Shown: in pieces, positions 1 through 64,000 of the stretch
How positions within the stretch are numbered: the first letter of the stretch is position 1
Layout: every line of letters begins with the position of its first letter
Assembly (NCBI GenBank): GCA_026706485.1
Contig: JAPOYR010000011.1
Location: 248,001 to 312,000 of the forward strand
Reading direction: 5' to 3'
DNA: 64,000 bases
From: Chloroflexota bacterium
GTDB taxonomy: Bacteria; Chloroflexota; UBA11872
Position numbers and translations under genes: made by a program
The notes under the pieces: generated by a model
Database searches by the model: none
The model's input: only the letters and a program-made list of their open reading frames with translations
What the model was told of the DNA's origin: nothing

Positions 1-805
1 CGAGGCCGGCGCCGCCCAGACGACCTTGCTGCAGCGCATCGACGAGCGCGTCTTCGTCGATCACTCCGCCCCGCGCCGTGTTGATCACGATCGCGTCAGG
101 CTTCATTTGGGCCAGCTCGGCGGCTCCGATCAGGCCGCGCGTGCTCTCCATCAGCGGCACGTGCAGCGAGACGATGTCCGAAGTCTCCAGCAGTTCGGTC
201 CACGACACGTGGCGGACCTTCAGGCTCTCGGTCACCTCGCTCGGCGCCTGCACCACGTCGAAGTACTGCAACTCCACGCCGAACGGGTGCAGCCGCTGCG
301 CGACCTGCCGGCCGATTTGCCCGAAGCCCACCAGCCCAACGGTGCGTCCCTCGAGCTCGTGCGGCTCCCACTCGGGCGTCTTGGCCGCCGTCCAACGGCC
401 GGACCGCGTATCGCGGTCGATCACCGGCAGCCGCCGCAGCACGGAGAGGATGAGCAGGATGGTGTGCTCGGCCACGGCAACGGCGTTCGCGCCGCCGTTG
501 GTGGCCAGCAGCTGCCCGGCCGCCCGGCAGCGGTCGAGATCAACCGTGTCGTAGCCCGCGGACAGGAGTTGGATCAGCCGCACACGCCCGTCGGGATCGT
601 AGATGGCGTCCGGCAAGGGACTGAGCGGCGTGGCGATCACGACCTCGGCGCTGCGGATGATGTCGGCGTCCTCGTCGGTCAGCGAGCCGATGTCAGCGCC
701 AACGTGCCGCGTTTCGATCAGCTCCCAGCCGGGCGCATCCGGCAGAAGCTCATGGGTCAGGCGCCGGCATCCCTCGCCGAACTCCTGGTAGAGCGCAATT
801 CTCAT
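1..805 (-). CDS. D-2-hydroxyacid dehydrogenase (phosphoglycerate dehydrogenase-like), 3' end cut by window edge
   Basis: The frame is open from an ATG at 805 to the left edge, giving about 268 residues; the C-terminus lies outside the window. It begins MRIALYQEF. A Rossmann nucleotide-binding motif, GLVGFGQIGRQVA, lies near residue 155. The family signature INTARGGVIDEDAL, with the substrate-binding Arg, lies near residue 247. These mark NAD(P)-dependent D-isomer 2-hydroxyacid dehydrogenases (SerA, glyoxylate reductase, D-lactate dehydrogenase). Substrate cannot be read from the sequence. The N-terminal catalytic half is short and no ACT domain is visible in this part, so SerA is not certain. 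It follows murE on the same strand after a 73-base gap and may be the last gene of the rsmI-murE operon. Confidence 0.93.
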   Translation of the reverse strand, partial: MRIALYQEFGEGCRRLTHELLPDAPGWELIETRHVGADIGSLTDEDADIIRSAEVVIATPLSPLPDAIYDPDGRVRLIQLLSAGYDTVDLDRCRAAGQLLATNGGANAVAVAEHTILLILSVLRRLPVIDRDTRSGRWTAAKTPEWEPHELEGRTVGLVGFGQIGRQVAQRLHPFGVELQYFDVVQAPSEVTESLKVRHVSWTELLETSDIVSLHVPLMESTRGLIGAAELAQMKPDAIVINTARGGVIDEDALVDALQQGRLGGAGL

Positions 806-878
806 CGGGCGGTTTCTCGCGGCTAATCCGGTGGTGCGGTCACGTCGCGGGCATACCCTAGCAGCCGCGAGGCGGCGG

Positions 879-2405
879 CTACGGCGCCGGGTAGCCGGCG
901 GCCGCCAGCGCTGCCCGCGCCACCGCGGATTCGTCCCACGCAATGGTGCGGTCGGCGTAGGCGATGCTGGTTTCGTGGCCCTTGCCCGCCAGCAAGACCG
1001 TGTCGCCCGCATTGGCCTCGGCGATGGCCGCCTGAATGGCCATCCGTCGATCCAGCACGATGTCGATCCAGATGTCGGGCCGTACTTCCCTGGCGCCGGC
1101 AACGACCGCCTCGGCGATGGCTTGGGGATCTTCGCTTCGGGGATCCTCGTCGGCCACCAGGACCCAGTCGGCCAGCTCGGCGGCCGCGCGACCCAGCAGT
1201 GGCCGCTTGCTCCGATCCTGATCGCCCGCGCTGCCAAAAAGGGCGATGAGCCGACCTGGAGTTTGCGGACGCAGCGCCCGCAGACAGGCCTCCAGCGCCG
1301 CCGGCGTGTGCGCGAAATCCACGATGACCCGGAACGGCTGACCGCAGTCGATTGCCTGCATGCGCCCCGGAACCGATGCGATGCTCGGCAGCGCCGCGAT
1401 TGCATTGTCGAGACTGCCGCAAATCGACCCCACGCACGCCGCGGCGGCGGCAATGTTGGCGGCATTCCAGGGGCCCACGAGGTTGGTCGGGACGGTCCAG
1501 CAGCCCCAGGGGGAGCTCAGCGTCACTTTAGGGCGCCCGTCGTCGAGTTCGACCCACTCCGACTGCACATCGGCGGTCGGCTGCCGGCCAAACGTGATCA
1601 CGTCGCTGCGGGTATGGCGTGCAAATCCGGCTACCACCGGATCGTCGGCGTTGAGAATGGCCGCCCGACCCCGGTCGGTGGCGGGAGTCGCGTCGAGCAG
1701 ATCGAGCAGCCGGCGCTTTGCCCGGCGGTAGCCCTCGATGCTGCCGTGAAGGTCGAGATGCTCGTGGGTCACGTTTGTAATTACCGCGCGGTCGAAGCTG
1801 AAGCCGTCCACGCGCCGGAGCTCCAGCGCGTGCGACGCCACCTCGAGCACCGCCCAGTCGGTCCCCGCATCCACCAGTTCCCGCAGCTGCCGAGCGATCA
1901 CCGGCGGCTCGGGTGTCGTCAGCCGCCCGGCCGCGGGCAGCCATTCGCCAGAAAGCCACGTGCCCACGGTGGTCATGGCGCCGGCGGCGTGTCCTTGCGA
2001 TTGAAGCATCGACGCGATCAGGTGACTCGTCGTGGTCTTGCCGTCCGTACCCGTCACGCCGACCGTGCCGATGTCCAGATCGGGCTCGCCCCACAGGCGC
2101 CGGGCCAGCGCGGCCAGAGCCCGCCGACCGTCCGGCACGATCGCCAGACCCACGCGCGAGGGGACTTCGACGGGACGCTCGGCGACCACGGCCACGGCAC
2201 CGGCGGCGATGGCCGAGGAGATGTAGGCGTGACCGTCATCGCGCAGCCCGCGCCGGGCGACGAAGCAGGCGCCGGGGCCAACCTGTCGCGAGTCGAAGTG
2301 CACCGACTCGATCAATCCGCCGGCCGGCTGGCGCAGTTGCGCGTCCGGACAAGCCGCCAGGAGATCGGCGAACGGCCGTGGGGCCGGCGACTCCCGGCCG
2401 TTCAT
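879..2405 (-). CDS. murE: UDP-N-acetylmuramoyl-tripeptide synthetase MurE
   Basis: Cytoplasmic ATP-dependent ligase that adds the third (diamino) residue to UDP-MurNAc-L-Ala-D-Glu in peptidoglycan synthesis; 508 residues, normal length. It shows the N-terminal Mur domain, the P-loop VTGTDGKTTT, the NVTHEHLDLHG region, the YRRAKRRLL lysine usually carbamylated, and the C-terminal KGHET. The specificity motif reads DEDPRSEDP where DAP-adding enzymes have DNPR. The EDPR/DDPR type fits another diamino acid such as lysine or ornithine, though this is inferred. The ATG at 2405 overlaps the femX stop as ATGA, so this start is preferred over an in-frame one 24 codons upstream. It is translationally coupled to the bridge-forming enzyme gene. 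Confidence 0.96.
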   Translation of the reverse strand: MNGRESPAPRPFADLLAACPDAQLRQPAGGLIESVHFDSRQVGPGACFVARRGLRDDGHAYISSAIAAGAVAVVAERPVEVPSRVGLAIVPDGRRALAALARRLWGEPDLDIGTVGVTGTDGKTTTSHLIASMLQSQGHAAGAMTTVGTWLSGEWLPAAGRLTTPEPPVIARQLRELVDAGTDWAVLEVASHALELRRVDGFSFDRAVITNVTHEHLDLHGSIEGYRRAKRRLLDLLDATPATDRGRAAILNADDPVVAGFARHTRSDVITFGRQPTADVQSEWVELDDGRPKVTLSSPWGCWTVPTNLVGPWNAANIAAAAACVGSICGSLDNAIAALPSIASVPGRMQAIDCGQPFRVIVDFAHTPAALEACLRALRPQTPGRLIALFGSAGDQDRSKRPLLGRAAAELADWVLVADEDPRSEDPQAIAEAVVAGAREVRPDIWIDIVLDRRMAIQAAIAEANAGDTVLLAGKGHETSIAYADRTIAWDESAVARAALAAAGYPAP

Positions 2406-3451
2406 ACCGGACCCGCCCGGCCGGCGCGCGCGCTGTGAATTGCCTCGCGCAGGCGCACGGCTCGGGTGAGCAGCCACGCCCGCGCAGGCTGTAGCGATAG
2501 ATCGAACGCGCTGGGATAGGTCACCAGGTCCGGATTGAATCCGAGCTTGAACCGGTGCACGCCGGCCATGGCGTCGTTTGCGTCGTCGGGGTCCGCCATG
2601 CCCCAGAGGTCATATCGCGTGAAACCCCGCCCTTTGGCCCACTGCATGGCCGCCCACTGCACGGCGTGCGGCGCCATGAGATTGCGATGCTGGTTCGACG
2701 ACCCACCAAAGACGTAGGCGGCGGTGCGGCCCGCGCCCACCACCATCAGCGCCGCCAGCGGCGTTCCCTGATACCGGGCAATGAAGAGCGCACCCTGATC
2801 GGGTTGAAACGTCTGCCACACATCGCGGTAGTACGACGCGTGGTGAATGGCAAACCGCTCACGCGAAGCGGTGATTTGAACCAACCCTACGAACGCCTCG
2901 AAGTCGGCGTTGCCTTCGGCAGGCGCCACCTCCACGCCGCGGCGTCCGGCGAGTCGGATGTTGTAGCGCATCTTGGACTTGAAGCCGCCGAGGATGTCGG
3001 ATTCCGGGCGCTCGAGGTCGACCACGGCGGTGCGCGGGATCTGCACGAACTGGTTTGACGACCGCAATCCACAGGACGCAAGCGCATCAGCGGCCAAATT
3101 GCTCGGCGGCTCGATGCGGACGAAGGATGCGCCGTGGTCCCGGCCGACCTCGATGGCCGCACGCGCCGCCGCCGCGGCGTCGTCCGGGGTTTCGGCCAGC
3201 GGTCCGCGCGGCACATAGGCCAGGCCGACGCGCGGCCCGCCCGGCCACGCTCGCCGGGTGCGGATGAGCACCTGCGCCCCGCCCGCGAGACCGCCGTCGC
3301 CGCGCGGCAGGCCCAGCCGGATCGCGCGCCATCCGTATCGCGACTTCAACTCCCCCCACCGCCACGACTGCAGAAAGCCACCATCGGCATGTCTGGCCAC
3401 AAAGGCCTCCCACGCCGCCTGCGACTCGACCCGGGAGACGGCGGCAGTCAT
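2402..3451 (-). CDS. FemX/FemAB-family peptidyltransferase (lipid II interpeptide-bridge enzyme)
   Basis: A 349-residue protein with the duplicated GNAT-like fold of the FemABX family. These enzymes transfer amino acids from aminoacyl-tRNA to the diamino acid of lipid II on the inner membrane face. Family landmarks are GGFLQSWRWGELKSRYGW near the N-terminus, the basic FKSKMRYNIRLAGRRGVEV stretch in the middle, and LMAPHAVQWAAMQWAKGRG with YDLWGM in the second half. Its ATG overlaps the menG stop as ATGA, and its own stop overlaps murE's ATG the same way. Lying next to murE, it supports a cross-bridge type of peptidoglycan. Which amino acid is transferred is not readable. Confidence 0.88.
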   Translation of the reverse strand: MTAAVSRVESQAAWEAFVARHADGGFLQSWRWGELKSRYGWRAIRLGLPRGDGGLAGGAQVLIRTRRAWPGGPRVGLAYVPRGPLAETPDDAAAAARAAIEVGRDHGASFVRIEPPSNLAADALASCGLRSSNQFVQIPRTAVVDLERPESDILGGFKSKMRYNIRLAGRRGVEVAPAEGNADFEAFVGLVQITASRERFAIHHASYYRDVWQTFQPDQGALFIARYQGTPLAALMVVGAGRTAAYVFGGSSNQHRNLMAPHAVQWAAMQWAKGRGFTRYDLWGMADPDDANDAMAGVHRFKLGFNPDLVTYPSAFDLSLQPARAWLLTRAVRLREAIHSARAGRAGPV

Positions 3452-4143
3452 GGGCGGCGCGCCACGTGGATCGCCACGGCGCCCAGGGCGTGCTTGCGGA
3501 ACCGCACGTCGACGAAGCCGGCGGCTTCGATCTGGTGGGCCAGCTCCTGCGCCGTGGGAAAGTCGTCCACCGACTCGGGCAGCCAGGTGTAGGCCGCTGC
3601 GTGGCCGCTGATCCGGCGCCCCACCCAGGGAATCCACCGATGGAAATACAGGCGGAAGAGGTGCCGGAACACCGGCGTGCGGATCGGCGTCATTTCGAGG
3701 ATGACCAGCACGCCGCCGGGACGCAACACCCTTGCGAAGCCGCTCCAGGCACGCGGCAGGCTGTCCAGGTTGCGCGGCAGGAACGCGCTGACGATCGCAT
3801 CGACGGAGCCGGATGCCAGCGGCAGGCACAGCGCGTCGCCCTGCAGGGCGCTGACATCGGCGCCGTCACGCCGCGCGCGCTCCATCCCGTGAGCCAGCAT
3901 CTCGCCCGCGAAATCGAGCGCAATGACTCGGGGAGCGTTGGCGGAGCGACGCCAGGCTTCCAGCGACAGGTCGAGCGTCCCGGCGCCGGCGTCAAGAATG
4001 GTCGTGGGGCGGCCGATGAGCGCCTGATCCACGGCATGGCGTCGCCAGCCGCGGTCCATCCCGAAACTCATCAGCCGGTTGAGCAGGTCGTAGCGGGGTG
4101 CGATCGCGTCGAACATGGGACGCACCCACGGCGATTTGGCCAT
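3448..4143 (-). CDS. menG: demethylmenaquinone methyltransferase (MenG/UbiE family)
   Basis: SAM-dependent C-methyltransferase of 231 residues. It opens with the UbiE signature MFDAIAPRYDLLNRLMSFGMD. SAM motif I is ILDAGAGTLDLSLE, followed by the acidic VIALDFAGEML and the post-motif LRPGGVLVILEM. It should carry out the last step of menaquinone synthesis. This fits the polyprenyl diphosphate synthase gene 25 bases upstream, which would make the quinone side chain. One departure from typical UbiE is DAGAGT instead of DVGCGTG in motif I, a mild change still compatible with SAM binding. It is coupled to femX by an ATGA overlap. Confidence 0.9.
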   Translation of the reverse strand: MAKSPWVRPMFDAIAPRYDLLNRLMSFGMDRGWRRHAVDQALIGRPTTILDAGAGTLDLSLEAWRRSANAPRVIALDFAGEMLAHGMERARRDGADVSALQGDALCLPLASGSVDAIVSAFLPRNLDSLPRAWSGFARVLRPGGVLVILEMTPIRTPVFRHLFRLYFHRWIPWVGRRISGHAAAYTWLPESVDDFPTAQELAHQIEAAGFVDVRFRKHALGAVAIHVARRP

Positions 4144-4168
4144 GCCGCATTATCGGCCGTGCGGGCGG

Positions 4169-5119
4169 CTAGCGGGTGCGCTCGGTCGCTTGGTGAATGA
4201 AGGCCGCCAAGGACTCGCGCGACGGGGACGGGCGAACGCGGTCCAGGGCGGCCCGGGCCTGCGCCGCGTAGCGCCCAGCGACCGCGGCCGCATCTTCAAC
4301 CGCACCCGACGACTTGATCGCATCGAGGGCCTGCATGACATCGGCGTCATCGGTCGCCTTTCCGGTGAGCACCGCGCGCACGGGATCGTCGTCGCCAGGC
4401 CGGTCGCCGAGGTACAAAATCACCGGAAGCGTAACCAGCCCGGCGCGCAGATCGGTTCCGATGGGCTTGCCGGTTTCGGCCGCCAATCCGCTGATATCCA
4501 GGATGTCGTCGGTGATCTGAAAGGCCATGCCGAGGCTCCAGCCCAGGTCTCGAAATGCCTTCTGCTCAGCCGCTGGGGAGTCGCCCAGCACGGCGGCGGC
4601 TTCACACGCCAGCGCGAACAGCGAAGCCGTCTTGTGGCCGATTTTTCTCAGATATTGCTCGCGGGCCAGATCGCCCCCGCCTTCGTAGCTGGGAGCCACA
4701 AACTCGCTCGTGGACATGTCGTGGATGGTGGCCGCGAACAAGCGCACGATGACCGGCCGATCAAGCTGCGCGACCAGGTCGGCGGCGGTCGCAAACAGAT
4801 AGTCGCCGGCCAGCACGGCGATCTTTTGCGACCACATGACATGCACGGCGGGCTGCCCGCGGCGCTCCGGCGAGCTGTCGACGATGTCGTCGTGCACCAG
4901 CGTGGCCGAGTGCAGCACCTCCGTGGCAGCCGCCAGCTTGGCTACGGCTTCGGGGCGTCCACCGACGATCGCGGCGACGTGGAGCGCCAGGGCCGGTCGC
5001 AGACGCTTGCCCGGCGCCAGCAGCACCGCGCCGAGGACTTCCTCGAGCAAGGGAATCTCTGGAACGCGCGTGCAGGCGCGCAGAACGTCCTCGACCTCGG
5101 CAAGCCGCGGCGCGACCAT
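4169..5119 (-). CDS. polyprenyl (heptaprenyl-type) diphosphate synthase
   Basis: Trans-isoprenyl diphosphate synthase making the long prenyl chain used for menaquinone. Both aspartate-rich motifs are present: TLVHDDIVDSSPERRG and FQITDDILDISG. GKRLRPAL near the N-terminus and KPIGTDLRAGLVTLP near the C-terminus are also typical. Length (about 316 residues from this start) fits HepT/IspB. The start is uncertain. ATG 5119 sits where the family normally begins, but GTG 5167 (overlapping the tatD stop) and ATG 5200 (41 bases inside tatD) are in frame, and none has a clear ribosome-binding site. It lies between tatD and menG in the operon. Chain length cannot be stated from sequence alone. Confidence 0.92.
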   Translation of the reverse strand: MVAPRLAEVEDVLRACTRVPEIPLLEEVLGAVLLAPGKRLRPALALHVAAIVGGRPEAVAKLAAATEVLHSATLVHDDIVDSSPERRGQPAVHVMWSQKIAVLAGDYLFATAADLVAQLDRPVIVRLFAATIHDMSTSEFVAPSYEGGGDLAREQYLRKIGHKTASLFALACEAAAVLGDSPAAEQKAFRDLGWSLGMAFQITDDILDISGLAAETGKPIGTDLRAGLVTLPVILYLGDRPGDDDPVRAVLTGKATDDADVMQALDAIKSSGAVEDAAAVAGRYAAQARAALDRVRPSPSRESLAAFIHQATERTR

Positions 5120-5159
5120 GCTGGTCGCGTGGTGGTCAGCGTCGGCCGCCGATTGATGG

Positions 5160-5939
5160 TCAGGCACAGGCGGCGGGGGCACCGAAGACGGCGCGCGCAT
5201 TCCGGGTGGTCTTCTCGGCCAGTGAGGGTACCGACATTCCCACCGCCGCCGCCACTACCGCCGCCGTATGCGGCAGGTGCGCCGGTTCGTTGCGCCGGCC
5301 TCGAAGCGGCTCCGGGGACAGATAGGGCGCATCCGTCTCGAGCAGCAACCGCTCAGGCGGGATTTCAGCTGCCGCGGCGCGCAGCTCGTGCTCGCGACGA
5401 AACGTGACGATGCCCGAAAGCGAGATGTGCAGCCCGAGATTGGTGAACTCACGGACCTGATTGGCGTCCCCCGCAAAGCTGTGCATCACGCCCGTGATTC
5501 CCGGCACGGCCTCGAGCACGCCGGCTACGGCGTCAAGCGACTCGCGCGAGTGGATCACGACCGGCAGGTCAAGCTCGACCGCCAGCGCGCACTGCTCCGC
5601 AAATGCGCGCGCTTGGACGTCGCGCGGTTGAAACTCGCGATAGTGGTCGAGCCCGGTTTCGCCGATGGCTCGGACCTTCGGGTGGGCGGCCAGTGAGCGC
5701 ACTTCGTGCGCCGTGCGGCGGTCCCAGCTCCCGCACTCGTGCGGATGCACGCCGACGGACGCCAGCCATCCGTCATAGCGCTCGGCAAGCTCAATGGCCC
5801 GGCGGCTCGACTCGAGGTCGTTGGCCACCACCAGCACCTCACCGACGCCCGCGGCAACCGCGCGGGCGTGGAGCGCCGGCAATTCGTCGGCGAAGACGTG
5901 ATCCCCCAGATGGGCGTGGGTGTCGAAGAGCGTGGCTAT
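5160..5939 (-). CDS. tatD: TatD-family metal-dependent hydrolase (DNase), apparently ATA start
   Basis: TIM-barrel metallohydrolase of about 259 residues. Metal ligands are visible in order: FDTHAHLGD, the IGETGLDHY glutamate, VVIHSRE, MHSFAGD and LLLETDAPYLSPEP. TatD proteins act as 3'-5' exonucleases or D-aminoacyl-related hydrolases. The metG-tatD neighbourhood is widely conserved. Odd: no ATG, GTG or TTG occurs in frame between the DTHAH motif and well inside metG. The only junction-like start is an ATA at 5939 overlapping the metG TAG stop as ATAG, copying the ATGA couplings elsewhere in this operon. A longer product starting within metG cannot be excluded. Confidence 0.9.
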   Translation of the reverse strand: MATLFDTHAHLGDHVFADELPALHARAVAAGVGEVLVVANDLESSRRAIELAERYDGWLASVGVHPHECGSWDRRTAHEVRSLAAHPKVRAIGETGLDHYREFQPRDVQARAFAEQCALAVELDLPVVIHSRESLDAVAGVLEAVPGITGVMHSFAGDANQVREFTNLGLHISLSGIVTFRREHELRAAAAEIPPERLLLETDAPYLSPEPLRGRRNEPAHLPHTAAVVAAAVGMSVPSLAEKTTRNARAVFGAPAACA

Positions 5940-7468
5940 GCGGCCTCGATGCGTGGAAACAGCGCGGCGCCGCCCGGAACCCGGTGCCCGGCCGACAGGC
6001 CGGTCCAGCCGCCCGCGCCCCAGTCGCCGGGGCCGGCGGGCGGCAGGCCCAAGCGGCCGAGGATGGCGGTTGAGGTCCGCGGCATGGCCGGCTGGATTTG
6101 TATGGCGATGTGGCGCACCGCCTCCAGGGCGGCGCCCAACACGGTCGAAAGCCGCTCGCGCTGCACGGGGTCCCTGGCCAATCGCCACGGCTCGGTGCGG
6201 TCGATGTATCGATTCACCGCGCTCACGAAGTCGAACGTGGCGCCCAGGGCCAGGTGCAGTCGCCAGGACTCGTAGTTCGCTTCGGCCAGCGTCCAGGCCG
6301 TTTCGGCCGCGGCGCGCAGCTCGCTCTCCACCTCCGAAGGCTCTTCCGCCGGCGGGACCACGCCGTCGAAATAGCGACCGAGCATGGACGTGGTGCGCAG
6401 CACCAGATTGCCGAGGTCGTTGCCCAGGTCGTCCTGGTAGCGGCGCCCCATGTTCTTCCACTTGAAGTCGCCGTCGCGATCGAAGGGCACTTCGCGCAGC
6501 AAGTAGTAGCGCAGGGCGTCCGATCCGTGCCGCTCGATCACATCGGCCGGTCGCACGATGTGACCGCTCGTTTGGCTCATCGGCGCGCCTTCGTAGTCCA
6601 CCCATCCGTGGACCACGATTTGCCGGGGCAGCGGCAAACCCGCCGACATGAGCATCGTGGGCCAATAGAGCGCGTGGAAGCGGACGATGTCCTTGCCGAT
6701 GACGTGCGCCTCGGCCGGCCACCATCGCTCGAATGCCGCCTCGCCGCCGTTTTGCCCGAAGCCAATGCCGGTGATGTAGTTGATCAGCGCGTCGAACCAG
6801 ACATAGATCCGCTGCGCGGGATCGTTGGGCAGCGGGATCCCCCAGGTCAGCGAGGCGCGCGAGATGCTGAAATCCCGCAAGCCCTGGCGAATGATGCCGA
6901 GCATTTCGTTGCGCCGCGTGTCCGGGTACACAAAGTCCGGGTGAGCCTCGTAATGGGCGGCGATGGCGTCCTGGTACTTGGACATGCGGAAGAAGTAGTT
7001 CCGTTCGGTGACCCACTCGGGTTTGGCGTCGTGGAACGGACATAGCCCGTCGGTCAGGTCATCGTCCGTATAGAACGCCTCGCAGGGGACGCAATACCAA
7101 CCCTCGTAGTCGCCCTCGTAGATGTCGCCTTGGGCCAGCACGCGAGCAAAGAATTCATTCACCGTCACGTGATGCCGCGGCTCCGTGGTGCGAACGAAGT
7201 CGTCGAATTCGACGTCAACGCTGCGCCAGACGTCTTGGAAGCGCTCGGCGGCCTCGTCGACGTACGCCATGGTGTCCATGCCGGCCTCGGCGGCCTGGCG
7301 GCTCACGCGCTGGCTGTTCTCGTCGAGCCCCCCGAGGAAATAGGCGTCAACCCCGCACAGCCGCTTGAAGCGCACCATGGCATCCGCGGCGATCATTTCG
7401 AAGCTGTGGCCCACATGCGGCTCGCCGCTGGGATAGGGAATGGCGGTGGTGAGGTAGTACTTCGACAC
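5936..7468 (-). CDS. metG: methionyl-tRNA synthetase with degenerate KMSKS loop
   Basis: Class I aminoacyl-tRNA synthetase of 510 residues, the short form without the C-terminal dimerisation/tRNA-binding domain. It has IPYPSGEPHVGH (HIGH-type motif, residues 18-21), a single zinc knuckle CVPCEAFYTDD...LCPFH, the methionine-pocket WFDALINYITG, and the anticodon-domain RYYLLREVPFDRDGDF region. The usual KMSKS loop is replaced: residues 296-300 read PMSQT within YEGAPMSQTSGHIVRP, so both lysines are missing. GLDENSQRV also replaces the usual GTDEHG. Overall similarity to Thermus-type MetRS is clear by eye. It follows rsmI by 45 bases and precedes tatD. Confidence 0.93.
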   Translation of the reverse strand: MSKYYLTTAIPYPSGEPHVGHSFEMIAADAMVRFKRLCGVDAYFLGGLDENSQRVSRQAAEAGMDTMAYVDEAAERFQDVWRSVDVEFDDFVRTTEPRHHVTVNEFFARVLAQGDIYEGDYEGWYCVPCEAFYTDDDLTDGLCPFHDAKPEWVTERNYFFRMSKYQDAIAAHYEAHPDFVYPDTRRNEMLGIIRQGLRDFSISRASLTWGIPLPNDPAQRIYVWFDALINYITGIGFGQNGGEAAFERWWPAEAHVIGKDIVRFHALYWPTMLMSAGLPLPRQIVVHGWVDYEGAPMSQTSGHIVRPADVIERHGSDALRYYLLREVPFDRDGDFKWKNMGRRYQDDLGNDLGNLVLRTTSMLGRYFDGVVPPAEEPSEVESELRAAAETAWTLAEANYESWRLHLALGATFDFVSAVNRYIDRTEPWRLARDPVQRERLSTVLGAALEAVRHIAIQIQPAMPRTSTAILGRLGLPPAGPGDWGAGGWTGLSAGHRVPGGAALFPRIEAA

Positions 7469-7513
7469 AGAGGATTTCGCGCGACGCGAGTCCGCGATTC
7501 TATCCCAGGCGCT

Positions 7514-8362
7514 CTAGGACTCCTTGGCGGGGTCGGCGCGGCGGATCTCCTGGGCCAGGGCATAGACTTCGCGCCGCGGCATCCGCAATTCCCGCGCAAC
7601 CGACGCCGCGGCCTGGCTTGGCGAAGCGCCCGCGGCCATGGCGGCCGTGACCGCGGCGACGACATTCGACGCCTCGGGCGCGGCTTCGGGCTCGCACTCC
7701 GCCACGTCGATCACCAGCGTGATCTCTCCGCGCGGCGCTTCGTGCGCCAGCACCTCGCACAGCTCGGACAGCGGCATTTCTCGAATGTCCTCGTGGAGCT
7801 TGGTCAGCTCCCGGCACATCGCCGTCGGACGGTCGCCGAGACACTCGAGCAACTCGGCCACGCGCGACGCGGCCCGATGCGGCGGCAGGTAGATGACCAG
7901 TGTGCGCGCGACCTCGGCAGCGCGTCGGACCAGGCGCTCGCGCCGCGGCCGTCGCTCGGGCAGGAACCCAATGAACGTGACGGGCTGCTGCGCGAACGAC
8001 ACCACCGACAGGGCCGTGGCCAGGGCTGACGCGCCCGGGATTGGCACCACGGGCATCCCCTCGCGGCGAACCCGGGCCACGAGGTCCGGCCCGGGGTCGG
8101 CCAGGCCGGGGGTTCCGGCGTCGGACACCAACGCGACATCGCCCTCCCGCAAATAGGCGACGATGGCGTCCTCCCGCCGCTCGGGGCTTTCGGCGTGGTA
8201 GGGGATCAGCCGCGGGCTCGCGCCAATGTGGTTGAGCAGCTTGCGGGTGCGCCGAGTGTCCTCCGCCGCGACGACCGGCACCGAGGCGAGCACGCGGGCG
8301 GCGCGCGCCGTCAGATCCTCGAGATTGCCAATCGGCGTGGCCACCACGTAGAGCACGCCCAT
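7514..8362 (-). CDS. rsmI: 16S rRNA 2'-O-methyltransferase RsmI
   Basis: SAM-dependent methylase that 2'-O-methylates C1402 of 16S rRNA (family knowledge); 282 residues. Signatures are LYVVATPIGNLEDLTARA at the N-terminus, AAEDTRRTRKLL, ALVSDAGTPGLADPG, IPGASALATALS and FIGFLPERR, all in the order of the tetrapyrrole-methylase fold. The C-terminal tail after about residue 225 has the small helical domain of many RsmI proteins. It is the first gene of the minus-strand operon that continues into metG-tatD; rsmI next to metG/tatD is a familiar arrangement in Gram-positive bacteria. No promoter upstream is convincing. Confidence 0.95.
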   Translation of the reverse strand: MGVLYVVATPIGNLEDLTARAARVLASVPVVAAEDTRRTRKLLNHIGASPRLIPYHAESPERREDAIVAYLREGDVALVSDAGTPGLADPGPDLVARVRREGMPVVPIPGASALATALSVVSFAQQPVTFIGFLPERRPRRERLVRRAAEVARTLVIYLPPHRAASRVAELLECLGDRPTAMCRELTKLHEDIREMPLSELCEVLAHEAPRGEITLVIDVAECEPEAAPEASNVVAAVTAAMAAGASPSQAAASVARELRMPRREVYALAQEIRRADPAKES

Positions 8363-8401
8363 GGCGGCAAGTGTAGGCGCTCAGCTATTGGACACGGCCG
8401 C

Positions 8402-8443
8402 AACGGCCCCGGCGGGGCTCGGAGCCCCGCCGGTTCGGCCGTT
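8402..8443 (-). terminator. GC-rich hairpin between rsmI and the secreted hydrolase gene
   Basis: Arms AACGGCC (8402-8408) and GGCCGTT (8437-8443) enclose a second stem, CCGGCGGGGCT (8409-8419) with AGCCCCGCCGG (8423-8433). This is almost continuous pairing of about 18 bp. It lies just past the stop of the 8470-10440 gene on the minus strand. No U-tract follows, so it is either an atypical terminator or one of the palindromic repeats of this genome. Confidence 0.55.
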
Positions 8444-8469
8444 GCGTGCGACCTAGCCTCGCGCCGCGT

Positions 8470-10440
8470 CTACCCCGCGGTCGCCGGGAGCGGCTTCGGC
8501 ATGTTTCGCAGCGCCGTGTAGGCCGGGCGCGGACTCAAGTCGCCGCGCACGATCCCGAACGCCCACTTCTCGTCATGCGACCCCACGACCTGCTGAAAAT
8601 TGAAATTCCAGACGATCATGTGCGTCACGTAGGGCGCTTCCGCCCGCACCTTCGCGAACGACCGGACGAGGTAGTTCGCCTGGTCCTGCTCGCTGTTGCA
8701 CCGGGCGTACTCGTAGCCCGGCGCCGGGTTCGGCGTCGTGGCCCAGCCGAACTCGGTGATCCACAGCGTCTTGTGCCGGAAGGCCGGGCCCGCCGCGATC
8801 ATGTCGGCGTACAGTTGCTCGTAGCGGCTGAAGAAGAAGCTGTCGTGGGTCGACCAGCCGCTGTTGCACTTGGCGCGGCTCGCCGACGGGTTATTGATGG
8901 TGTCGTCAGGCGCGTTCGGCCCGCCGTTGGGATGGATACCCAGGAACTCGAAGTAGTTGGCGATCTCACCGCCGTTGGCGGCCCACAGGCGCCGCAGGTA
9001 GTCCCGGTCGTCGATGGCGGTCGACGTGTTACCCGCCGGCGTCATGGCGCCCAGACCCACCATGGCGTTGGGATCGCCGCGCTTGGTGCCGATGTAGCCA
9101 TGCTTGACCAGCTCGAGAAACTCGATATGGGCGGTGTTATTCGGATCGCCCGGACGCAATGACGGCCACTCGCGCTGCAGATTGGATTCGTTCCACAGCT
9201 CGTAGGCCTGGACTCGACCCCGGTAGCGCGAGGCCAGCTCTTGCATGAAGCGGCCGAAGGTTGCCGGGTCGACGGGCGGGCCGTGACCAGGCGGCGATCC
9301 CGCGGCCTTGAGGCACGGCGGCGCCTTGACCACGCTGAGCAGAATCTGCAGGCCGTTGGCCCGCATGGTGTTGACCAGGCGGTCCACCGTCGCCCAGGAC
9401 CATTGGTTGGACGGCAGCGCCTGACAGCCCGGTCCGAACACTTCCACCTCTTCCCATGGCACCTGCTGCTTCACCCACCCGAAACCGGCGCCGAGCACGA
9501 GGTCGGCCAGCCGCTGGTCGTCCGGTCGGCGGAACTCGCCCTGCATGCCATAGCCCTGCAGACCCTGCGGCAGCACACGGGGCGCCGGGACCGATCCAGA
9601 CACAGGCGGCGGCGTGGATGTCGGAGTCGCGGTGGGCGTTGGCGTCGATTCCGGTGTCGCCGCGGGCACCGGCGCCTCACCCATCGCTTGGGCGGCCGTC
9701 AGCGGGAGCTTGGCGCTCTGCGGAATGATGACGCCGTTGAGCTTCTTGATCTGGTCCGGCACGTTGAGCAGGTGTGGAACGCCCACCCTGGTCCCAGGCG
9801 CCGGCACGTTGAAGATTCGCCACACCGCCCGCTGCGCCCGCAGGACTTGCGCGCCCTGCGGATTGCCATTGATTTCCTGTTCCTCATAGGCGATCGGCAA
9901 GCCGTAGAGATCGATCCAATTCGACTTTTCGAGGAACTTGGCCTTGAGGACCGGGTTGGCGTCCAAGAGCCGCAAGTGGTTGCTGATGATCTGCGAGAAG
10001 CTCGCCCCTGAATCCTCTGGCAGCACGCGGTGCGCCGGCACGCCGCGCAGGTTCACCCCGAACCGGTTCGCCAACACGTCCATGGAGTTCAAATACGCGA
10101 ACTGGCTACAGCCGCCTCGGTCCGCGCGATCCGGCCGGTATTGCAGCATCACCTTCTGCAGGGCCAGGACCTGAAACCCGTTGAATTCGAACTGCTGGGC
10201 GATCGGGTAGCCGACGTCCTGGAGGACAAGCGTGCGCACGCACGAGTACCAGTTGATCCCGTCGGCGTCGACGACTGGAAAGCCGTCGTTCGGGTCCGAG
10301 GTGTCGCCGCCGGTGATGGTGTACAGGCAACCGCCCTCGATGGGGGTGCCCTGGTGGGGATCGCAGCCAACGGCCTGCACGGAGGTGACCGCTCCGGCGA
10401 CCAACAGGCTGACAATGGCGACGACAAACCACTTGCGCAT
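8470..10440 (-). CDS. secreted glycoside-hydrolase-like protein, tandem copy A
   Basis: A 656-residue exported protein: signal peptide MRKWFVVAIVSLLVAGAVTSVQA, then a roughly 230-residue N-terminal domain of unknown function with conserved cysteines, a Pro/Thr linker (TPTPTATPTSTPPP, about 265-285), then a TIM-barrel-like domain. The barrel carries YELWNESNLQREW (WNE, likely acid/base Glu) and LWITEFGWAT (likely nucleophile Glu), as in clan GH-A hydrolases of the GH5/GH39 type. Substrate is unknown. AGGAG sits 8-9 bases before the ATG. It is a close paralogue of the gene at 10735-12636, which lacks the linker. Both are on the minus strand with similar leaders, so a recent tandem duplication is likely. 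Confidence 0.82.
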   Translation of the reverse strand: MRKWFVVAIVSLLVAGAVTSVQAVGCDPHQGTPIEGGCLYTITGGDTSDPNDGFPVVDADGINWYSCVRTLVLQDVGYPIAQQFEFNGFQVLALQKVMLQYRPDRADRGGCSQFAYLNSMDVLANRFGVNLRGVPAHRVLPEDSGASFSQIISNHLRLLDANPVLKAKFLEKSNWIDLYGLPIAYEEQEINGNPQGAQVLRAQRAVWRIFNVPAPGTRVGVPHLLNVPDQIKKLNGVIIPQSAKLPLTAAQAMGEAPVPAATPESTPTPTATPTSTPPPVSGSVPAPRVLPQGLQGYGMQGEFRRPDDQRLADLVLGAGFGWVKQQVPWEEVEVFGPGCQALPSNQWSWATVDRLVNTMRANGLQILLSVVKAPPCLKAAGSPPGHGPPVDPATFGRFMQELASRYRGRVQAYELWNESNLQREWPSLRPGDPNNTAHIEFLELVKHGYIGTKRGDPNAMVGLGAMTPAGNTSTAIDDRDYLRRLWAANGGEIANYFEFLGIHPNGGPNAPDDTINNPSASRAKCNSGWSTHDSFFFSRYEQLYADMIAAGPAFRHKTLWITEFGWATTPNPAPGYEYARCNSEQDQANYLVRSFAKVRAEAPYVTHMIVWNFNFQQVVGSHDEKWAFGIVRGDLSPRPAYTALRNMPKPLPATAG

Positions 10441-10540
10441 GCGCGAAACTCCTCGGAGGCGGGCGCCACGACGGCGCCCGCTGGGTTTCTGCCTCCCAGA
10501 GCCCGCGCGTGGTTTGCCAGCAAACCGTAGCGGTCGAATT
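10441..10540 (-). promoter_or_regulatory. 5' leader of copy A, duplicated upstream of copy B
   Basis: The roughly 100 bases upstream of the start closely match the equivalent stretch before copy B (12637-12740). Reading toward the gene it holds a GGGCGCC-GTCGT-GGCGCCC hairpin inside an outer GGGAGGC/GCCTCC pairing, followed by the AGGAG ribosome-binding site. Conservation outside the coding region suggests a cis-regulatory RNA or operator. I do not recognise it as a known riboswitch class. Confidence 0.45.
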
Positions 10541-10734
10541 TAGGCGCGACGGCCAGGACCGTCAAACCCGTGGAGGGCGTGACGACGGCATCCTCGCGGC
10601 AGGCTGGAGCGTCCGTGAGACAGGCGCTGGGGGCGCAGGCCGAGCCTATGGGTCAGCCGGCGCCCGCGGCAGACCGGCGGGGCGTGCCGCCCCGCCGGTC
10701 CGGCCGTCGAACGCGGCCTAAAGTCGCGCCTCGC

Positions 10735-12636
10735 CTAGCCCGCCGGCGCCGGTGTGCTTGGTGACGGGGAGGGTTTCGGCATGTTCCGCAGCGCCGTGTA
10801 GGCCGGGCGCGGATTCAGATTGCTGTCCACGATTCCAAAGGCCCACTTCTCGTCGCTCGAGTCCACGACCTGCTGGAAGTTCAAGTTCCAGACGAACATG
10901 TGCGTCACATAGGGCGCTTCCGCCCGCACCTTGGCGTAGGCGCGGACAAGGTAGTTCGCCTGATCCTGCTCAGTGTTGCAGTTCGCGTACTCGTAGCCCG
11001 GCGCCGGGTTCGGAGACGTGGCCCAGCCAAACTCGGTGAGCCAGAGCGTCTTATGCCGAAACGCCGGACCCGCCGCGATCATGTCGGCGTACAGCTGCTC
11101 GTAGCGGGTGAAGAAGAAGCTGTCGTGGGTCGACCAGCCGCCGTTGCACTTGGCGCGGCTCGCCGCCGGGTTATTGATCGTGTCGTCCGGCGCGTTCGGC
11201 CCGCCGTTGGGATGCACGCCGAGGAACTCGAAGTAGTTGGCGACCTCACCGCCGTTCGCGGCCCACAGGCGCCGCAGGTAGTCGCGGTCGTCGATGGCGG
11301 TCGGCGTGTTGCCCGCCGGCGTCATCGCGCCTAGACCCACGAGGGCATCCGGATCGCCGCGCTTGGCGCCGATGTAGCCGTGCTTCACCAACTCGAGGAA
11401 TTCGAGATGGGCGGTGTTGTTGGGGTCTGCGGGTCGCAGCGAGGGCCATTCACGCTGCAAGTTGGCTTCGTTCCACAGCTCGTAGGCCTGCACCCGTCCC
11501 TTGTAGCGGGAGGCCAGCTCACGCATGAAGCGGCCGAAGGTTGCCGGGTCAATGGGCGGCCCGTGACCGGGCGGTGACCCCGCCGGCTTGAGGCACGCGG
11601 GCGCCTTCACCACGCTGAGCAGGATGTTGAGGCCGTTGCCCCGCATCGTGTTGACGAACCGGTCCAAGTCATCCCAGAACCATTGACTGGGGGGGCGCTC
11701 GCGACAGTCCGGCAGGTAGACGTCAATTTCCTCCCACGGCACCTGCTGCTTCACCCAGCCGAAGCCGGCGCCGGTGACCAGATTGGCCAACTGCTGGTCG
11801 TCGGATCGGCGGAACTCGCCCTGCATGCCGTAGCCGCGGAGTCCCTGCGGCAGCACCATGGGGTCCGGGACCTGGCCCGAGGCCTGGGCGAACGACACCG
11901 GGCGCTTGGCGTCCTGGGGAATGATGATGCCGTTGAGCTTCTTGATCTGGTCCGGCACGTTGAGCAGGTGTGGGACGCCCACCCTGGTCCCGGGCGCCTG
12001 CACGTTGAAGATTCGCCAGACCGCCCGCTGCGCCCGCAGGACTTGCGCGCCCTGCGGGTTGCCGTTGATCTCCTGCTCCTCGTAGGCAATCGGCAAGCCA
12101 TAGAGATCGATCCAATTCGACTTTTCGAGGAATTTGGCCTTGAGGACCGGGTTGGCGTCCAACAGCCGCAGGTGGTTATCGATGATCTGCGAGAAGCTCG
12201 CCCCTTCATCCTCCGGCAGCACCCGATGCGCCGGCACGCCGGGCAGGTTCACCCCGAACCGGTTCGCCAACAGGTCCATGGAGTTGAGGTATGCGAACTG
12301 GCTACAGCCACCCCGGTTGGCGTAATCCGGCCGGAACTGCAGCATCACTTTTTGCAGGGGAAAGACTTGAAACCCGCTGAACTCGAATTGCTGGCCGATC
12401 GGGTAGCCGACGTCCTGAAGGTCAAGCGTGCGCACGCACGAGTACCAGTCGATCCCGCCGGTGTCGACGACTGGAAAGCCGTCGCTGGGGTCCGGCGTGT
12501 CGCCGCCGGTGATGGTGTAGAGGCAGCCGCCCTCGATCGGGGTGCCTTGGTGGGAATCGCAGCCGATGGCCTGGACGGAGGTGACCGCTCCAGCGACCAA
12601 CAGGCTGACGATGGCTATGACGAACCACTTACGCAT
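10735..12636 (-). CDS. secreted glycoside-hydrolase-like protein, tandem copy B
   Basis: A 633-residue paralogue of the neighbour at 8470-10440, with the same signal peptide (MRKWFVIAIVSLLVAGAVTSVQA), the same cysteine-containing N-terminal domain and the same GH-A-like C-terminal barrel. Putative catalytic residues are retained: YELWNEANLQREW and LWLTEFGWAT. The Pro/Thr linker of copy A is absent; PQDAKRPVSFAQASGQVPDP joins the domains directly. The C-terminus ends in a short Pro/Ser tail (PSPSPSTPAPAG) absent from copy A. Most differences are conservative substitutions, suggesting both copies are functional. Substrate and family assignment need a profile search. Confidence 0.82.
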   Translation of the reverse strand: MRKWFVIAIVSLLVAGAVTSVQAIGCDSHQGTPIEGGCLYTITGGDTPDPSDGFPVVDTGGIDWYSCVRTLDLQDVGYPIGQQFEFSGFQVFPLQKVMLQFRPDYANRGGCSQFAYLNSMDLLANRFGVNLPGVPAHRVLPEDEGASFSQIIDNHLRLLDANPVLKAKFLEKSNWIDLYGLPIAYEEQEINGNPQGAQVLRAQRAVWRIFNVQAPGTRVGVPHLLNVPDQIKKLNGIIIPQDAKRPVSFAQASGQVPDPMVLPQGLRGYGMQGEFRRSDDQQLANLVTGAGFGWVKQQVPWEEIDVYLPDCRERPPSQWFWDDLDRFVNTMRGNGLNILLSVVKAPACLKPAGSPPGHGPPIDPATFGRFMRELASRYKGRVQAYELWNEANLQREWPSLRPADPNNTAHLEFLELVKHGYIGAKRGDPDALVGLGAMTPAGNTPTAIDDRDYLRRLWAANGGEVANYFEFLGVHPNGGPNAPDDTINNPAASRAKCNGGWSTHDSFFFTRYEQLYADMIAAGPAFRHKTLWLTEFGWATSPNPAPGYEYANCNTEQDQANYLVRAYAKVRAEAPYVTHMFVWNLNFQQVVDSSDEKWAFGIVDSNLNPRPAYTALRNMPKPSPSPSTPAPAG

Positions 12637-12740
12637 GCGCGGAACTCCTTGGAGGCAGACGCTACGACGGCGCCCGCTGGGTTTCTGCCTCCCAGAGCCC
12701 GAACGTGGTTCGCCGCCAAACCGTAACGCTTGAATTTAGG
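12637..12740 (-). promoter_or_regulatory. 5' leader of copy B, paralogous to the copy A leader
   Basis: Shares long identical blocks with 10441-10540, such as CGGCGCCCGCTGGGTTTCTG and CAAACCGTA on the plus strand. The central hairpin is less perfect here: GGGCGCC-GTCGTA-GCGTCTG keeps only part of the pairing, while the outer GGGAGGCAGA/TCTGCCTCC pairing is strong. The RBS is AAGGAG. See the copy A leader for interpretation. Confidence 0.45.
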
Positions 12741-12865
12741 CCCGACGGCATTGCCCGTCAACTCTTGGAGTGGCTCGTCGATCCCCGGCCGCCGACGCGG
12801 CCCGGCGCGGACGCATCGGCGCAGTGGCTAGACTGACGCCACGCCGGTTACCGGAAGGGGCGCCT

Positions 12866-13735
12866 GTGCGAGATCTGCGGGTGGCGCTGGCGCAAATCCG
12901 CCCCCGCCTGGGCGACGTGGCGCACAATCTGGCCACCCATCTCGACTACGCCGATCGCGCCGTGCAGGCCGGCTGCCACATCGTCGTATTCCCGGAGCAG
13001 TCCCTGACGGGATACTTCCTCAGCGACCTGGTTGCCGAGGTCGCCGTCCCCCGTGACGACGCCAGTCTCGCGCCGCTCCTGGATGCCAGCCGCGACATCG
13101 ACATCGTCTTTGGATTCGTTGAGCGCACGGCCGACCACCGCTTCGTCCCGGCGGCGGCGTTCGCCTCAGGCGGCCGACTATTGCACGTCCACCAGAAGGT
13201 CTATTTGGTGACCTATGGCCTGTTCGACGAGGCGCGCGACTTGGCGCCCGGCCGGCACGTGCGGGCCTTCGACACAGCGCATGGGCGGCAGGCCATGCTG
13301 ATCTGTGAGGATCTATGGCATCCGACCAGCGCGGCGCTGGCGGCGGCCGACGGCGCGGACGTGATCTTCGGCCTATCCAGCAGTCCCGGCCGTGGCGTGG
13401 GTGGCGGCGCGAGCGAGCTGGGAAGCGCCGAAACCTGGCACGCGCTGAATCGCCTCTACGCCCAGATGCTCGTCTGCTACATGGTGCACGTGAACCGCGT
13501 GGGGTTCGAGGATGGGGTGAACTTTTGGGGCGGATCGGAAGTCGTGGCGCCGGACGGCGCCTGCCTGGCGCGAGCCCCCGATTTCGAGGAGGCGTTGGTC
13601 GTGGCCGATCTTCCCGATAGCCGGCTGCGGCGTCAGCGCACTCGCCTGCCGCTGCGCCGGGACGAGAACCTCGAGCTGGTGAGCCGCGAGTTTGCGCGCA
13701 TCGCCGCGGAGCGCCGCGATGGCATCAATAGCTGA
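12866..13735 (+). CDS. nitrilase-superfamily amidohydrolase, probable glutaminase partner of NadE
   Basis: Carbon-nitrogen hydrolase of 289 residues from GTG 12866, which has GGAAGGGG just upstream. The Glu-Lys-Cys triad is visible: FPEQSLTGY, HVHQKVYLVTYGLF and LICEDLWHP. Larger NAD synthetases carry exactly this type of domain fused N-terminally to NadE, where it releases ammonia from glutamine. Here the domain is a separate gene whose 3' end overlaps nadE by 17 bases, so a split glutamine-dependent NAD synthetase is the best reading. An independent amidase role (for example N-carbamoylputrescine type) is possible but less likely given the coupling. Confidence 0.87.
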   Translation: MRDLRVALAQIRPRLGDVAHNLATHLDYADRAVQAGCHIVVFPEQSLTGYFLSDLVAEVAVPRDDASLAPLLDASRDIDIVFGFVERTADHRFVPAAAFASGGRLLHVHQKVYLVTYGLFDEARDLAPGRHVRAFDTAHGRQAMLICEDLWHPTSAALAAADGADVIFGLSSSPGRGVGGGASELGSAETWHALNRLYAQMLVCYMVHVNRVGFEDGVNFWGGSEVVAPDGACLARAPDFEEALVVADLPDSRLRRQRTRLPLRRDENLELVSREFARIAAERRDGINS

Positions 13736-14582
13736 AACGTCCCTCCAACGTCGGGCGCGTGACGGATTGCGGTTGGATACCGCGCTCGCCGAGCAGGTGC
13801 TGGTGCGTTTCATCGCCGACGCGATTTCGAAGTTCGGCTTCACGCGAGCCGTGGTGAACACCTCAGGCGGCATCGACTCGGCCCTGACCTGCGCCCTCGC
13901 GGCCCGCGCGCTGGGACCGGACAACGTGCTGGCGCTCATGCTGCCCTACCGCACCAGCAATCCTGCGAGCCGGCGAGACGCCGAAACGCTGGCGCAGGCG
14001 CTCGGAGTCGAAACCCAGGTCATCGACGTCAGCCACGCGGTCGACGGCTACCTGGACGAGCTCGACGACGACACCACGCCGGTGCGGCGGGGAAACGTGA
14101 TGTCTCGGACGCGCATGATCGCCGCCTACGATCAGTCCCTGGCGTTCGACGCGCTGGTGGTGGGCACCAGCAACAAGACGGAACTGCTGCTGGGCTACGG
14201 CACGCTGCACGGGGACATGGCCAGCGCCGTCAATCCCATCGGCGACCTCTACAAGACCCAGGTGCGCCAGCTGGCGGCGGCGCTGGAGCTTCCGGCGTCG
14301 ATCCTGGAAAAGCCGCCGTCCGCGGACCTCTGGCAGGGCCAGTCCGACGAGGACGAGCTGGGGTTCACCTACGAATTGGCCGATGAGGTGCTCTATCTGC
14401 TCGTCGACGAGTGGCACACGGTGGACGAGATCGCCGCGGGCGGCTACGACGCCGCGTTGGCGGGGGAAATCCGCCGACGCGTGCAGCAAACCCAGTTCAA
14501 GCGACGCCCGCCCGTGATCGCCAAGCTCTCCGACCGGACGATCGATCGAGATTTCCGCTATCCGCGCGACTGGGGACGCTAG
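13719..14582 (+). CDS. nadE: NAD synthetase (ammonia-type NadE domain)
   Basis: Adenylates nicotinic acid adenine dinucleotide and amidates it to NAD+; 287 residues. The PP-loop VNTSGGIDSALTCALAARAL is near residue 45. VVGTSNKTELLLGYGT, GDLYKTQVRQLA and the late KPPSADLWQGQSDEDELG are hallmark NadE segments. The ATG at 13719 is inside the end of the nitrilase gene with GGAG upstream; an in-frame start nine codons earlier is less likely. There is no fused glutaminase domain, so ammonia would come from the preceding nitrilase-type protein. Confidence 0.95.
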   Translation: MASIAETSLQRRARDGLRLDTALAEQVLVRFIADAISKFGFTRAVVNTSGGIDSALTCALAARALGPDNVLALMLPYRTSNPASRRDAETLAQALGVETQVIDVSHAVDGYLDELDDDTTPVRRGNVMSRTRMIAAYDQSLAFDALVVGTSNKTELLLGYGTLHGDMASAVNPIGDLYKTQVRQLAAALELPASILEKPPSADLWQGQSDEDELGFTYELADEVLYLLVDEWHTVDEIAAGGYDAALAGEIRRRVQQTQFKRRPPVIAKLSDRTIDRDFRYPRDWGR

Positions 14583-14620
14583 GGAGGGTCTGAGCAAGGC
14601 AGTTGGCTTTACACCAATAC

Positions 14621-14655
14621 GTTCGCCCTGAGCTTGTCGAAGGGGTTGTCGAACG
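14621..14655. repeat. dispersed palindromic repeat, GAGCTTGTCGAAGG type
   Basis: The intergenic segment contains GTTCGCCCTGAGCTTGTCGA followed by AGGGG and GTTGTCGAACGG. GTTCG and CGAAC arms can pair. Closely related copies occur at 21645-21698 and, inside a gene, at 27024-27046. The rest of the nadE-argS gap (14583-14738) shows nothing else recognisable. Confidence 0.7.
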
Positions 14656-14738
14656 GATCGGCGAGCCACGCCCGCGGCCCGTTCGTATACTCGCGGAGCA
14701 CCGCGCCGGGCGACTGCCCCACATCGCGCGATTCTCCT

Positions 14739-16400
14739 GTGTCTGAATTCGACCTGCGTGAGCGCTTGGCGGCGCTCCTGCAACGCGCCCTCGACGCCGC
14801 GCTGACGGACGGCGCGCTGCCGCCGATGCCGACCCCCCAGATTGGGCTGGACCGTCGGGGAGACGAACTGGCCGACTACGCCAGCGCGGACGCGTTGCGC
14901 CTCGCGCGCGGAGCCAAGATGCCGCCGCGCGCCATCGCCGAGGCCATTGCCGCGCACGTCGCAGCCGATGCCGCCATTGCCGAGGTCACCGTCGCGGGGC
15001 CCGGATTCGTCAACATCCGCCTCGATGACGCGTGGGCACTGGACCAGATCGAGGCGATCGTGAACGCCGGACCGGCCTTCGGACCGGCGCCGGTCGCCGA
15101 GCCCCAGCGCATTCAAGTCGAGTATCTGAGCGCCAATCCCACCGGCCCGCTCACGGTGGGCGCCGGGCGCATCGGCGTGGTGGGCGACGCCATTGCCCGC
15201 ATGCTGGCAGCGCGCGGGCATGACGTGACGCGCGAATATTATGTCAATGACGCCGGGCGTCAGATCGAGCTTCTTGGCCAAACCGTCCACCATCACTACG
15301 CCGCGGCCCTCGGCGCGACCCGGCCCTTCCCCGAGGACGGCTATCGGGGCGCCTACGTCGCGGAGTGGGGCCAGTCCATTGCCGCCGAGGACGGCGACCG
15401 CTGGCTCGACCTGCAACGGCGTGAGGACATTGAGGCGTTCGAGCAGCGATCCGTCGCCATCGCGCTCACCTCGATCCAGCACGACCTTGCCGACCTCGAG
15501 ATCGATTTCGACGAGTGGTATTCCGAGCGTGAGATGCGCGCCCGGGGCGAGGTCGAGGCCGCGCTGAAGACCCTGACTGACGCCGGACACGTGACGCACC
15601 GCGAGGGCGCCACCTGGTTCGTCGGCGGGGAGGGCACGGAGGACCGCGAAAACGTGCTGGTGCGGTCGCGCGGCGACCCCACCTACTTCGCCACCGACAT
15701 CGCCTATCACCACGACAAGTTCCGCGCGCGGCGATTCGACCTCGTGATCAACATCTGGGGCGCCGACCACCAGGGTCACGTCCCGCGCATGAAAGCCGCC
15801 ATGGAGGCGCTGGGCATCGATCCCGCGCGGCTCGAAATCCTGGTGGCGCAGATGGTCGGGGTGCGCAGCGGCGACGGCCTGGCGCGCGCCGGCAAGCGCA
15901 GCGGGCGCTTTGTCACGCTGCGCGAGGTGCTCGACGAGGTCGGCCCCGCCGCCACGCGGTTTTTCTTCCTCTCAAAGGCGATCGACAGCCAGATGGAGTT
16001 CGACCTGGAGCTGGCCAAGCGCGAGGACCCCGAGAATCCGATCTACTACATCCAGATGGCGCACGCGCGCTGCGCGGGCATCCAGCGGTCGGCGGCCGAG
16101 AGTCCCTCCGGCGCGACGCCCGACCTCTCACGCTTGGGCGCGCCTGAAGCGGCCCTGGTCCGCCACCTGCTGGCCTATCCCGAGGTGACGGTGGACGCGT
16201 CGGACTCGCGCGAGCCGCACCGCATCGCGCACTACCTGCTGGAACTCGCCCGCGCGTTTCACTCGTACTACAACGATCACCGCGTGGTGAGCGACGACGC
16301 CGTGCTGACGGCCGCCCGGCTGCGCCTGGTCGCCGCCGTGCGGCAAGTCGTGGCGAACGGCTTGGAACTGCTGGGCATCGACGCGCCGGAGCGAATGTAG
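14739..16400 (+). CDS. argS: arginyl-tRNA synthetase with altered HIGH and KMSK motifs
   Basis: Class Ia synthetase of 553 residues from GTG 14739 (VSEFDLRERL). It has the ArgRS N-terminal additional domain, the SANPTGPL catalytic start, REYYVNDAGRQIELLG, YFATDIAYHHDK, the NIWGADHQGHVPRMKAA segment, the ARFFFLSK-like TRFFFLSKAIDSQMEFDLELAK, and a C-terminal DALR anticodon domain with ARAFHSYYNDHRV. At the signature SANPTGPLHVGH the sequence is SANPTGPLTVGA (residues 139-142 TVGA), so both HIGH histidines are gone. The KMSK loop reads RAGKR at 383-387, keeping only the lysine. Otherwise complete and intact. It ends 65 bases from the convergent gene. Confidence 0.94.
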   Translation: MSEFDLRERLAALLQRALDAALTDGALPPMPTPQIGLDRRGDELADYASADALRLARGAKMPPRAIAEAIAAHVAADAAIAEVTVAGPGFVNIRLDDAWALDQIEAIVNAGPAFGPAPVAEPQRIQVEYLSANPTGPLTVGAGRIGVVGDAIARMLAARGHDVTREYYVNDAGRQIELLGQTVHHHYAAALGATRPFPEDGYRGAYVAEWGQSIAAEDGDRWLDLQRREDIEAFEQRSVAIALTSIQHDLADLEIDFDEWYSEREMRARGEVEAALKTLTDAGHVTHREGATWFVGGEGTEDRENVLVRSRGDPTYFATDIAYHHDKFRARRFDLVINIWGADHQGHVPRMKAAMEALGIDPARLEILVAQMVGVRSGDGLARAGKRSGRFVTLREVLDEVGPAATRFFFLSKAIDSQMEFDLELAKREDPENPIYYIQMAHARCAGIQRSAAESPSGATPDLSRLGAPEAALVRHLLAYPEVTVDASDSREPHRIAHYLLELARAFHSYYNDHRVVSDDAVLTAARLRLVAAVRQVVANGLELLGIDAPERM

Positions 16401-16420
16401 GGGCGGTTCGCGAACCGCCC
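16401..16420. terminator. perfect 20-bp palindrome between convergent genes
   Basis: GGGCGGTTCG followed by its exact complement CGAACCGCCC, immediately after the argS stop and 45 bases from the end of the convergent gene at 16466. It has no loop bases in perfect register and no strong U-tract, so it may be a bidirectional terminator or a repeat unit. A GGTTCGCGAACC core is common in dispersed repeats. Confidence 0.5.
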
Positions 16421-16465
16421 GTTCAGACCTTTTCGGAGTCAACGAGCCGACGCGGGTCTTGCGGG

Positions 16466-17554
16466 CTACGCGATCGCCTCGCAGTTGGCCGCGGGCACCG
16501 TCACCGTGCCTCCCTGCGCTCGCTGCACCCGCACGCAGATAGCCGGCGACCCGGACGGCGCGCGCGCCTCGTCCGGCGCCGGACCCACCATCACTCCTTC
16601 TTCGCCGGCATCCGGTCCGGCCACGATGCGCACCGGCAATCCATCGGCCCTCAGCTCCTCGGCCAGGGCCTCGGACGGCCCAGGGGGCAGCAGCACCTCG
16701 GACTCGCCGGGCTGCCGGCTGCCAACCACCGACACCACCTCGTCGGCGCTGGCGCGGAACAGGCGCTGCAGCGCGCGCGGCATGCGGGTGTGGCCAAAGC
16801 CCTCGGTCAGCAGCGTCGGCACGGGCGGCGTAAGGGGCGCTGAAGACGGCAACGGAAGCCCAACAATCGTTGGGGCCAGCGCCAACTCGGAGAGCGTCGC
16901 ATCGTCGGCCGACGGGGCGATGACCGCGGACACGCGGGCCTCGACGGCGCGCTGCATCCACTCGGTGCGGAGCGGGTCGGGCGTGACGAGAATCTCGCCG
17001 ATTTCGGCCAGCTCCTCGGGCCGATCGCCGGACTCGATGACGCGAAGCGGTCCGACGGCGCGACCACCCGCCCCCAGCGCCCCCGCAATGGCCAGCCCCT
17101 GCCCTTCGATCACGATCGACTCGCCCGGCGTGACGCTGACGACGGTCCCGGCCAGGCGGCAATGCAAGGCCACCTCGCGCACCTCGCGCACGAACACGGC
17201 CACCCCGGTGCGCGGACTCACGCTGGCGATCATGCCCCGGGACGGCGCCCGCCACTCCCGAGCGATGCCCATCCGGCCCATCGACTCGGCCAGCAAGGTG
17301 TCCTCTTCAACGATTTCGGCGCGGCTCACCTTGAGCAAGCCCGGCACTTCATCCAGCTGCGCGTTCAGCAGCCGGGGCAGATCGACCACCGTCACCCCGG
17401 TGCGCATGCGACCGCGGCCCCAGACTTGGCCCATCACCACGTCGTCACCCTCGTGGACGAGGATTCGGCCCGAGCTCGGGAGAACGTGCCGGCGCCGGAG
17501 CGCACCGCTCCGCACGGTCCGCCGAATGGCGCGCCGGACGCGCTCAGCCTCCAT
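16466..17554 (-). CDS. conserved hypothetical protein paired with the GlmL/MutL-like gene
   Basis: A 362-residue protein I cannot assign to a named family. The N-terminus is basic (MEAERVRRAIRRTVRSGALRRR), followed by a beta-rich region with HEGDDVVMGQVWGRGR and VSVTPGESIVIEG that recalls small barrel or lipoyl-like hairpin domains. The C-terminal half has VIAPSADDATL and LLTEGFGHTRMP. No signal peptide or membrane segment is seen. Its ATG lies 11 bases inside the upstream MutL-like gene, so the two are translationally coupled and probably work together. The start at 17554 is preferred over one 42 codons upstream within the neighbour. Confidence 0.75.
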   Translation of the reverse strand: MEAERVRRAIRRTVRSGALRRRHVLPSSGRILVHEGDDVVMGQVWGRGRMRTGVTVVDLPRLLNAQLDEVPGLLKVSRAEIVEEDTLLAESMGRMGIAREWRAPSRGMIASVSPRTGVAVFVREVREVALHCRLAGTVVSVTPGESIVIEGQGLAIAGALGAGGRAVGPLRVIESGDRPEELAEIGEILVTPDPLRTEWMQRAVEARVSAVIAPSADDATLSELALAPTIVGLPLPSSAPLTPPVPTLLTEGFGHTRMPRALQRLFRASADEVVSVVGSRQPGESEVLLPPGPSEALAEELRADGLPVRIVAGPDAGEEGVMVGPAPDEARAPSGSPAICVRVQRAQGGTVTVPAANCEAIA

Positions 17555-19337
17555 GCGGCCTCGCCGAGGCGACCGCCGTCGCGGTGGGGGGAAAGGCGTC
17601 CATCGAGCGCAACCACTGCTGCAGGCGCGCCTGGCGCTCGTCCGGCTCGTCCGGCCATACCAACGGCCGCCCGCGTGCATCGACGATGAGTCCCACCAGG
17701 CCCGCTCCCACGTTGGCTTTCAGCCGCGCCGGGCGTCCGTTGCCCAAGCCCACGTCGAAGCGCGGCTGCGGCCAGATGCGAACTTCCGCCGGCACGCGCG
17801 CGTCCCACTGAATCACGTCAAGCGCGCCCGCGCTGACCTCGCGTTCGATGCGGGCCCCCGAACTCGGGCGCACGTCCACCAGCACAGCCGGCTCGCCGGC
17901 TTTCGCGCGACCTCGAGGCGCCACGCAGACGCCGAGCGGAACCAGGGTCGAGTCGAACGCCACGCGAGCCCCGGTGTGGGCTAGCGCGCCCTGCATGGCC
18001 AGACTCGACGTTGGATCGATCGCCAGCTGCGATACGCCCACGGGTTCCAGGATGTTCACCAGCAGCAGCGCGGCCTGCACCGACCGACCGGCGTCTCGCG
18101 CCGCGCGACCCGTGAGGACGATCACATCGAGCGCCTCGTGGTCGAGCGGACTCCGGCCGTCCTCGGAGGCGCGCAACGCCTGGCGCGCCGCGGCCGTGAA
18201 CACGGCATGGGACAGCTGCAACTCGGCTGGGGTCGCCGCCACCGCCGCCGGGTGCGCCGACCGGTTCAAGGCCGTGAATCGCAGCGCCTGCGGAATCGGC
18301 TCCTCGGGCGCCCACTGCGCCACGCGCTCGATCGGCGTCTGCAGCGCGATGTGATAGGGACGCGCCAGATCGTGCCCTTGGCCCAGCCCGACGCTTACCC
18401 CCGATCCGGCCTGGAAGCCGACGATCGACACCTGGTCGTCGTCCAGCGACACCGCGGCCACCTCCAGGGACTGCTGCGTCGCCAGCTCCCGCACGGCTTC
18501 GCCCAATGCGACGGCGGTCGCATGCGCTGGGGCGTCGGCAACCTCCGCCGGCACGGTGCGTCCGGCGAAGCGGCGCGCCTTCACCGTCTGTTGCACGTCA
18601 TCGAGCAGCGCGTTCGGTTCGGTCATGTCGAGCGGATCGTCCACGCCGCCGCCCTGCACCGACACCGCGTGGACCGGAAACGCCTGCCCGAGGCTGGTGA
18701 GCGCCCGGTCATCGAGCTCGCCCCCATAGAGGATGGCGATCACGGGCACATAGCTGGACTCGCGGCCCGCCAGCCCTCCGATCAGCAGATCGGCCATGTA
18801 GGCCAGGCCCTGTCCGTCGCGATCCTCCGTCAGCGCCACGACGACGACGCTGGGACGCTGCGTGGTGATGACGTCGACGGACGCCGGACCGTCAATTCGA
18901 TCTCGAAACTCTCGCGCCGCGGTGGTGGCGCGACCGATGACGACGAACTCGCGCTCGGTCAGCGCCGCTTCGAGCGCGTCGAGATCGCGCGTGACCAGGT
19001 TGCTCACCACGAAACAGGACGGACCCGGAGCCAACCCTCGACCCACGGCCGCGGCGATGGGCGGCGTGCGCGGCTCTCCGTGCGGTCGCGCCGACGACTC
19101 GGGAATGGCGAAATAGGCCCCGGCCAGCGACTCGGCTTCCGCCACGGCCCGCTCGTAGCTCGGCGTGAGATCGAAGTGCGGCGCGTCCAGCGTGCTGGGC
19201 GCCCCGGCCACCGTGAGCAGCCGGTACGCGCCTTCGTGGCGGGCAAAGACCGCCACCCGCGTCTCCGCGCCGAGCTCGACCACCGAGACGCGATCGGAAG
19301 TGCTCGGCGCCGCCGCGCCGTCGCCGTTCAACTCCAT
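17544..19337 (-). CDS. GlmL/MutL-like ASKHA-fold protein (glutamate mutase L family)
   Basis: A 597-residue protein resembling the MutL/GlmL family, ATPase-fold proteins named from glutamate mutase operons. Supporting segments are VSVVELGAETRVAVF (phosphate-1-like, near residue 18), SIVGFQAGSGVSVGLGQG, WAPEEPIPQALRFTALNRS and LDVIVLTGRAARDAG with LLVNILEPVGVSQLAIDP near the C-terminus. No mutase subunits (GlmS/GlmE) or B12 enzymes are in the window. The protein therefore probably has another, undescribed role in this lineage together with the overlapping gene at 16466-17554. The assignment rests on motif recognition by eye. Confidence 0.72.
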   Translation of the reverse strand: MELNGDGAAAPSTSDRVSVVELGAETRVAVFARHEGAYRLLTVAGAPSTLDAPHFDLTPSYERAVAEAESLAGAYFAIPESSARPHGEPRTPPIAAAVGRGLAPGPSCFVVSNLVTRDLDALEAALTEREFVVIGRATTAAREFRDRIDGPASVDVITTQRPSVVVVALTEDRDGQGLAYMADLLIGGLAGRESSYVPVIAILYGGELDDRALTSLGQAFPVHAVSVQGGGVDDPLDMTEPNALLDDVQQTVKARRFAGRTVPAEVADAPAHATAVALGEAVRELATQQSLEVAAVSLDDDQVSIVGFQAGSGVSVGLGQGHDLARPYHIALQTPIERVAQWAPEEPIPQALRFTALNRSAHPAAVAATPAELQLSHAVFTAAARQALRASEDGRSPLDHEALDVIVLTGRAARDAGRSVQAALLLVNILEPVGVSQLAIDPTSSLAMQGALAHTGARVAFDSTLVPLGVCVAPRGRAKAGEPAVLVDVRPSSGARIEREVSAGALDVIQWDARVPAEVRIWPQPRFDVGLGNGRPARLKANVGAGLVGLIVDARGRPLVWPDEPDERQARLQQWLRSMDAFPPTATAVASARPHGG

Positions 19338-19374
19338 GCGGCGAGCGTAGCAATTGGCCCCAGGCGGCTCCCGC

Positions 19375-19750
19375 CGTCATTCCGGCTCCGAATCCCTCTC
19401 CCTTGAGAGACCCCCGCGTAATCCTTCGTCATTCCCGCGGAAGGAGACCCTGGCGGAGATCTTCGTCATTCCCACGGAAGGAGGCCTTGGCGCAGTCCTT
19501 CGTCATTCCCGCGAAGGCGGGAATCCACCCTTGAAGGGACCTGGGGCCGGATACGATTGCCCGGTCATCCTCACTCTTGGCTGGAGCTTGCAAAGGTCTC
19601 CTTGGGGAGAGAGCCAGGGTGAGGCGACGCCCCGAGGTCAGTCCGGCTCCGGCTCCCTCTCCCGTGGAGAGAGGGCCGGGGTGAGGGGACGCCCTGCGGT
19701 TATTCCGGCGGAGAGCCTGCCCCCTACCTGATACCGAGCCGGAATCGAGC
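19375..19750. repeat. intergenic block of short dispersed repeats
   Basis: The roughly 490 bases between the divergent genes at 19337 and 19834 hold no credible gene. They contain three or more variants of CGTCATTCCCGCGGAAGG (about 19428, 19466, 19500), one completed by GGCGGGAATCCACC into a palindrome. There are also two TCCCTCTCC...GAGAGGG...GGGGTGAGG units (from about 19590 and 19655), and a TTATTCCGGCGGAGAG...GCCGGAATCGAG unit (19700-19749) whose sister copy is at 52487-52536. These look like REP/MITE-type repeats, not a CRISPR: unit length and spacing are irregular. Confidence 0.75.
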
Positions 19751-19833
19751 GTTTGCACATTCCCAACCCCACCGAAGTCCTACCATGGCCGCCAGGCATC
19801 ACCGGAAACGGATGGGACGCGCCAGGCTCGACC

Positions 19834-20553
19834 ATGAAGTCCATCTCGTTCCAATGGACCGACGGCGTCGCACCGTGGGAGGCCGAAACCGTCGTCTCCA
19901 CCGTGGCGCACATTCAAGAGGTGATGCTGGTGCTCGGCCAGCGCGCCGGCCTGAGCCTCAATCGCGGCGAGCTGCGTCCATTCGGCACCTGGGTGATTCC
20001 CGGCATCCCGCGCGGATCCCCCTATTGGAGCACGCGCTGGTACGTCGACCAGAGCCTCGACAAAGCGACGGGCCAAATCTACGCGCCAAAGTTCATCAAC
20101 GTCCTGCGCGACGAGCCCTGGCAGCAGGTCGGACCCCACTATGACGTGGCCATCGTGCACGCGGATCTGCTGGACGCCCCGGAACGCAACGCCGGCGGCA
20201 CCAGCGATCCGCACGTCCTCGCGGCCACCGAGGCCGACCTGGCCGCGGTGCTCTCCGTGCACCGCCTCCGGCGCATTCCCGAGCATGACGATCGACGCAT
20301 GGCCGTGCGCCGGCTCGCCACGCGCCGCTTCGGCCAGGTGCTCGACCTGCCCGGCCCGGACCGCGCGCAGGCGGTGGACCTGGTACAAGGCCACCGCGTC
20401 TGCACCAACGTCTGCGTCATGCGCGCCGCGCCGCGCCCCGAGGACATCCTCGAGCTCGCCCGCCAGGAGCATCGCTCCCGCATCGTCTTCTGCCGCGACT
20501 GCACCAACGACCTGCTCGACCACGTCGTCGCCACGCACTTCTCGCAGAACTGA
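19834..20553 (+). CDS. archaemetzincin-like protein lacking the HExxH zinc site
   Basis: A 239-residue cytoplasmic-looking protein from ATG 19834 (MKSISFQW); a TTG 27 codons upstream is in frame. The C-terminal part aligns with archaemetzincins. Residues 162-174, ATRRFGQVLDLPG, sit where the family has A-x-HE-x-GH-xx-GLPH, preceded by LSVHRLRR. The structural zinc motif is kept: CTNVCVM (Cys190, Cys194) and FCRDC (Cys220, Cys223). All catalytic-site His/Glu residues are replaced (R, R, Q, G). It should thus be a zinc-binding pseudoprotease, if the alignment is right. It stands alone, convergent with the adenine methylase. SRGSPYWSTRWYVDQSL-type aromatic motifs in the N-terminal half are unassigned. 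Confidence 0.6.
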   Translation: MKSISFQWTDGVAPWEAETVVSTVAHIQEVMLVLGQRAGLSLNRGELRPFGTWVIPGIPRGSPYWSTRWYVDQSLDKATGQIYAPKFINVLRDEPWQQVGPHYDVAIVHADLLDAPERNAGGTSDPHVLAATEADLAAVLSVHRLRRIPEHDDRRMAVRRLATRRFGQVLDLPGPDRAQAVDLVQGHRVCTNVCVMRAAPRPEDILELARQEHRSRIVFCRDCTNDLLDHVVATHFSQN

Positions 20554-20632
20554 GCGATTGGCGGCTAGGGCCGGTGGCCCACGCTGCGTGCCCGCACCGC
20601 CCAACCTGTCACTCCGAGCGCAGGCGAGGAGT

Positions 20633-21565
20633 CTAAGGCGCCGGAGTCAGGCACACCGCCCGTCGACGTGCCCGCGGGGCAGGGTGCGTGGAATCCCCAG
20701 CGAAGCTCAGCGGCCCCCGCGTAATCACTAACTCCCCAATCCGGTCATGGTGCGTGTTCTTCATCGTCACCTGGACCGCGTGGAAGCCGTGGCGGCGGAC
20801 CAGGTCCGCGATTTCGGGTGCGTGGTCGTAGGTGAGCATGAACTCGGGCGCGGCGTCGGACAGCAACCGGAACAGCCGCGGATGGTCGATCTCGAAGTGC
20901 GTATAGAGCCGACGGCCCGCGCGTTTGCCGCCGGCCGAGTAGGGCGGATCGGCGAAGACCACCGAGCCCGGCATCCCGGCAAACTCTTCGAGCAACCGCA
21001 TGCCGTCGGTTTCGCGAAAGTCGATCCGGTCCGCGTGCGCGCTGATCCGCTGTAGGCGGGTCACGATGGTGTCCGGGTACCAGCGAGACGCCAGCCCCTT
21101 ACCGCTCTCGCCGGCACGGCTGAGCGACGCGCCAGGCGCCAGGATGCCGCCGCGGCGGGTGCGGTTGAGCACCAGCGTGCGGAGGCCGCGCTCCAACGGC
21201 TCGTCCGGCTGGGTCCGCGCCAGCGCTTCCACGGCCTCGCGCGTGGGCTCGAATGCTTGAATCCGCTCGCACAGCTCGGGACCGTGATACAGGGCAGCCT
21301 TCCAGAAGGCCGCCACGTCAGGATCAAGCTCGGCCACCAGACAGCGTTCGACCAGGCCCTCCATCACCGCCGTTAGCGAGACGATGGCCCCGCCGCCGAA
21401 CGGCTCGATCAGCAGTCTGGGCTTGGGGTCTAGTCCCCCGAGCCAGGCGCGGATGTGCGGCACCAGCCAGGTCTTGCCGCCGGGATAGCGCAATGGGCTG
21501 CGCTGGGGCACCGACGCCACGTTGGCGGCGGGGATGGGGGAGTGGGGGAAGTCAAACGCTGGCAT
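20633..21565 (-). CDS. DNA adenine N6-methyltransferase (Dam/D12 class), orphan
   Basis: A 310-residue SAM-dependent DNA methylase. The N-terminal SPLRYPGGKTWLVPHI is the alpha-class start motif, EPFGGGAIVSLTAV is motif I, and VVFADPPYSAGG is the DPPY catalytic motif IV. A target-recognition region lies between. The ATG at 21565 is preferred to an in-frame start 25 codons upstream inside a repeat. No restriction endonuclease gene is adjacent, so it is an orphan methylase, perhaps regulatory. Target site cannot be read from sequence. The C-terminal tail after about residue 290 is Pro/Arg-rich and may be repeat-derived. Confidence 0.9.
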   Translation of the reverse strand: MPAFDFPHSPIPAANVASVPQRSPLRYPGGKTWLVPHIRAWLGGLDPKPRLLIEPFGGGAIVSLTAVMEGLVERCLVAELDPDVAAFWKAALYHGPELCERIQAFEPTREAVEALARTQPDEPLERGLRTLVLNRTRRGGILAPGASLSRAGESGKGLASRWYPDTIVTRLQRISAHADRIDFRETDGMRLLEEFAGMPGSVVFADPPYSAGGKRAGRRLYTHFEIDHPRLFRLLSDAAPEFMLTYDHAPEIADLVRRHGFHAVQVTMKNTHHDRIGELVITRGPLSFAGDSTHPAPRARRRAVCLTPAP

Positions 21566-21644
21566 TGGGACTAGGCGTGCCTCCCGCCGTCCGTGTTGCC
21601 GGATCCATTCCTGCGGTCCACGCACGCCGGTGGCGGCCACAAAT

Positions 21645-21698
21645 CCGTTCGTCCTGAGCTTGTCGAAGGACGTGGTTCGACTGGCTCACCACGAACGG
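21645..21698. repeat. 54-bp palindromic dispersed repeat
   Basis: The ends CCGTTCGT and ACGAACGG are exact inverted repeats. Between them lie CCTGAGCTTGTCGAAGG and TGGTTCGACTGGCTCA. This is the classic intergenic unit that translates as SLSKG or RPEPVEG. A shortened relative is at 14621-14655. The methylase-uvrB gap (21566-21773) otherwise holds no gene. Confidence 0.75.
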
Positions 21699-21773
21699 AG
21701 ACGGTCACGACTAACACCGGAGCCGGCATTCCGTCATACGTGCATCTCTGAGCAAGGCTCGCGGACATGGGAA

Positions 21774-23810
21774 CTACGCCTTCGCCGCTTCCAGGTCCTC
21801 GCGAAGCTCGCGGATGCGGTCGCGGAACTGGGCGGCCTTCTCGAACTCGAGCGCCTCGGCGGCCAGGCGCATCTTGGCTTCGAGCTGCTTGATGTGCGCG
21901 GCCAGCTCCGCCCGGCTCATGGCGTCGACGCGGCGGAAGCCGAGCTCATAGGCCGGCGCTTCCTCGGCGGCCCGCGGCAGCGCCTCGGCCTCCACCCGGT
22001 CGGTGAGGTCGCGCAGCCCCTTGATCACCGACTGCGGCGTGATGCCGTGCTCGGCGTTGTATTGAACCTGCAAGCTGCGACGGCGATAGGTTTCGTCGAT
22101 GGCCCGCTGCATGCTCGCGGTCACAATGTCCGCGTACATGATCACGCGCCCGTTCAGATGCCGCGCGGCGCGGCCGATGGTCTGGATGAGCGACGTATCG
22201 GCACGCAGGAATCCCTCTTTGTCGGCGTCGAGAATCGCGACCAACGACACCTCCGGCAGATCGAGCCCCTCGCGCAGCAGGTTGATCCCCACCACCACGT
22301 CGTAAACCCCGCGCCGCAGCTCGCTGAGAATCGTGACCCGGTCCAGCGTGTCGATCTCCGAGTGCAGGTAGTGCACCTTGATGCCGATCTCCGCCAGGTA
22401 CTCGGCCAGGTCTTCGGCCATGCGCTTGGTGAGCGTGGTGCAGAGCACGCGCTCGCCGACCCGCACCCGCTTGTTGATCTCGCCGATCAGGTCGTCGATC
22501 TGCCCCTCGGTGGGCCGCACCTCGATGGCCGGATCGACCAGGCCGGTGGGCCGTACGATCTGCTCCACGACCTGCTCGCTGTGCTCGTATTCATAGGGAC
22601 CGGGCGTGGCCGACATGAACACGGCCGACCGCATGTAAGTCTCGAACTCCTCGAAGGCCAGCGGGCGGTTGTCGAACGCCGACGGCATCCGAAAGCCGTA
22701 GTCGACCAGCGATTGTTTGCGGCTGCGGTCGCCGGCCAGCATGCCGCGCACCTGCGGCAGCGTGACGTGCGACTCGTCGACCACCAGCACGAAGTCGTCG
22801 GGGAGGTAGTCCAGCAGCACCCAGGGCGGCTGGCCGGGACGCCGGCCGCTCAGGTGGCGGCTGTAGTTCTCGATGCCAAAGCACATGCCCGTCTCGCGCA
22901 GCATCTCCAGGTCGAAGTTGGTGCGCTGGCGCAGCCGGGCCGCCTCCAGTACCTTGCCGCGCTCGTCCAGCTGGACCGCGTACTCGCCGAGCTCGTCCTC
23001 GATGGCGCTGAGGGCTCCGTTGAGTCGCTCAGCCGGCGTGACGTAGAACCGCGCCGGGTAGATGGTGACCGACTCCAGCTCCTCGAGGATCTCGCCCGTC
23101 AGCGGCTCGATTTTGGCGATGCGCTCCAGCTCCTCGTCGAAGAACTCGCAGCGCAGCACGAAGTCGTCGTACGCCGGGTGGATCTCCACCACGTCGCCGC
23201 GCACGCGGAAGCGCCCGCGCTGGAAGCCGGCGTCATTGCGCTGGTACTGCATGCCCACGAGCCGCCGCAGAAACCGTTGCCGGTCGTACCTCTCGCCCAC
23301 CGTGAGCGCCAGGCTCACCTGGCCGTAGTCCTCGGGCGAGCCGATGCCGTAGATACACGAGACCGTGGCGACGATGATCACGTCGCGCCGCTCGAAGAGC
23401 GACCGCGTGGCCGAGAGCCGCAGCTTGTCGATCTCCCAGTTGATGTCGGTCTCTTTCTCGATGTACGTGTCGGTTCGCGGCACATACGCCTCGGGCTGGT
23501 AGTAGTCGTAGTAGCTGACGAAGTATTCGACCGCGTTGTGCGGAAAAAACTCGGACAGCTCGGTGGTCAACTGGGCGGCCAGCGTCTTGTTGTGCGCCAG
23601 CACCAGCGCCGGCCGCTGCGCGTCGTTGATAACGTTGGCGATGGTGAAGGTCTTGCCCGACCCGGTCACGCCCAGCAGCGTCTGGCAGCGGTAACCGGTG
23701 TCAAGGCCGTCCACGAGCTGCGCCACGGCCTTGGGCTGGTCGCCCGCGGGTGCATAGGGCGCTTCGAGCCGGAAGCCGGCGGGGACGCCGGTGCGGGGCG
23801 TGGTTGCCAT
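21774..23810 (-). CDS. uvrB: excinuclease ABC subunit B
   Basis: DNA-damage recognition helicase-like subunit of nucleotide excision repair; 678 residues, usual length. Walker A is [12 protein letters not shown]. The beta-hairpin region is [24 protein letters not shown] is motif II. Motifs V-VI appear as [18 protein letters not shown] and [19 protein letters not shown]. The C-terminal UVR domain ([20 protein letters not shown]), which contacts UvrC, is present. It is a single gene divergent from the nucleotidyltransferase-fold gene, with only 35 bases between the start codons. A LexA-type box was not seen. Confidence 0.97.
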
Positions 23811-23845
23811 AGGTCGTGAGCGGGAGAAGCGGGGTCAATTCTAGG

Positions 23846-24730
23846 ATGCATGCGCGGCGCTCAGAGCCCGACGTGAGCCGACCGTCGTCGGCCCTGGACT
23901 ATCGCGCCGTGCCATCTCCGGCCGGCGACTCGACGCTGGCTGACGTGGTGCGGCGGCTGGCGGCTCGTTCGGCAGCGCAGGGCGTCGCCTTATGCGGGTC
24001 GGGTCGGGACCAAACGCTGACGCCGGTAAGCGACATCGACCTGCTGATCGTGGTCGACGAGGCCCACGCCTACCTGCGCTCCGGCGTGACTCAGGTCGAT
24101 GGCCGCATGGGCGACCTGATGTTCGCCACGACGCGCGAGATCGCGGAAATCGCCACCGCCGAGTCCGCGCTGGATGCCGGCACATGGGTGGGAATGATCG
24201 CCTCGCACCTAGAGCGCGCCGAGATCCTGTTTGACCGCGACGGGTCGCTCGCGAGGGCGCAGATCCAGATTCGCCGGTGCGAGCTGGCTCCAGGCGCGGC
24301 GCCGGGCGCGGCCTACCGCGCGTGGAACAAGATCAACTACGACCGGCAGCACAACCGCCGCATGCTCGCGTCCGACGACCCCGGCGTCGCCGCGGCGCTC
24401 GACGTGCGACTGCAATACGGGCTCAGCGACGTCATTTCGGGCTACTTCGCGACCCGCGGGCTGCCCTGGCAGGGCGAGAAGGCCGCCGTGCGTTACCTAC
24501 GCGACCACGATTCCGCGTTTCTGACGCTGTTCCAGCAGGCCCTATCCGAGAACGACCGGCGCGCGAAGTTCGACCTTTACGAGCGGCTCTGCCTGATGGC
24601 CACGGCGCCGGTCGGTGGACTCTGGCCGGATGGGGCCACCAGCGCGCACCTGCGCGATCCCGCCGCGGCGTCGCCCGAAGCCCACGCCGAAGCGACGGCG
24701 TTCATCGCGTCCCTGTTCGAGGACGGCTGA
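23846..24730 (+). CDS. nucleotidyltransferase-fold protein
   Basis: A 294-residue protein whose N-terminal third has the polymerase-beta nucleotidyltransferase signature: GVALCGSGRDQTLTPVSDIDLLIVVDE, matching GSxxx(7)SDIDL, with a further acidic GDLMFATTREI. The remaining two-thirds is helical (YRAWNKINYDRQHNRRM, a HEPN-like or substrate-binding helical bundle) and unassigned. AGGA lies four bases before ATG 23846; a GTG ten codons upstream is also in frame. It could be an aminoglycoside-type or tRNA/protein nucleotidyltransferase. No antitoxin-like neighbour is present, so a MNT-HEPN toxin system is not supported. Confidence 0.7.
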   Translation: MHARRSEPDVSRPSSALDYRAVPSPAGDSTLADVVRRLAARSAAQGVALCGSGRDQTLTPVSDIDLLIVVDEAHAYLRSGVTQVDGRMGDLMFATTREIAEIATAESALDAGTWVGMIASHLERAEILFDRDGSLARAQIQIRRCELAPGAAPGAAYRAWNKINYDRQHNRRMLASDDPGVAAALDVRLQYGLSDVISGYFATRGLPWQGEKAAVRYLRDHDSAFLTLFQQALSENDRRAKFDLYERLCLMATAPVGGLWPDGATSAHLRDPAAASPEAHAEATAFIASLFEDG

Positions 24731-24784
24731 GCGTGGACCGCATGCATCACCGTCTGCGACCGCCTGTGAACTTGTGCCACAGGG

Positions 24785-25099
24785 CTAGCGATGCAGCTGC
24801 CCGTTCAGCGCCCGCTCCAGATTGGCTAGGTATTCAGCGAAGGCACGGCGGCCCGCCTGCGTCGCCTGCACCCACGTTCGCGGCTTGGCTCCGACGAACT
24901 CCTTCGTGAGGACGAGGTAGTCCGCGTCTTCGAGCTTGCGCAGATGGATGGTCAAGTTGCCGCCGGTGAGGCCGAGGGTCCGCTGGATGAATCCGTACGC
25001 GAGCCGGTCCGTCTCCGGCTGGCCGACCAGCAGCGTCATGATTCGCAGTCGCGTCGCCTGGTGGATCGTCTCGTTGAGGACGATCGCTGCGTCGGTCAA
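24785..25099 (-). CDS. winged-helix transcriptional regulator
   Basis: A small DNA-binding protein of 104 residues. HQATRLRIMTLLVGQ, the recognition-helix region LGLTGGNLTIHLRKLEDADYL and the wing KEFVGAKPRTWVQATQAGRRAF match the HTH_34/MarR-like one-domain regulators. Its ATG overlaps the stop of the upstream membrane-protein gene as ATGA, so the two form a coupled pair, common for such regulators. A perfect 7-bp-arm palindrome upstream of the pair (25772-25788) is a plausible autoregulatory operator. Confidence 0.87.
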   Translation of the reverse strand: MTDAAIVLNETIHQATRLRIMTLLVGQPETDRLAYGFIQRTLGLTGGNLTIHLRKLEDADYLVLTKEFVGAKPRTWVQATQAGRRAFAEYLANLERALNGQLHR

Positions 25100-25731
25100 A
25101 GGACGCCGCTCTTGCGGACCCAGGCAAACCCCAGCGCCACCACGGCCAGCATCGCCGCTCCCGTAACCAACAGCGCCGCGTCACCCGCGAGATAGCTGGG
25201 CAGGTAGTACGCCGCCGCGAATCCCACGCCGACCGCCGCGATCGCGGGGCGGTGCATGATGCCGAACAACACGAGCCCCAGCGCCGCGATGCCGACGGCG
25301 ACTCGCGGAATGGCTGCCCCGGCGTCGTCCGCCGTCCACAGTCCCGCTGCCGCCGGCACCAGAAACGCCGCGACCATCACTGCGAGCCAGAACAGGAATA
25401 CCCGAATGCCAGCGCTCCGAGCGCCGTCGCCGACCGCGATCTCTCGGCCCGCGCGGTGCCCGATGAGGGCGCTGCCCACCATTCCAGCCGCCGCCAGCAC
25501 GCCCCAAAGCGGTCCGGGATACCACGGGGTTCCGGCCGCGAATTCGGACGCCAGCGTCGCGATGGCGTACTGCGCGAATGCACCCACGGCGACGATGGCG
25601 CCCCAGAGAAGCAAGATCGTCGCCGTGCCGGCGACATACATGGAATTCCGGGCGCGATCCAAGGTCGCGTGGACGGCGCTCCAACTTTCGTCGGGCGTGA
25701 GAGCCGCCGTGTCCGGATCTGATCCTTGCAT
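25096..25731 (-). CDS. multi-spanning membrane protein coupled to a winged-helix regulator
   Basis: A 211-residue integral membrane protein with a hydrophilic N-terminus of about 35 residues (MQGSDPDTAALTPDES) and roughly six hydrophobic segments. Examples are MYVAGTATILLLWGAIVAVGAF, LWGVLAAAGMVGSALIG, VFLFWLAVMVAAFLV, AVGIAALGLVLFGI and LLVTGAAMLAVVALGFAW. No catalytic motif is visible and I do not recognise the family beyond its usual pairing with HTH_34-type regulators. GGGAGG lies upstream of the ATG at 25731. It is probably regulated by its downstream partner. Confidence 0.75.
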   Translation of the reverse strand: MQGSDPDTAALTPDESWSAVHATLDRARNSMYVAGTATILLLWGAIVAVGAFAQYAIATLASEFAAGTPWYPGPLWGVLAAAGMVGSALIGHRAGREIAVGDGARSAGIRVFLFWLAVMVAAFLVPAAAGLWTADDAGAAIPRVAVGIAALGLVLFGIMHRPAIAAVGVGFAAAYYLPSYLAGDAALLVTGAAMLAVVALGFAWVRKSGVL

Positions 25732-25771
25732 CGCCTGCCTCCCTGTCCTGCCGGGTCGTATCCCGGGATAA

Positions 25772-25788
25772 AGTTTGTAACACAAACT
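25772..25788. promoter_or_regulatory. perfect palindrome, candidate operator of the regulator/membrane pair
   Basis: AGTTTGT-AAC-ACAAACT, 41 bases upstream of the membrane-protein ATG. It lies in a locally AT-rich patch (a TTTATC-like minus-10 is next to it on the minus strand). Position and symmetry fit a dimeric winged-helix repressor site. Confidence 0.6.
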
Positions 25789-25883
25789 AGTTTATCGAAC
25801 CAGACGGAGCGTTGCAAGCGGCTTGGCGTCGCCGTTTCCGGGATGCCACCCTCCTGCCAACCGGTCGAGCAAGGCAGCCGCCA

Positions 25884-26498
25884 ATGAAACCCGCGTCAAG
25901 GCATTCCCGGTTGCCGGTGCTGCTGATCGTCAACGGCTACGCGGCGTCGGCGAAAACAACCCTCGCGCGGGCGTTGTCCCGCGAGTTGCGCTGGCCGCTG
26001 GTCGTCAAGGATGAATTCAAGGAACTGCTGTTCGACCGGCTCGGCGCCATCGACTACCAGGAATCCAAGCGGCTCGGGGCTGCGGCTATCGACGTGATGT
26101 TCAGCGTGGCTCGCGAGCTATTGGTCTCTGGAACCTCGGTCATCATCGAATCACCACTAATCCCGGCTTACGACAACGCCCGCCTCCGTGCGCTGGAGCG
26201 CGACGCCGACTTCCTGACCGTCCAGGTCGTGCTCACGGGCGATCCCGACGTGCTCTTCGAGCGCTACCGGTCGCGCGCCGAGCGCGGCGAGCGGCACCCG
26301 AGCCACTTCGACCACGACCGCCTGGCGGACATGCACGCGATGCTGCATTCGCCGTTCGAGTCGCTCACGGTCTCCGGCGAGACCCTCCATTTCGACACGA
26401 CGAGCCTCTCCGACGAGACGATCGCCGAGATGCAGCGGCAGACCATGGTGGTCATCGACGAGCTGTCCGTCACAACCGATCCACGATCCGGAGAGTGA
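25884..26498 (+). CDS. P-loop kinase-like protein (AAA_33/zeta-toxin-type fold)
   Basis: A 204-residue protein from ATG 25884. The N-terminal strand and P-loop LLIVNGYAASAKTTLARAL resemble small-molecule kinases whose usual motif is GxPxSGKTT; here the conserved Gly before Lys is Ala. LVVKDEFKELLFDRLG and VIIESPLIP are the second conserved region. A lid with ERYRSRAERGERHPSHFD follows. It probably phosphorylates a small molecule or RNA end. The substrate is unknown, and no antitoxin accompanies it. Confidence 0.72.
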   Translation: MKPASRHSRLPVLLIVNGYAASAKTTLARALSRELRWPLVVKDEFKELLFDRLGAIDYQESKRLGAAAIDVMFSVARELLVSGTSVIIESPLIPAYDNARLRALERDADFLTVQVVLTGDPDVLFERYRSRAERGERHPSHFDHDRLADMHAMLHSPFESLTVSGETLHFDTTSLSDETIAEMQRQTMVVIDELSVTTDPRSGE

Positions 26499-26510
26499 GC
26501 GTGAGAGGGT

Positions 26511-26590
26511 CCCCGGTGGCCCGCGCTGCGTGCAGCGCGGGACCGGTCGCGGTTGACATTCCCAGGCTGCGAGCAGCCTGGGCCACCGGG
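26511..26590. mobile_element. 80-bp MITE-like palindromic element
   Basis: The outer inverted repeat CCCGGTGGCCC (26512-26522) pairs with GGGCCACCGGG (26580-26590). Inside are two perfect hairpins: CCCGCGCTGC-GT-GCAGCGCGGG (26520-26541) and CCCAGGCTGC-GA-GCAGCCTGGG (26561-26582). No coding capacity. A partial relative, GGTGGCCCACGCTGCGTGC, is near 20574. Confidence 0.65.
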
Positions 26591-26594
26591 CAGA

Positions 26595-27251
26595 ATGGGC
26601 ATCGCGTCGCTAGTCGGGTCGGCTCACCACGTTCCGGAGTGTCATTTGCCTGGACGGTCTCCTCGCCCTGACAGGTTCGGATACACGGGCTACGGCGTCG
26701 CCATCGTGATGCCGGAGAACGTTCGCCAGGAAGTCGCCAAGGTACGCGAGCAACCGGGCCTCCCCGCCTCGACCACGCCTCCCCATGTCACCGTGAAAGG
26801 AACCTTTGCCGATCCAACCGACCTGGCAGAGGTAATCGAGATCACGTCCGCCGCCGCCGCGGACACGACGCCATTCGCGGTGGAGTTTGGCGACCTGACG
26901 CTCTGGGATGCGCATGACCGGCGAATCCTCGTCGTATCCGTAAAGCGGTCGCCCGAGCTGGATCGCCTGCATCGAAGGCTGATGTGCGGAATCGGTCCCA
27001 TTTCGACCAGCGTGTATCTCCCCGATCGCCCTGAGCCCGTCGAAGGCTTTCGGTTTCACCTGACGCTTTACCAGGGTGCGGACGAATTGAGCCACGCCCG
27101 CGGAATGCAAGCGGCCCGAGACCTCAGCTTGCCGGCACGCGTCGAGGCAAGCGGCATGAGCCTCTTCGCCCGCGTGAATCGCCCTGCCGGTCACGAATGG
27201 CGACAACTCCAGGACTTTCCGTTCGCGACGCATCGACCATGCGGCGTGTGA
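26595..27251 (+). CDS. 2H phosphoesterase / 2'-5' RNA ligase-like protein
   Basis: About 218 residues with the two HxTx motifs of the 2H superfamily: PPHVTVKGTF and FHLTLYQGA. Family members act on 2',3'-cyclic or 2'-5' phosphodiesters in RNA or small molecules; the physiological substrate here is unknown. The start is uncertain: ATG 26595 or an internal ATG 26709, since similarity begins around YTGYGVAIVMP. Residues just before the second motif (DRPEPVEGF) are the translation of the dispersed GCCCTGAGCCCGTCGAAGG repeat, suggesting an in-frame insertion of that element. The neighbouring P-loop kinase is separated by a palindromic element. Confidence 0.8.
   Translation: MGIASLVGSAHHVPECHLPGRSPRPDRFGYTGYGVAIVMPENVRQEVAKVREQPGLPASTTPPHVTVKGTFADPTDLAEVIEITSAAAADTTPFAVEFGDLTLWDAHDRRILVVSVKRSPELDRLHRRLMCGIGPISTSVYLPDRPEPVEGFRFHLTLYQGADELSHARGMQAARDLSLPARVEASGMSLFARVNRPAGHEWRQLQDFPFATHRPCGV
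27024..27046 (+). repeat. dispersed repeat inside the 2H phosphoesterase gene
   Basis: ATCGCCCTGAGCCCGTCGAAGG is related to the intergenic copies at 14621 and 21645. Here it is read in frame as DRPEPVEG between the two HxTx motifs. Confidence 0.6.
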
Positions 27252-27410
27252 GCGCGCGGCCGGAATCGTTGAGAGATTAGTTCTAATCCGAAGTTAAACC
27301 CCGAACACGCCAAAAAACTCCGAATCTCCAGATTGGCGGCGGCACGGCGTGCACCCGCCCCGAGCGGTCTAGTTGCTCGTCGTTGCCGATTTGAGCCGGA
27401 ATTCAGGCGG

Positions 27411-28553
27411 TTATTGGCCGGTCTCCAGCAGAACCTCACGCAGCCGACTCCCGATGATCTCCGGCTCGCCGGGCTGGAGGTTGGCGGAGTAGGCCTCGAG
27501 CTGATTCCGCGCCGGGTCGACGCGAACGTAGATGGCCGGCTCACCGGCCAGCAGCGCGTCGCCGACCACCTGGGCGTCGGCTCCGGTCCAGTCGGGCTCG
27601 AATCCGACCACCGCCGTCGGCACGAAGAAGCGGTCGTCGTCGAACTCCACCGTCGCGCGCACGCCGTCGATCTCGCCCACGTCGTCGACGATGATCTCGA
27701 CCAGGTCGCGCATCTCCCGCAGCATCTCGTCCTCGTCCGAGTCCATGTAGCTGCGCAGCGCCGCGTATAGGCCCACCATCTCCTCCTTGGCCACCTTGGA
27801 CGGTCGGCCAATGGCGTGGTTGGGGCTGCTGTTCAGGTGCGCCGCCTCGATGAGATCCGCGCGGCCGTAGAGCAGCCCGGTGGCCTGCGGGCCGCGGATC
27901 ACTTTGCCGCCGCTCATGGTGACCAAGTCGGCGCCGTCGCGGATGAAACGCGTCAGGTTTTCGCGCGGCGGCACCGTCATGGCCGCATCCACGATCACCG
28001 GAACGCCGCGCGCGTGGGCAATCTCGGCCACCTGAGGGAGCGTCAATCCGCCGCGCGGATTCCCCGGCGCGAACAGGAACGCCACCGCGGCCGTGCGGTC
28101 GCTGAGCGCGGCATCCAGCTCCTCGGGCAGGCACGACGACACGTTGCCCACCTCTACGATCCGCGCGCCGGTGAAGCCGTACATGTGGCTGTAGGGACCG
28201 CGATGGATCTTCTGGATGACCATCTCGTCCTTGAGACCGGTCGTGTCCGGCAGGCGTCGGATGGCCGCCAGGTCCGTGCCCGTCATGCACGCGGCCAGCG
28301 AGAGCACCATCCCGGCGGCGGCCCCGGCCACCACCATGCCGGCCTCGGCCTCGGTGACCTCGGCAATGTATGCGCCGATGCGGCGGTTGAGCGTCTCCAC
28401 CGAAACGAACGCCCGTCCCGCCTCGGCCATCGCCGCGATAGTCTCCGGCCGCATCAGCGAACCGCCGTAGTTCGTCGTGGGTCCACCGGCGTGGATCACC
28501 AGCGGCACGCCCAGCTCGTCGTAGACGCGATTCGACGGTCGCGTGGCCTTCAT
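27411..28553 (-). CDS. PLP-dependent SelA-fold lyase (D-glucosaminate-6-phosphate ammonia-lyase-like)
   Basis: A 380-residue PLP enzyme of the SelA/DgaE group. Evidence is VIHAGGPTTNYGGS at the N-terminus (in place of SelA's INATGVIVHTNLG), GAAAGMVLSLAACMTG, the aspartate VIVDAAMTVPP and the Schiff-base lysine region MSGGKVIRGPQATGLLYGR. Such proteins act as ammonia-lyases or aldolases on amino sugars or amino acids. True SelA is the separate gene at 51108. The ATG at 28553 is chosen over a TTG four codons upstream. It is divergent from the class V aminotransferase gene, and the 180-base gap shows no clear promoter. Confidence 0.85.
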   Translation of the reverse strand: MKATRPSNRVYDELGVPLVIHAGGPTTNYGGSLMRPETIAAMAEAGRAFVSVETLNRRIGAYIAEVTEAEAGMVVAGAAAGMVLSLAACMTGTDLAAIRRLPDTTGLKDEMVIQKIHRGPYSHMYGFTGARIVEVGNVSSCLPEELDAALSDRTAAVAFLFAPGNPRGGLTLPQVAEIAHARGVPVIVDAAMTVPPRENLTRFIRDGADLVTMSGGKVIRGPQATGLLYGRADLIEAAHLNSSPNHAIGRPSKVAKEEMVGLYAALRSYMDSDEDEMLREMRDLVEIIVDDVGEIDGVRATVEFDDDRFFVPTAVVGFEPDWTGADAQVVGDALLAGEPAIYVRVDPARNQLEAYSANLQPGEPEIIGSRLREVLLETGQ

Positions 28554-28733
28554 GAATCTGCCCAAGAACCTGCTTTGTGCGTGTATAGCACGCTGACTCC
28601 GCCGCCGAGCGGCTATGCTTCACGGCACGCATGCGTCAGGCCAAATGAACAACCCACCGAGCGATCCGCGGGCGCGGAGGCGCCCGGTACACCTCCGCGC
28701 CGTATTGACTGCTTACGCCTTGGCGGCTTCGGC

Positions 28734-29852
28734 ATGAGCCGCCCGCGGCTGATGATCCCAGGTCCGATCGACCTCGAGCCAGAGGTGCTGGAAGCACTGT
28801 CCGAACAGGTAGTTCCGCACTACGGTGACGCCTGGGTGGCGGCCTACCGGCACGTGCGGGAGAACCTTCTGGCCATTGGCGAGAGCGAGGGCGACGCGTT
28901 CGTGCTCGCCGGCACCGGCATCGTGGGCATCGACGCCGCCATCGGGACGGCGGTGCCCACGGGCGGCCAATTGATCGTTGTGGACAACGGCTTCTTCTCC
29001 GGTCGCATGTGCGAGGTCGCGGACGGCTATGGCATCACCACCCACGTCTTGCGCACCGAACGCGGCAGACCCGTGAGGCCGGATGAGCTGGCGGCATTCA
29101 TGCAGGCGCACCCGGAAGCCAGGGTCGTGGGATTGACCCATGGCGAGACGGCGACCGGCGTGCTCAACGACCTGGAATCTCTCGGCGGCGTGGTGGCGGA
29201 TGCGGGCCGCTTCCTCATCGTCGACGCGGTGTCCACCTTCGGCGCGGCGCGCCTAGCCGTGGACGCCTGGGACGTCAGCATCTGCTGCACCGCCTCGCAG
29301 AAGGCCCTGGAATCGCCGCCGGGCGCGGCGCCCGTGATCGTGAATGCGCAAGCCTGGGACTTCCTGGACTCGAGCGGTGCCGCGAATCACGGGCTTTACA
29401 GCGACCTGCGCGTCTGGCGCCGCTACGCCGCCGAGATGGCGGAGTTCCATCCCCAGCCGGCCACGATGCCGGTCAACGTCATCGCCGCGCTCACCGTCGC
29501 CACCGACCGCATCCTTGCCGATGGACTCGAACGGCGCTATCGGCGCTATCGGGAGATTGCCGCCCGGGTGCGCGCGCGGGCGCGCGCCGCCGGCTATGAG
29601 CCGCTGGCGGCGGACGAGTGGGCCTCGCCCACGGTCACGGCCCTGCGCCCGCCGCCGGGCCTCGCGGCGGACGACGTCGTGGCGGCTGTGCGTGACCGAG
29701 CCAACATTCAACTCGGCAGCGGTATCGCGGAGCTCGCCGGAGAGGTGTTCCGCGTGGGGCACATGGGGCTCTCGACCACGGATGCCTATCTCGACGACCT
29801 GTTCGGCGTGCTCGATACCCTGTCAAACGCGCAGGAGCGCGCGGCGTCCTAA
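28734..29852 (+). CDS. class V PLP aminotransferase (serine/alanine-glyoxylate type)
   Basis: A 372-residue fold-type I enzyme. It begins MSRPRLMIPGPIDLEPEV with VPHYGDAWVAAY, as in serine-glyoxylate and alanine-glyoxylate transaminases. It has THGETATGVLND, IVDAVSTFGA (PLP-ring Asp) and CTASQKALESPPGAAPV with the PLP lysine, then VGHMG near the C-terminus. Substrate could be serine, alanine, aspartate or aminoethylphosphonate. 2-Aminoethylphosphonate transaminase is less likely with no phosphonate genes nearby. A much longer in-frame extension upstream is antisense to the lyase gene and is not used. Confidence 0.88.
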   Translation: MSRPRLMIPGPIDLEPEVLEALSEQVVPHYGDAWVAAYRHVRENLLAIGESEGDAFVLAGTGIVGIDAAIGTAVPTGGQLIVVDNGFFSGRMCEVADGYGITTHVLRTERGRPVRPDELAAFMQAHPEARVVGLTHGETATGVLNDLESLGGVVADAGRFLIVDAVSTFGAARLAVDAWDVSICCTASQKALESPPGAAPVIVNAQAWDFLDSSGAANHGLYSDLRVWRRYAAEMAEFHPQPATMPVNVIAALTVATDRILADGLERRYRRYREIAARVRARARAAGYEPLAADEWASPTVTALRPPPGLAADDVVAAVRDRANIQLGSGIAELAGEVFRVGHMGLSTTDAYLDDLFGVLDTLSNAQERAAS

Positions 29853-29889
29853 GCGCCCCGCCGCGCCGGGCAAATTGCGGAAAAAGGCA

Positions 29890-29919
29890 TTGACACGCGC
29901 CAATGGCCCGCCGTAGGCT
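29890..29919 (+). promoter_or_regulatory. sigma70-type promoter of the trp operon
   Basis: Perfect minus-35 TTGACA (29890-29895), an 18-base spacer and minus-10 TAGGCT (29914-29919). It directly precedes the T-box leader, giving a start near 29926. Confidence 0.8.
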
Positions 29920-29925
29920 CGCGAT

Positions 29926-30206
29926 TGCTGGAAAGGCTGTGACTGGGACGAGTACCCGTCAGAAGCCGCGTTAGAGAGCCGGACCTCGCGCTGCAAGTCC
30001 GGTCGCGGCGACGACGGCGAATGGCCCCACGAGCCGCGGACCCAACGGGCAACGCCCAAGTAGGCTCCGCCGGAGGCCCTCCGTTAGCACAGGGCAGGAT
30101 ATCGAGCGCAAGCTCCGTATCTGGAAGAAGGGGCGCCTTGCGCGCCCGAAGCAGGGTGGCACCGCGAAGGCACGAGCCTCTCGCCCCTCAGGCGAGAGGT
30201 TTTTTT
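29926..30206 (+). promoter_or_regulatory. T-box riboswitch, tRNA-Trp specific
   Basis: A transcription-attenuating leader sensing uncharged tRNA. The stem I start GGACGAGTA (near 29947), an AGAGAG bulge element and a specifier loop GAATGGCC with codon TGG (30022-30024, tryptophan) come first. The conserved T-box AGGGTGGCACCGCG (30153-30166) follows, then the competing terminator 30177-30206. The antiterminator bulge TGGC would pair with a 3' GCCA end, matching the G discriminator usual in bacterial tRNA-Trp. It controls trpE and the genes behind it, so the codon, the bulge and the regulated pathway all agree. Confidence 0.95.
30177..30206 (+). terminator. T-box intrinsic terminator
   Basis: Stem CCTCTCGCC (30177-30185) and GGCGAGAGG (30191-30199) with loop CCTCA, then seven T. 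It is mutually exclusive with the T-box antiterminator. No run-through ORF spans it. Confidence 0.95.
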
Positions 30207-30239
30207 GTGCCCTGCGTCGGGGCCGAAAGGAGGGGTCGG

Positions 30240-31734
<1,495 letters not shown>

Positions 31735-31754
<20 letters not shown>

Positions 31755-32319
31755 CTACGACTCGTTCACCTACAACCTGGTGCAGTTCCTCAGCGTGATC
31801 ACGGACGACATCGAGGTCCACCGCAACGACGCGCTGACGGTGGCCGACATCGAGGCGAAAGCCCCCGAGGCGATCGTGGTCTCTCCGGGCCCCTGCACGC
31901 CGGACGAGGCCGGCATTTCGGTGGACCTCATCGCCACCCTGGGGCCGCGCATCCCCACGCTCGGGGTGTGCCTGGGCCACCAGTCGGTCGGAGCGGCGTT
32001 TGGGGGACGCATCGTGCGGGCGCCGGAGCTGATGCACGGCAAGACCTCGCCCATCCATCACCACGGCGACGAGCTGTTCGAGGGCTTGCCGGACCCGTTC
32101 ACCGCCACCCGCTACCACTCGCTCATCATCGAGGCGGCGAGCCTGCCGGACGTGCTGCAAGTTACGGCTCGCACTCCGGATGGGACTATCATGGGCGTGC
32201 GGCATCAGACCCACCCGATATTCGGCGTGCAGTTTCACCCGGAGTCGATTCTCACGACGGTGGGGCCCGACTTGCTCCGAAACTTCGTCAAGCTGGCCGG
32301 CATGCGGACACTCTCATGA
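31735..32319 (+). CDS. trpG: anthranilate synthase component II, glutamine amidotransferase
   Basis: Class I glutamine amidotransferase of 194 residues supplying ammonia to TrpE. It starts MLLVLDNYDSFTYNLVQ. The nucleophile Cys is in TLGVCLGHQSVG; the His-Glu dyad is in FGVQFHPESILT. SPGPCTPDEAG is the family PGP motif. It overlaps both trpE (20 bases) and trpD (ATGA). It may also serve folate synthesis as PabA if pabB exists elsewhere; that cannot be judged here. Confidence 0.96.
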
Positions 32320-33341
32320 TCGTCGGCGCGATTCAGACCGTGGTCGAGGGGCGTTCGCTGGCGCGCGACACGGCGCGCGAGGTAATGGAATCCATCCTCA
32401 CCGGACAGGTCACACCCGCCCAGTTCGGCGCACTGGTCACGGCCTTGCGCCTCAAGGGCGAGTCGGCGGATGAGATCGCCGGCTTCTTGGAGAGCATGCG
32501 AACCCATGCCACGCGGGTGGACCTGGGCGACCTGGCCGCCGTGGACGCCTGCGGCACCGGCGGCCGCGGGGTCAGCTGGTTCAACGTGACGACCACCGCC
32601 GCGCTGGTTGCCGCCGGCGCGGGGGCGAAAGTCGCCAAGCATGGCAACCGGTCGTTCACTCGCAAGAGCGGCAGCGCCGACGCATTCGAAGCCCTCGGCG
32701 TGCAGCTGGCGGTTCCTCCGGCGGTTGTGGCCCAATGCGTGCGCGAAGCCGGGATCGGGTTCATGTTCGCCCAGGCCTTTCACCCCAGCATGAAGTTCGC
32801 GGCGCCGCTGCGCCGCGAGATCGGCATCCGCACGATGTTCAACGTGCTGGGCCCATTGACGAATCCCGCCGGCGTGCGACGACAGCTCCTGGGCACGGCC
32901 AGTCCCGCGTTGGCGGCGACTATGGCGGACGCGCTGCAGAAAATGGGCGCCGTCCGCGTGCTGGTAGTCGCCGGCCATGGGGGCATGGACGAAATCACGC
33001 TCGATGGCCCCACCCAGGTGACCGAACTACGCGATGGCACAGTTACGTCGTACACCGTCGGCGCCGAGGATCTGGGCTTGGCGGCCGGTGAAGCGGCAAG
33101 CGTGGCCGGCGGCACGCCCGACGAAAACGCCGTAACCATCCGCGGCATCCTCGACGGCGCCGACCGCGGGCCGCGTCGCGACCTGGCGGTCGCCAACGCG
33201 GCCGGCGTGTTGCTGGCCGCCGGGGTTGCCGATTCGTGGCGCGACGGCGTGGAACGCGCGTCCGCCGCCATCGACGGCGGCGCGGCGGCGGCGAGCCTGG
33301 AACGCATGATCGCCATCACGAACAGCGCGTCCGGCAGCTAG
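32316..33341 (+). CDS. trpD: anthranilate phosphoribosyltransferase
   Basis: Transfers phosphoribose from PRPP to anthranilate; 341 residues. The glycine loop is DACGTGGRGVSWFNVTTT, slightly altered from the usual GTGGD. AKHGNRSFTRKSGSADAFEALG holds the KHGNR motif. NVLGPLTNPAGVRRQL and GHGGMDEITL are also canonical. Its ATG overlaps the trpG stop (ATGA). Two upstream in-frame extensions within trpG are ignored. Confidence 0.96.
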   Translation: MIVGAIQTVVEGRSLARDTAREVMESILTGQVTPAQFGALVTALRLKGESADEIAGFLESMRTHATRVDLGDLAAVDACGTGGRGVSWFNVTTTAALVAAGAGAKVAKHGNRSFTRKSGSADAFEALGVQLAVPPAVVAQCVREAGIGFMFAQAFHPSMKFAAPLRREIGIRTMFNVLGPLTNPAGVRRQLLGTASPALAATMADALQKMGAVRVLVVAGHGGMDEITLDGPTQVTELRDGTVTSYTVGAEDLGLAAGEAASVAGGTPDENAVTIRGILDGADRGPRRDLAVANAAGVLLAAGVADSWRDGVERASAAIDGGAAAASLERMIAITNSASGS

Positions 33342-34130
33342 ATGACGATTCTGGACGAGATCGTCGAGCACAAGCGCCGCGAGGTTGCGCAAGCGGCCTC
33401 GGACTTGCCATTTGCCGAAATGCGGCGCCGCGGCGAGACTCCGCGCCCACGACGCTCGCTGTGGCATGCCCTGGACGTCGACGCGGTCGTCGTGATCGCC
33501 GAGATCAAGCGCGCGTCGCCGACGGCCGGAGTGTTCGCGGAGGACTTGGACCCGGCGGCCCAGGCCGTGAAATACGCGGACAGCGGGGCAGCCGCCATCT
33601 CGGTGCTCACCGACCAGGCGTACTTTCGCGGATCGCTGCGCGACCTCGAGCAGGCCCGCGACGCCTGCGAGCTGCCGGTGATCCGCAAGGAGTTCATCGT
33701 CGACGCGTACCAGATCTACGAGTCGGCAGCGGCCAACGCCGACGCCGTGCTCCTCATCGTCGGCCTGACGCCCGAGCAGGACTTGGACGAAGACCTGGCG
33801 CTGGTGCATGAGCTTGGGATGGAAGCGCTGGTCGAGGCGCACGTGGAAGAGGAAGTGGAGCAGGCCCTGGTTGCCGGCGCCCGCATCGTGGGCATCAACA
33901 ATCGGGACTTGCGTTCGTTCAAGACTGATCTCGCCGTCACCGAGCGCCTTTGCGCCATGATTCCGGACGACATCACCATCGTGAGCGAGAGCGGCGTGCG
34001 AACCCCGGCCGACGTGCGGCGGCTGGCCGACAGCGGCGTGAGCGCCGTACTCGTCGGCGAGTCGATCGTGACGGCGCCCGACGCGAGCCGCCAGCTCCGG
34101 GAGCTGGTGGCTGCCGGAGCGGCGGCATAA
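33342..34130 (+). CDS. trpC: indole-3-glycerol-phosphate synthase
   Basis: A (beta/alpha)8 enzyme closing the indole ring; 262 residues. MTILDEIVEHKRREV at the start, VVIAEIKRASPTAG (catalytic Lys), PVIRKEFIVDAYQIYE (general-acid Lys), VEAHVEEE, VGINNRDLRSF and IVSESGV are all in order. It begins at the base after the trpD stop. Monofunctional; trpF is separate and follows after three bases. Confidence 0.97.
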   Translation: MTILDEIVEHKRREVAQAASDLPFAEMRRRGETPRPRRSLWHALDVDAVVVIAEIKRASPTAGVFAEDLDPAAQAVKYADSGAAAISVLTDQAYFRGSLRDLEQARDACELPVIRKEFIVDAYQIYESAAANADAVLLIVGLTPEQDLDEDLALVHELGMEALVEAHVEEEVEQALVAGARIVGINNRDLRSFKTDLAVTERLCAMIPDDITIVSESGVRTPADVRRLADSGVSAVLVGESIVTAPDASRQLRELVAAGAAA

Positions 34131-34133
34131 GCC

Positions 34134-34754
34134 GTGCTGGTCAAGATTTGCGCGCTGCTGCAACCCGACGACGCGGCCGCCGCGGCGGCCGCGGGGGCCG
34201 ACATGTTGGGCGTGATTTTCGCTCCCTCCTGGCGCCGGCGGACCGTGGCGGAGGCGCGGCGCATCTTCGACGCAGCGCCGGCCGGGCCTGAGCGCGTGGG
34301 CGTATTCGTCGATGCACCGTTGGCGGAGGTCGAGGAGATCGCCGACGCGTGCCAGCTAGACCGAATCCAGCTTGGCGGCAGTGAAGACCCGGACTATTGC
34401 GCCGCGCTGGGATCGCGTGCGGTCAAGACCCTGCGGCTGCCGCGCGACGAGGCCATCGTGGCCGACTTTGACGTGAAGCTCTTCCACTTCGACACCGCCC
34501 ACGACACGCGAGCCGGAGGTACGGGCGAGTCGTGGGACTACGCCTCGGCACGATCCCTGGGCCGGAAGCATCCTGTGCTTCTTGCCGGAGGCCTGACGCC
34601 GGACAACGTGGCGACGGCCATCGCCGCCGCCCGGCCGTTGGGCGTGGACGTCGCCAGCGGCGTCGAGACCGATCGCGCCAAGGATCCGGACAAGATCGAA
34701 GCATTCGTTCAGCGCGCGCGCGAAGCCTTCGCGGCGCTGGAAATCGCCGCCTAG
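34134..34754 (+). CDS. trpF: phosphoribosylanthranilate isomerase
   Basis: An Amadori isomerase of 206 residues with GTG start. The catalytic Cys is in VKICALLQPDDA (usual KICGLT) and the catalytic Asp in FHFDTAHDTRAGGTGESWDY. GADMLGVIF, LAGGLTPDNV and GVDVASGVE are typical. The sequence is more divergent than its neighbours: the SPR phosphate-loop segment reads APSWRRRT, and QLHG reads QLGG. Both catalytic residues remain, so it should be active. It lies between trpC and the inserted lipoprotein gene (two bases apart). Confidence 0.93.
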   Translation: MLVKICALLQPDDAAAAAAAGADMLGVIFAPSWRRRTVAEARRIFDAAPAGPERVGVFVDAPLAEVEEIADACQLDRIQLGGSEDPDYCAALGSRAVKTLRLPRDEAIVADFDVKLFHFDTAHDTRAGGTGESWDYASARSLGRKHPVLLAGGLTPDNVATAIAAARPLGVDVASGVETDRAKDPDKIEAFVQRAREAFAALEIAA

Positions 34755-34756
34755 AC

Positions 34757-35760
34757 ATGCGGCGGCTTGCTGCGGCACTGCTCGTGGCGGGGGCGCTGGC
34801 GAGCGGGTGCACCCAGGGCTTCATGCTCGAGGACGGCGAGCGGCCGGCGGACGAGCTGACCGACGCCAAGTTCGTGTTCGCCGAGGGTCAAACCGAGATT
34901 GAGATGCGGCCGGCCCCAACCAGCCTCATACCAACGCCCACACCGACGCCCACGCCCGCGCCGACCCCAACACCGGCGCCTCGGCCCACTCCGACGGCCT
35001 CACCGGCATCCGTGCCCGCCGACGGGTCGCCAACGCCGGGTGGACGCACCGAGGCGGCGGGCACTGGGACGCAAGCCGGATCGACCAGCCCGCCGGCCGG
35101 CACGCCGCCCGCAACGGAAACCGCCGCGGCGGCGCCGCTGGACGCCGAAGCCATTGCCGCCAACCCGCTGGCGACCTCAATCCTCATCCCCAACCCGGCC
35201 GTGGACCCAGGGCTGGTGACGGCTCAGGAATCGTCAGACTCCGCCGAGTTCTTCCTGCCCGAAATGATCGCCCAAATCGGACTGGAGAGCTTCGCTTTCC
35301 GGGTCAGCAATCGCCCGCCGGAATCGGATGCGCTGAGCGAGCGACAGCGCGTCGTTCAGCTAGTGCAGTTCATCTTCGTGCACACCAACGTCCCGGCGGC
35401 GCAGGCGTTCTACGAGTTCCTCAGCACAACGTTCGTCAGCGGCTCCGCCAACTCCCGGGAAGAGGCGACGAGGGAGTTCTACCCCAACCTGGAGTCGGAA
35501 TTGAACGGGTTTCGGGACGTGCTCGAGGGCGCGGACGAGACGACGCTTGTCGTCCTCGAAATCGATCCCAACGTGCCTGAGGGCGCGCCGACCAGCGGCG
35601 CGCCGGTGCCAACCGTGTACTACATCGTGATTCTCGAGGGCCGTATCACCACCGCGATCGAGGTCGTCTACATCCTCGAACAGGATCCCCGCAACGTCGT
35701 GCCCGTCGGCGACCTGTTGCTGTCTCGCATTCCTGCGGAACTCCGTACGACCGAGGCTCC

Positions 35761-35764
<4 letters not shown>
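34757..35764 (+). CDS. lipoprotein of unknown function inside the trp operon
   Basis: A 335-residue predicted lipoprotein. The basic start [18 protein letters not shown] ends in an ASGC lipobox, then comes a short spacer, a Thr/Pro repeat ([18 protein letters not shown], residues about 55-75), a Ser/Thr/Gly/Pro-rich linker to about residue 135, and a globular C-terminal domain of about 190 residues ([56 protein letters not shown]). I do not recognise the domain. Its stop overlaps the trpB start as ATGA, so trpB translation probably depends on it. It is transcribed with the trp genes. A link to tryptophan metabolism is not evident and may be mere hitch-hiking. Confidence 0.85.
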
Positions 35765-36956
<1,192 letters not shown>

Positions 36957-36960
<4 letters not shown>

Positions 36961-37754
36961 GCCGAATCTCCACGGCGTTTAGCGACGCGGCCGGCGACGG
37001 CCGGCTCGTGATCGCCCCATACGTGGCGCTGGGCTATCCCGACATGCCGACCTCGGTGGAGCTGGCCCGGGCCTACCTCGACGCGGGCGCGGACATGCTG
37101 GAGCTTGGCGTCCCGTTCAGCGACCCGATCGCCGACGGGCCGACCATCCAGCGCGCGACGCAGCGGGCGCTGGCGGAAGGCGCCACTCTCACCGGCTGCA
37201 TCGACGCCGCCGCCGCCATTCGAGCCGCGACCGGCGCGCCGCTGGTGCTGATGGGGTATGCCAACCCGTTCATGCAGTGGGGCTACGAGGATTTGGCCCG
37301 CGACCTGCAGGGCGCCGGAGTCGACGGTCTGATCGTTCCCGACCTGCTGCCGGACGACAACGAGGACCTGGCGCAGGCCTGCGCCGCCCACGGCCTCGAC
37401 GTGATTTCGCTGCTGGCGCCGACGACGCCGAGCGAGCGAATCTGCCGCGTGGCCGAGCGCGGAAGCGGCTTCCTCTACTGCGTGAGCCTCACGGGCGTCA
37501 CCGGCCGGCGCGAAGACCTGCAATCCGGCCTCGAAGCCTTCCTCCAGCGGGTCGGGGAGTCCTCCTCGCTGCCTCGGGCGGTGGGCTTTGGCATCTCCAC
37601 CCCCGCGCACGTGCGGGCCCTCTGCGGACAGGCGGAAGCGGCGATCATGGCCAGCGCGCTGATCGACATCTTCGACGCCGCGCCGCCCGCGGCGGCGGTG
37701 AGCCGGGCGGCCGCCCAGGTCGGCGCCATGGTGGACGCCGCACGATGCCGCTGA
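36957..37754 (+). CDS. trpA: tryptophan synthase alpha chain
   Basis: Releases indole from indole-3-glycerol phosphate and channels it to TrpB; 265 residues, TTG start overlapping the trpB stop. The catalytic Glu is in [18 protein letters not shown], whose DPIADGP also holds the catalytic Asp. [39 protein letters not shown] and [10 protein letters not shown] follow in order. It ends the biosynthetic part of the operon; the next gene overlaps by ten bases. Confidence 0.96.
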
Positions 37755-38638
37755 TCGCAGCCGTCCTGGGCGGGGTGGCGCTGCTCTGGGCCGCGGTGAC
37801 CGCCCACACCGCCTGGCGCTTGACCCACCCCCCGCGCGGCTGGCGCCCGCAAGACTGGCAGCCGTCCGACCTCCCGCTCCAGGCCACGACGATCCAGGCC
37901 GAGGACGGCGTGCGCGTCCGTGTCTGGGTGGCGCCGCACGCCGACGCTCCGGCGACTGTGATCTGCGTGCACGGCTGGGGCACCAACCACACCGAAATGG
38001 AGTGGCGGGCCGGTCGACTGCACCGCGCCGGCTACTCGGTGGTGCTGTTCGACTTTCGCGCCTGCGGCGAGTCCGGGGGCCGCATGTGCAGCGCCGGCGT
38101 GCACGAAATGCGCGACCTGCGGGCCGTGGTGGACCTGGCGGCCAACGACCCTTCGCTAGACGGCGCCCCCATCGTCATTCTCGCGAACTCCATGGGTGCG
38201 GCGGTGGCGATCACCGTGGCCGCGAGCGAGCCGAGAATCCGAGCCATCGCCAGCGACGCGGCCTATGCCTCATTGGAGAGCGCCACCGCCTGGGGTTTCC
38301 GAACCTTCACCGGACTGCCGCCATGGCCGTTCAAGCGCAGCGTGACGTGGCTCGTAGAGCGCATAACCGGGGCGCGGATGCGTGACCTGGCCGTGATCGA
38401 GTCGATTGGCAGTCTGAGTCCCCGGCCGGTGCTGCTCGCGCATGGCACCGACGACCCGCTGGTTTCTCCCCACGACGCGGAGGCTCTCTTTGCGCGCGCG
38501 GGCGAGCCCAAGGAGCTCTGGCGCGTGGCCGACGCGGGCCACGTCGTGGCGGAATTCGTCGAACCCGAGGTCTACGACGAGCGCGTCACCGGCCTGTTCA
38601 CGCGCGCTCTGGAAGAGCCGGCGGCGCCAGGACCGTAA
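37745..38638 (+). CDS. membrane-anchored alpha/beta hydrolase
   Basis: A 297-residue hydrolase. An N-terminal hydrophobic helix ([22 protein letters not shown]) suggests membrane anchoring. The core has VICVHGWGTNHTEMEW (oxyanion loop), DFRACGESGG, the nucleophile elbow LANSMGAAVA (Ser with Ala-type variation of GxSxG), HGTDDPLV (acid) and DAGHVVAEF (His). Substrate unknown; it resembles the acyl-peptide/dienelactone-type branch. It overlaps trpA by ten bases, so it is probably cotranscribed from the trp promoter. Its 3' end overlaps the convergent MBL-fold gene by 41 bases. Confidence 0.82.
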   Translation: MPLIAAVLGGVALLWAAVTAHTAWRLTHPPRGWRPQDWQPSDLPLQATTIQAEDGVRVRVWVAPHADAPATVICVHGWGTNHTEMEWRAGRLHRAGYSVVLFDFRACGESGGRMCSAGVHEMRDLRAVVDLAANDPSLDGAPIVILANSMGAAVAITVAASEPRIRAIASDAAYASLESATAWGFRTFTGLPPWPFKRSVTWLVERITGARMRDLAVIESIGSLSPRPVLLAHGTDDPLVSPHDAEALFARAGEPKELWRVADAGHVVAEFVEPEVYDERVTGLFTRALEEPAAPGP

Positions 38639-39308
38639 TTTCGAGGGCATCGGACAGGCAGTCCGGCGCGAGATCGAGCTCGGACGAGGCCACCCGCCGC
38701 ACGGCGCGGCCGGCCAGGAAGCCGCTGTCCTCCAGCGTGGCGATCGGAAACGGGAACTCGCGGCCCGACGGGCGACAGTGCATGGGAATGGCGACCCGCG
38801 GGGCGATCTGGTCGACGACCTCAGCCGCCCCGGCGCCGTCCAGCGTGAAGTGTCCGCCGACGGGAACGCAGACCACGTCGTGGCTCTTGGTTTGCGCGAT
38901 GAGATTGGCATCCAGGACATGCCCGAGATCCCCGAGATGCAGGAGTCGGACTCCGCCCGCTGAGACCGAGAGCAGCGCCGTTCGACCGCGCGCGGCCCCC
39001 TGCTCCTGGTCGTGATAGGCGCCGGCAATTACCGTCGCCGTCACGTCCCCGAGCTGAACCTCGCCCGCATGCCACAGGTCGGCGCTCGCCCCTCGGACGA
39101 CTTTGGGCCGTCCGGGCGCCAGCTCCACGTTGGCGTGATCGGCGTGCTCATGGCTGAGCAGCACCAGGTCAACGTCCGGCAGCGCCGGAACGGGATAGCC
39201 CAGGGCGTCGTTGAGCGGATCGATCAGGACGTGGACGCCGGCCGGGCTGCGCAGCAGAAAGCACGCGTGACCCAACCACCGCAAGCGGACCGCCGGCTCA
39301 GACGCCAC
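38598..39308 (-). CDS. MBL-fold metal-dependent hydrolase
   Basis: A 236-residue metallo-beta-lactamase-fold protein of the UPF0173/UlaG-like branch. It starts at GTG 39308 overlapping the recR end. WLGHACFLLRSPAGVHVLIDP is the family start, LLSHEHADHANVEL is the HxHxDH site, and GAYHDQEQG, LHLGDLGHVL, VPVGGHFTLDG and AIPMHC supply further metal ligands. Substrate unknown. It is the last gene of the dnaX-ybaB-recR operon, and its tail overlaps the end of the convergent hydrolase gene by 41 bases, an unusual arrangement. Confidence 0.87.
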   Translation of the reverse strand: MASEPAVRLRWLGHACFLLRSPAGVHVLIDPLNDALGYPVPALPDVDLVLLSHEHADHANVELAPGRPKVVRGASADLWHAGEVQLGDVTATVIAGAYHDQEQGAARGRTALLSVSAGGVRLLHLGDLGHVLDANLIAQTKSHDVVCVPVGGHFTLDGAGAAEVVDQIAPRVAIPMHCRPSGREFPFPIATLEDSGFLAGRAVRRVASSELDLAPDCLSDALEITVLAPPALPERA

Positions 39309-39924
39309 TGGGCCAATCGTCGGCGACGCGGCTGCGACCCTCCAGCGCCATGGCGATGGTGGCGGCGTCGACGTACTCGATGTCGCCGCCGCGCGCGAGG
39401 CCCCGCGCAAGCCGACTCACGACCAGCGAATCCGATTCCAGGATGCCGTTGATGTAGGCCGCGGTGGCGTCCCCTTCGATGCTGGCGTTCGTCGCCACGA
39501 TCACCTCACGCAGCCCCTCGCGCCGGACGCGCTCGGCCAGGACGGAGAGGTTGAGCTCGTCAGGCCCCACGCCGTCCAGCGGCGCGATTACCCCGTGCAG
39601 CACGTGATACACGCCGTTGAACCCGCCCGAGCGCTCGATGGCGAGCAGATCCAGAGGGTCCTCCACCACGCAGAGGAGCTGCTGATCGCGCGCGGGGTCG
39701 CAGCAGATCGAGCAGGGGTCCTGGTCGGCATAGTTCCCGCAGCGCGTGCAGCTGACCACGTGCTCGCGCAGGCCGGTCACGGCGGCGCCCAGCGCCGCCA
39801 CCTGCGCCGCGGGCGCGCGCAGCAGAAAGAAGGCCAGGCGCTGCGCCGTCTTCGGCCCGATGGTGGGCAGCCGGCCGAACTCTTCGATCAGGCGCGTGAT
39901 CGGCCGTGGGATCGGGTCCGGCAC
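39298..39924 (-). CDS. recR: recombination mediator RecR
   Basis: Acts with RecF/RecO in loading RecA at gaps; 208 residues. Helix-hairpin-helix FGRLPTIGPKTAQRLAFFLL, C4 zinc finger CTRCGNYADQDPCSICC, and a Toprim domain starting LLCVVEDPLDLLAIE with HGVIAPLDGVGPDEL are all present. It lies in the classical dnaX-ybaB-recR order, three bases after ybaB. Confidence 0.97.
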   Translation of the reverse strand: MPDPIPRPITRLIEEFGRLPTIGPKTAQRLAFFLLRAPAAQVAALGAAVTGLREHVVSCTRCGNYADQDPCSICCDPARDQQLLCVVEDPLDLLAIERSGGFNGVYHVLHGVIAPLDGVGPDELNLSVLAERVRREGLREVIVATNASIEGDATAAYINGILESDSLVVSRLARGLARGGDIEYVDAATIAMALEGRSRVADDWPSGV

Positions 39925-39927
39925 GCG

Positions 39928-40221
39928 CTACAGCCCGGGAATGCCGAGCCCGCCGGTCAAGCCGCCCAGCTTTTGCTTGGCAAGGTCCTGGGACTGGTCA
40001 ATAGCCTCGTTCACCGCGGCGGTCACCAGGTCCCCAAGCAGTTCGGGATCGTCCGGGTCGATGGCCGCCGGATCGATGGCGATCGACTCGATGTGCTGGT
40101 CGCCCGTGATGACGATCGTCACCGCGCCGCCGCCGGACGTGACTTCCAGCGTGGCGGCGCGCAACTCCTCTTGCGCCTTCTCCATCTGTCGCTGCAGCTG
40201 CCGCATCATCTTCATGGACAC
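39928..40221 (-). CDS. YbaB/EbfC family nucleoid-associated protein
   Basis: A 97-residue DNA-binding protein. Its N-terminal amphipathic helix (MMRQLQRQMEKAQEELRAATLEV) and GAVTIVITGDQHIESIAIDP strand region are typical, followed by LVTAAVNEAIDQSQ. The start is GTG 40221; ATG 40215 two codons later is equally possible. It lies between dnaX and recR with gaps of three bases each. Confidence 0.95.
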   Translation of the reverse strand: MSMKMMRQLQRQMEKAQEELRAATLEVTSGGGAVTIVITGDQHIESIAIDPAAIDPDDPELLGDLVTAAVNEAIDQSQDLAKQKLGGLTGGLGIPGL

Positions 40222-40224
40222 CGG

Positions 40225-41802
40225 CTAGGCTCCTTCGGTGCGCTCGACGTCAATCGGCTGAGCCCCATAGTCCCTTATCGCGACCCGGACGACCGGATCG
40301 CTGCTGGCCGGCGACCTGGGGGATGTCGGTCGCGGAGCGGAGGCTTCACGCTCGAGACGATTGCGCACGCGCAGCGGCGCGCCGAAGGTCCGCGTGAGCG
40401 CCTCGGACATCAGCTGCCGGGCCTGCGGCCGATCCACCTGGTCCAAGAGCAGCTGGCTCCGGTAGCCGATGGTGACCACCTCACCCGTCAGGGCCAGCAC
40501 CTCGCCCTGCTCGACATATGGCGCCAGCATGCGCGAGGCCTCGCGCACGGCTCCAATCCAGTCCGACGCGCGCGCCTTGATGGTCTCGACCGTCAGCTCG
40601 TCCGAGCTAACGGCAGCCGTGGGGGTAACCGCGGCCTGGGCCTCCTTGGGCGGCGACGCAGGTCGAGCCGGCGCGGGCGGCGGCTGGGCGGTCGCCACGG
40701 CGTCGCCGTGCACCCGCAGGACGGCGCGAGCAAACGCCAGCTCGAGATCGAGGATGGGATCGCCGACCTCTCGCGAGGGCGGCTCGGGCTCCGCGAAGAC
40801 CTCGAGCGCCTGGACCACCTGGCCGATGGAGATGCGGCGGGCGAGCGCCGCGATTTCCGGATCGTCGCGCACGTGGCCGGCCTCGGCCGCGCCCGCGCTG
40901 AGCAGGAGCACGTCGCGCAGCAGATCGACGACCTGCGCCCGCAGCGTGCCCGGGCTGTTGCCGTCGGCCATGGCCTGCTCGATGGCGCCGAGGCCCGCCG
41001 CCGCATCACCCGCGGCAATGGCCTCCACCAGCGCCAGCACCGCCGCCCGACCGGTGAGCCCGAGCATGCCGTTCACGTCGTCCAGCGTCACGGTCTCCTG
41101 GGCAAAGGCCAGCGCCTGGTCGAGCAGCGAGATCGCGTCGCGCAAGCTGCCGCCGGCGCTGCGGGCCAGAACCGCGAGCGCCAACTCGTCGACCGTCGTT
41201 CCCTCGGCGGCGGCCACGCTGCGGAGCTGATCGATGAGCTCCACGGAGCCGATGCGGCGAAACGTCAAGTGCTGGCAGCGCGAACGAATGGTGAGGGGAA
41301 CTCGATGCGGCTCGGTGGTCGCCAGCACGAACAGCGTGCGCGTCGGCGGTTCTTCCAGCGTCTTCAGCAAGGCGTCTTTCGCCGAGGCCGACAGCTGGTG
41401 GATCTCGTCGATGATGTAGACCTTGTAGCGCCCCCCGGCGGGCGCGAACTGCGTCTGCTCGCGCAGCAACCGCACGTCGTCGACGCTGCTGTGCGACGCC
41501 GCGTCCATCTCCAGCAGATCGACGAACGTGCCGGCGGCGATGTCGCGGCAGTGGTCGCAGGCGGCGCAGGGCTCGGGCTGCACGCCTTCGCGACAATTGA
41601 CCGCCTTCGCCAGCAGGCGCGCGGCCGTGGTCTTGCCGGTGCCGCGCTCGCCCGAAAACAGATAGGCGTGGCTCAGCCGGTTGTGCGCCAGCGCGTTTTG
41701 CAGGATTCGCACGACGTGCGACTGCCCCACAAGCTCGCCGAACCGCTGCGGCCGATAGCGGTTGTAGAGCGCTTGAAAGGCGGGCGTCGCCGAATCGGTC
41801 AT
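40225..41802 (-). CDS. dnaX: DNA polymerase III subunit gamma/tau
   Basis: The clamp-loader ATPase; 525 residues. NRYRPQRFGELVGQ starts the family. Walker A is FSGERGTGKTTAARLLAKAVNC. The zinc module is CREGVQPEPCAACDHC. Walker B/DEAH-like is KVYIIDEIHQLS, followed by LATTEPHRVPLTIRSRCQ with the arginine finger. The C-terminal domain after a Pro/Ala-rich linker (about 375-400) is shorter than in E. coli tau. No obvious slippery A-tract for a gamma frameshift was seen. It follows the SRP RNA gene, a neighbourhood conserved in many bacteria. Confidence 0.97.
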   Translation of the reverse strand: MTDSATPAFQALYNRYRPQRFGELVGQSHVVRILQNALAHNRLSHAYLFSGERGTGKTTAARLLAKAVNCREGVQPEPCAACDHCRDIAAGTFVDLLEMDAASHSSVDDVRLLREQTQFAPAGGRYKVYIIDEIHQLSASAKDALLKTLEEPPTRTLFVLATTEPHRVPLTIRSRCQHLTFRRIGSVELIDQLRSVAAAEGTTVDELALAVLARSAGGSLRDAISLLDQALAFAQETVTLDDVNGMLGLTGRAAVLALVEAIAAGDAAAGLGAIEQAMADGNSPGTLRAQVVDLLRDVLLLSAGAAEAGHVRDDPEIAALARRISIGQVVQALEVFAEPEPPSREVGDPILDLELAFARAVLRVHGDAVATAQPPPAPARPASPPKEAQAAVTPTAAVSSDELTVETIKARASDWIGAVREASRMLAPYVEQGEVLALTGEVVTIGYRSQLLLDQVDRPQARQLMSEALTRTFGAPLRVRNRLEREASAPRPTSPRSPASSDPVVRVAIRDYGAQPIDVERTEGA

Positions 41803-41837
41803 AGGGTCTATCGTGTCACGAAATCGGCTATGAGTGA

Positions 41838-42102
41838 GGCCGCGCCCTGCCGTTGAGCACCGGCCGCCGCCTTACCGACGCCGCCGGCTCGAGCCAGGTG
41901 ATCCCGCGGCACCCAAAGATGGCTCCGTACCGCTGCTTCCTCTCGGACCTGACGGGGTTAGGAGGTCTTCGTCGCACGAGGCCCAGCCGTCAGCACCGAT
42001 CAACGGCGGCAGACACGACGGTGGCAACCCTCAGGCAGGTATTCAGCCCGCTGTAGCGGATTGCGGTTCCAGGGCACCGCTAGCTCCCCACCTAGCGCGG
42101 CC
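41838..42102 (-). ncRNA. ffs: signal recognition particle RNA, large bacterial type with Alu domain
   Basis: Reading on the minus strand, the 5' part has GCTAGGTGGGGAGCTAGCGG, TGCCCTGGAACCGCAATCCG and GCTGAATACCTGCCTGAGG, the Alu-domain sequence known from Bacillus scRNA. The S domain has GTCAGGTCCGAGAGGAAGCA, the Ffh-binding tetraloop helix, and GTGCCGCGGGATCACCTGG follows. The termini GGCCGCGC (42102-42095) and GCGCGGCC (41845-41838) pair perfectly, giving about 265 nt. It lies immediately upstream of dnaX and with its promoter accounts for most of the 41803-42251 gap. Confidence 0.95.
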
Positions 42103-42110
42103 TCGCGTCG

Positions 42111-42139
42111 ATAGTAGGCGCAGCGGTACCGAGGGTCAA
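42111..42139 (-). promoter_or_regulatory. promoter of the SRP RNA gene
   Basis: On the minus strand TTGACC (42139-42134), a 17-base spacer and TACTAT (42116-42111). This places transcription start at about 42104, matching the 5' end deduced from terminal pairing. The remaining bases to 42251 show nothing else. Confidence 0.8.
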
Positions 42140-42251
42140 CGCGCGAGGCGGGTCGTCGCGGACGCGCTTCCCGAAGCGTCCGCACGCGCCGTCGGCACCG
42201 GCCAGGAAGCAACCGCCTACAATCGCAGACCCGCCGCCAGGAGTCCCGCCC

Positions 42252-43319
42252 GTGGCGCCTTACCGCATCGAGCTCCGCAGCGATACGCAAACCGTTCCCA
42301 CGCCCGACATGCGCGAGGCTATGGCCATGGCCGAGGTGGCGGATGAACAGTGGGGCGAAGACCCCACCGTGCTGGAATTGGAGCGCACCTCCGCCGACAT
42401 GTTCGGCCGCGAGGCCGCGGTCTTCGTGCCCAGCGGCACGATGGGAAATTTGACCAGCATGCTCGCGCTGACCGAGCGCGGCGACACCGTGATCGTGGAC
42501 GGGCTGTCGCACATGGTGGGTGAGAACGGCAACTACGCGGTGGTTGCGGGCTGCACCCTGCTGCCGGTCGAAACCGAAGGCGTGCTCGACGCGGACATGG
42601 TGCGCGAGCGGCTGGACTCCGCGACTATTCCGCCCGCCCGGCCCGCGCTGATTTGGACCGAGAACACCCACAACGTGCGCGGCGGCGTGTCCTGGGGCCC
42701 TGAAGTCATGCAGGGCATCGTCGAGCTTGCTGCCGAACGAGGCATGCGCGTCCACCTGGACGGCGCGCGCATCTTCAACGCCGCCGTCGATCAGGGCGTC
42801 TCGGTGCGCGAGCTGACCGCCGGCGCCGACACCGTGCAGTTTTGTCTCTCCAAGGGCCTCGGGGCGCCGTTCGGCTCGATGGTGGTGGGGTCCGGCGAGA
42901 CGATCGAGCGCGTGTCCCGCTACAAGAAGATGTTGGGCGGCGCCATGCGGCAGGCCGGTGTGATGGCGGCAGCCGGTCTGATCGCCCTGCGCGACGGTCC
43001 CGCGCGGCTCGCCGCCGACCACGCCAACGCGCAGCGATTGGGCGAGTTGCTGGCTGATGTCCCCGGATTGGATCTGATTTACCCGGCCGCGACCAACATG
43101 GTGTTCGTGCGGGTGGACCCGGAGACGCTCGATCAGCAGCGCTTCGTGGAGGCGGCGCGAGCGCAGGGGCTGGGCGTCGCCGACATCCGACCGGGGCATC
43201 GGCTGCGGTTCGTCACGCACCACCAGGTCGACGCCCAGGCAATCGAGGAGGCCGGCCAGATCTTGCGCGACGCGGCCGAGGCCACCTCCCTGCGCGCTCC
43301 AGCCGGCGCTATCGGTTGA
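42252..43319 (+). CDS. ltaE: low-specificity L-threonine aldolase
   Basis: PLP enzyme cleaving threonine to glycine and acetaldehyde; 355 residues, GTG start. IELRSDTQTVPTPDMREAMA, QWGEDPTVLELE, VPSGTMGNLTSMLAL, ENTHNVRGG, HLDGARIFNAAV and the PLP lysine region FCLSKGLGAPFGSMVVG are all standard for the beta-eliminating-lyase-fold aldolases. It is followed by a hydrolase gene with a TTGA overlap. Stereospecificity (L or L-allo) cannot be read. Confidence 0.94.
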   Translation: MAPYRIELRSDTQTVPTPDMREAMAMAEVADEQWGEDPTVLELERTSADMFGREAAVFVPSGTMGNLTSMLALTERGDTVIVDGLSHMVGENGNYAVVAGCTLLPVETEGVLDADMVRERLDSATIPPARPALIWTENTHNVRGGVSWGPEVMQGIVELAAERGMRVHLDGARIFNAAVDQGVSVRELTAGADTVQFCLSKGLGAPFGSMVVGSGETIERVSRYKKMLGGAMRQAGVMAAAGLIALRDGPARLAADHANAQRLGELLADVPGLDLIYPAATNMVFVRVDPETLDQQRFVEAARAQGLGVADIRPGHRLRFVTHHQVDAQAIEEAGQILRDAAEATSLRAPAGAIG

Positions 43320-44155
43320 CGACCGGCGCGGCGGACCTCTTTCAGCCCACGCCCGGCGAGGAAGTGGTCCGCGTTGGACCGCTGCGGGCCCTGCGCTGGC
43401 TGCCGACGGACCTTCGCGCGCCCTCGCGGTTTCTGCTGGTCCACGGTCTATGGGGCGGGGCGCACATGTGGCGGCGCATGGGGCCGTACCTGGCGGCGCA
43501 CGGCTACGCCACCTATGCCGTGTGGCTGCGGCATCACCACCCAGGCGCCGACCACCGGTCACTCCACGGCGTGGGCGTCCGGGACTTGGCCGACGACGTA
43601 ATCGAGGCGGCGCGCGAAATTGGCGCCCCCATCCTGGTGGGGCATAGCGTCGGCGGTCTCGTCGCGCAGGTGGCCGCCGCTGGGTGGGAAGCGCCGGGGC
43701 TGATTCTTATGTCAAGCGCTGGGCCGCTCGGCATCCTCACGCTGCATCGGGGCTGGGAAACGCTGCGCGCGCTGCCCAGGTTTGCCGGGCATCCATTTCG
43801 CAGCGAGCCGCTGCGACCCGACGCCGCCTATATGCACCGGATGTTTTTCAACCGCCTGGAGGCCGGCGAAGCCGCCGCGCTGAGCGAGCACCTGGTTCCC
43901 GAGCCGCGGCGGTTCGTGCGCCAGATCGCCTTCTGGCCGCCGCACGTGCCGCGGTCGGCCATTCGTTGCCCGGTCCTCGTCACGGCCGGATCGGAGGACC
44001 TGGGCGTGATTCCGTGGGTGGCCCGGCGGCTGGGGGCGCGCTACCGCGTGCTGCCGATGATCTATCCGGGACGCGCCCACATGCTCCAGCTCGAACGCGG
44101 TTGGGAAGACGTGGCCGACGACCTTACGCGCTGGGCGGATCGCTTCGTGGCGTAG
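43316..44155 (+). CDS. alpha/beta hydrolase
   Basis: A 279-residue hydrolase with TTG start overlapping the ltaE stop. FLLVHGLWGGAHMWRRM is the oxyanion loop, ILVGHSVGGLVAQV the Ser nucleophile elbow, TAGSEDLGV the acid and YPGRAHMLQLERG the His. Cytosolic; no signal peptide. Substrate unknown (esterase or lactonase type). The last 32 bases overlap the end of the convergent DegT-family gene. Confidence 0.85.
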   Translation: MTTGAADLFQPTPGEEVVRVGPLRALRWLPTDLRAPSRFLLVHGLWGGAHMWRRMGPYLAAHGYATYAVWLRHHHPGADHRSLHGVGVRDLADDVIEAAREIGAPILVGHSVGGLVAQVAAAGWEAPGLILMSSAGPLGILTLHRGWETLRALPRFAGHPFRSEPLRPDAAYMHRMFFNRLEAGEAAALSEHLVPEPRRFVRQIAFWPPHVPRSAIRCPVLVTAGSEDLGVIPWVARRLGARYRVLPMIYPGRAHMLQLERGWEDVADDLTRWADRFVA

Positions 44156-45443
44156 CGGCGTCGTCGGCCGCCATGAGCGCCTCCGCGTGCTCGCGGACCT
44201 TCTCGATGGCGTCGGCGATCTGCACCATGCCGACCTCGTCATCGAGCAAGACGCTCTGCGTCAGGAACAGCGTCTCGTCGGCGCAGAGACGCTCGGCGTG
44301 CGGGCATGAGACGTCGGCGTAGTCGATGTCAGGCGCGCCGTCGCCACGCGGCCAGGCCCGCGCCAGGGCGCCGTCGACGTCGCCGAAGAGCGCGGTGCGA
44401 TGCAGGGGCTGCCGATAGCCCTTGGTCACCGGAATTCCCTCCGCGTTCATGGCCTCGATGAAGCGCTCGCGGCTCAAACCCTTGAAGGCTGCGGCCTGAT
44501 ATCGGAATACATACACGTGATGCGCCGGACGCGTGGCGAAGGCGTCGATGCGCCGCACGCCGATGCCTTCAAGATCTTCGAGCAGATCGTTGAGGTAGGC
44601 GCCGTTGGCCGCGCGCCGCTGCGCCTGGTCTTCCAGCCGTCCGAGTTGCGCCTGGAGCAGCGTGGCCTGAAACGGCGTGATGCGGCGGTCGCCCGCCGAT
44701 ACGGTGAAGTCCCAGCCTTCCCCGGTGGCCAGGCTGCCGCGTCCGAGCTGTCCGCCGCGCTGCTCGACGCCTCCGCCCCAGAGGTCGTGCTGGGCGATGG
44801 CACGCGAGAAGATGTCGATGTCATCGGTGAGCACCGCGCCGCCCTCGCCCGAATTGAGGTTCTTGCTGGCCTGAAAGCTGAAGCACCCCACGTCGCCAAT
44901 GGTCCCCAGGCCCTGATCGCACCAGGTGCCGGCATGGGAGTGCGCCGCGTCCTCGATGACGCGCAAGTCGTTCGCCGAGGCGATGTCGAGGATGGCCTGC
45001 ATGTCGCAGGCCAACCCGCCGAAGTGCACCGCCATAATGGCTGACGTGCGCGGGGTGATCGCCGCCGCGACGCAGGCAGGGTCCAGGTTGTAGGTCTCCG
45101 GGTCGATATCGGCAAATACGGGAACCAGGCCGGCGTTGAGAATGGACGTGGCGCTGGCCATGAACGTGAACGGCGCCAGGATGACTTCGGAGCCGCGCGG
45201 CAGCCGCAACGCTTCGAGGCCCATTTCGAGGGCGCTGGTCCCGCTGTTGACCGCCAGGCCGTAGGCCGCGCCCTGGAATTCCGCGAATGCGCGTTCGAAC
45301 GCGATCACGCGGTGGCTGCCGAGGCGACCCCACTCGCCGGTACGGACGACGTCGGCCACGGCGTCGACCTCGGTCTCGTCGAAGACCGGCCACGCCGGAT
45401 ACGGGTCCGAGCGAACCGGGTTTCCGCCTAGCAGGGCAAGCAT
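44124..45443 (-). CDS. DegT/DnrJ/EryC1-family PLP aminotransferase
   Basis: A 439-residue sugar-aminotransferase-like protein. WPVFDETEVDAVADVVRTGEWG starts the family. FAEFQGAAYGLAVNSGTSAL, VIEDAAHSHAG (PLP Asp), CFSFQASKNLNSGEGGAVLT (PLP Lys in the SxKN motif) and HHVYVFRYQ follow. Members usually aminate nucleotide-linked ketosugars or scyllo-inosose; AHBA-synthase-like is also possible. No sugar-nucleotide genes are adjacent. It follows the ABC permease after 44 bases. A long in-frame extension upstream lies antisense to nothing real and is disregarded; ATG 45443 fits the family start. Confidence 0.88.
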   Translation of the reverse strand: MLALLGGNPVRSDPYPAWPVFDETEVDAVADVVRTGEWGRLGSHRVIAFERAFAEFQGAAYGLAVNSGTSALEMGLEALRLPRGSEVILAPFTFMASATSILNAGLVPVFADIDPETYNLDPACVAAAITPRTSAIMAVHFGGLACDMQAILDIASANDLRVIEDAAHSHAGTWCDQGLGTIGDVGCFSFQASKNLNSGEGGAVLTDDIDIFSRAIAQHDLWGGGVEQRGGQLGRGSLATGEGWDFTVSAGDRRITPFQATLLQAQLGRLEDQAQRRAANGAYLNDLLEDLEGIGVRRIDAFATRPAHHVYVFRYQAAAFKGLSRERFIEAMNAEGIPVTKGYRQPLHRTALFGDVDGALARAWPRGDGAPDIDYADVSCPHAERLCADETLFLTQSVLLDDEVGMVQIADAIEKVREHAEALMAADDAATPRSDPPSA

Positions 45444-45487
45444 GGCCGCATGGTACGACCGTCCCCACCCCGAAACAACGGTCGGGG

Positions 45488-47149
45488 CTATTGCCGGGCG
45501 GGCGGTGGACCCTGCCCGGGCGCCTGCCCCAGGCGCAGCCGCAGCAGCAGCAACGGCACGCCGGAGGCGAACACGATGACGAGCGCCGTCAGCGCCGCGC
45601 GGGCAAAGAAGGCCTCCGACGCCGCCGACCAGGTGGCCGTGGCCAGCGTCTTGAAGCCGATCGGCCCGAGGATGAGGGTAGCGGGCAGCTCCTTCATCGT
45701 GAGCAGGAACACCAGGCCAGTTCCCGAGGCGATGCCCGGCCAGATCAGCGGCAGCGTCACCTGGAGGAGCGTGGCAATAGGCGACCGTCCGAGCGTTCGC
45801 GCGGCGTCTTCCAGACTGGGTCGCACCTGCGCCAGCGCCGCGCGCACGGCCGCGAGCATGGCCGGAAAGAACAGCACGACATAGGCCAAGATCAACAACA
45901 GCAGCGTCTGATACAGCGGTCGCGCAAGATTGACGGCGAAAAAGACCAGCGCGATGGCCACCACGATTCCGGGCAAGGCAAAGCCCGTATAGGTGGCACG
46001 CTCGATTGCCCAGGCGAAGCGGCTTGGATAGCGCACGACCAGCGCGGCGACCGGCAGCGACGCCGCGGCCGCGGCCAGCGCCGCCAGCGCCGCCACGAGC
46101 AGCGAGTTCAGCAGGAGATCGCCGACGCCAACCAGCGTTTCGCCGGCCGCCACGCCTCGCCCGACCCAGTACGCCAGCACGCCCATGGGCCCGACCAGGG
46201 CAAGCGCCGCAAGCGCGGCCATGAAGCCGACGGCCGGGATCATCCAACGGCCGAGGGGAATGCGCGTGGTCTCACCCGTCGTCCCCGGACCGACGCCGTG
46301 AAAGCGGGCGCGTCCACGCGCCAGCGCCTCCGCGGCGAGAATCACCGCGGCAAACCCAACCAACACCAGCGAAAGCGCGGCGGCCAGCCCGCGATTGAAG
46401 GCCGACTCGAACTGCACGAAGATCGCCCAGGTAAAGGTCTCGTAGCGAAGCAGGGAGACAGCGCCAAAGTCGGTGAGCGTGTAAAGCGCCACCAGCAGCG
46501 ACCCGGCGCCCACGGCCGGCGCAAGCAAAGGCAGCGTGACGCGGCGGAAGGTCGCGCGGCGGCCATGCCCGAGGGATCTGCTCGCGTCTTCGAACGACGG
46601 ATCGTGCCGCCGCAAGCTCGATTGCACGGGCAGGAGGACGTACGGATAGCTGAGCAGCGTCAGCGTGAGCGCGGCGCCGGGAAATCCGTAGATCGGCGGG
46701 AGCTCGGTCACACCGAAGATCGGCTCGAGCGCCTGCTGCAGCATTCCGCGCGGGCCGAGCGCCACTTGGACCACCAGCCCGGCGACGAAGCTGGGAATCA
46801 CGAGAGGCAAGGCGGCGACGACGCTCCAGAAGCGCGGCCAGGGCAGGTTGCTGCGAACGGTGAGCCAGGCGACCGGCACCGCGATCAGGACCGACGCCGC
46901 CGTCACCGTGACCACCAGCGCGACGGTGCGCAGCAGAATCATGACCGTGCGCCAACGGAACAGCAGCGCCCACGCATCGTCGCCCGCGCCCACCGTGCGA
47001 ATGACGAGATAGACGAGCGGCAGCGCCAGCACCAATGCAACCGCCAGCGCCGGGACCCAGATCACGGCAGGCGCCCGCGTCCAGCGGCCCATCCGCCCAA
47101 TGGGTCCGCCGGGCGCGGAAACGCGAATCACCCGCGCGATCGACACCAT
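45488..47149 (-). CDS. ferric-type ABC transporter permease (two fused permease domains)
   Basis: A 553-residue inner-membrane protein with about 12 hydrophobic segments and two binding-protein-dependent permease halves, as in FbpB/SfuB. EAA-type loops are visible in each half: EDASRSLGHGRRATFRRVTLPLL and EDAARTLGRSPIATLLQVTLPLI. LVIPSFVAGL and MKELPATLILGPIG are also typical of iron(III)/thiamine-family permeases. It is preceded by its binding protein (three bases apart). No ATPase gene is present on either side, so the transporter must borrow one encoded elsewhere. Confidence 0.93.
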   Translation of the reverse strand: MVSIARVIRVSAPGGPIGRMGRWTRAPAVIWVPALAVALVLALPLVYLVIRTVGAGDDAWALLFRWRTVMILLRTVALVVTVTAASVLIAVPVAWLTVRSNLPWPRFWSVVAALPLVIPSFVAGLVVQVALGPRGMLQQALEPIFGVTELPPIYGFPGAALTLTLLSYPYVLLPVQSSLRRHDPSFEDASRSLGHGRRATFRRVTLPLLAPAVGAGSLLVALYTLTDFGAVSLLRYETFTWAIFVQFESAFNRGLAAALSLVLVGFAAVILAAEALARGRARFHGVGPGTTGETTRIPLGRWMIPAVGFMAALAALALVGPMGVLAYWVGRGVAAGETLVGVGDLLLNSLLVAALAALAAAAASLPVAALVVRYPSRFAWAIERATYTGFALPGIVVAIALVFFAVNLARPLYQTLLLLILAYVVLFFPAMLAAVRAALAQVRPSLEDAARTLGRSPIATLLQVTLPLIWPGIASGTGLVFLLTMKELPATLILGPIGFKTLATATWSAASEAFFARAALTALVIVFASGVPLLLLRLRLGQAPGQGPPPARQ

Positions 47150-47152
47150 GCC

Positions 47153-48337
47153 TTAGGGCAGTATTCCAGCCTCCCGCAGCATGGCCTGTGTCCCTTCCAA
47201 GTCCGCCAGGTCCGCCAGCGCGATCGCCGGCTTGTTGATGTCCGCCAGCGGCGTCAGGATCCGCGACGCTTTCACGCCCTCGACCAAGGGGTATTCGAAC
47301 GTGCTGCTGGCGAAGTATTGCTGCCCCACCGTCGAGAGCAGAAAGTTGACAAACTGCTCCGCCGCCGGTCGGTTGGCCGCGGTGCCGAGAATCCCCGCGC
47401 CCGCCACCATCACCAGCGATCCCGGGCCGCCGCCCGGCAGATGGTAGTTGCGTGCGGCGAACGTCTCGCCCTCCGCCGCCAGGAACCGGTGCAGGTAGTA
47501 GTGGTTCACGAAGCCGCCGTCCAACTCGCCCGCGCCCGTCGCGGCGACGATCGGCGTGTTCTTGGGAAAGATCCCGATCTCGTTGGCATGCATTGCGTCC
47601 AGCCACTCGCGCGTCCGGTCGTCGCCCCACACCGTCCGCATGCCGGTGACCATCGTCTGGAACGAGGCGTTGGTCGGCGGCCAGCCCAGCCGTCCGCGCC
47701 AGCTCGGATCGGTGAAGCCCCACAGATCGTCCGGCAGGTCGGCAGGGCTGAGTCGGTCGGTGTTGTACACGACCACCCGCGCGCGGCCCGAAATGCCGGC
47801 CCACAAGCCCTCCGGCGAGCGCGCCCAGGCCGGCACGCGGTCGAGAAGCTCCTGCGGCAGCGGTGACAGCATCGACTCGACCGCGCCCAAGCCTCCGGGG
47901 TCCTGGGCGAAGAACACGTCGGCCGGCGAGGCGTCGCCTTCCTCCAGCAACGTGGCGGCCAGCGCCGGCGTGCCCGCGTACTTCACCTGCACGTCTAAGC
48001 CGGACGCGGCGCGAAATTGCTGGATGATCGGGTCGACCAAGGACTCGCTGCGCCCCGAGTAGATCACCAGCGGCTGGGACTCGCTCGGGGGCTGGGGCAC
48101 GGTGACCGTGACCACGCGCTCGACCTCGACTTCCTTGATGACCTCCTGCGTCACGATCTTCTCGACCGGAACTTCCCGAATGACGTCCCGCGTCACGACC
48201 TTCTCAACCGGGACTTCCTTGACGACTTCCTTGGTCACGACCTCGGATTCGCCGCAGGCGGCGAGCACGGGCACCGCGGCAGCGGCGGCCGCGGCAGCGG
48301 CGCCGCCACGCAACAGGACACGTCGGGTCAGGGACAT
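47153..48337 (-). CDS. iron-type ABC transporter substrate-binding lipoprotein
   Basis: A 394-residue periplasm-facing binding protein. The N-terminus MSLTRRVLLRGG has a twin-arginine motif, then an Ala-rich core and the lipobox VLAAC. Residues about 31-80 are a repeating charged segment of Val/Glu/Lys/Thr (TKEVVKEVPVEKVVTRDVIR and similar), likely a rigid tether. The FbpA-like domain follows: PLVIYSGRSESLVDPIIQQF, ADVFFAQDPGGLGAVE, SGRARVVVYNTDRLSP, and NHYYLHRFLAAEGE with the Tyr pair expected for metal coordination. Substrate is probably ferric iron, by similarity. A promoter with an embedded palindrome is upstream. Confidence 0.92.
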   Translation of the reverse strand: MSLTRRVLLRGGAAAAAAAAAVPVLAACGESEVVTKEVVKEVPVEKVVTRDVIREVPVEKIVTQEVIKEVEVERVVTVTVPQPPSESQPLVIYSGRSESLVDPIIQQFRAASGLDVQVKYAGTPALAATLLEEGDASPADVFFAQDPGGLGAVESMLSPLPQELLDRVPAWARSPEGLWAGISGRARVVVYNTDRLSPADLPDDLWGFTDPSWRGRLGWPPTNASFQTMVTGMRTVWGDDRTREWLDAMHANEIGIFPKNTPIVAATGAGELDGGFVNHYYLHRFLAAEGETFAARNYHLPGGGPGSLVMVAGAGILGTAANRPAAEQFVNFLLSTVGQQYFASSTFEYPLVEGVKASRILTPLADINKPAIALADLADLEGTQAMLREAGILP

Positions 48338-48390
48338 GAGAACCTCTCCTGAGGCTGAGGGCCGTACGCAGTAGGCAGCCCTATTGCAGG

Positions 48391-48419
48391 ATGTTAGTAT
48401 GACCTAAGGTCTGATGCAA
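48391..48419 (-). promoter_or_regulatory. promoter with palindromic operator upstream of the binding-protein gene
   Basis: On the minus strand TTGCAT (48419-48414), a 17-base spacer and TAACAT (48396-48391). The spacer contains the palindrome GACCTAAGGTC (48401-48411 on plus), placed where a repressor would block RNA polymerase. For an iron transporter, a metal-responsive repressor is a reasonable guess. Confidence 0.6.
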
Positions 48420-48597
48420 GCACATACGAAGTAATGTTTTTGGCGATCTTCCTCGGTCCCAAGGCCACGAATGACGTGGCGTGGCGGACACGCTCGAGTA
48501 CCGGCGAGATCCAGGCAAATGCGCGCGGCGGTGACAGCACGAGTTCTCGCGCACACGGCGCGTGGGTGACGCGGAGTGCAGCCGCTTCCCTCGCCGT

Positions 48598-48652
48598 CTC
48601 CCGCTGAGGCATGGGGCTAGGACCTCTCCCTGGCCCTATGCCTCAACGGGAG
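48598..48652. repeat. long intergenic hairpin
   Basis: Arms of about 24 nt (48598-48621 and 48629-48652; CTCCCGC TGAGGCAT against ATGCCTCA ACGGGAG at the base) pair with one mismatch and two G-U pairs around a 7-nt loop. The 48420-48750 stretch otherwise contains no convincing gene; a 72-codon minus-strand frame there has no support. Confidence 0.6.
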
Positions 48653-48750
48653 AACAAGGCGGCCCCACGCCTACAGATCCCGCGCCTGACGCATCCGAGA
48701 CGAACCGCGGCGCCAAGTCCATGTGATTGGCCCGCCGGCCCGGAGATGGG

Positions 48751-48834
48751 CGGAGAGGGTGGGATTCGAACCCACGAGGGGAGTCCCCTACACGCTTTCC
48801 AGGCGTGCGCCCTAAGCCTCTAGGCGACCTCTCC
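48751..48834 (-). tRNA. tRNA-Ser (anticodon GGA)
   Basis: On the minus strand GGAGAGGTCGCC starts a class II tRNA. The acceptor GGAGAGG pairs perfectly with CCTCTCC, discriminator G. The anticodon arm is CACGC-CTGGAAA-GCGTG, giving GGA. A long variable arm and the T arm GTGGG-TTCGAAT-CCCAC follow. CCA is not encoded. It lies 30 bases downstream of cysK on the same strand. Confidence 0.96.
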
Positions 48835-48864
48835 TTGCCGGCATGCTACCAACGGGGGTTGGGG

Positions 48865-49827
48865 CTAAACGTCCAGTCCGGCAAACAACGGATGGGTCAG
48901 ATAGCGATCCCCGCCGTCGCACAGCACCGTGACGATGAGCTTGCCCTCGTTTTCGGGCCGCGCGGCGACCTGCAGGGCGACCCACACGTTGGCTCCGGCC
49001 GAGGCGCCGACCAGCAGGCCTTCATCCGACGCGAGCCGTCGCGCCGTCTCCTCCGCCACCGCGTCGTCGACGAGCAGGATTTCGTCCACGAGGTCGCGCT
49101 CGAAGACCTGCGGCACGAAATTTGCGCCGATGCCTTCGATGCGATGCGGCCCGGCGCGACCGGTGGTGATGACCGGGTTGCCCACGGGCTCGGCACCCAC
49201 GAATTGCAAGGACGGCTTGCGTTGTTTGAGCGCGCGCGCCGTGCCGGTGATCGTGCCTCCCGTGCCGACGGCGGCAACGAACACGTCCACCGCCCCGTCG
49301 GTATCGCGCCAGATCTCCTCGGCCGTGGTCCGCGCGTGGGCGTCCGGATTGCTGGCGTTGCGGAATTGCTGCGGCATCCAGGCGTCGGCGGTGCTATCGA
49401 CGATCTGCTGCGCGCGGTCGATGGCGCCGACCATGCCCTGCGCCCCCGGCGTCAGGATCACCTCCGCGCCAAAGGCGCGCAGCAGATTGCGGCGCTCGAT
49501 GGTCATGGTTTCGGGCAGGGTAATGATGACGCGATAGCCGCGGGCGGCGCCCACCATCGCCAGGGCGATGCCCGTGTTGCCGCTGGTCGGCTCCACGATC
49601 ACCGTGCGGTCGGGGGCAATGCGACCCGCACGCTCCGCATCGTCGATCATCGCCAATCCGATGCGATCCTTGACGCTGCCGCCCGGATTCAGGAATTCGC
49701 ATTTCGCGGCCACCTGGGCCGCGAGGCCCTCGGTCAGGCGGCTCAGCCGCACCAGCGGCGTATTGCCAACCAGGTCCGCCACGCTGTCCGCAATGCCCGG
49801 ACCGCGCCCGGGAGCGTTTAAAGTCAC
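48865..49827 (-). CDS. cysK: cysteine synthase A (O-acetylserine sulfhydrylase)
   Basis: PLP enzyme of fold type II, 320 residues, GTG start. [12 protein letters not shown], the PLP lysine in [14 protein letters not shown], the substrate loop [19 protein letters not shown], the PLP-phosphate loop [12 protein letters not shown] and [13 protein letters not shown] match CysK/Cys[10 protein letters not shown] is the CysK-type active-site segment. It makes cysteine from O-acetylserine and sulfide; cysE is not in the window. tRNA-Ser(GGA) is just downstream. Confidence 0.95.
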
Positions 49828-49939
49828 CGGCGCCCCTCACAAGTTATCCACAGCTTCCAGCAAGCCGCCCGCGCCCGATGATAAGCTCTGAGACGGGAGG
49901 CCCACCGGCGGAGCAGTCACGGGCAACTTACTGTCATCG

Positions 49940-51118
49940 TTGGCGCAGCCAGCGACGACCAAGTTAGTGCTGATCGTCCTCGACGGCCTTGGTGGACTGC
50001 CGCTTGTTCCGGGCGGCCCGACCGAGCTCGAGGCGGCGAACACCCCGAACTTCGACCAGCTGGCGCGCGAGGGCGTCACCGGCCTGCACCAGCCGATGGA
50101 AATCGGCGTCACACCCGGCAGCGGTCCCGGGCATCTCGCCCTGTTCGGCTACGACCCGGTCGCCGACAGCATCGGACGCGGCGCGCTGTCGGCCATTGGG
50201 CTTGGGATCGAGCTCGGCGACCACGATCTCGCGGTGCGGTTGAACTTCTGCACTCTCGATGGCGACGGCAACGTGACCGATCGGAGGGCCGGTCGCATTT
50301 CAACCGAGCTGAACCAGCAGCTCATTGCCAAGCTCAACGGCATTCACGCTCACGACGTCGGCCTCGAGCTCGCCGCCGAGCGGCGGCACCGCGCCGTGCT
50401 CGTGCTGCGCGGCGAGGGACTCGACGCGCGGGTGCGCGAAACCGATCCCCAGGCGATTGGCGTGCCGCCGCTGTCGCCGGAAGCGCTGCATCCGGCGGCG
50501 GAGCACACCAGCCGGCTCCTAACCGGATTCGTGGACCAGGTCGGCGAAAGCATCGGCAATGAGCAACCGGCCAACTTCGTGCTCATGCGCGGCTACGGCC
50601 AGTATCGGGCCCTGCCGTCGCTGGAGTCGCGCCACCAGCTGCGGGCGGCGTGCCTGGCCGTCTATCCGATGTATCGCGGCGTTGCCCGCGCCGTGGGAAT
50701 GAAGGTGCTCCCGGTCACCGAGGAGCCCGACAACCTGATCGCGGAGCTCGAGCAGGCCTGGGACGCGTTCGACCTCTTCTTTGTGCACATCAAGGAGACC
50801 GACACGCTGGGCGAGGATGGCGATTTCAACGGCAAGGTGCGCGCCATCGAGGCGGTCGACCGCTGGCTGCCGCGAGTGCGAGCCCTCAATCCCGACGTGC
50901 TCGTCGTCACCGGCGACCACTCGACGCCGGCCAAGCTTCGGGCCCATTCCTGGCACCCGGTGCCGATGATGCTGTGGGGGTCGCTGGCGAGGCCGGACCA
51001 CGTTGACGCGTTCAACGAGTCCGCCTGCCTCGGCGGGGGCTTGGGACAGATGCCGGCGCGATCGATCCTGCCGCTCATGCTGGCGCACGGGCAGCGGCTC
51101 GCGAAGTATGGCGCCTAG
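49940..51118 (+). CDS. apgM: 2,3-bisphosphoglycerate-independent phosphoglycerate mutase, archaeal type
   Basis: Glycolytic alkaline-phosphatase-superfamily enzyme of 392 residues. VLIVLDGLGGLP (metal Asp), NTPNFDQLAREG, GVTPGSGPGHLALFGYDP (phospho-acceptor Ser), GRGALSAIGLG, FFVHIKETDTLGEDGDF and VVTGDHSTPAKLRAHSWHP (metal Asp/His) match the ApgM family. The only good start is TTG 49940 (MAQPATTK), with a weak ribosome-binding site. Its end overlaps the start of selA by eleven bases. Confidence 0.92.
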   Translation: MAQPATTKLVLIVLDGLGGLPLVPGGPTELEAANTPNFDQLAREGVTGLHQPMEIGVTPGSGPGHLALFGYDPVADSIGRGALSAIGLGIELGDHDLAVRLNFCTLDGDGNVTDRRAGRISTELNQQLIAKLNGIHAHDVGLELAAERRHRAVLVLRGEGLDARVRETDPQAIGVPPLSPEALHPAAEHTSRLLTGFVDQVGESIGNEQPANFVLMRGYGQYRALPSLESRHQLRAACLAVYPMYRGVARAVGMKVLPVTEEPDNLIAELEQAWDAFDLFFVHIKETDTLGEDGDFNGKVRAIEAVDRWLPRVRALNPDVLVVTGDHSTPAKLRAHSWHPVPMMLWGSLARPDHVDAFNESACLGGGLGQMPARSILPLMLAHGQRLAKYGA

Positions 51119-52463
51119 CGCGGACGGCCCGTCCCTGCGGGACCTGCCGTCGGTGGACCGGATTGCGCAGACGGCAGCCGCGCACGGCGAGATGCCACCG
51201 GCCCTGCTGGTCTCGGCCGCACGCGCGGAGATCGCCACCGCCCGCGATGCCATGGGGCGGGGCGGCGCCGCCCCGAGCTTGGACGCACTGGCCGAGGCCG
51301 CCGCGCTGCGGGCGGCGTTGCTGGTGCGCGATGCCCCGCGACGCGTCATCAATGCCACCGGCGTGATCGTTCACACCAATCTGGGACGCGCGCCGCTGAG
51401 CGACCGGGCGCTTGTCGCGGTTCAAGAGGCGGCGGCGGGATACGCCGCGCTGGAAATGGACCTCGACACGGGTCGGCGAGGCGGGCGCGGCGCGGCGGTG
51501 GCCGCGAGCCTGCGCGAGATCACCGGCGCGCCGGCGGCTCTGGCGCTCAACAACAACGCCGGGGCCACATTCCTGGCGCTCGAGGCGCTGGCCGCGGGCG
51601 GCGAGGTGCTGGTGAGCCGCGGCGAGGCGATCGAGATTGGCGGCGGCTTCCGGGTGCCGGACATCCTCGCCGCCAGCGGCGCGGTGCTGCGGGACGTTGG
51701 CACGACCAATCGCACCCGGCTCGAGGATTACGCGGAGGCGCTGAGCGATCGCACCACGGCGATCCTCCACGTGCACCGCAGCAACTTTGCGCAGATCGGC
51801 TTCACCGAGTCGCCGGATCTTGCGGCGCTGGCGCATCTTGCCCACGAGCACGCCGTGCCGCTGATCGGCGATCTCGGCTCGGGGACCTTGCTGGACCCGG
51901 CGCCGTACGGACTGGTCAACGAGCCGCGCGTGCAGGACGCGCTGGCCGCGGGCTGCGACATCGTGACCTTTTCGGGCGACAAGCTGCTGGGAGGTCCGCA
52001 AGCCGGCATCGCGGCCGGCAATGCCGCCCATGTGGAGCGGATCGCCCGGCGCCCGCTGGCACGCGCGCTGCGCTGCGACGCGCTCACGCTGGCGGCACTC
52101 CAGGCCACGCTCGCCCACTACCTGCTGGGCGAAGCCGAGACTGTCATTCCCGTCTGGCAGATGATCGCCGCGCAGCCCGAAGACCTCCGCGCCCGCGCCC
52201 GCCGGCTGGCGCACGGCGTTGCCGGCGCCGGCGTCGAGGACTCGGAGTCGGCGGTCGGTGGCGGTTCGCTGCCAGGCCAGGTGCTTCCCAGCTTCGCCGT
52301 ACGGCTCGGGGGCGGCGGACAGGCCCTGGCCGGGCGGCTGCGCCGCGCGGACCCGCCGGTGATTGCCCGCGTCCGGGACGATGACGTGTGGCTCGACGTG
52401 CGCACGGTGCTGCCGCGCGACGAACGCGCGCTGCGGCGCACCCTGCTCGACCTGGCCCGCTAG
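51108..52463 (+). CDS. selA: L-seryl-tRNA(Sec) selenium transferase
   Basis: PLP enzyme converting Ser-tRNA(Sec) to Sec-tRNA(Sec); 451 residues, close to the normal length. The N-terminal helical tRNA-binding domain includes LPSVDRIAQTAAAHG. RRVINATGVIVHTNLGRAPLS is the SelA hallmark. NNNAGATFLALEALAAGGEVLVSRGE, IGDLGSGTLLD and the PLP lysine in FSGDKLLGGPQAGI are intact. selB, selD and tRNA-Sec are not in the window, so the selenocysteine pathway cannot be confirmed here. It is translationally coupled to apgM. Confidence 0.92.
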   Translation: MAPSADGPSLRDLPSVDRIAQTAAAHGEMPPALLVSAARAEIATARDAMGRGGAAPSLDALAEAAALRAALLVRDAPRRVINATGVIVHTNLGRAPLSDRALVAVQEAAAGYAALEMDLDTGRRGGRGAAVAASLREITGAPAALALNNNAGATFLALEALAAGGEVLVSRGEAIEIGGGFRVPDILAASGAVLRDVGTTNRTRLEDYAEALSDRTTAILHVHRSNFAQIGFTESPDLAALAHLAHEHAVPLIGDLGSGTLLDPAPYGLVNEPRVQDALAAGCDIVTFSGDKLLGGPQAGIAAGNAAHVERIARRPLARALRCDALTLAALQATLAHYLLGEAETVIPVWQMIAAQPEDLRARARRLAHGVAGAGVEDSESAVGGGSLPGQVLPSFAVRLGGGGQALAGRLRRADPPVIARVRDDDVWLDVRTVLPRDERALRRTLLDLAR

Positions 52464-52486
52464 GCAGACGCTGGCGAATCCGTCGG

Positions 52487-52536
52487 TCATTCCGGCGAAG
52501 AGGCTGCCCCGTACTTGATACGGGGCCGGAATCCAG
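52487..52536. repeat. dispersed TCATTCCGGC...GCCGGAATCC repeat
   Basis: Sister copy of 19700-19749; the ends CATTCCGGC and GCCGGAATC are inverted, and the interior CTGCCCCGTACTTGATACGG is shared with small changes. Confidence 0.75.
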
Positions 52537-52574
52537 TCCGGTCGAACTTGGAAGCGCACCGGATGCTTGGGGTC

Positions 52575-52595
52575 GGGCGGGTCTGAGACCCGCCC
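52575..52595. terminator. hairpin between convergent selA and sugar isomerase genes
   Basis: GGGCGGGTC-TGA-GACCCGCCC, nine perfect pairs with a three-base loop. It is located where a bidirectional terminator is expected, but it also resembles a common genomic repeat, and no T-run follows. Confidence 0.5.
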
Positions 52596-52618
52596 CTACC
52601 GCCCCATGCCAAGGCCTC

Positions 52619-53431
52619 CTAGCCGGCGTCCAGGATCGCGCGCAGATAGGCGGCGTGCTGCGCCAGCGCGGCCTTGCGCCCGCCGCCCGCTCGGGCGTCG
52701 CGCGGCTCCCACTCGGTCGAAAGGTACCCGCCGTAGCCGGCGCGGCGAAGGACACCAAGCATCTCGGCAATCGGCACTTCACCCCGGCCGGCAACGACGC
52801 TTTCCCACTCGCGCTCGTCGTCGGTGCGAACGATGTCCTTGACGTGGACATGAACCACGAACGGACCGATGGCGTCCCAGGCCTCCGCGACACTCTCACC
52901 GGCGCGGTGCGGATGTCCCAGGTCCCACACCGCGGCGGCGTTGGGATGCGCCGCGGCGCGCACGATGCCGCCGACGCGCACGGCGGAGTTGAAGAGGTCG
53001 TGAGTTTCCAAAGCCACGCGAACGCCGTGCGGCGCGGCATGCGCGGCGGCCGCGCGCAGACCCTCCACCACCCAGGAGTCCGCCTCGGCGGGCGGCGCGT
53101 CGGCACTCTGCGCGCCCCCAAACACCCGGACCACCGGAGCCCCCCACTCGCGGGCCAACTCGATGAATCCAGCCGCCCGATCGACCTCAGACGCGCGCGG
53201 CGTTGCCGGCTGCGCCAAGCGGCAGTCGCTGCCGACCACGCAGATCGCGAGACCCGCGTCCGCGACCACCTCGGCGATGCGTCGTCGCTCCGCGGCGGGG
53301 AGATCGGGCGCGAGCGGCTGCCCGGCGAGCATCCGGATCTCCAGGCCGTCACAGCCGATCTCGCGGGCGACCCGCGCATGCTCGTCGATGGTCCACTGGG
53401 GCGCGGAGTAAGTCGTGACGGCCAGCCGCAT
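52619..53431 (-). CDS. sugar phosphate isomerase/epimerase (xylose-isomerase-like TIM barrel)
   Basis: A 270-residue AP-endonuclease-2-type TIM barrel. MRLAVTTYSAPQWTIDEH and IGCDGLEIRM start the barrel. VRVFGGAQ, VRVALETHDLFN (metal Glu), AAVWDLGHPHRAGE (Asp/His) and VHVHVKDIVR then STEWEPRD supply metal ligands in the usual order. Possible roles include inositol or sugar-acid epimerisation; the substrate is unknown. A 59-codon in-frame extension upstream is not favoured because family similarity begins at ATG 53431. Confidence 0.85.
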   Translation of the reverse strand: MRLAVTTYSAPQWTIDEHARVAREIGCDGLEIRMLAGQPLAPDLPAAERRRIAEVVADAGLAICVVGSDCRLAQPATPRASEVDRAAGFIELAREWGAPVVRVFGGAQSADAPPAEADSWVVEGLRAAAAHAAPHGVRVALETHDLFNSAVRVGGIVRAAAHPNAAAVWDLGHPHRAGESVAEAWDAIGPFVVHVHVKDIVRTDDEREWESVVAGRGEVPIAEMLGVLRRAGYGGYLSTEWEPRDARAGGGRKAALAQHAAYLRAILDAG

Positions 53432-53589
53432 GTGAGGCAACCCCGGAATCGGCACCGCGGCAATCCTAGCGAACTGGTCGGGCGCGGGGGTGTGGTAGGT
53501 TTCGGCGCCCTGGAGCGTGGCGGTAGACGGCGGGCGTCGATCACCAAGCGCCGCGCGTGCCGCGCGCCGACGCTCACACACCAACGCAA

Positions 53590-54312
53590 ATGTCGACCGC
53601 CTCCTCAACAGCCGGGCAACCCATGCCGCAAATCTCGGTAGTTTTTCCGTGTCACAACGAGGCGGAGAATGTCGCCGCGGTCATCGCCGACGCCCAGCAG
53701 CACGTTGGCGCGCTTAGTGACGACTACGAGCTCCTCATCGTCGACGACGGCTCGAGCGACGGCACGGCCGAGCGAGCCCACGAGGCGGCCGCGGGTGACG
53801 ACCGCGTACGCGTGGTGCAGCACCCGACGAATCTGGGCTATGGCCATGCGCTGCGCTCCGGCTTTGCCGCCGCGCGCGCGCCGCTGATCTGCTACGTCGA
53901 CGGCGACGGCCAGTTCTCGCTCGCCGACCTGCCGGGATTGGTGAACGCGCTCGGCACACACGGCTTCGTGCTGGGCTATCGCATCCAGCGGGCCGATCCG
54001 GCACACCGGTCGCTGAATGCGCGCCTTTGGGGGCTGGTCGTGCGGCTGGTGATGGGCTTCAAGGTGCGGGACATCGACTGTGGCTTCAAGCTGTTTCGCC
54101 GCGAGGTGGTGCAGGACATCGAGTTCATCGCCGGTCGCGGCGCGGTGATCTCGGCCGAACTCGTGGCCCGCGCCACGCATGCAGGGCACACCTACACGGA
54201 AGTCGGCGTCCACCACTATCCGCGCACAGCCGGCGAGCAGTCCGGCAACAGCCCGCTGGTGGTGCTGAACTCCTTCGCCGATATCGCTCGGCTGCGGTGG
54301 CGCCTGCGGTGA
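53590..54312 (+). CDS. family 2 glycosyltransferase (polyprenyl-phosphate type), first of a pair
   Basis: About 240 residues with a GT-A fold. ISVVFPCHNEAENVAAVI, YELLIVDDGSSDGT, NLGYGHALRSGFAAA, ICYVDGDGQFSLADL (DxD region) and VRDIDCGFKLFRREVV match dolichol/undecaprenyl-phosphate mannosyl- or glucosyltransferases. No C-terminal membrane helices are visible, unlike GtrB. Start candidates are ATG 53590 or ATG 53623; the latter is closest to the conserved domain. It overlaps the second glycosyltransferase as GTGA. Confidence 0.85.
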   Translation: MSTASSTAGQPMPQISVVFPCHNEAENVAAVIADAQQHVGALSDDYELLIVDDGSSDGTAERAHEAAAGDDRVRVVQHPTNLGYGHALRSGFAAARAPLICYVDGDGQFSLADLPGLVNALGTHGFVLGYRIQRADPAHRSLNARLWGLVVRLVMGFKVRDIDCGFKLFRREVVQDIEFIAGRGAVISAELVARATHAGHTYTEVGVHHYPRTAGEQSGNSPLVVLNSFADIARLRWRLR

Positions 54313-54971
54313 CCCTCAGCGTGATCGTGCCGGCGTACAACGAGGCGCCCACGATCGCCGAAGCGCTGCGCCGAGTCGCTGCCGTGGACCTCGACCTCGA
54401 CATCATCGTCGTCAACGATTGCTCGACCGATGCGACGACGGCGGAAATCGAGTCAGTCGCCATCCCCGGAATCCGCGTCATCAATCACCCGGAGAACCGG
54501 GGCAAGGGCGCCGCCGTGCGCTCGGGGCTGCGCGAGGCCCGCGGGGACGTGCTGGTTATTCACGACGGCGACCTCGAGTACAACCCGCAGGACTTCCTGG
54601 CCATGATTCAGCCGATCCTGCGCGGCGAAGCCAGGGTCGTCTACGGATACCGACCGTTGGAATCGCAGTCGCCGCTCTATCGGCTCGGGAATCGCTTCCT
54701 CACGCTGCTCACGAATCTGCTTTACGGCGCCTCCGTGCGCGACATGGAAACCTGCCACAAGATGTGGCGCCGCGAGGTGCTGGAGGGCGTTGCGCTGACC
54801 GCGGATTCATTCGACCTCGAGGTCGAGCTGACGGCGCGGTTTCTCCGGCGCGGCGAACACATCGCGCAACTGCCAATCTCGTACGAAGCGCGATCCGCCA
54901 AGAAGCTGCGCTGGTGGGTCGACGGCCCGGCCGCGGTCAGGGCGCTGGTGCGCTACCGCTTTCTTCGGTAG
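54309..54971 (+). CDS. family 2 glycosyltransferase, second of a pair
   Basis: A 220-residue GT-A enzyme with GTG start. LSVIVPAYNEAPTIAEAL, IIVVNDCSTDAT, NRGKGAAVRSGLREARGDVLVIHDGDLEYNPQD (DGD metal site) and VRDMETCHKMWRREVL are typical of dolichyl-phosphate-glucose synthase-like proteins. It probably glycosylates a polyprenyl phosphate or envelope lipid with its neighbour. Its last 35 bases overlap the end of the convergent zinc-ribbon gene. Confidence 0.86.
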   Translation: MTLSVIVPAYNEAPTIAEALRRVAAVDLDLDIIVVNDCSTDATTAEIESVAIPGIRVINHPENRGKGAAVRSGLREARGDVLVIHDGDLEYNPQDFLAMIQPILRGEARVVYGYRPLESQSPLYRLGNRFLTLLTNLLYGASVRDMETCHKMWRREVLEGVALTADSFDLEVELTARFLRRGEHIAQLPISYEARSAKKLRWWVDGPAAVRALVRYRFLR

Positions 54972-55194
54972 GGGACTCGTCGGTCGGGGCGTCGGGCATG
55001 TGCTCGTCCGGCAGGTTGATCACCACGGGCGCTTCGGTCACGGCGGGCGCCACCGGGGACAGATCCGGCGGGCGAGAGTCCCACTCGCGCGAATCGGCCG
55101 GCGCATGCTCGTGGATGAACTGGCCGCAGTTTTCGCAGAAAACGCGCGCATCTTCGACAAGGTCGAAGCACCTCGGGCAGTAGACGTCGGGCAT
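54937..55194 (-). CDS. small zinc-ribbon protein
   Basis: An 85-residue protein: an N-terminal zinc ribbon YCPRCFDLVEDARVFCENCG (two CxxC pairs) followed by an acidic, proline-rich, probably disordered tail (NLPDEHMPDAPTDESPTEES). Its ATG overlaps the mnmA stop as ATGA, so it is coupled to the tRNA thiolase gene, but a functional link is unproven. Its 3' end overlaps the convergent glycosyltransferase. Confidence 0.8.
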   Translation of the reverse strand: MPDVYCPRCFDLVEDARVFCENCGQFIHEHAPADSREWDSRPPDLSPVAPAVTEAPVVINLPDEHMPDAPTDESPTEESGSAPAP

Positions 55195-56267
55195 CAGCGC
55201 ACCTCCGACCGGTCGATCACCCCGCCGCCCAGCACCTCGTCTCCGCGATAGAACACCGCGGCCTGGCCGGGAGCCGGCGCCCAGGCGGGCTCGTCGAACA
55301 CGACCGACAGCATCGAGACGGATTGCGGCTCGAGTCGGGCGCGGACGGCACGGGCGTGGGAGCGAGTCTGCACTTCGGCGTGCGCCGGCGGGGTTGCCTC
55401 GGGTCCGTTGATCCAACGCACATCGCGCACGGAAATCGAATCCACCATCGCCGCCTCGCGCGGACCGACCACCAGCGTATTCAGCTCGGCGTCGATCGCC
55501 GTCACATAGCGGCGTCCGCCACCGCCGCCAAGGGCAAGTCCCCGGCGCTGCCCGATGGTCGCGGTTTCGATGCCGTCATGACGCCCGACCACTCGTCCAT
55601 CGGACTCGACGATCGGGCCTTCGCCGCTGGTTCCCCGGCGCCGCACGACGGCTGCGTAGTCGCCCTCGGGAACGAAGCAAATCTCCTGGCTGTCCGGCTT
55701 GGCGGCCACGGGCAACTCAAACTCGGCGGCCATCCGGCGGACATCCGGCTTACGCAGGTCGCCCAGCGGCAGGCGGACGCGGCGCAACTGGTCCTGCTGC
55801 AGCATATGCAGCACGTACGACTGGTCCTTGGCCGAATCACGGGCGCGGAGCAGTCGCCACGACGTTCCGTTCGCGACACGCGCGTAGTGGCCGGTGGCGA
55901 CGAATTCGGCGCCCACTTCATCGGCCTTGCGAATCAGCTCCGGGAACCGCACGCGGTCGTTGCACGTCACGCAGGGATTCGGCGTCTCGCCGTGGAGGTA
56001 GGCGCGGGACCACGGATCGATCACAGCCGCCTCGAACTCGGCGCGGAAGTTCAGCACGTAGTGCGGCGCGTCGAGGATCTGGCAGACGTGCCGTGCATCG
56101 TCGATAGTCCGCGGTGTGCAGCATCCGCTGCGGGAGTTGCGAAGGGTCTGGCTCGCCGGCCATTGGTTGAACGTCACGCCGATCACCTCGTGGCCCGCGC
56201 GGGCAAGCAACGCGGCGGCGACGGAGCTGTCCACGCCCCCGCTCATCGCCACAAGCACCCGCGCCAT
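55194..56267 (-). CDS. mnmA: tRNA-specific 2-thiouridylase MnmA
   Basis: Thiolates U34 of Lys, Glu and Gln tRNAs; about 357 residues. The PP-loop is MSGGVDSSVAAALL. The first catalytic Cys is in ETPNPCVTCNDRVRF, and the second in SQEICFVPEGDY. FVATGHYARV, KDQSYVLHMLQQDQLRR and TIGQRRGL follow. ATG 56267 (MARVLVAMSGG) is preferred; GTG 56282 is five codons upstream. The sulfur donor and Tus-type relay are not encoded here. Confidence 0.96.
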   Translation of the reverse strand: MARVLVAMSGGVDSSVAAALLARAGHEVIGVTFNQWPASQTLRNSRSGCCTPRTIDDARHVCQILDAPHYVLNFRAEFEAAVIDPWSRAYLHGETPNPCVTCNDRVRFPELIRKADEVGAEFVATGHYARVANGTSWRLLRARDSAKDQSYVLHMLQQDQLRRVRLPLGDLRKPDVRRMAAEFELPVAAKPDSQEICFVPEGDYAAVVRRRGTSGEGPIVESDGRVVGRHDGIETATIGQRRGLALGGGGGRRYVTAIDAELNTLVVGPREAAMVDSISVRDVRWINGPEATPPAHAEVQTRSHARAVRARLEPQSVSMLSVVFDEPAWAPAPGQAAVFYRGDEVLGGGVIDRSEVR

Positions 56268-56336
56268 CGCATCCGACCTCACGCGCCACGTTCTTTCGAG
56301 GCTAGCAGCGCCGCGCGGGGCGCGCGAAGCGTGGGC

Positions 56337-57491
56337 CTAGGGGGAGGTCGTCTCCACGACGGTCCCGCCACGCACCACGAGCCGGGCGTGCCACCGCCCT
56401 CCGGCGCGTGTAACGCCTTTGCAATCCGCCAGGAGCTCGGGAGACGGCGCCCAATCGAGGACCACAAGATCCGCGCAAGCGTCAGGCGCCAGACGGCCAA
56501 TCTCATCGGCCATGCCCAGGATCTGCGCCGGTCGCTCAGTCACGCGGGGCCAGATCTCGGCTTCCGGCATCCCTGCGGCACGAAGCTTGGACATGACGAG
56601 CGGAAGGTCGTGCGGCGGATTCGACCCGACGTGCCGCCGCTGAATGTCCGTTGAGATTGCGTCGGGCGGGAATCCATCGGCGAGCGCGGCCTCGGCGACG
56701 TCGTAGACGAACGAGTTCATCCCGTGCCCAGTGTCGAACAGGACCCCGCGGGCGCGCGCCTCGTGGACGCAGTCGAGGACTCGACCGTCGCCCACGATGC
56801 GGTCCGGTCCATCGTGGTAGCAGTAGGTGACCATATCGCCGGGACGCAAGCGCTTGAGCTGGTCGTCGAGCGGCCAATCGGTGTGGTAGCGCGAGCCGTA
56901 GATGATGGGGCAGCCCACGGCCTCCGCCGCCGCAAGGCCGCGAGCCAGAATCTCGCGCGGGTCGATGTCGCCGGTGCCGAGGACGTTCGTGGTGACGGCA
57001 ATGCCCCAAATGTGATCGCCGCCGTCGCGGACGGCGCGCGCGCATGCGTCCGCGTCCAGGTCGTCGAGCTTTGAGTGGCTCGGGTGCGGCGCCGATTCGC
57101 CGGGCAATGCGAGGTGCATGGCGAGCTTGATCCGCAACCCGGCCGCGTCGATGACGGTGTCGCGATAGAGGGGCCAGTTGGCCGCGCCCGCATCGCCCTG
57201 TGACATGGCCGTCGTGGTACCGCGAGCGAGCAGGCAGCGATCGGGGTCCAGATCATGCTTGGAGTCGCCCAACCCCGGATGCGCATGGAGGTCGATCAGC
57301 CCGGGCAGCAGGATGCCGTCGGGGTATTCAAGCACTTGGGCGCCGGGCGGCGACGGCGCATCCGAGTGGCCGCGCTCGACGCCGACGATGCGGTCGCCGG
57401 CGACCGTCACGGCGCCCGGACCGTCGACTCCGCTTGCCGGGCACACGAGCCGCCCGGCGCGAATCACAAGCGATGGGGTCGGAGTGCTCAA
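56337..57491 (-). CDS. amidohydrolase-family protein (dihydroorotase/deacetylase-like)
   Basis: A 384-residue metal-dependent TIM-barrel hydrolase. The small beta-sandwich at both ends is LVIRAGRLVCPASGVDGPG and VLDWAPSPELL. Metal motif LLPGLIDLHAHPGLGD, GTTTAMSQGD, and later MVTYCYHDG, FDTGHGM and AISTDIQ with metal His/Asp fit the cyclic-imide or deacetylase branch. The substrate is not evident. Only a TTG start (57491) fits. It begins 26 bases after tRNA-Ser(CGA) on the same strand and may be cotranscribed with it. Confidence 0.83.
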   Translation of the reverse strand: MSTPTPSLVIRAGRLVCPASGVDGPGAVTVAGDRIVGVERGHSDAPSPPGAQVLEYPDGILLPGLIDLHAHPGLGDSKHDLDPDRCLLARGTTTAMSQGDAGAANWPLYRDTVIDAAGLRIKLAMHLALPGESAPHPSHSKLDDLDADACARAVRDGGDHIWGIAVTTNVLGTGDIDPREILARGLAAAEAVGCPIIYGSRYHTDWPLDDQLKRLRPGDMVTYCYHDGPDRIVGDGRVLDCVHEARARGVLFDTGHGMNSFVYDVAEAALADGFPPDAISTDIQRRHVGSNPPHDLPLVMSKLRAAGMPEAEIWPRVTERPAQILGMADEIGRLAPDACADLVVLDWAPSPELLADCKGVTRAGGRWHARLVVRGGTVVETTSP

Positions 57492-57516
57492 GAAATCGTC
57501 ACGCTTGGAAGGCCGG

Positions 57517-57604
57517 CGGAGAGGGTGGGATTCGAACCCACGTGACGCTCAACACGCCAAACCGTTTTCGAGACGGTCCCCTTCAACCACTCGGGCACCC
57601 CTCC
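57517..57604 (-). tRNA. tRNA-Ser (anticodon CGA)
   Basis: Class II tRNA on the minus strand, 88 nt. The acceptor GGAGGGG pairs with CCTCTCC (one G-U), discriminator G. The anticodon arm ACCGT-CTCGAAA-ACGGT gives CGA, which reads UCG. It has a long variable arm and a T arm GTGGG-TTCGAAT-CCCAC identical to that of the GGA tRNA at 48751. Confidence 0.96.
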
Positions 57605-57796
57605 GCTGGAGTCTATCCCAGACACATCGCGCTTCCTCGGGTGATTCGTGAGCCATGTGTGGACGCGCCGAATGCGCCGCTCCAGCCACGCGGTGTCGGC
57701 GTCGCTTAGCTTACCGCCGGCCGGTCGGGCGCATGCTAGAGTCGGCCTCGAATCCGGGCGGAATTTGCTTGCATCCCACGTCCGGTGGAGGGCCCC

Positions 57797-59080
57797 GTGT
57801 CCGTCGCGGCCAGCCAGCCTAAACCTGCGGTCACCCTGCAACGACCGGTCATCATCGTACTGCTGGGTCTGCTCGTCGTCGTGGCGCTGGTGACCACGTC
57901 GCCCATCGCGTATTGGTTGATGTACGCGTTGCTCAGCATTGTGCTGCTGTCCTATCTCTGGACGCGCCTGGCATCGCGCGGGCTCACCATCCAGCGTCAC
58001 ATCCGCACCCAGTGGGCGACGGTTGGCGACACCATCGAGGAAGAGTTCGAGCTGCGCAGCGGCAGCCGGCTGCCGATCCTCATGCTCGAGATCGAGGACT
58101 ATTCGGAGCTCCCCGGGTATCGGGCGTCCATTGCCGTCAGCCTTGGCGGCCGCTCGACGCGACGCTGGCGCACGCACGGGGAAGCCGGTCGACGCGGCCT
58201 CTACAAGCTCGGGCCGGCGGACGTGACGGTTGGCGATCCATTTGGCCTCTTCACGGCCGAACGCCGGCTCGCCCAGGAGAACACCATCGTGGTCTACCCG
58301 CCGATCTCGGTGATGCACGACGTCGCCGTGCCCGCCGGAACGCTGGTGGGCGCGGCCCGCTCCTCGCTGCGGACCCAGCAGGTGACGACCGACGCCGGCG
58401 GCCTGCGCGAGTTTCAGCCCGGCGACCCGCTCAAACGCATCCACTGGCCGACCTCGGTGCGCCGCGAAACGCTGCTGGTCAAGGAGTTCGACCTCGAGCC
58501 GACCGCCAGCCTGTGGGTGGCGCTTGATTTGGACGCCGCGGTGCAGGCGGGTCACGGCGACGAGTCCACCGAGGAATATGGCGTCAAGATCGTCTCGTCG
58601 CTCGCCTACCAATTCGTGCGCGACGGCAAATCCGTCGGCCTGCTGGCCGAGGGGCGCGGCACCCGCTACATCATCGAGCCGCAACGGGGCCTGCGGCAGC
58701 TCTGGCGAATCCTGGAGTCGCTGGCCATCGTGCAGGCGCGCGGCACGCAACCCTTCGCCGACGTGCTCGCGAGCGCCGCGCCGATCCTCGGCCGTGGGGT
58801 CAGCCTGGTCGCCATCTCGCCGTCCGCGGACCCGAGCTGGATCGGAAGCCTGACCCACCTGGCGCAGCGCGCCGTGTATCCGATCGCCATCGGCGTGGAT
58901 GCCGCGACGTTCGACGACGCGCCGTCCAACGCCGGGCTCAAGGAGGGGGCCGAAACCGCCGGCGTTTCGTTCACCACGGTCTCCCAGGGCGCGACCTTCT
59001 CAACGGTGCAGCCCAGCCGACACGGCGGGCCCGCAGCGGAGGGGCAGCGGCGACCGACGGTGTCGCTCGCCTACCAATAG
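57797..59080 (+). CDS. DUF58 domain membrane protein
   Basis: A 427-residue protein. Two hydrophobic segments near the N-terminus (PVIIVLLGLLVVVALVTTSPIAYWLMYALLSIVLLSYLW in parts) anchor it. The DUF58 motif is AGGLREFQPGDPLKRIHWPTSVRRETLLVKEF. The C-terminal half, FDLEPTASLWVALDLDAA onward, is von Willebrand A-like. DUF58 proteins usually sit between a MoxR AAA ATPase and a transglutaminase-like membrane protein. Here the latter follows after four bases, but no MoxR gene is in the window. GGAGGG precedes GTG 57797; another GTG at 57785 is in frame. Confidence 0.9.
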   Translation: MSVAASQPKPAVTLQRPVIIVLLGLLVVVALVTTSPIAYWLMYALLSIVLLSYLWTRLASRGLTIQRHIRTQWATVGDTIEEEFELRSGSRLPILMLEIEDYSELPGYRASIAVSLGGRSTRRWRTHGEAGRRGLYKLGPADVTVGDPFGLFTAERRLAQENTIVVYPPISVMHDVAVPAGTLVGAARSSLRTQQVTTDAGGLREFQPGDPLKRIHWPTSVRRETLLVKEFDLEPTASLWVALDLDAAVQAGHGDESTEEYGVKIVSSLAYQFVRDGKSVGLLAEGRGTRYIIEPQRGLRQLWRILESLAIVQARGTQPFADVLASAAPILGRGVSLVAISPSADPSWIGSLTHLAQRAVYPIAIGVDAATFDDAPSNAGLKEGAETAGVSFTTVSQGATFSTVQPSRHGGPAAEGQRRPTVSLAYQ

Positions 59081-59084
59081 CCGC

Positions 59085-61499
59085 ATGAGCGTGGCCGCCG
59101 CGACCGCCAGCCGTATCCGGTTCCCGACCCTGCCGGCCGGCTCGTTGCTGACCCTTGGGTTGTTGCTCGCGGCCACCCTGGCGCCGCTCGCCAGCATTCA
59201 CCTGGTTGGTTGGGCGCCCGGAACGGGCGTTCTGTTTGCCGTGGCCATCGTGGCCATTCTGGCCGCCTGGTGGCTGTCCGCCCGGCGCATGTCGTCGGTC
59301 TGGATCGTGGCGATCGGCGTCATCAGCGACCTGGCCGTGGCGTATGTCGTCGCGTCGGAGGCCTTCCCCGGTCCCATTGACGGCGTGCGGAATTTCGCCG
59401 CGCTGTTTGGCGAAACCGTGGAGTGGGTGCAACTCCGCCAGTCGGGAGCCCTGGGCGGCGAGCCGCCTCTCAACGCCGCGGCCAACGAAACCTGGGAGCT
59501 GTTGCGGGACCTGTATTTCCGGCTCGAGGGCTGGTTCCAATCGGCCTTCGCGTTCCAAGTCAGCCGCGACAACGTGGTGTTCCTCTTTTGGATGACCATG
59601 GCCGCCTGGGGCATGGGCTATTTCGCGGGGTGGATGGCATTTCGACGTCGAAGCGCCCTGTGGGCATTGACCCCGGGGATGCTGGCGCTCGGAATCAACG
59701 TGACCTACATCGGTCCCGACTGGATCCCGTTCGTCGTGTTCCTCTCGGCGGCCCTGGCGCTGATCGTGCATCTGCGCACGACGTCGTTGGAGTCGAAGTG
59801 GGCGACGACGGGCACCTCCTACACACGCGGCCTCGGCAACACGGTGTTCGCGTGGGCCCTGGTCGTCATTGCCTTGGTGGTGGTGCTGTCCGTGGCCTTG
59901 CCGCGGGCGGCCGGCAATCCCGTGGCGGAGGCGTTTTGGACCTACCTGGGCGACGGCTGGGGCAACGTGGAGACGGGCATTCAGCGCTTGTTTGGCGGGG
60001 TCTCGAACCCCGCCGGCGCGGCGCTTGCCGGACGCGAGTCGATGGGGCTCAGCGGTCCCCAGCCGTTTCAGCCGCGCGGCAGCATGATCATCGAGTCGAC
60101 ATCGCCGAACTACTGGAAGGGGCAGACGTTCGACGTCTATACCGGACAGGGCTGGCGCAGCACCTATCGCGAGCTGGCCGAGCGCGAGCCGAGCGCGCCG
60201 CTGGCGGAGTCGTTTGGACTCGAAGCGCGCGTTCCCGTGCGGACCAACGTGGAAATGCTCGACTTCACCACGTCGGTCCTGTATTCGCCCGGCGACGTCA
60301 TTCGCGTCAACCGTCGCTACCTCGCGCAGGTGGACGACTCCGGTGCGCCGATCGAGGACTACGCCTCGATCCGCGCCACCCGTCGCGTTGGGCAGCGGCT
60401 GGTCTATTCGGTGGATTCGACGTTCTCGGGGGCGACGATTGCGCAGCTTCGCGCGGCGTCAACGGAATATCCGGAATGGATCGCGCCCTATCTGGAATTG
60501 CCCGAGATGCCGGATCGCGTGCTCGCGCTGGCCCAGCGATTCGCGGAGGCCGGGGAAACGGCGTTTGACCGCGTACTCGCCATCGAATTCTTCATGCGGC
60601 GTTTCCCGTTTGCGGTCGATGCTCCGCCGCTCCCCGGCGACCGCGACGCGACCGACTTTTTCCTCACGGAATCGCGGCGCGGTTCAGCGGTGAACATCGC
60701 GTCCACGATGGCCGTCCTGGTGCGCGCCCTCGACATTCCGTCACGTCTCGTGAATGGCTTTGTGGCCGGCGACTATGACGCGGCGACGAACCGCTTCTTC
60801 GTGAACCCCGAGCACGCCCATACCTGGGTTGAGGTCTACTTTCCGGGGTATGGCTGGGTGGCCTTCGAGCCGTCGGGCTTCCGCCTGCCGGTGGAACGCC
60901 AAACCGACGACGCCGGTGACGGCATCGCCGCAAGCAATGTTGTTGGAGGACTCGGACCGACCTTCGACGACTTGCTCGAAGATCTCGAGCTGATGAGTGG
61001 CTCCGCCGGTGGAGCATTCTCGGCGGTCGAGCCCGACGAGGAGGACGCCTTTGGCGAAGTGCTCGGCAATGTCGCCGGCGCCCTGGTCGGCATCGCCATC
61101 GCGCTGGGCGCGTTTGCCCTGGTCGTGTTGATCATCATGGGGGCCGCATTCGCGCGCAACCGCCTGCAGCAGCCAAGCACGGGCGTGCAGCGGGTCTACG
61201 CGCGGATGGTGAGCTACGCGCGCCGCGCTGGCTACAATGCCGGGGCATCCGAGACGCCGCAAGAGGTGTCGCGGCGCTTGGGCGCGTGGCTGTTCCCCGA
61301 CACCATGGCCGCTGGCGCTGACGGGGCAAGTCCTCCCGAGACGGTGGCCGTGGCGTACATGCGGGCCACCTACAGTCAGCACCGTGTGACACGGGCAGAA
61401 AGGCGAGCCGTTGACGAAGCGTGGCGAGTCATCCGGCAGCGACTCATCCGGCGCATCGTGCAACCCGCGCGCTTCCTGGAGCGCTTTCAGCGCGCCTAG
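59085..61499 (+). CDS. transglutaminase-like membrane protein (TgpA type) with lost catalytic cysteine
   Basis: An 804-residue membrane protein. About six N-terminal helices (LLTLGLLLAATLAPLASI, LFAVAIVAILAAWWL and others) are followed by an extracytoplasmic region, the transglutaminase-like core and a late helix (GALVGIAIALGAFALVVLIIMG). A C-terminal helical DUF4129-like tail comes last. The core aligns well with TgpA (ALDIPSRLVNGFVAGDYD, PEHAHTWVEVYFPGYGWVAFEPSG). However, the usual RRGYCEHFAS segment reads RRGSAVNIAS, with Ala535 at the Cys position; His579 remains. It is therefore probably a pseudoenzyme, paired with the DUF58 gene. Confidence 0.9.
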   Translation: MSVAAATASRIRFPTLPAGSLLTLGLLLAATLAPLASIHLVGWAPGTGVLFAVAIVAILAAWWLSARRMSSVWIVAIGVISDLAVAYVVASEAFPGPIDGVRNFAALFGETVEWVQLRQSGALGGEPPLNAAANETWELLRDLYFRLEGWFQSAFAFQVSRDNVVFLFWMTMAAWGMGYFAGWMAFRRRSALWALTPGMLALGINVTYIGPDWIPFVVFLSAALALIVHLRTTSLESKWATTGTSYTRGLGNTVFAWALVVIALVVVLSVALPRAAGNPVAEAFWTYLGDGWGNVETGIQRLFGGVSNPAGAALAGRESMGLSGPQPFQPRGSMIIESTSPNYWKGQTFDVYTGQGWRSTYRELAEREPSAPLAESFGLEARVPVRTNVEMLDFTTSVLYSPGDVIRVNRRYLAQVDDSGAPIEDYASIRATRRVGQRLVYSVDSTFSGATIAQLRAASTEYPEWIAPYLELPEMPDRVLALAQRFAEAGETAFDRVLAIEFFMRRFPFAVDAPPLPGDRDATDFFLTESRRGSAVNIASTMAVLVRALDIPSRLVNGFVAGDYDAATNRFFVNPEHAHTWVEVYFPGYGWVAFEPSGFRLPVERQTDDAGDGIAASNVVGGLGPTFDDLLEDLELMSGSAGGAFSAVEPDEEDAFGEVLGNVAGALVGIAIALGAFALVVLIIMGAAFARNRLQQPSTGVQRVYARMVSYARRAGYNAGASETPQEVSRRLGAWLFPDTMAAGADGASPPETVAVAYMRATYSQHRVTRAERRAVDEAWRVIRQRLIRRIVQPARFLERFQRA

Positions 61500-61514
61500 C
61501 CGCAGGGCAGGATC

Positions 61515-61802
61515 GTGGAAGCGCTAGAAGTCGTCCGCGACATTGCCGTCATCGTGCTCGCGTCGGTCGGCCTGCTGGCCGCGCTGATGCTGGCAATCAC
61601 CGGCCTGCTGCTGTGGCGCATGCTGGCGGCGATTCGCGCCGAAGTCACGCCGATCATCGACTCCGCCCGTGACACCGTCGACACCGTTCGCGCCACCGCC
61701 GAGAGCGTGCAAGAGACCGTCGCCGCAGGCTCGCGCACGACCTCACGCGGCGTCCGAGTCGCCCGCCGCGCGCTAAGCCTTGTGCGCGGACAGTGGCGCT
61801 AG
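61515..61802 (+). CDS. small membrane protein, DUF948-like
   Basis: A 95-residue protein with GTG start. One long N-terminal transmembrane helix (VVRDIAVIVLASVGLLAALMLAITGLLLW) is followed by an amphipathic, Thr/Val-rich stretch (IIDSARDTVDTVRATAESVQETVAAG) likely to be coiled coil, as in DUF948 general-stress-type proteins. It is first of three small envelope proteins after the transglutaminase-like gene, with gaps of a few bases. It resembles the third (62051) in both topology and sequence style. Confidence 0.78.
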   Translation: MEALEVVRDIAVIVLASVGLLAALMLAITGLLLWRMLAAIRAEVTPIIDSARDTVDTVRATAESVQETVAAGSRTTSRGVRVARRALSLVRGQWR

Positions 61803-61805
61803 GCC

Positions 61806-62051
61806 GTGCCGGACATGGCCTGGATCATGCTCGGCGTCGCGCTCGGATTCATCGTCGGCGGCGCAATTGGCACGGTGCTCGCGCCCCAACGCGGCAGCGA
61901 GCTGATCGCGCAGGTGGGGGCCAGGTTGCGTAAGGCCCGCGAGGCCGCCCAGCGCGCGGCCGAAGCTGCCGAAGGCGCGACCCAAGAGCGGCATGCCCAG
62001 CCGCGGCGACGCCGCAGCCGGTCCCGTCGACGGCGAAGGCGTCGGCGCTGA
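61806..62051 (+). CDS. YtxH-like small membrane protein with arginine-rich tail
   Basis: An 81-residue protein with GTG start. It has a glycine-containing membrane helix (WIMLGVALGFIVGGAIGTVLAPQRGSELI, YtxH-like), an Ala/Glu-rich amphipathic helix and a C-terminus that is almost wholly arginine (RRRRSRSRRRRRRRR). The tail could bind nucleic acid or acidic phospholipid. Its stop shares one base with the next start (TGATG). Confidence 0.75.
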   Translation: MPDMAWIMLGVALGFIVGGAIGTVLAPQRGSELIAQVGARLRKAREAAQRAAEAAEGATQERHAQPRRRRSRSRRRRRRRR

Positions 62052-62377
62052 TGGACGGGTGGGACGTCGCGCGCGACATCGCAATCATCATCCTGGTCAT
62101 CCAGGGCTGCGTGGTGTTCCTGGCGCTGTTCGTGGGCGGCGTGGTCGGATCCATCGCCATCATCGAGACCACCGTGAAGATCAAGCAGGGACTGCGGCGC
62201 ACCGCGCGCTCGACCGAGCGAGTGCAGGACACCGTCGAGACGACCGCGCGCCAACGCGTGCTGCCGTCCATCGTCCAGATCGAGCGGGTGCGCGCCGCCG
62301 TCGAGAGCTACGCGGAAAGCCTGCAAGAGGAGCTGCGCAAAGCGCGGGGCGGCGTCGACACGCCATCCAAGGCGTGA
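62051..62377 (+). CDS. small membrane protein, DUF948-like, second copy
   Basis: A 108-residue protein. DVARDIAIIILVIQGCVVFLALFVGGVVGSIAIIE forms the membrane segment(s); VKIKQGLRRTARSTERVQDTVETTARQRVLPSI and ESYAESLQEELRKARGG form a coiled-coil-like tail. Similar to the protein at 61515, suggesting duplication. Function unknown; probably an envelope structural or stress role. Confidence 0.78.
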   Translation: MDGWDVARDIAIIILVIQGCVVFLALFVGGVVGSIAIIETTVKIKQGLRRTARSTERVQDTVETTARQRVLPSIVQIERVRAAVESYAESLQEELRKARGGVDTPSKA

Positions 62378-62474
62378 TCCGGAGTCACGGCATGCCCACC
62401 GACAATCACTGCACGCGCGACGTGAAGCCGCATGACCGAGGGCGTGGCACAAACACCGTGGGCAGCGCTCGCTG

Positions 62475-63254
62475 ATGCCAATGCTCCAGGTGCGAGGACA
62501 GCGCATCAATCTGGCAACCAGGGGCGTGCGGGGGTCGGGCATTCTGTTCTTGCACGGCCTGGGGCCCGGCGCGGTCGTTTGGGAGTTGGTGACCCAGGGG
62601 CTTCCCGAGGACCGGCGCGCGCTGATGCTCGAGTTTCCCGGCTTCGGCGAGAGTCCGCCCGCGGGCTTCGCGGGCGACATCGACCATGCCGCCACGCTGC
62701 TGCATCACTCGCTGCACCAGGCCAATCAGCTCGATCCGATTCCGATCGTGGCCCACGACTACAGCGGACTCGTCGCCCTGTGCTTCGCGGCGCGATATCC
62801 CAGCCACGTCCAGCGCCTGGTCCTCCTCGGGTCGGGCGCGTTTGTCCGCGACGTGCACAGCCTCTGGACGGTGCACGAGCGAATCAAAATGCGCGGATGG
62901 GATGCCGATGCCGCGAAGCGCTGGCTGACGCGCGGCCTTGTCGAAGAGTTGGCTGACGAGCACCTGTCGTCGATGTGCGAGGCGGCGGCGACCGCCGACG
63001 CCGACGTGGTCGCCGGATGCTTGCGCGCCATGATCGGCGCGGAGTATCTGGAGGCGTCCCGCACGATCAGGGCGCCCATTCTGGTCTTGCGCGGTGACGC
63101 CGACCCCTTCGTCACCGAAGACGACGCGGCCATCCTGACCGCCCGCGCGAACAATGCCACCCAAGTCAACGTTGCGCATGCGGGCCACTGGCCGCACCTG
63201 GAGGCGCCGGATGAGTGTCGCGCGGCGATCCTGGACTTCGTAAACGCCAAATAG
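62475..63254 (+). CDS. alpha/beta hydrolase with aspartate nucleophile (dehalogenase/epoxide-hydrolase-like)
   Basis: A 259-residue hydrolase. GILFLHGLGPGAVVWELV holds the oxyanion HG motif. The nucleophile elbow IVAHDYSGLVALCFAARYP has Asp where esterases have Ser, as in haloalkane dehalogenases and epoxide hydrolases. VLRGDADPFVTED and VAHAGHWPHLEAPDE give acid and His. The substrate is unknown, and no halide-binding Trp can be assigned confidently. It stands alone, 97 bases after the small membrane genes. Confidence 0.82.
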   Translation: MPMLQVRGQRINLATRGVRGSGILFLHGLGPGAVVWELVTQGLPEDRRALMLEFPGFGESPPAGFAGDIDHAATLLHHSLHQANQLDPIPIVAHDYSGLVALCFAARYPSHVQRLVLLGSGAFVRDVHSLWTVHERIKMRGWDADAAKRWLTRGLVEELADEHLSSMCEAAATADADVVAGCLRAMIGAEYLEASRTIRAPILVLRGDADPFVTEDDAAILTARANNATQVNVAHAGHWPHLEAPDECRAAILDFVNAK

Positions 63255-63326
63255 CCCGGCCAAACGCACGGGCGATGCTACGCTGCGGACCGCTGCCTGC
63301 CCCTCGCTTCTGATCGGTCAACCACC

Positions 63327-64000
63327 ATGCGGATCGTCCGATACGCGCACCCTTCCGGCGCTCGCCACGGCTCACTCGACGATGACGGCACCGTCCACGC
63401 GATCGACGGGGACATCTTCGGGGACCACTCGGTTGGCGATCCCGTCGGGTCGGTCGACGACCTCAAGCTGCTGGCGCCCATCGTGCCGGGCAAGGCCATT
63501 GGGGTCGGCCTGAACTACATGGAACACATCATGGAAACCGTCGGTGAGAGCGGCGTGCCCAAGATGCCCATGCTCTTCATCAAGCCGACCACGGCCATCA
63601 GCGGCCCCGGGGACGACATCGTGCTGCCCCGAGGGGACGGCTTCCGCCACGCCATCAACGATCCCGCGCTCCAGGAGGAGCCGTTCGGCGAGGTCCACTA
63701 CGAGGCGGAGCTGGTCGTGGTAATGGGCAAGACCTGCCGCAACGTCGACGTCTCCGAGGCGCTCGACTACGTGCTCGGCTACACCTGCGGTAACGACGTG
63801 AGCGCCCGCAAACTGCAATTCGCGGAAATGGCCATGGGTTGCATCCTGATGGGCAAGGGCCTGGATACCTTTGCGCCGCTGGGTCCCTGCATCGTGACCG
63901 ACATCGATCCCACCAACCTGCGCATCCAGGCGCGCGTCAACGGCGAAACGAAGCAGGACAACAACACGTCCGACATGCTCTTCGACGTCGCGTCGCTCGT
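63327..64000 (+). CDS. fumarylacetoacetate hydrolase-family protein, 3' end cut by window edge
   Basis: Open from ATG 63327 to the right edge, about 224 residues. MRIVRYAHPSGARHG starts the protein. The FAH core follows with GKAIGVGLNYMEHI, MLFIKPTTAISGPGDDIVLP, GEVHYEAELVVVMGK (metal Glu), YTCGNDVSARKLQF and GKGLDTFAPLGPCIV. Family members hydrolyse C-C bonds of acylpyruvates or decarboxylate oxaloacetate-type acids using Mg2+. The exact substrate cannot be given. Confidence 0.92.
   Translation, partial: MRIVRYAHPSGARHGSLDDDGTVHAIDGDIFGDHSVGDPVGSVDDLKLLAPIVPGKAIGVGLNYMEHIMETVGESGVPKMPMLFIKPTTAISGPGDDIVLPRGDGFRHAINDPALQEEPFGEVHYEAELVVVMGKTCRNVDVSEALDYVLGYTCGNDVSARKLQFAEMAMGCILMGKGLDTFAPLGPCIVTDIDPTNLRIQARVNGETKQDNNTSDMLFDVASL

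Follow-up and report, generated by a model that had tools for sequence, protein, structure and literature searches.

A family of Chloroflexota archaemetzincin homologues that has lost the catalytic HE pair

The locus

The DNA considered here, called the window throughout, is a stretch of 64,000 nucleotides from a Chloroflexota assembly of 13 contigs and 3.37 Mb. The original prediction, made from the letters of this stretch, described an open reading frame for a degenerate archaemetzincin. Its coordinates, residues 162-174 (ATRRFGQVLDLPG) and the motifs CTNVCVM and CRDC were all verified in the translation.

19834..20553 (+): gene for the pseudo-archaemetzincin (239 aa and a stop codon); based on the open reading frame, same-start full-length relatives in Chloroflexota and dN/dS

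Fifteen full-length orthologues with 46-98% identity to the window protein share the same start, MKSIS(F/V)QW. Since the N-terminus (MKSISFQW in the window protein) is conserved and close relatives carry in-frame stops just upstream, the start at 19834 is correct. The dN/dS ratio amounts to 0.04-0.07 within the window's genus and to 0.07-0.08 in the sister genus, and the protein is therefore under strong purifying selection. The reading frame thus encodes a real, strongly selected protein. That it is a decaying pseudogene, as the loss of the catalytic residues might suggest, is next to impossible given an intact frame in the homologues examined, dN/dS of 0.04-0.08 and a C-terminal end that is identical across classes.

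The immediate surroundings contain the following elements:

16466-17680 (-): open reading frame of 404 aa
17544-19337 (-): open reading frame of 597 aa
19407-19517: three tandem 37-nt repeats, located in the gap that precedes the gene
20633-21640 (-): D12-class/Dam-like adenine methyltransferase, flanked by the pseudo-archaemetzincin gene and uvrB

The two upstream reading frames are conserved together with argS in the window's family, and it is only in this family that argS and these two unnamed frames accompany the gene. Neither frame matches Pfam or NCBIfam, and the 597-aa frame has no match in the PDB either. The N-terminus encoded by this pair (VSVVELGAETRVAVF) we take to resemble a MutL/actin-like ATPase. 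The repeats are 78-81% identical to the first copy, end in TTCGTCATTCCCnCGnA(A/G)G and resemble dispersed intergenic repeats. The methyltransferase scores are weak (1.9e-7 in Pfam; 30 bits for TIGR00571, under its cut-off).

Clustering the neighbourhoods of 32 loci gave no partner gene that is shared across the phylum; neighbours are conserved within lineages only. A leucyl aminopeptidase (Peptidase M17) adjoins the gene in two distant lineages, f2 and f43. In three genera of f2 it lies 11 and 51 bp upstream (L080, L081) or overlaps slightly (L079), and in f43, which belongs to another class, it is convergent at a distance of 19 bp (L083). In four f3 loci (L046, L048, L088, L089) the gene directly adjoins a DUF4432 gene, with touching stop and start; in two f1 genomes (L015, L090) the two are no more than about 1.2 kb apart. 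Because many families were compared, the argS, M17 and DUF4432 neighbours are leads only.

Homology to archaemetzincins

Scanned as a single sequence, the window protein has 0 matches in Pfam or NCBIfam, and a single-sequence search of the PDB yielded nothing useful. Profiles of the family place archaemetzincin as the top PDB match, with E values of 0.0034 for 16 sequences, 2e-4 for 22 and 1e-4 for 35. In these alignments AAVISVxRLR lies opposite the strand RAVLSVFRL of archaemetzincins (MEROPS M54), LVxHxxGHVLxL opposite AVHEIGHVLGL, and CTNxCVMR and CxxC opposite the M54 Cys4 motif.

20242..20271 (+): AAVLSVHRLR, residues 137-146, equivalent to the M54 strand AIISLxRLR, with S141 invariant (hhalign, hmmsearch)

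Comparing 22 family members with 14 true M54 proteins from Chloroflexota by hhalign gave a clear profile-profile match (E 1.2e-13 over 128 columns; 1.2e-13 to 2.4e-14 across runs), which begins with SLDxxxGQI of the family opposite AYDPxRxQY of M54. Similarity persists with the cysteines masked (1e-8), with cysteines and histidines masked (2e-5) and with the part before the motif alone (6e-6). As null controls, the best of 100 column shuffles reached 0.005 and a reversed profile 0.31. The NCBIfam archmetzin model is matched directly by 22 of 35 members at E<=1, the best at 1.3e-10; one of them, L091, matches at 6e-8 over residues 71-226. Scanned singly, members stay at or below 32.8 bits, under the family threshold set by the curated cut-off of 145 bits, which would be why the family is unlabelled.

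The same picture is seen in the predicted structure. An AlphaFold2 model from a 22-sequence alignment has a pLDDT of 87.2 and a pTM of 0.87; it replaced an earlier model from a shallow alignment with a pLDDT of 67.5. When it was compared with the PDB by Foldseek, AmzA of A. fulgidus ranked first (4axq, E 4.1e-8, TM 0.79 by target), and metzincins of other families came next. In the model, the window protein keeps the metzincin core, that is, the mixed sheet, the former active-site helix and the Met-turn. The original prediction that the fold is conserved thus holds at the level of the model.

These results establish the family as an archaemetzincin homologue whose likeness is not due to chance. 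There is very little room left for an unrelated protein of the treble-clef or zinc-ribbon type with a likeness to archaemetzincins in cysteine spacing alone. Such a protein would fit the empty single-sequence Pfam and NCBIfam scans, but the similarity survives masking of cysteines and histidines, is also found in the half that precedes the motif, and comes with a metzincin fold in the model.

Loss of the catalytic zinc site

To describe the family, 39 diverse members with pairwise identities of 23-96% (median 33%) were aligned. The region of the former active site comprises three features:

20317..20355 (+): end of the former HExxH helix, residues 162-174 (ATRRFGQVLDLPG; alignments, tree)
20353..20397 (+): insert, residues 174-188, between the active-site helix and the Cys4 site (alignments)
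20398..20400 (+): V189, where the third zinc histidine would stand; His in 17 of 39 relatives (39-member alignment)

In the window protein the first histidine is replaced by R164, the glutamate by R165 and the second histidine by Q168, while G167 is invariant. The claim that all zinc histidines and the catalytic glutamate are replaced is therefore borne out by R164, R165, Q168 and V189. The proposed position-by-position match of residues 162-174 to A-x-HE-x-GH-xx-GLPH stands for the first histidine, the glutamate and the second histidine. It needs correction at its end: the third histidine corresponds to V189 and not to G174, because 15 extra residues (174-188) precede C190. This insert lies in the loop that carried the third histidine and, together with the residues up to 190, is predicted to form a β-hairpin with strands 181-184 and 187-190.

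The HE pair of HExxH is found in 0 of 39 members, and with it the catalytic zinc site HExxHxxGxxH is absent from the family. By comparison, 46 of 46 readable true M54 proteins from Chloroflexota have HExxH and the third histidine. The histidines show a graded loss among the more distant members: the first is kept in 29, the second in 21 and the third in 17 of the 39. All three remain in 17 members and none in nine, the window's genus included. Orthologues with the same replacements occur across this genus, which as a whole lacks zinc histidines (R164, R/S165, Q168, V189).

Could members that keep HxxGH...HC still be zinc peptidases with another general base? The 17 members with all three zinc-binding histidines would allow for it, but the HE pair is present in no member, and the window protein and eight others have no zinc histidine at all. 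The minimal activity of the AMZ-tk glutamate mutant E183Q also argues against this (PMC4681839); a zinc histidine mutant of AMZ-tk had about 20% (PMC4681839). We regard a remaining peptidase of this kind as highly improbable.

The Cys4 site and a new set of invariant residues

The second metal site of archaemetzincins is retained in two halves:

20401..20421 (+): C190-TNV-C194-V-M196, first half of the Cys4 metal site and Met-turn (39-member alignment)
20491..20502 (+): C220-RD-C223, second half of the Cys4 metal site (39-member alignment)

C194 and C220 are present in 39 of 39 members, C190 and C223 in 37 each, and M196 in 33, with leucine in the other six. The original observation that CTNVCVM and CRDC survive extends to the family, in which 37 of 39 members have all four cysteines; the two exceptions, both from f109, lack C190 and carry histidine for C223. 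Compared with the published motif CX4CXMX17CXXC, the window protein has the spacing CX3CXMX23CXXC, in which the motif is recognizable with a longer stretch before CxxC. From this conservation we infer that the site binds metal in the window protein.

Conservation is also high in segments that lie outside the old motifs:

19984..20043 (+): aromatic segment GTW...PYWSTRWY, residues 51-70, family-specific, with G51, W53 and Y70 invariant (39-member alignment)
20113..20145 (+): EPWQQVGPHYD, residues 94-104, family-specific (39-member alignment; absent from the M54 alignment)
20548..20550 (+): C-terminal N239; 37 of 39 members end in Asn and two in Ser, and no member extends beyond this position

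Twelve residues are invariant in all 39 members (W8, G51, W53, Y70, P95, W96, Q97, H102, S141, G167, C194, C220), and another five are found in 38 (Y64, W69, E94, D104, L112). EPWQQVGPHYD thus contributes P95, W96, Q97 and H102 to the first group and E94 and D104 to the second. Most of the near-invariant residues have no M54 counterpart, and the old catalytic positions drift freely across the 39 members. Purifying selection has shifted from the catalytic site onto this new invariant set. A fixed final asparagine at a median identity of 33% suggests that the C-terminus itself is recognized or buried. With 239 residues the protein is about 65 residues longer than core archaemetzincins of ~165-175 residues; the argument from conservation of length made in the original prediction therefore fails.

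Distribution and evolutionary history

The family occurs in 33 of 400 genomes sampled across Chloroflexota and spans eleven family-level lineages in three classes. In the window's family 18 of the 19 genomes sampled carry it, with the window's own genome included in the count; it is found in 20 of 199 genomes of the class of G136 and in 5 of 29 of the class of G153. A scan of genome contigs with the single sequence gave matches in Chloroflexota only, and searches of plasmids, phages and viral contigs found no relatives. Two candidates from the first search of the phylum (G364 and G234, E about 1e-3) were short stretches of long unrelated proteins and disappeared with the larger profile.

In a tree built with the trait columns left out, the family and M54 are split by a branch with 100/100 support. 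As the HE pair is absent from every member, the glutamate was presumably lost before the family radiated. Each histidine state needs 5-7 changes on the tree, and the histidines therefore eroded repeatedly after the loss of the glutamate. The window's own genome has no true M54. True M54 co-occurs with the family in G434 and G551, draft genomes with an estimated contamination of 8% and 1%, respectively; since the two genes lie on different contigs there, the family and M54 are paralogues.

Comparison with known systems

The known system closest in structure is AmzA (MEROPS M54, PF07998, NF033823; PDB 4axq, 3zvs, 4a3w), which shares the fold (TM 0.79 by target) and the order of strands and helices. 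Common to both are also the glycine of HExGH, the Cys4 motif CxNxCVM/CxxC and the Met-turn, and 'SLD..GQ' of the family corresponds to 'YD..RxQY'. In contrast to AmzA, the window protein has neither the catalytic glutamate nor the zinc histidines, carries a 15-residue insert before the Cys4 site and is about 65 residues longer. The family adds the set of aromatic residues, EPWQ, H102 and C-terminal asparagine, and scores under the NCBIfam cut-off. In AmzA the four cysteines bind a structural zinc. A Cys4 mutant of the M. kandleri enzyme was unstable (PMC3427221).

CarG offers a precedent for a non-proteolytic member of the fold: this archaemetzincin of M. xanthus is associated with zinc, binds CarD and does not work as a protease (PMC3427221, PMC4374960, PMC9304148). 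It carries glutamine in place of the catalytic glutamate (PMC3427221). The likeness to CarG (NF033824, Myxo_non_zincin) lies in the absence of proteolysis and an intact Cys4 site, and CarG illustrates that the fold can act as a transcription adaptor. The Chloroflexota family shows the same combination, with an M54 fold in the model, loss of the catalytic glutamate and retention of Cys4. CarG has about 170 residues; the family contains more divergent replacements and insertions.

Does the likeness extend to a strict CarG-type adaptor that works with a CarD/CdnL-like RNA-polymerase binding protein? CarG is the characterized non-proteolytic archaemetzincin, and its model is matched weakly by 7 of 35 members (best E 0.007; 16.1 bits for the best relative against a cut-off of 250 bits). 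Members are far closer to active archmetzin, however, as L091 with 6e-8 against 0.007 for the CarG model. The window's genome has no match to NF033824 and no free CarD/CdnL; its single CarD_TRCF_RID match sits in a 1160-aa reading frame of Mfd/TRCF size. With CarD absent from this genome the strict model was rejected as improbable, and only the principle of CarG carries over.

Other systems bear a looser resemblance. Human AMZ1 is also an archaemetzincin with an altered active site. The change there is the replacement of the third histidine (PMC3427221), whereas the Chloroflexota family always loses the HE pair itself. Inactive ADAMs and other metallopeptidase pseudoenzymes, from a different metzincin family, have lost the zinc site or the glutamate and retain the metzincin fold for binding; a review of metallopeptidase pseudoenzymes does not mention M54, archaemetzincin or CarG (PMC11266112).

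Function and meaning

Taken together, we consider it probable that the window protein is a catalytically dead M54 paralogue that serves as a Cys4-zinc scaffold and acts by binding a partner. The glutamate would have been lost before the family radiated and the histidines then piecemeal, as expected once catalysis is irrelevant. The Cys4 zinc would hold the domain together, and the protein may bind a partner, most likely a protein or peptide, via the new conserved surface, the remodelled cleft or both. By analogy with CarG, its action may be adaptor-like. The new invariants (W8, W53, Y70, EPWQ, H102 and the terminal asparagine) suggest a binding or adaptor role. The retained binding role put forward originally is thus plausible, based on the strong purifying selection, these residues and the CarG precedent.

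The invariant residues could equally form a new catalytic site. The protein would then be an enzyme on the archaemetzincin fold, different from an M54 peptidase, with an active site built from E94, Q97, H102, D104 and W8/W53/Y64/W69/Y70. In favor of such an enzyme, each of these residues is shared by 38-39 of 39 members at a median identity of 33%, while the old catalytic positions drift. No known enzyme with the same motif was found by sequence in Pfam, NCBIfam or the PDB, though, and the invariants are mostly aromatic, which is more typical of a binding surface. We therefore judge a new enzyme unlikely, and favor the catalytically dead scaffold that binds a partner.

For the family across the phylum we offer a tentative view: a common ancestor may have lost catalysis and gained a new site, with the fold reused as a module for ligand or partner recognition or as a new enzyme.

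Archaea, some bacteria and vertebrates possess archaemetzincins, about whose biological role little is known; the bacterial CarG, which is not a protease, has an established role. No earlier description of the present family was found in the open literature, subscription journals and InterPro lying outside this search. It appears to constitute a second, deeper, non-proteolytic archaemetzincin lineage besides CarG, apparently unlabelled so far. Annotation by fold or motif would mislabel its members as metalloproteases. The graded loss of the zinc site, from three histidines to two, one and none, provides a natural series for the non-cutting role of the fold.
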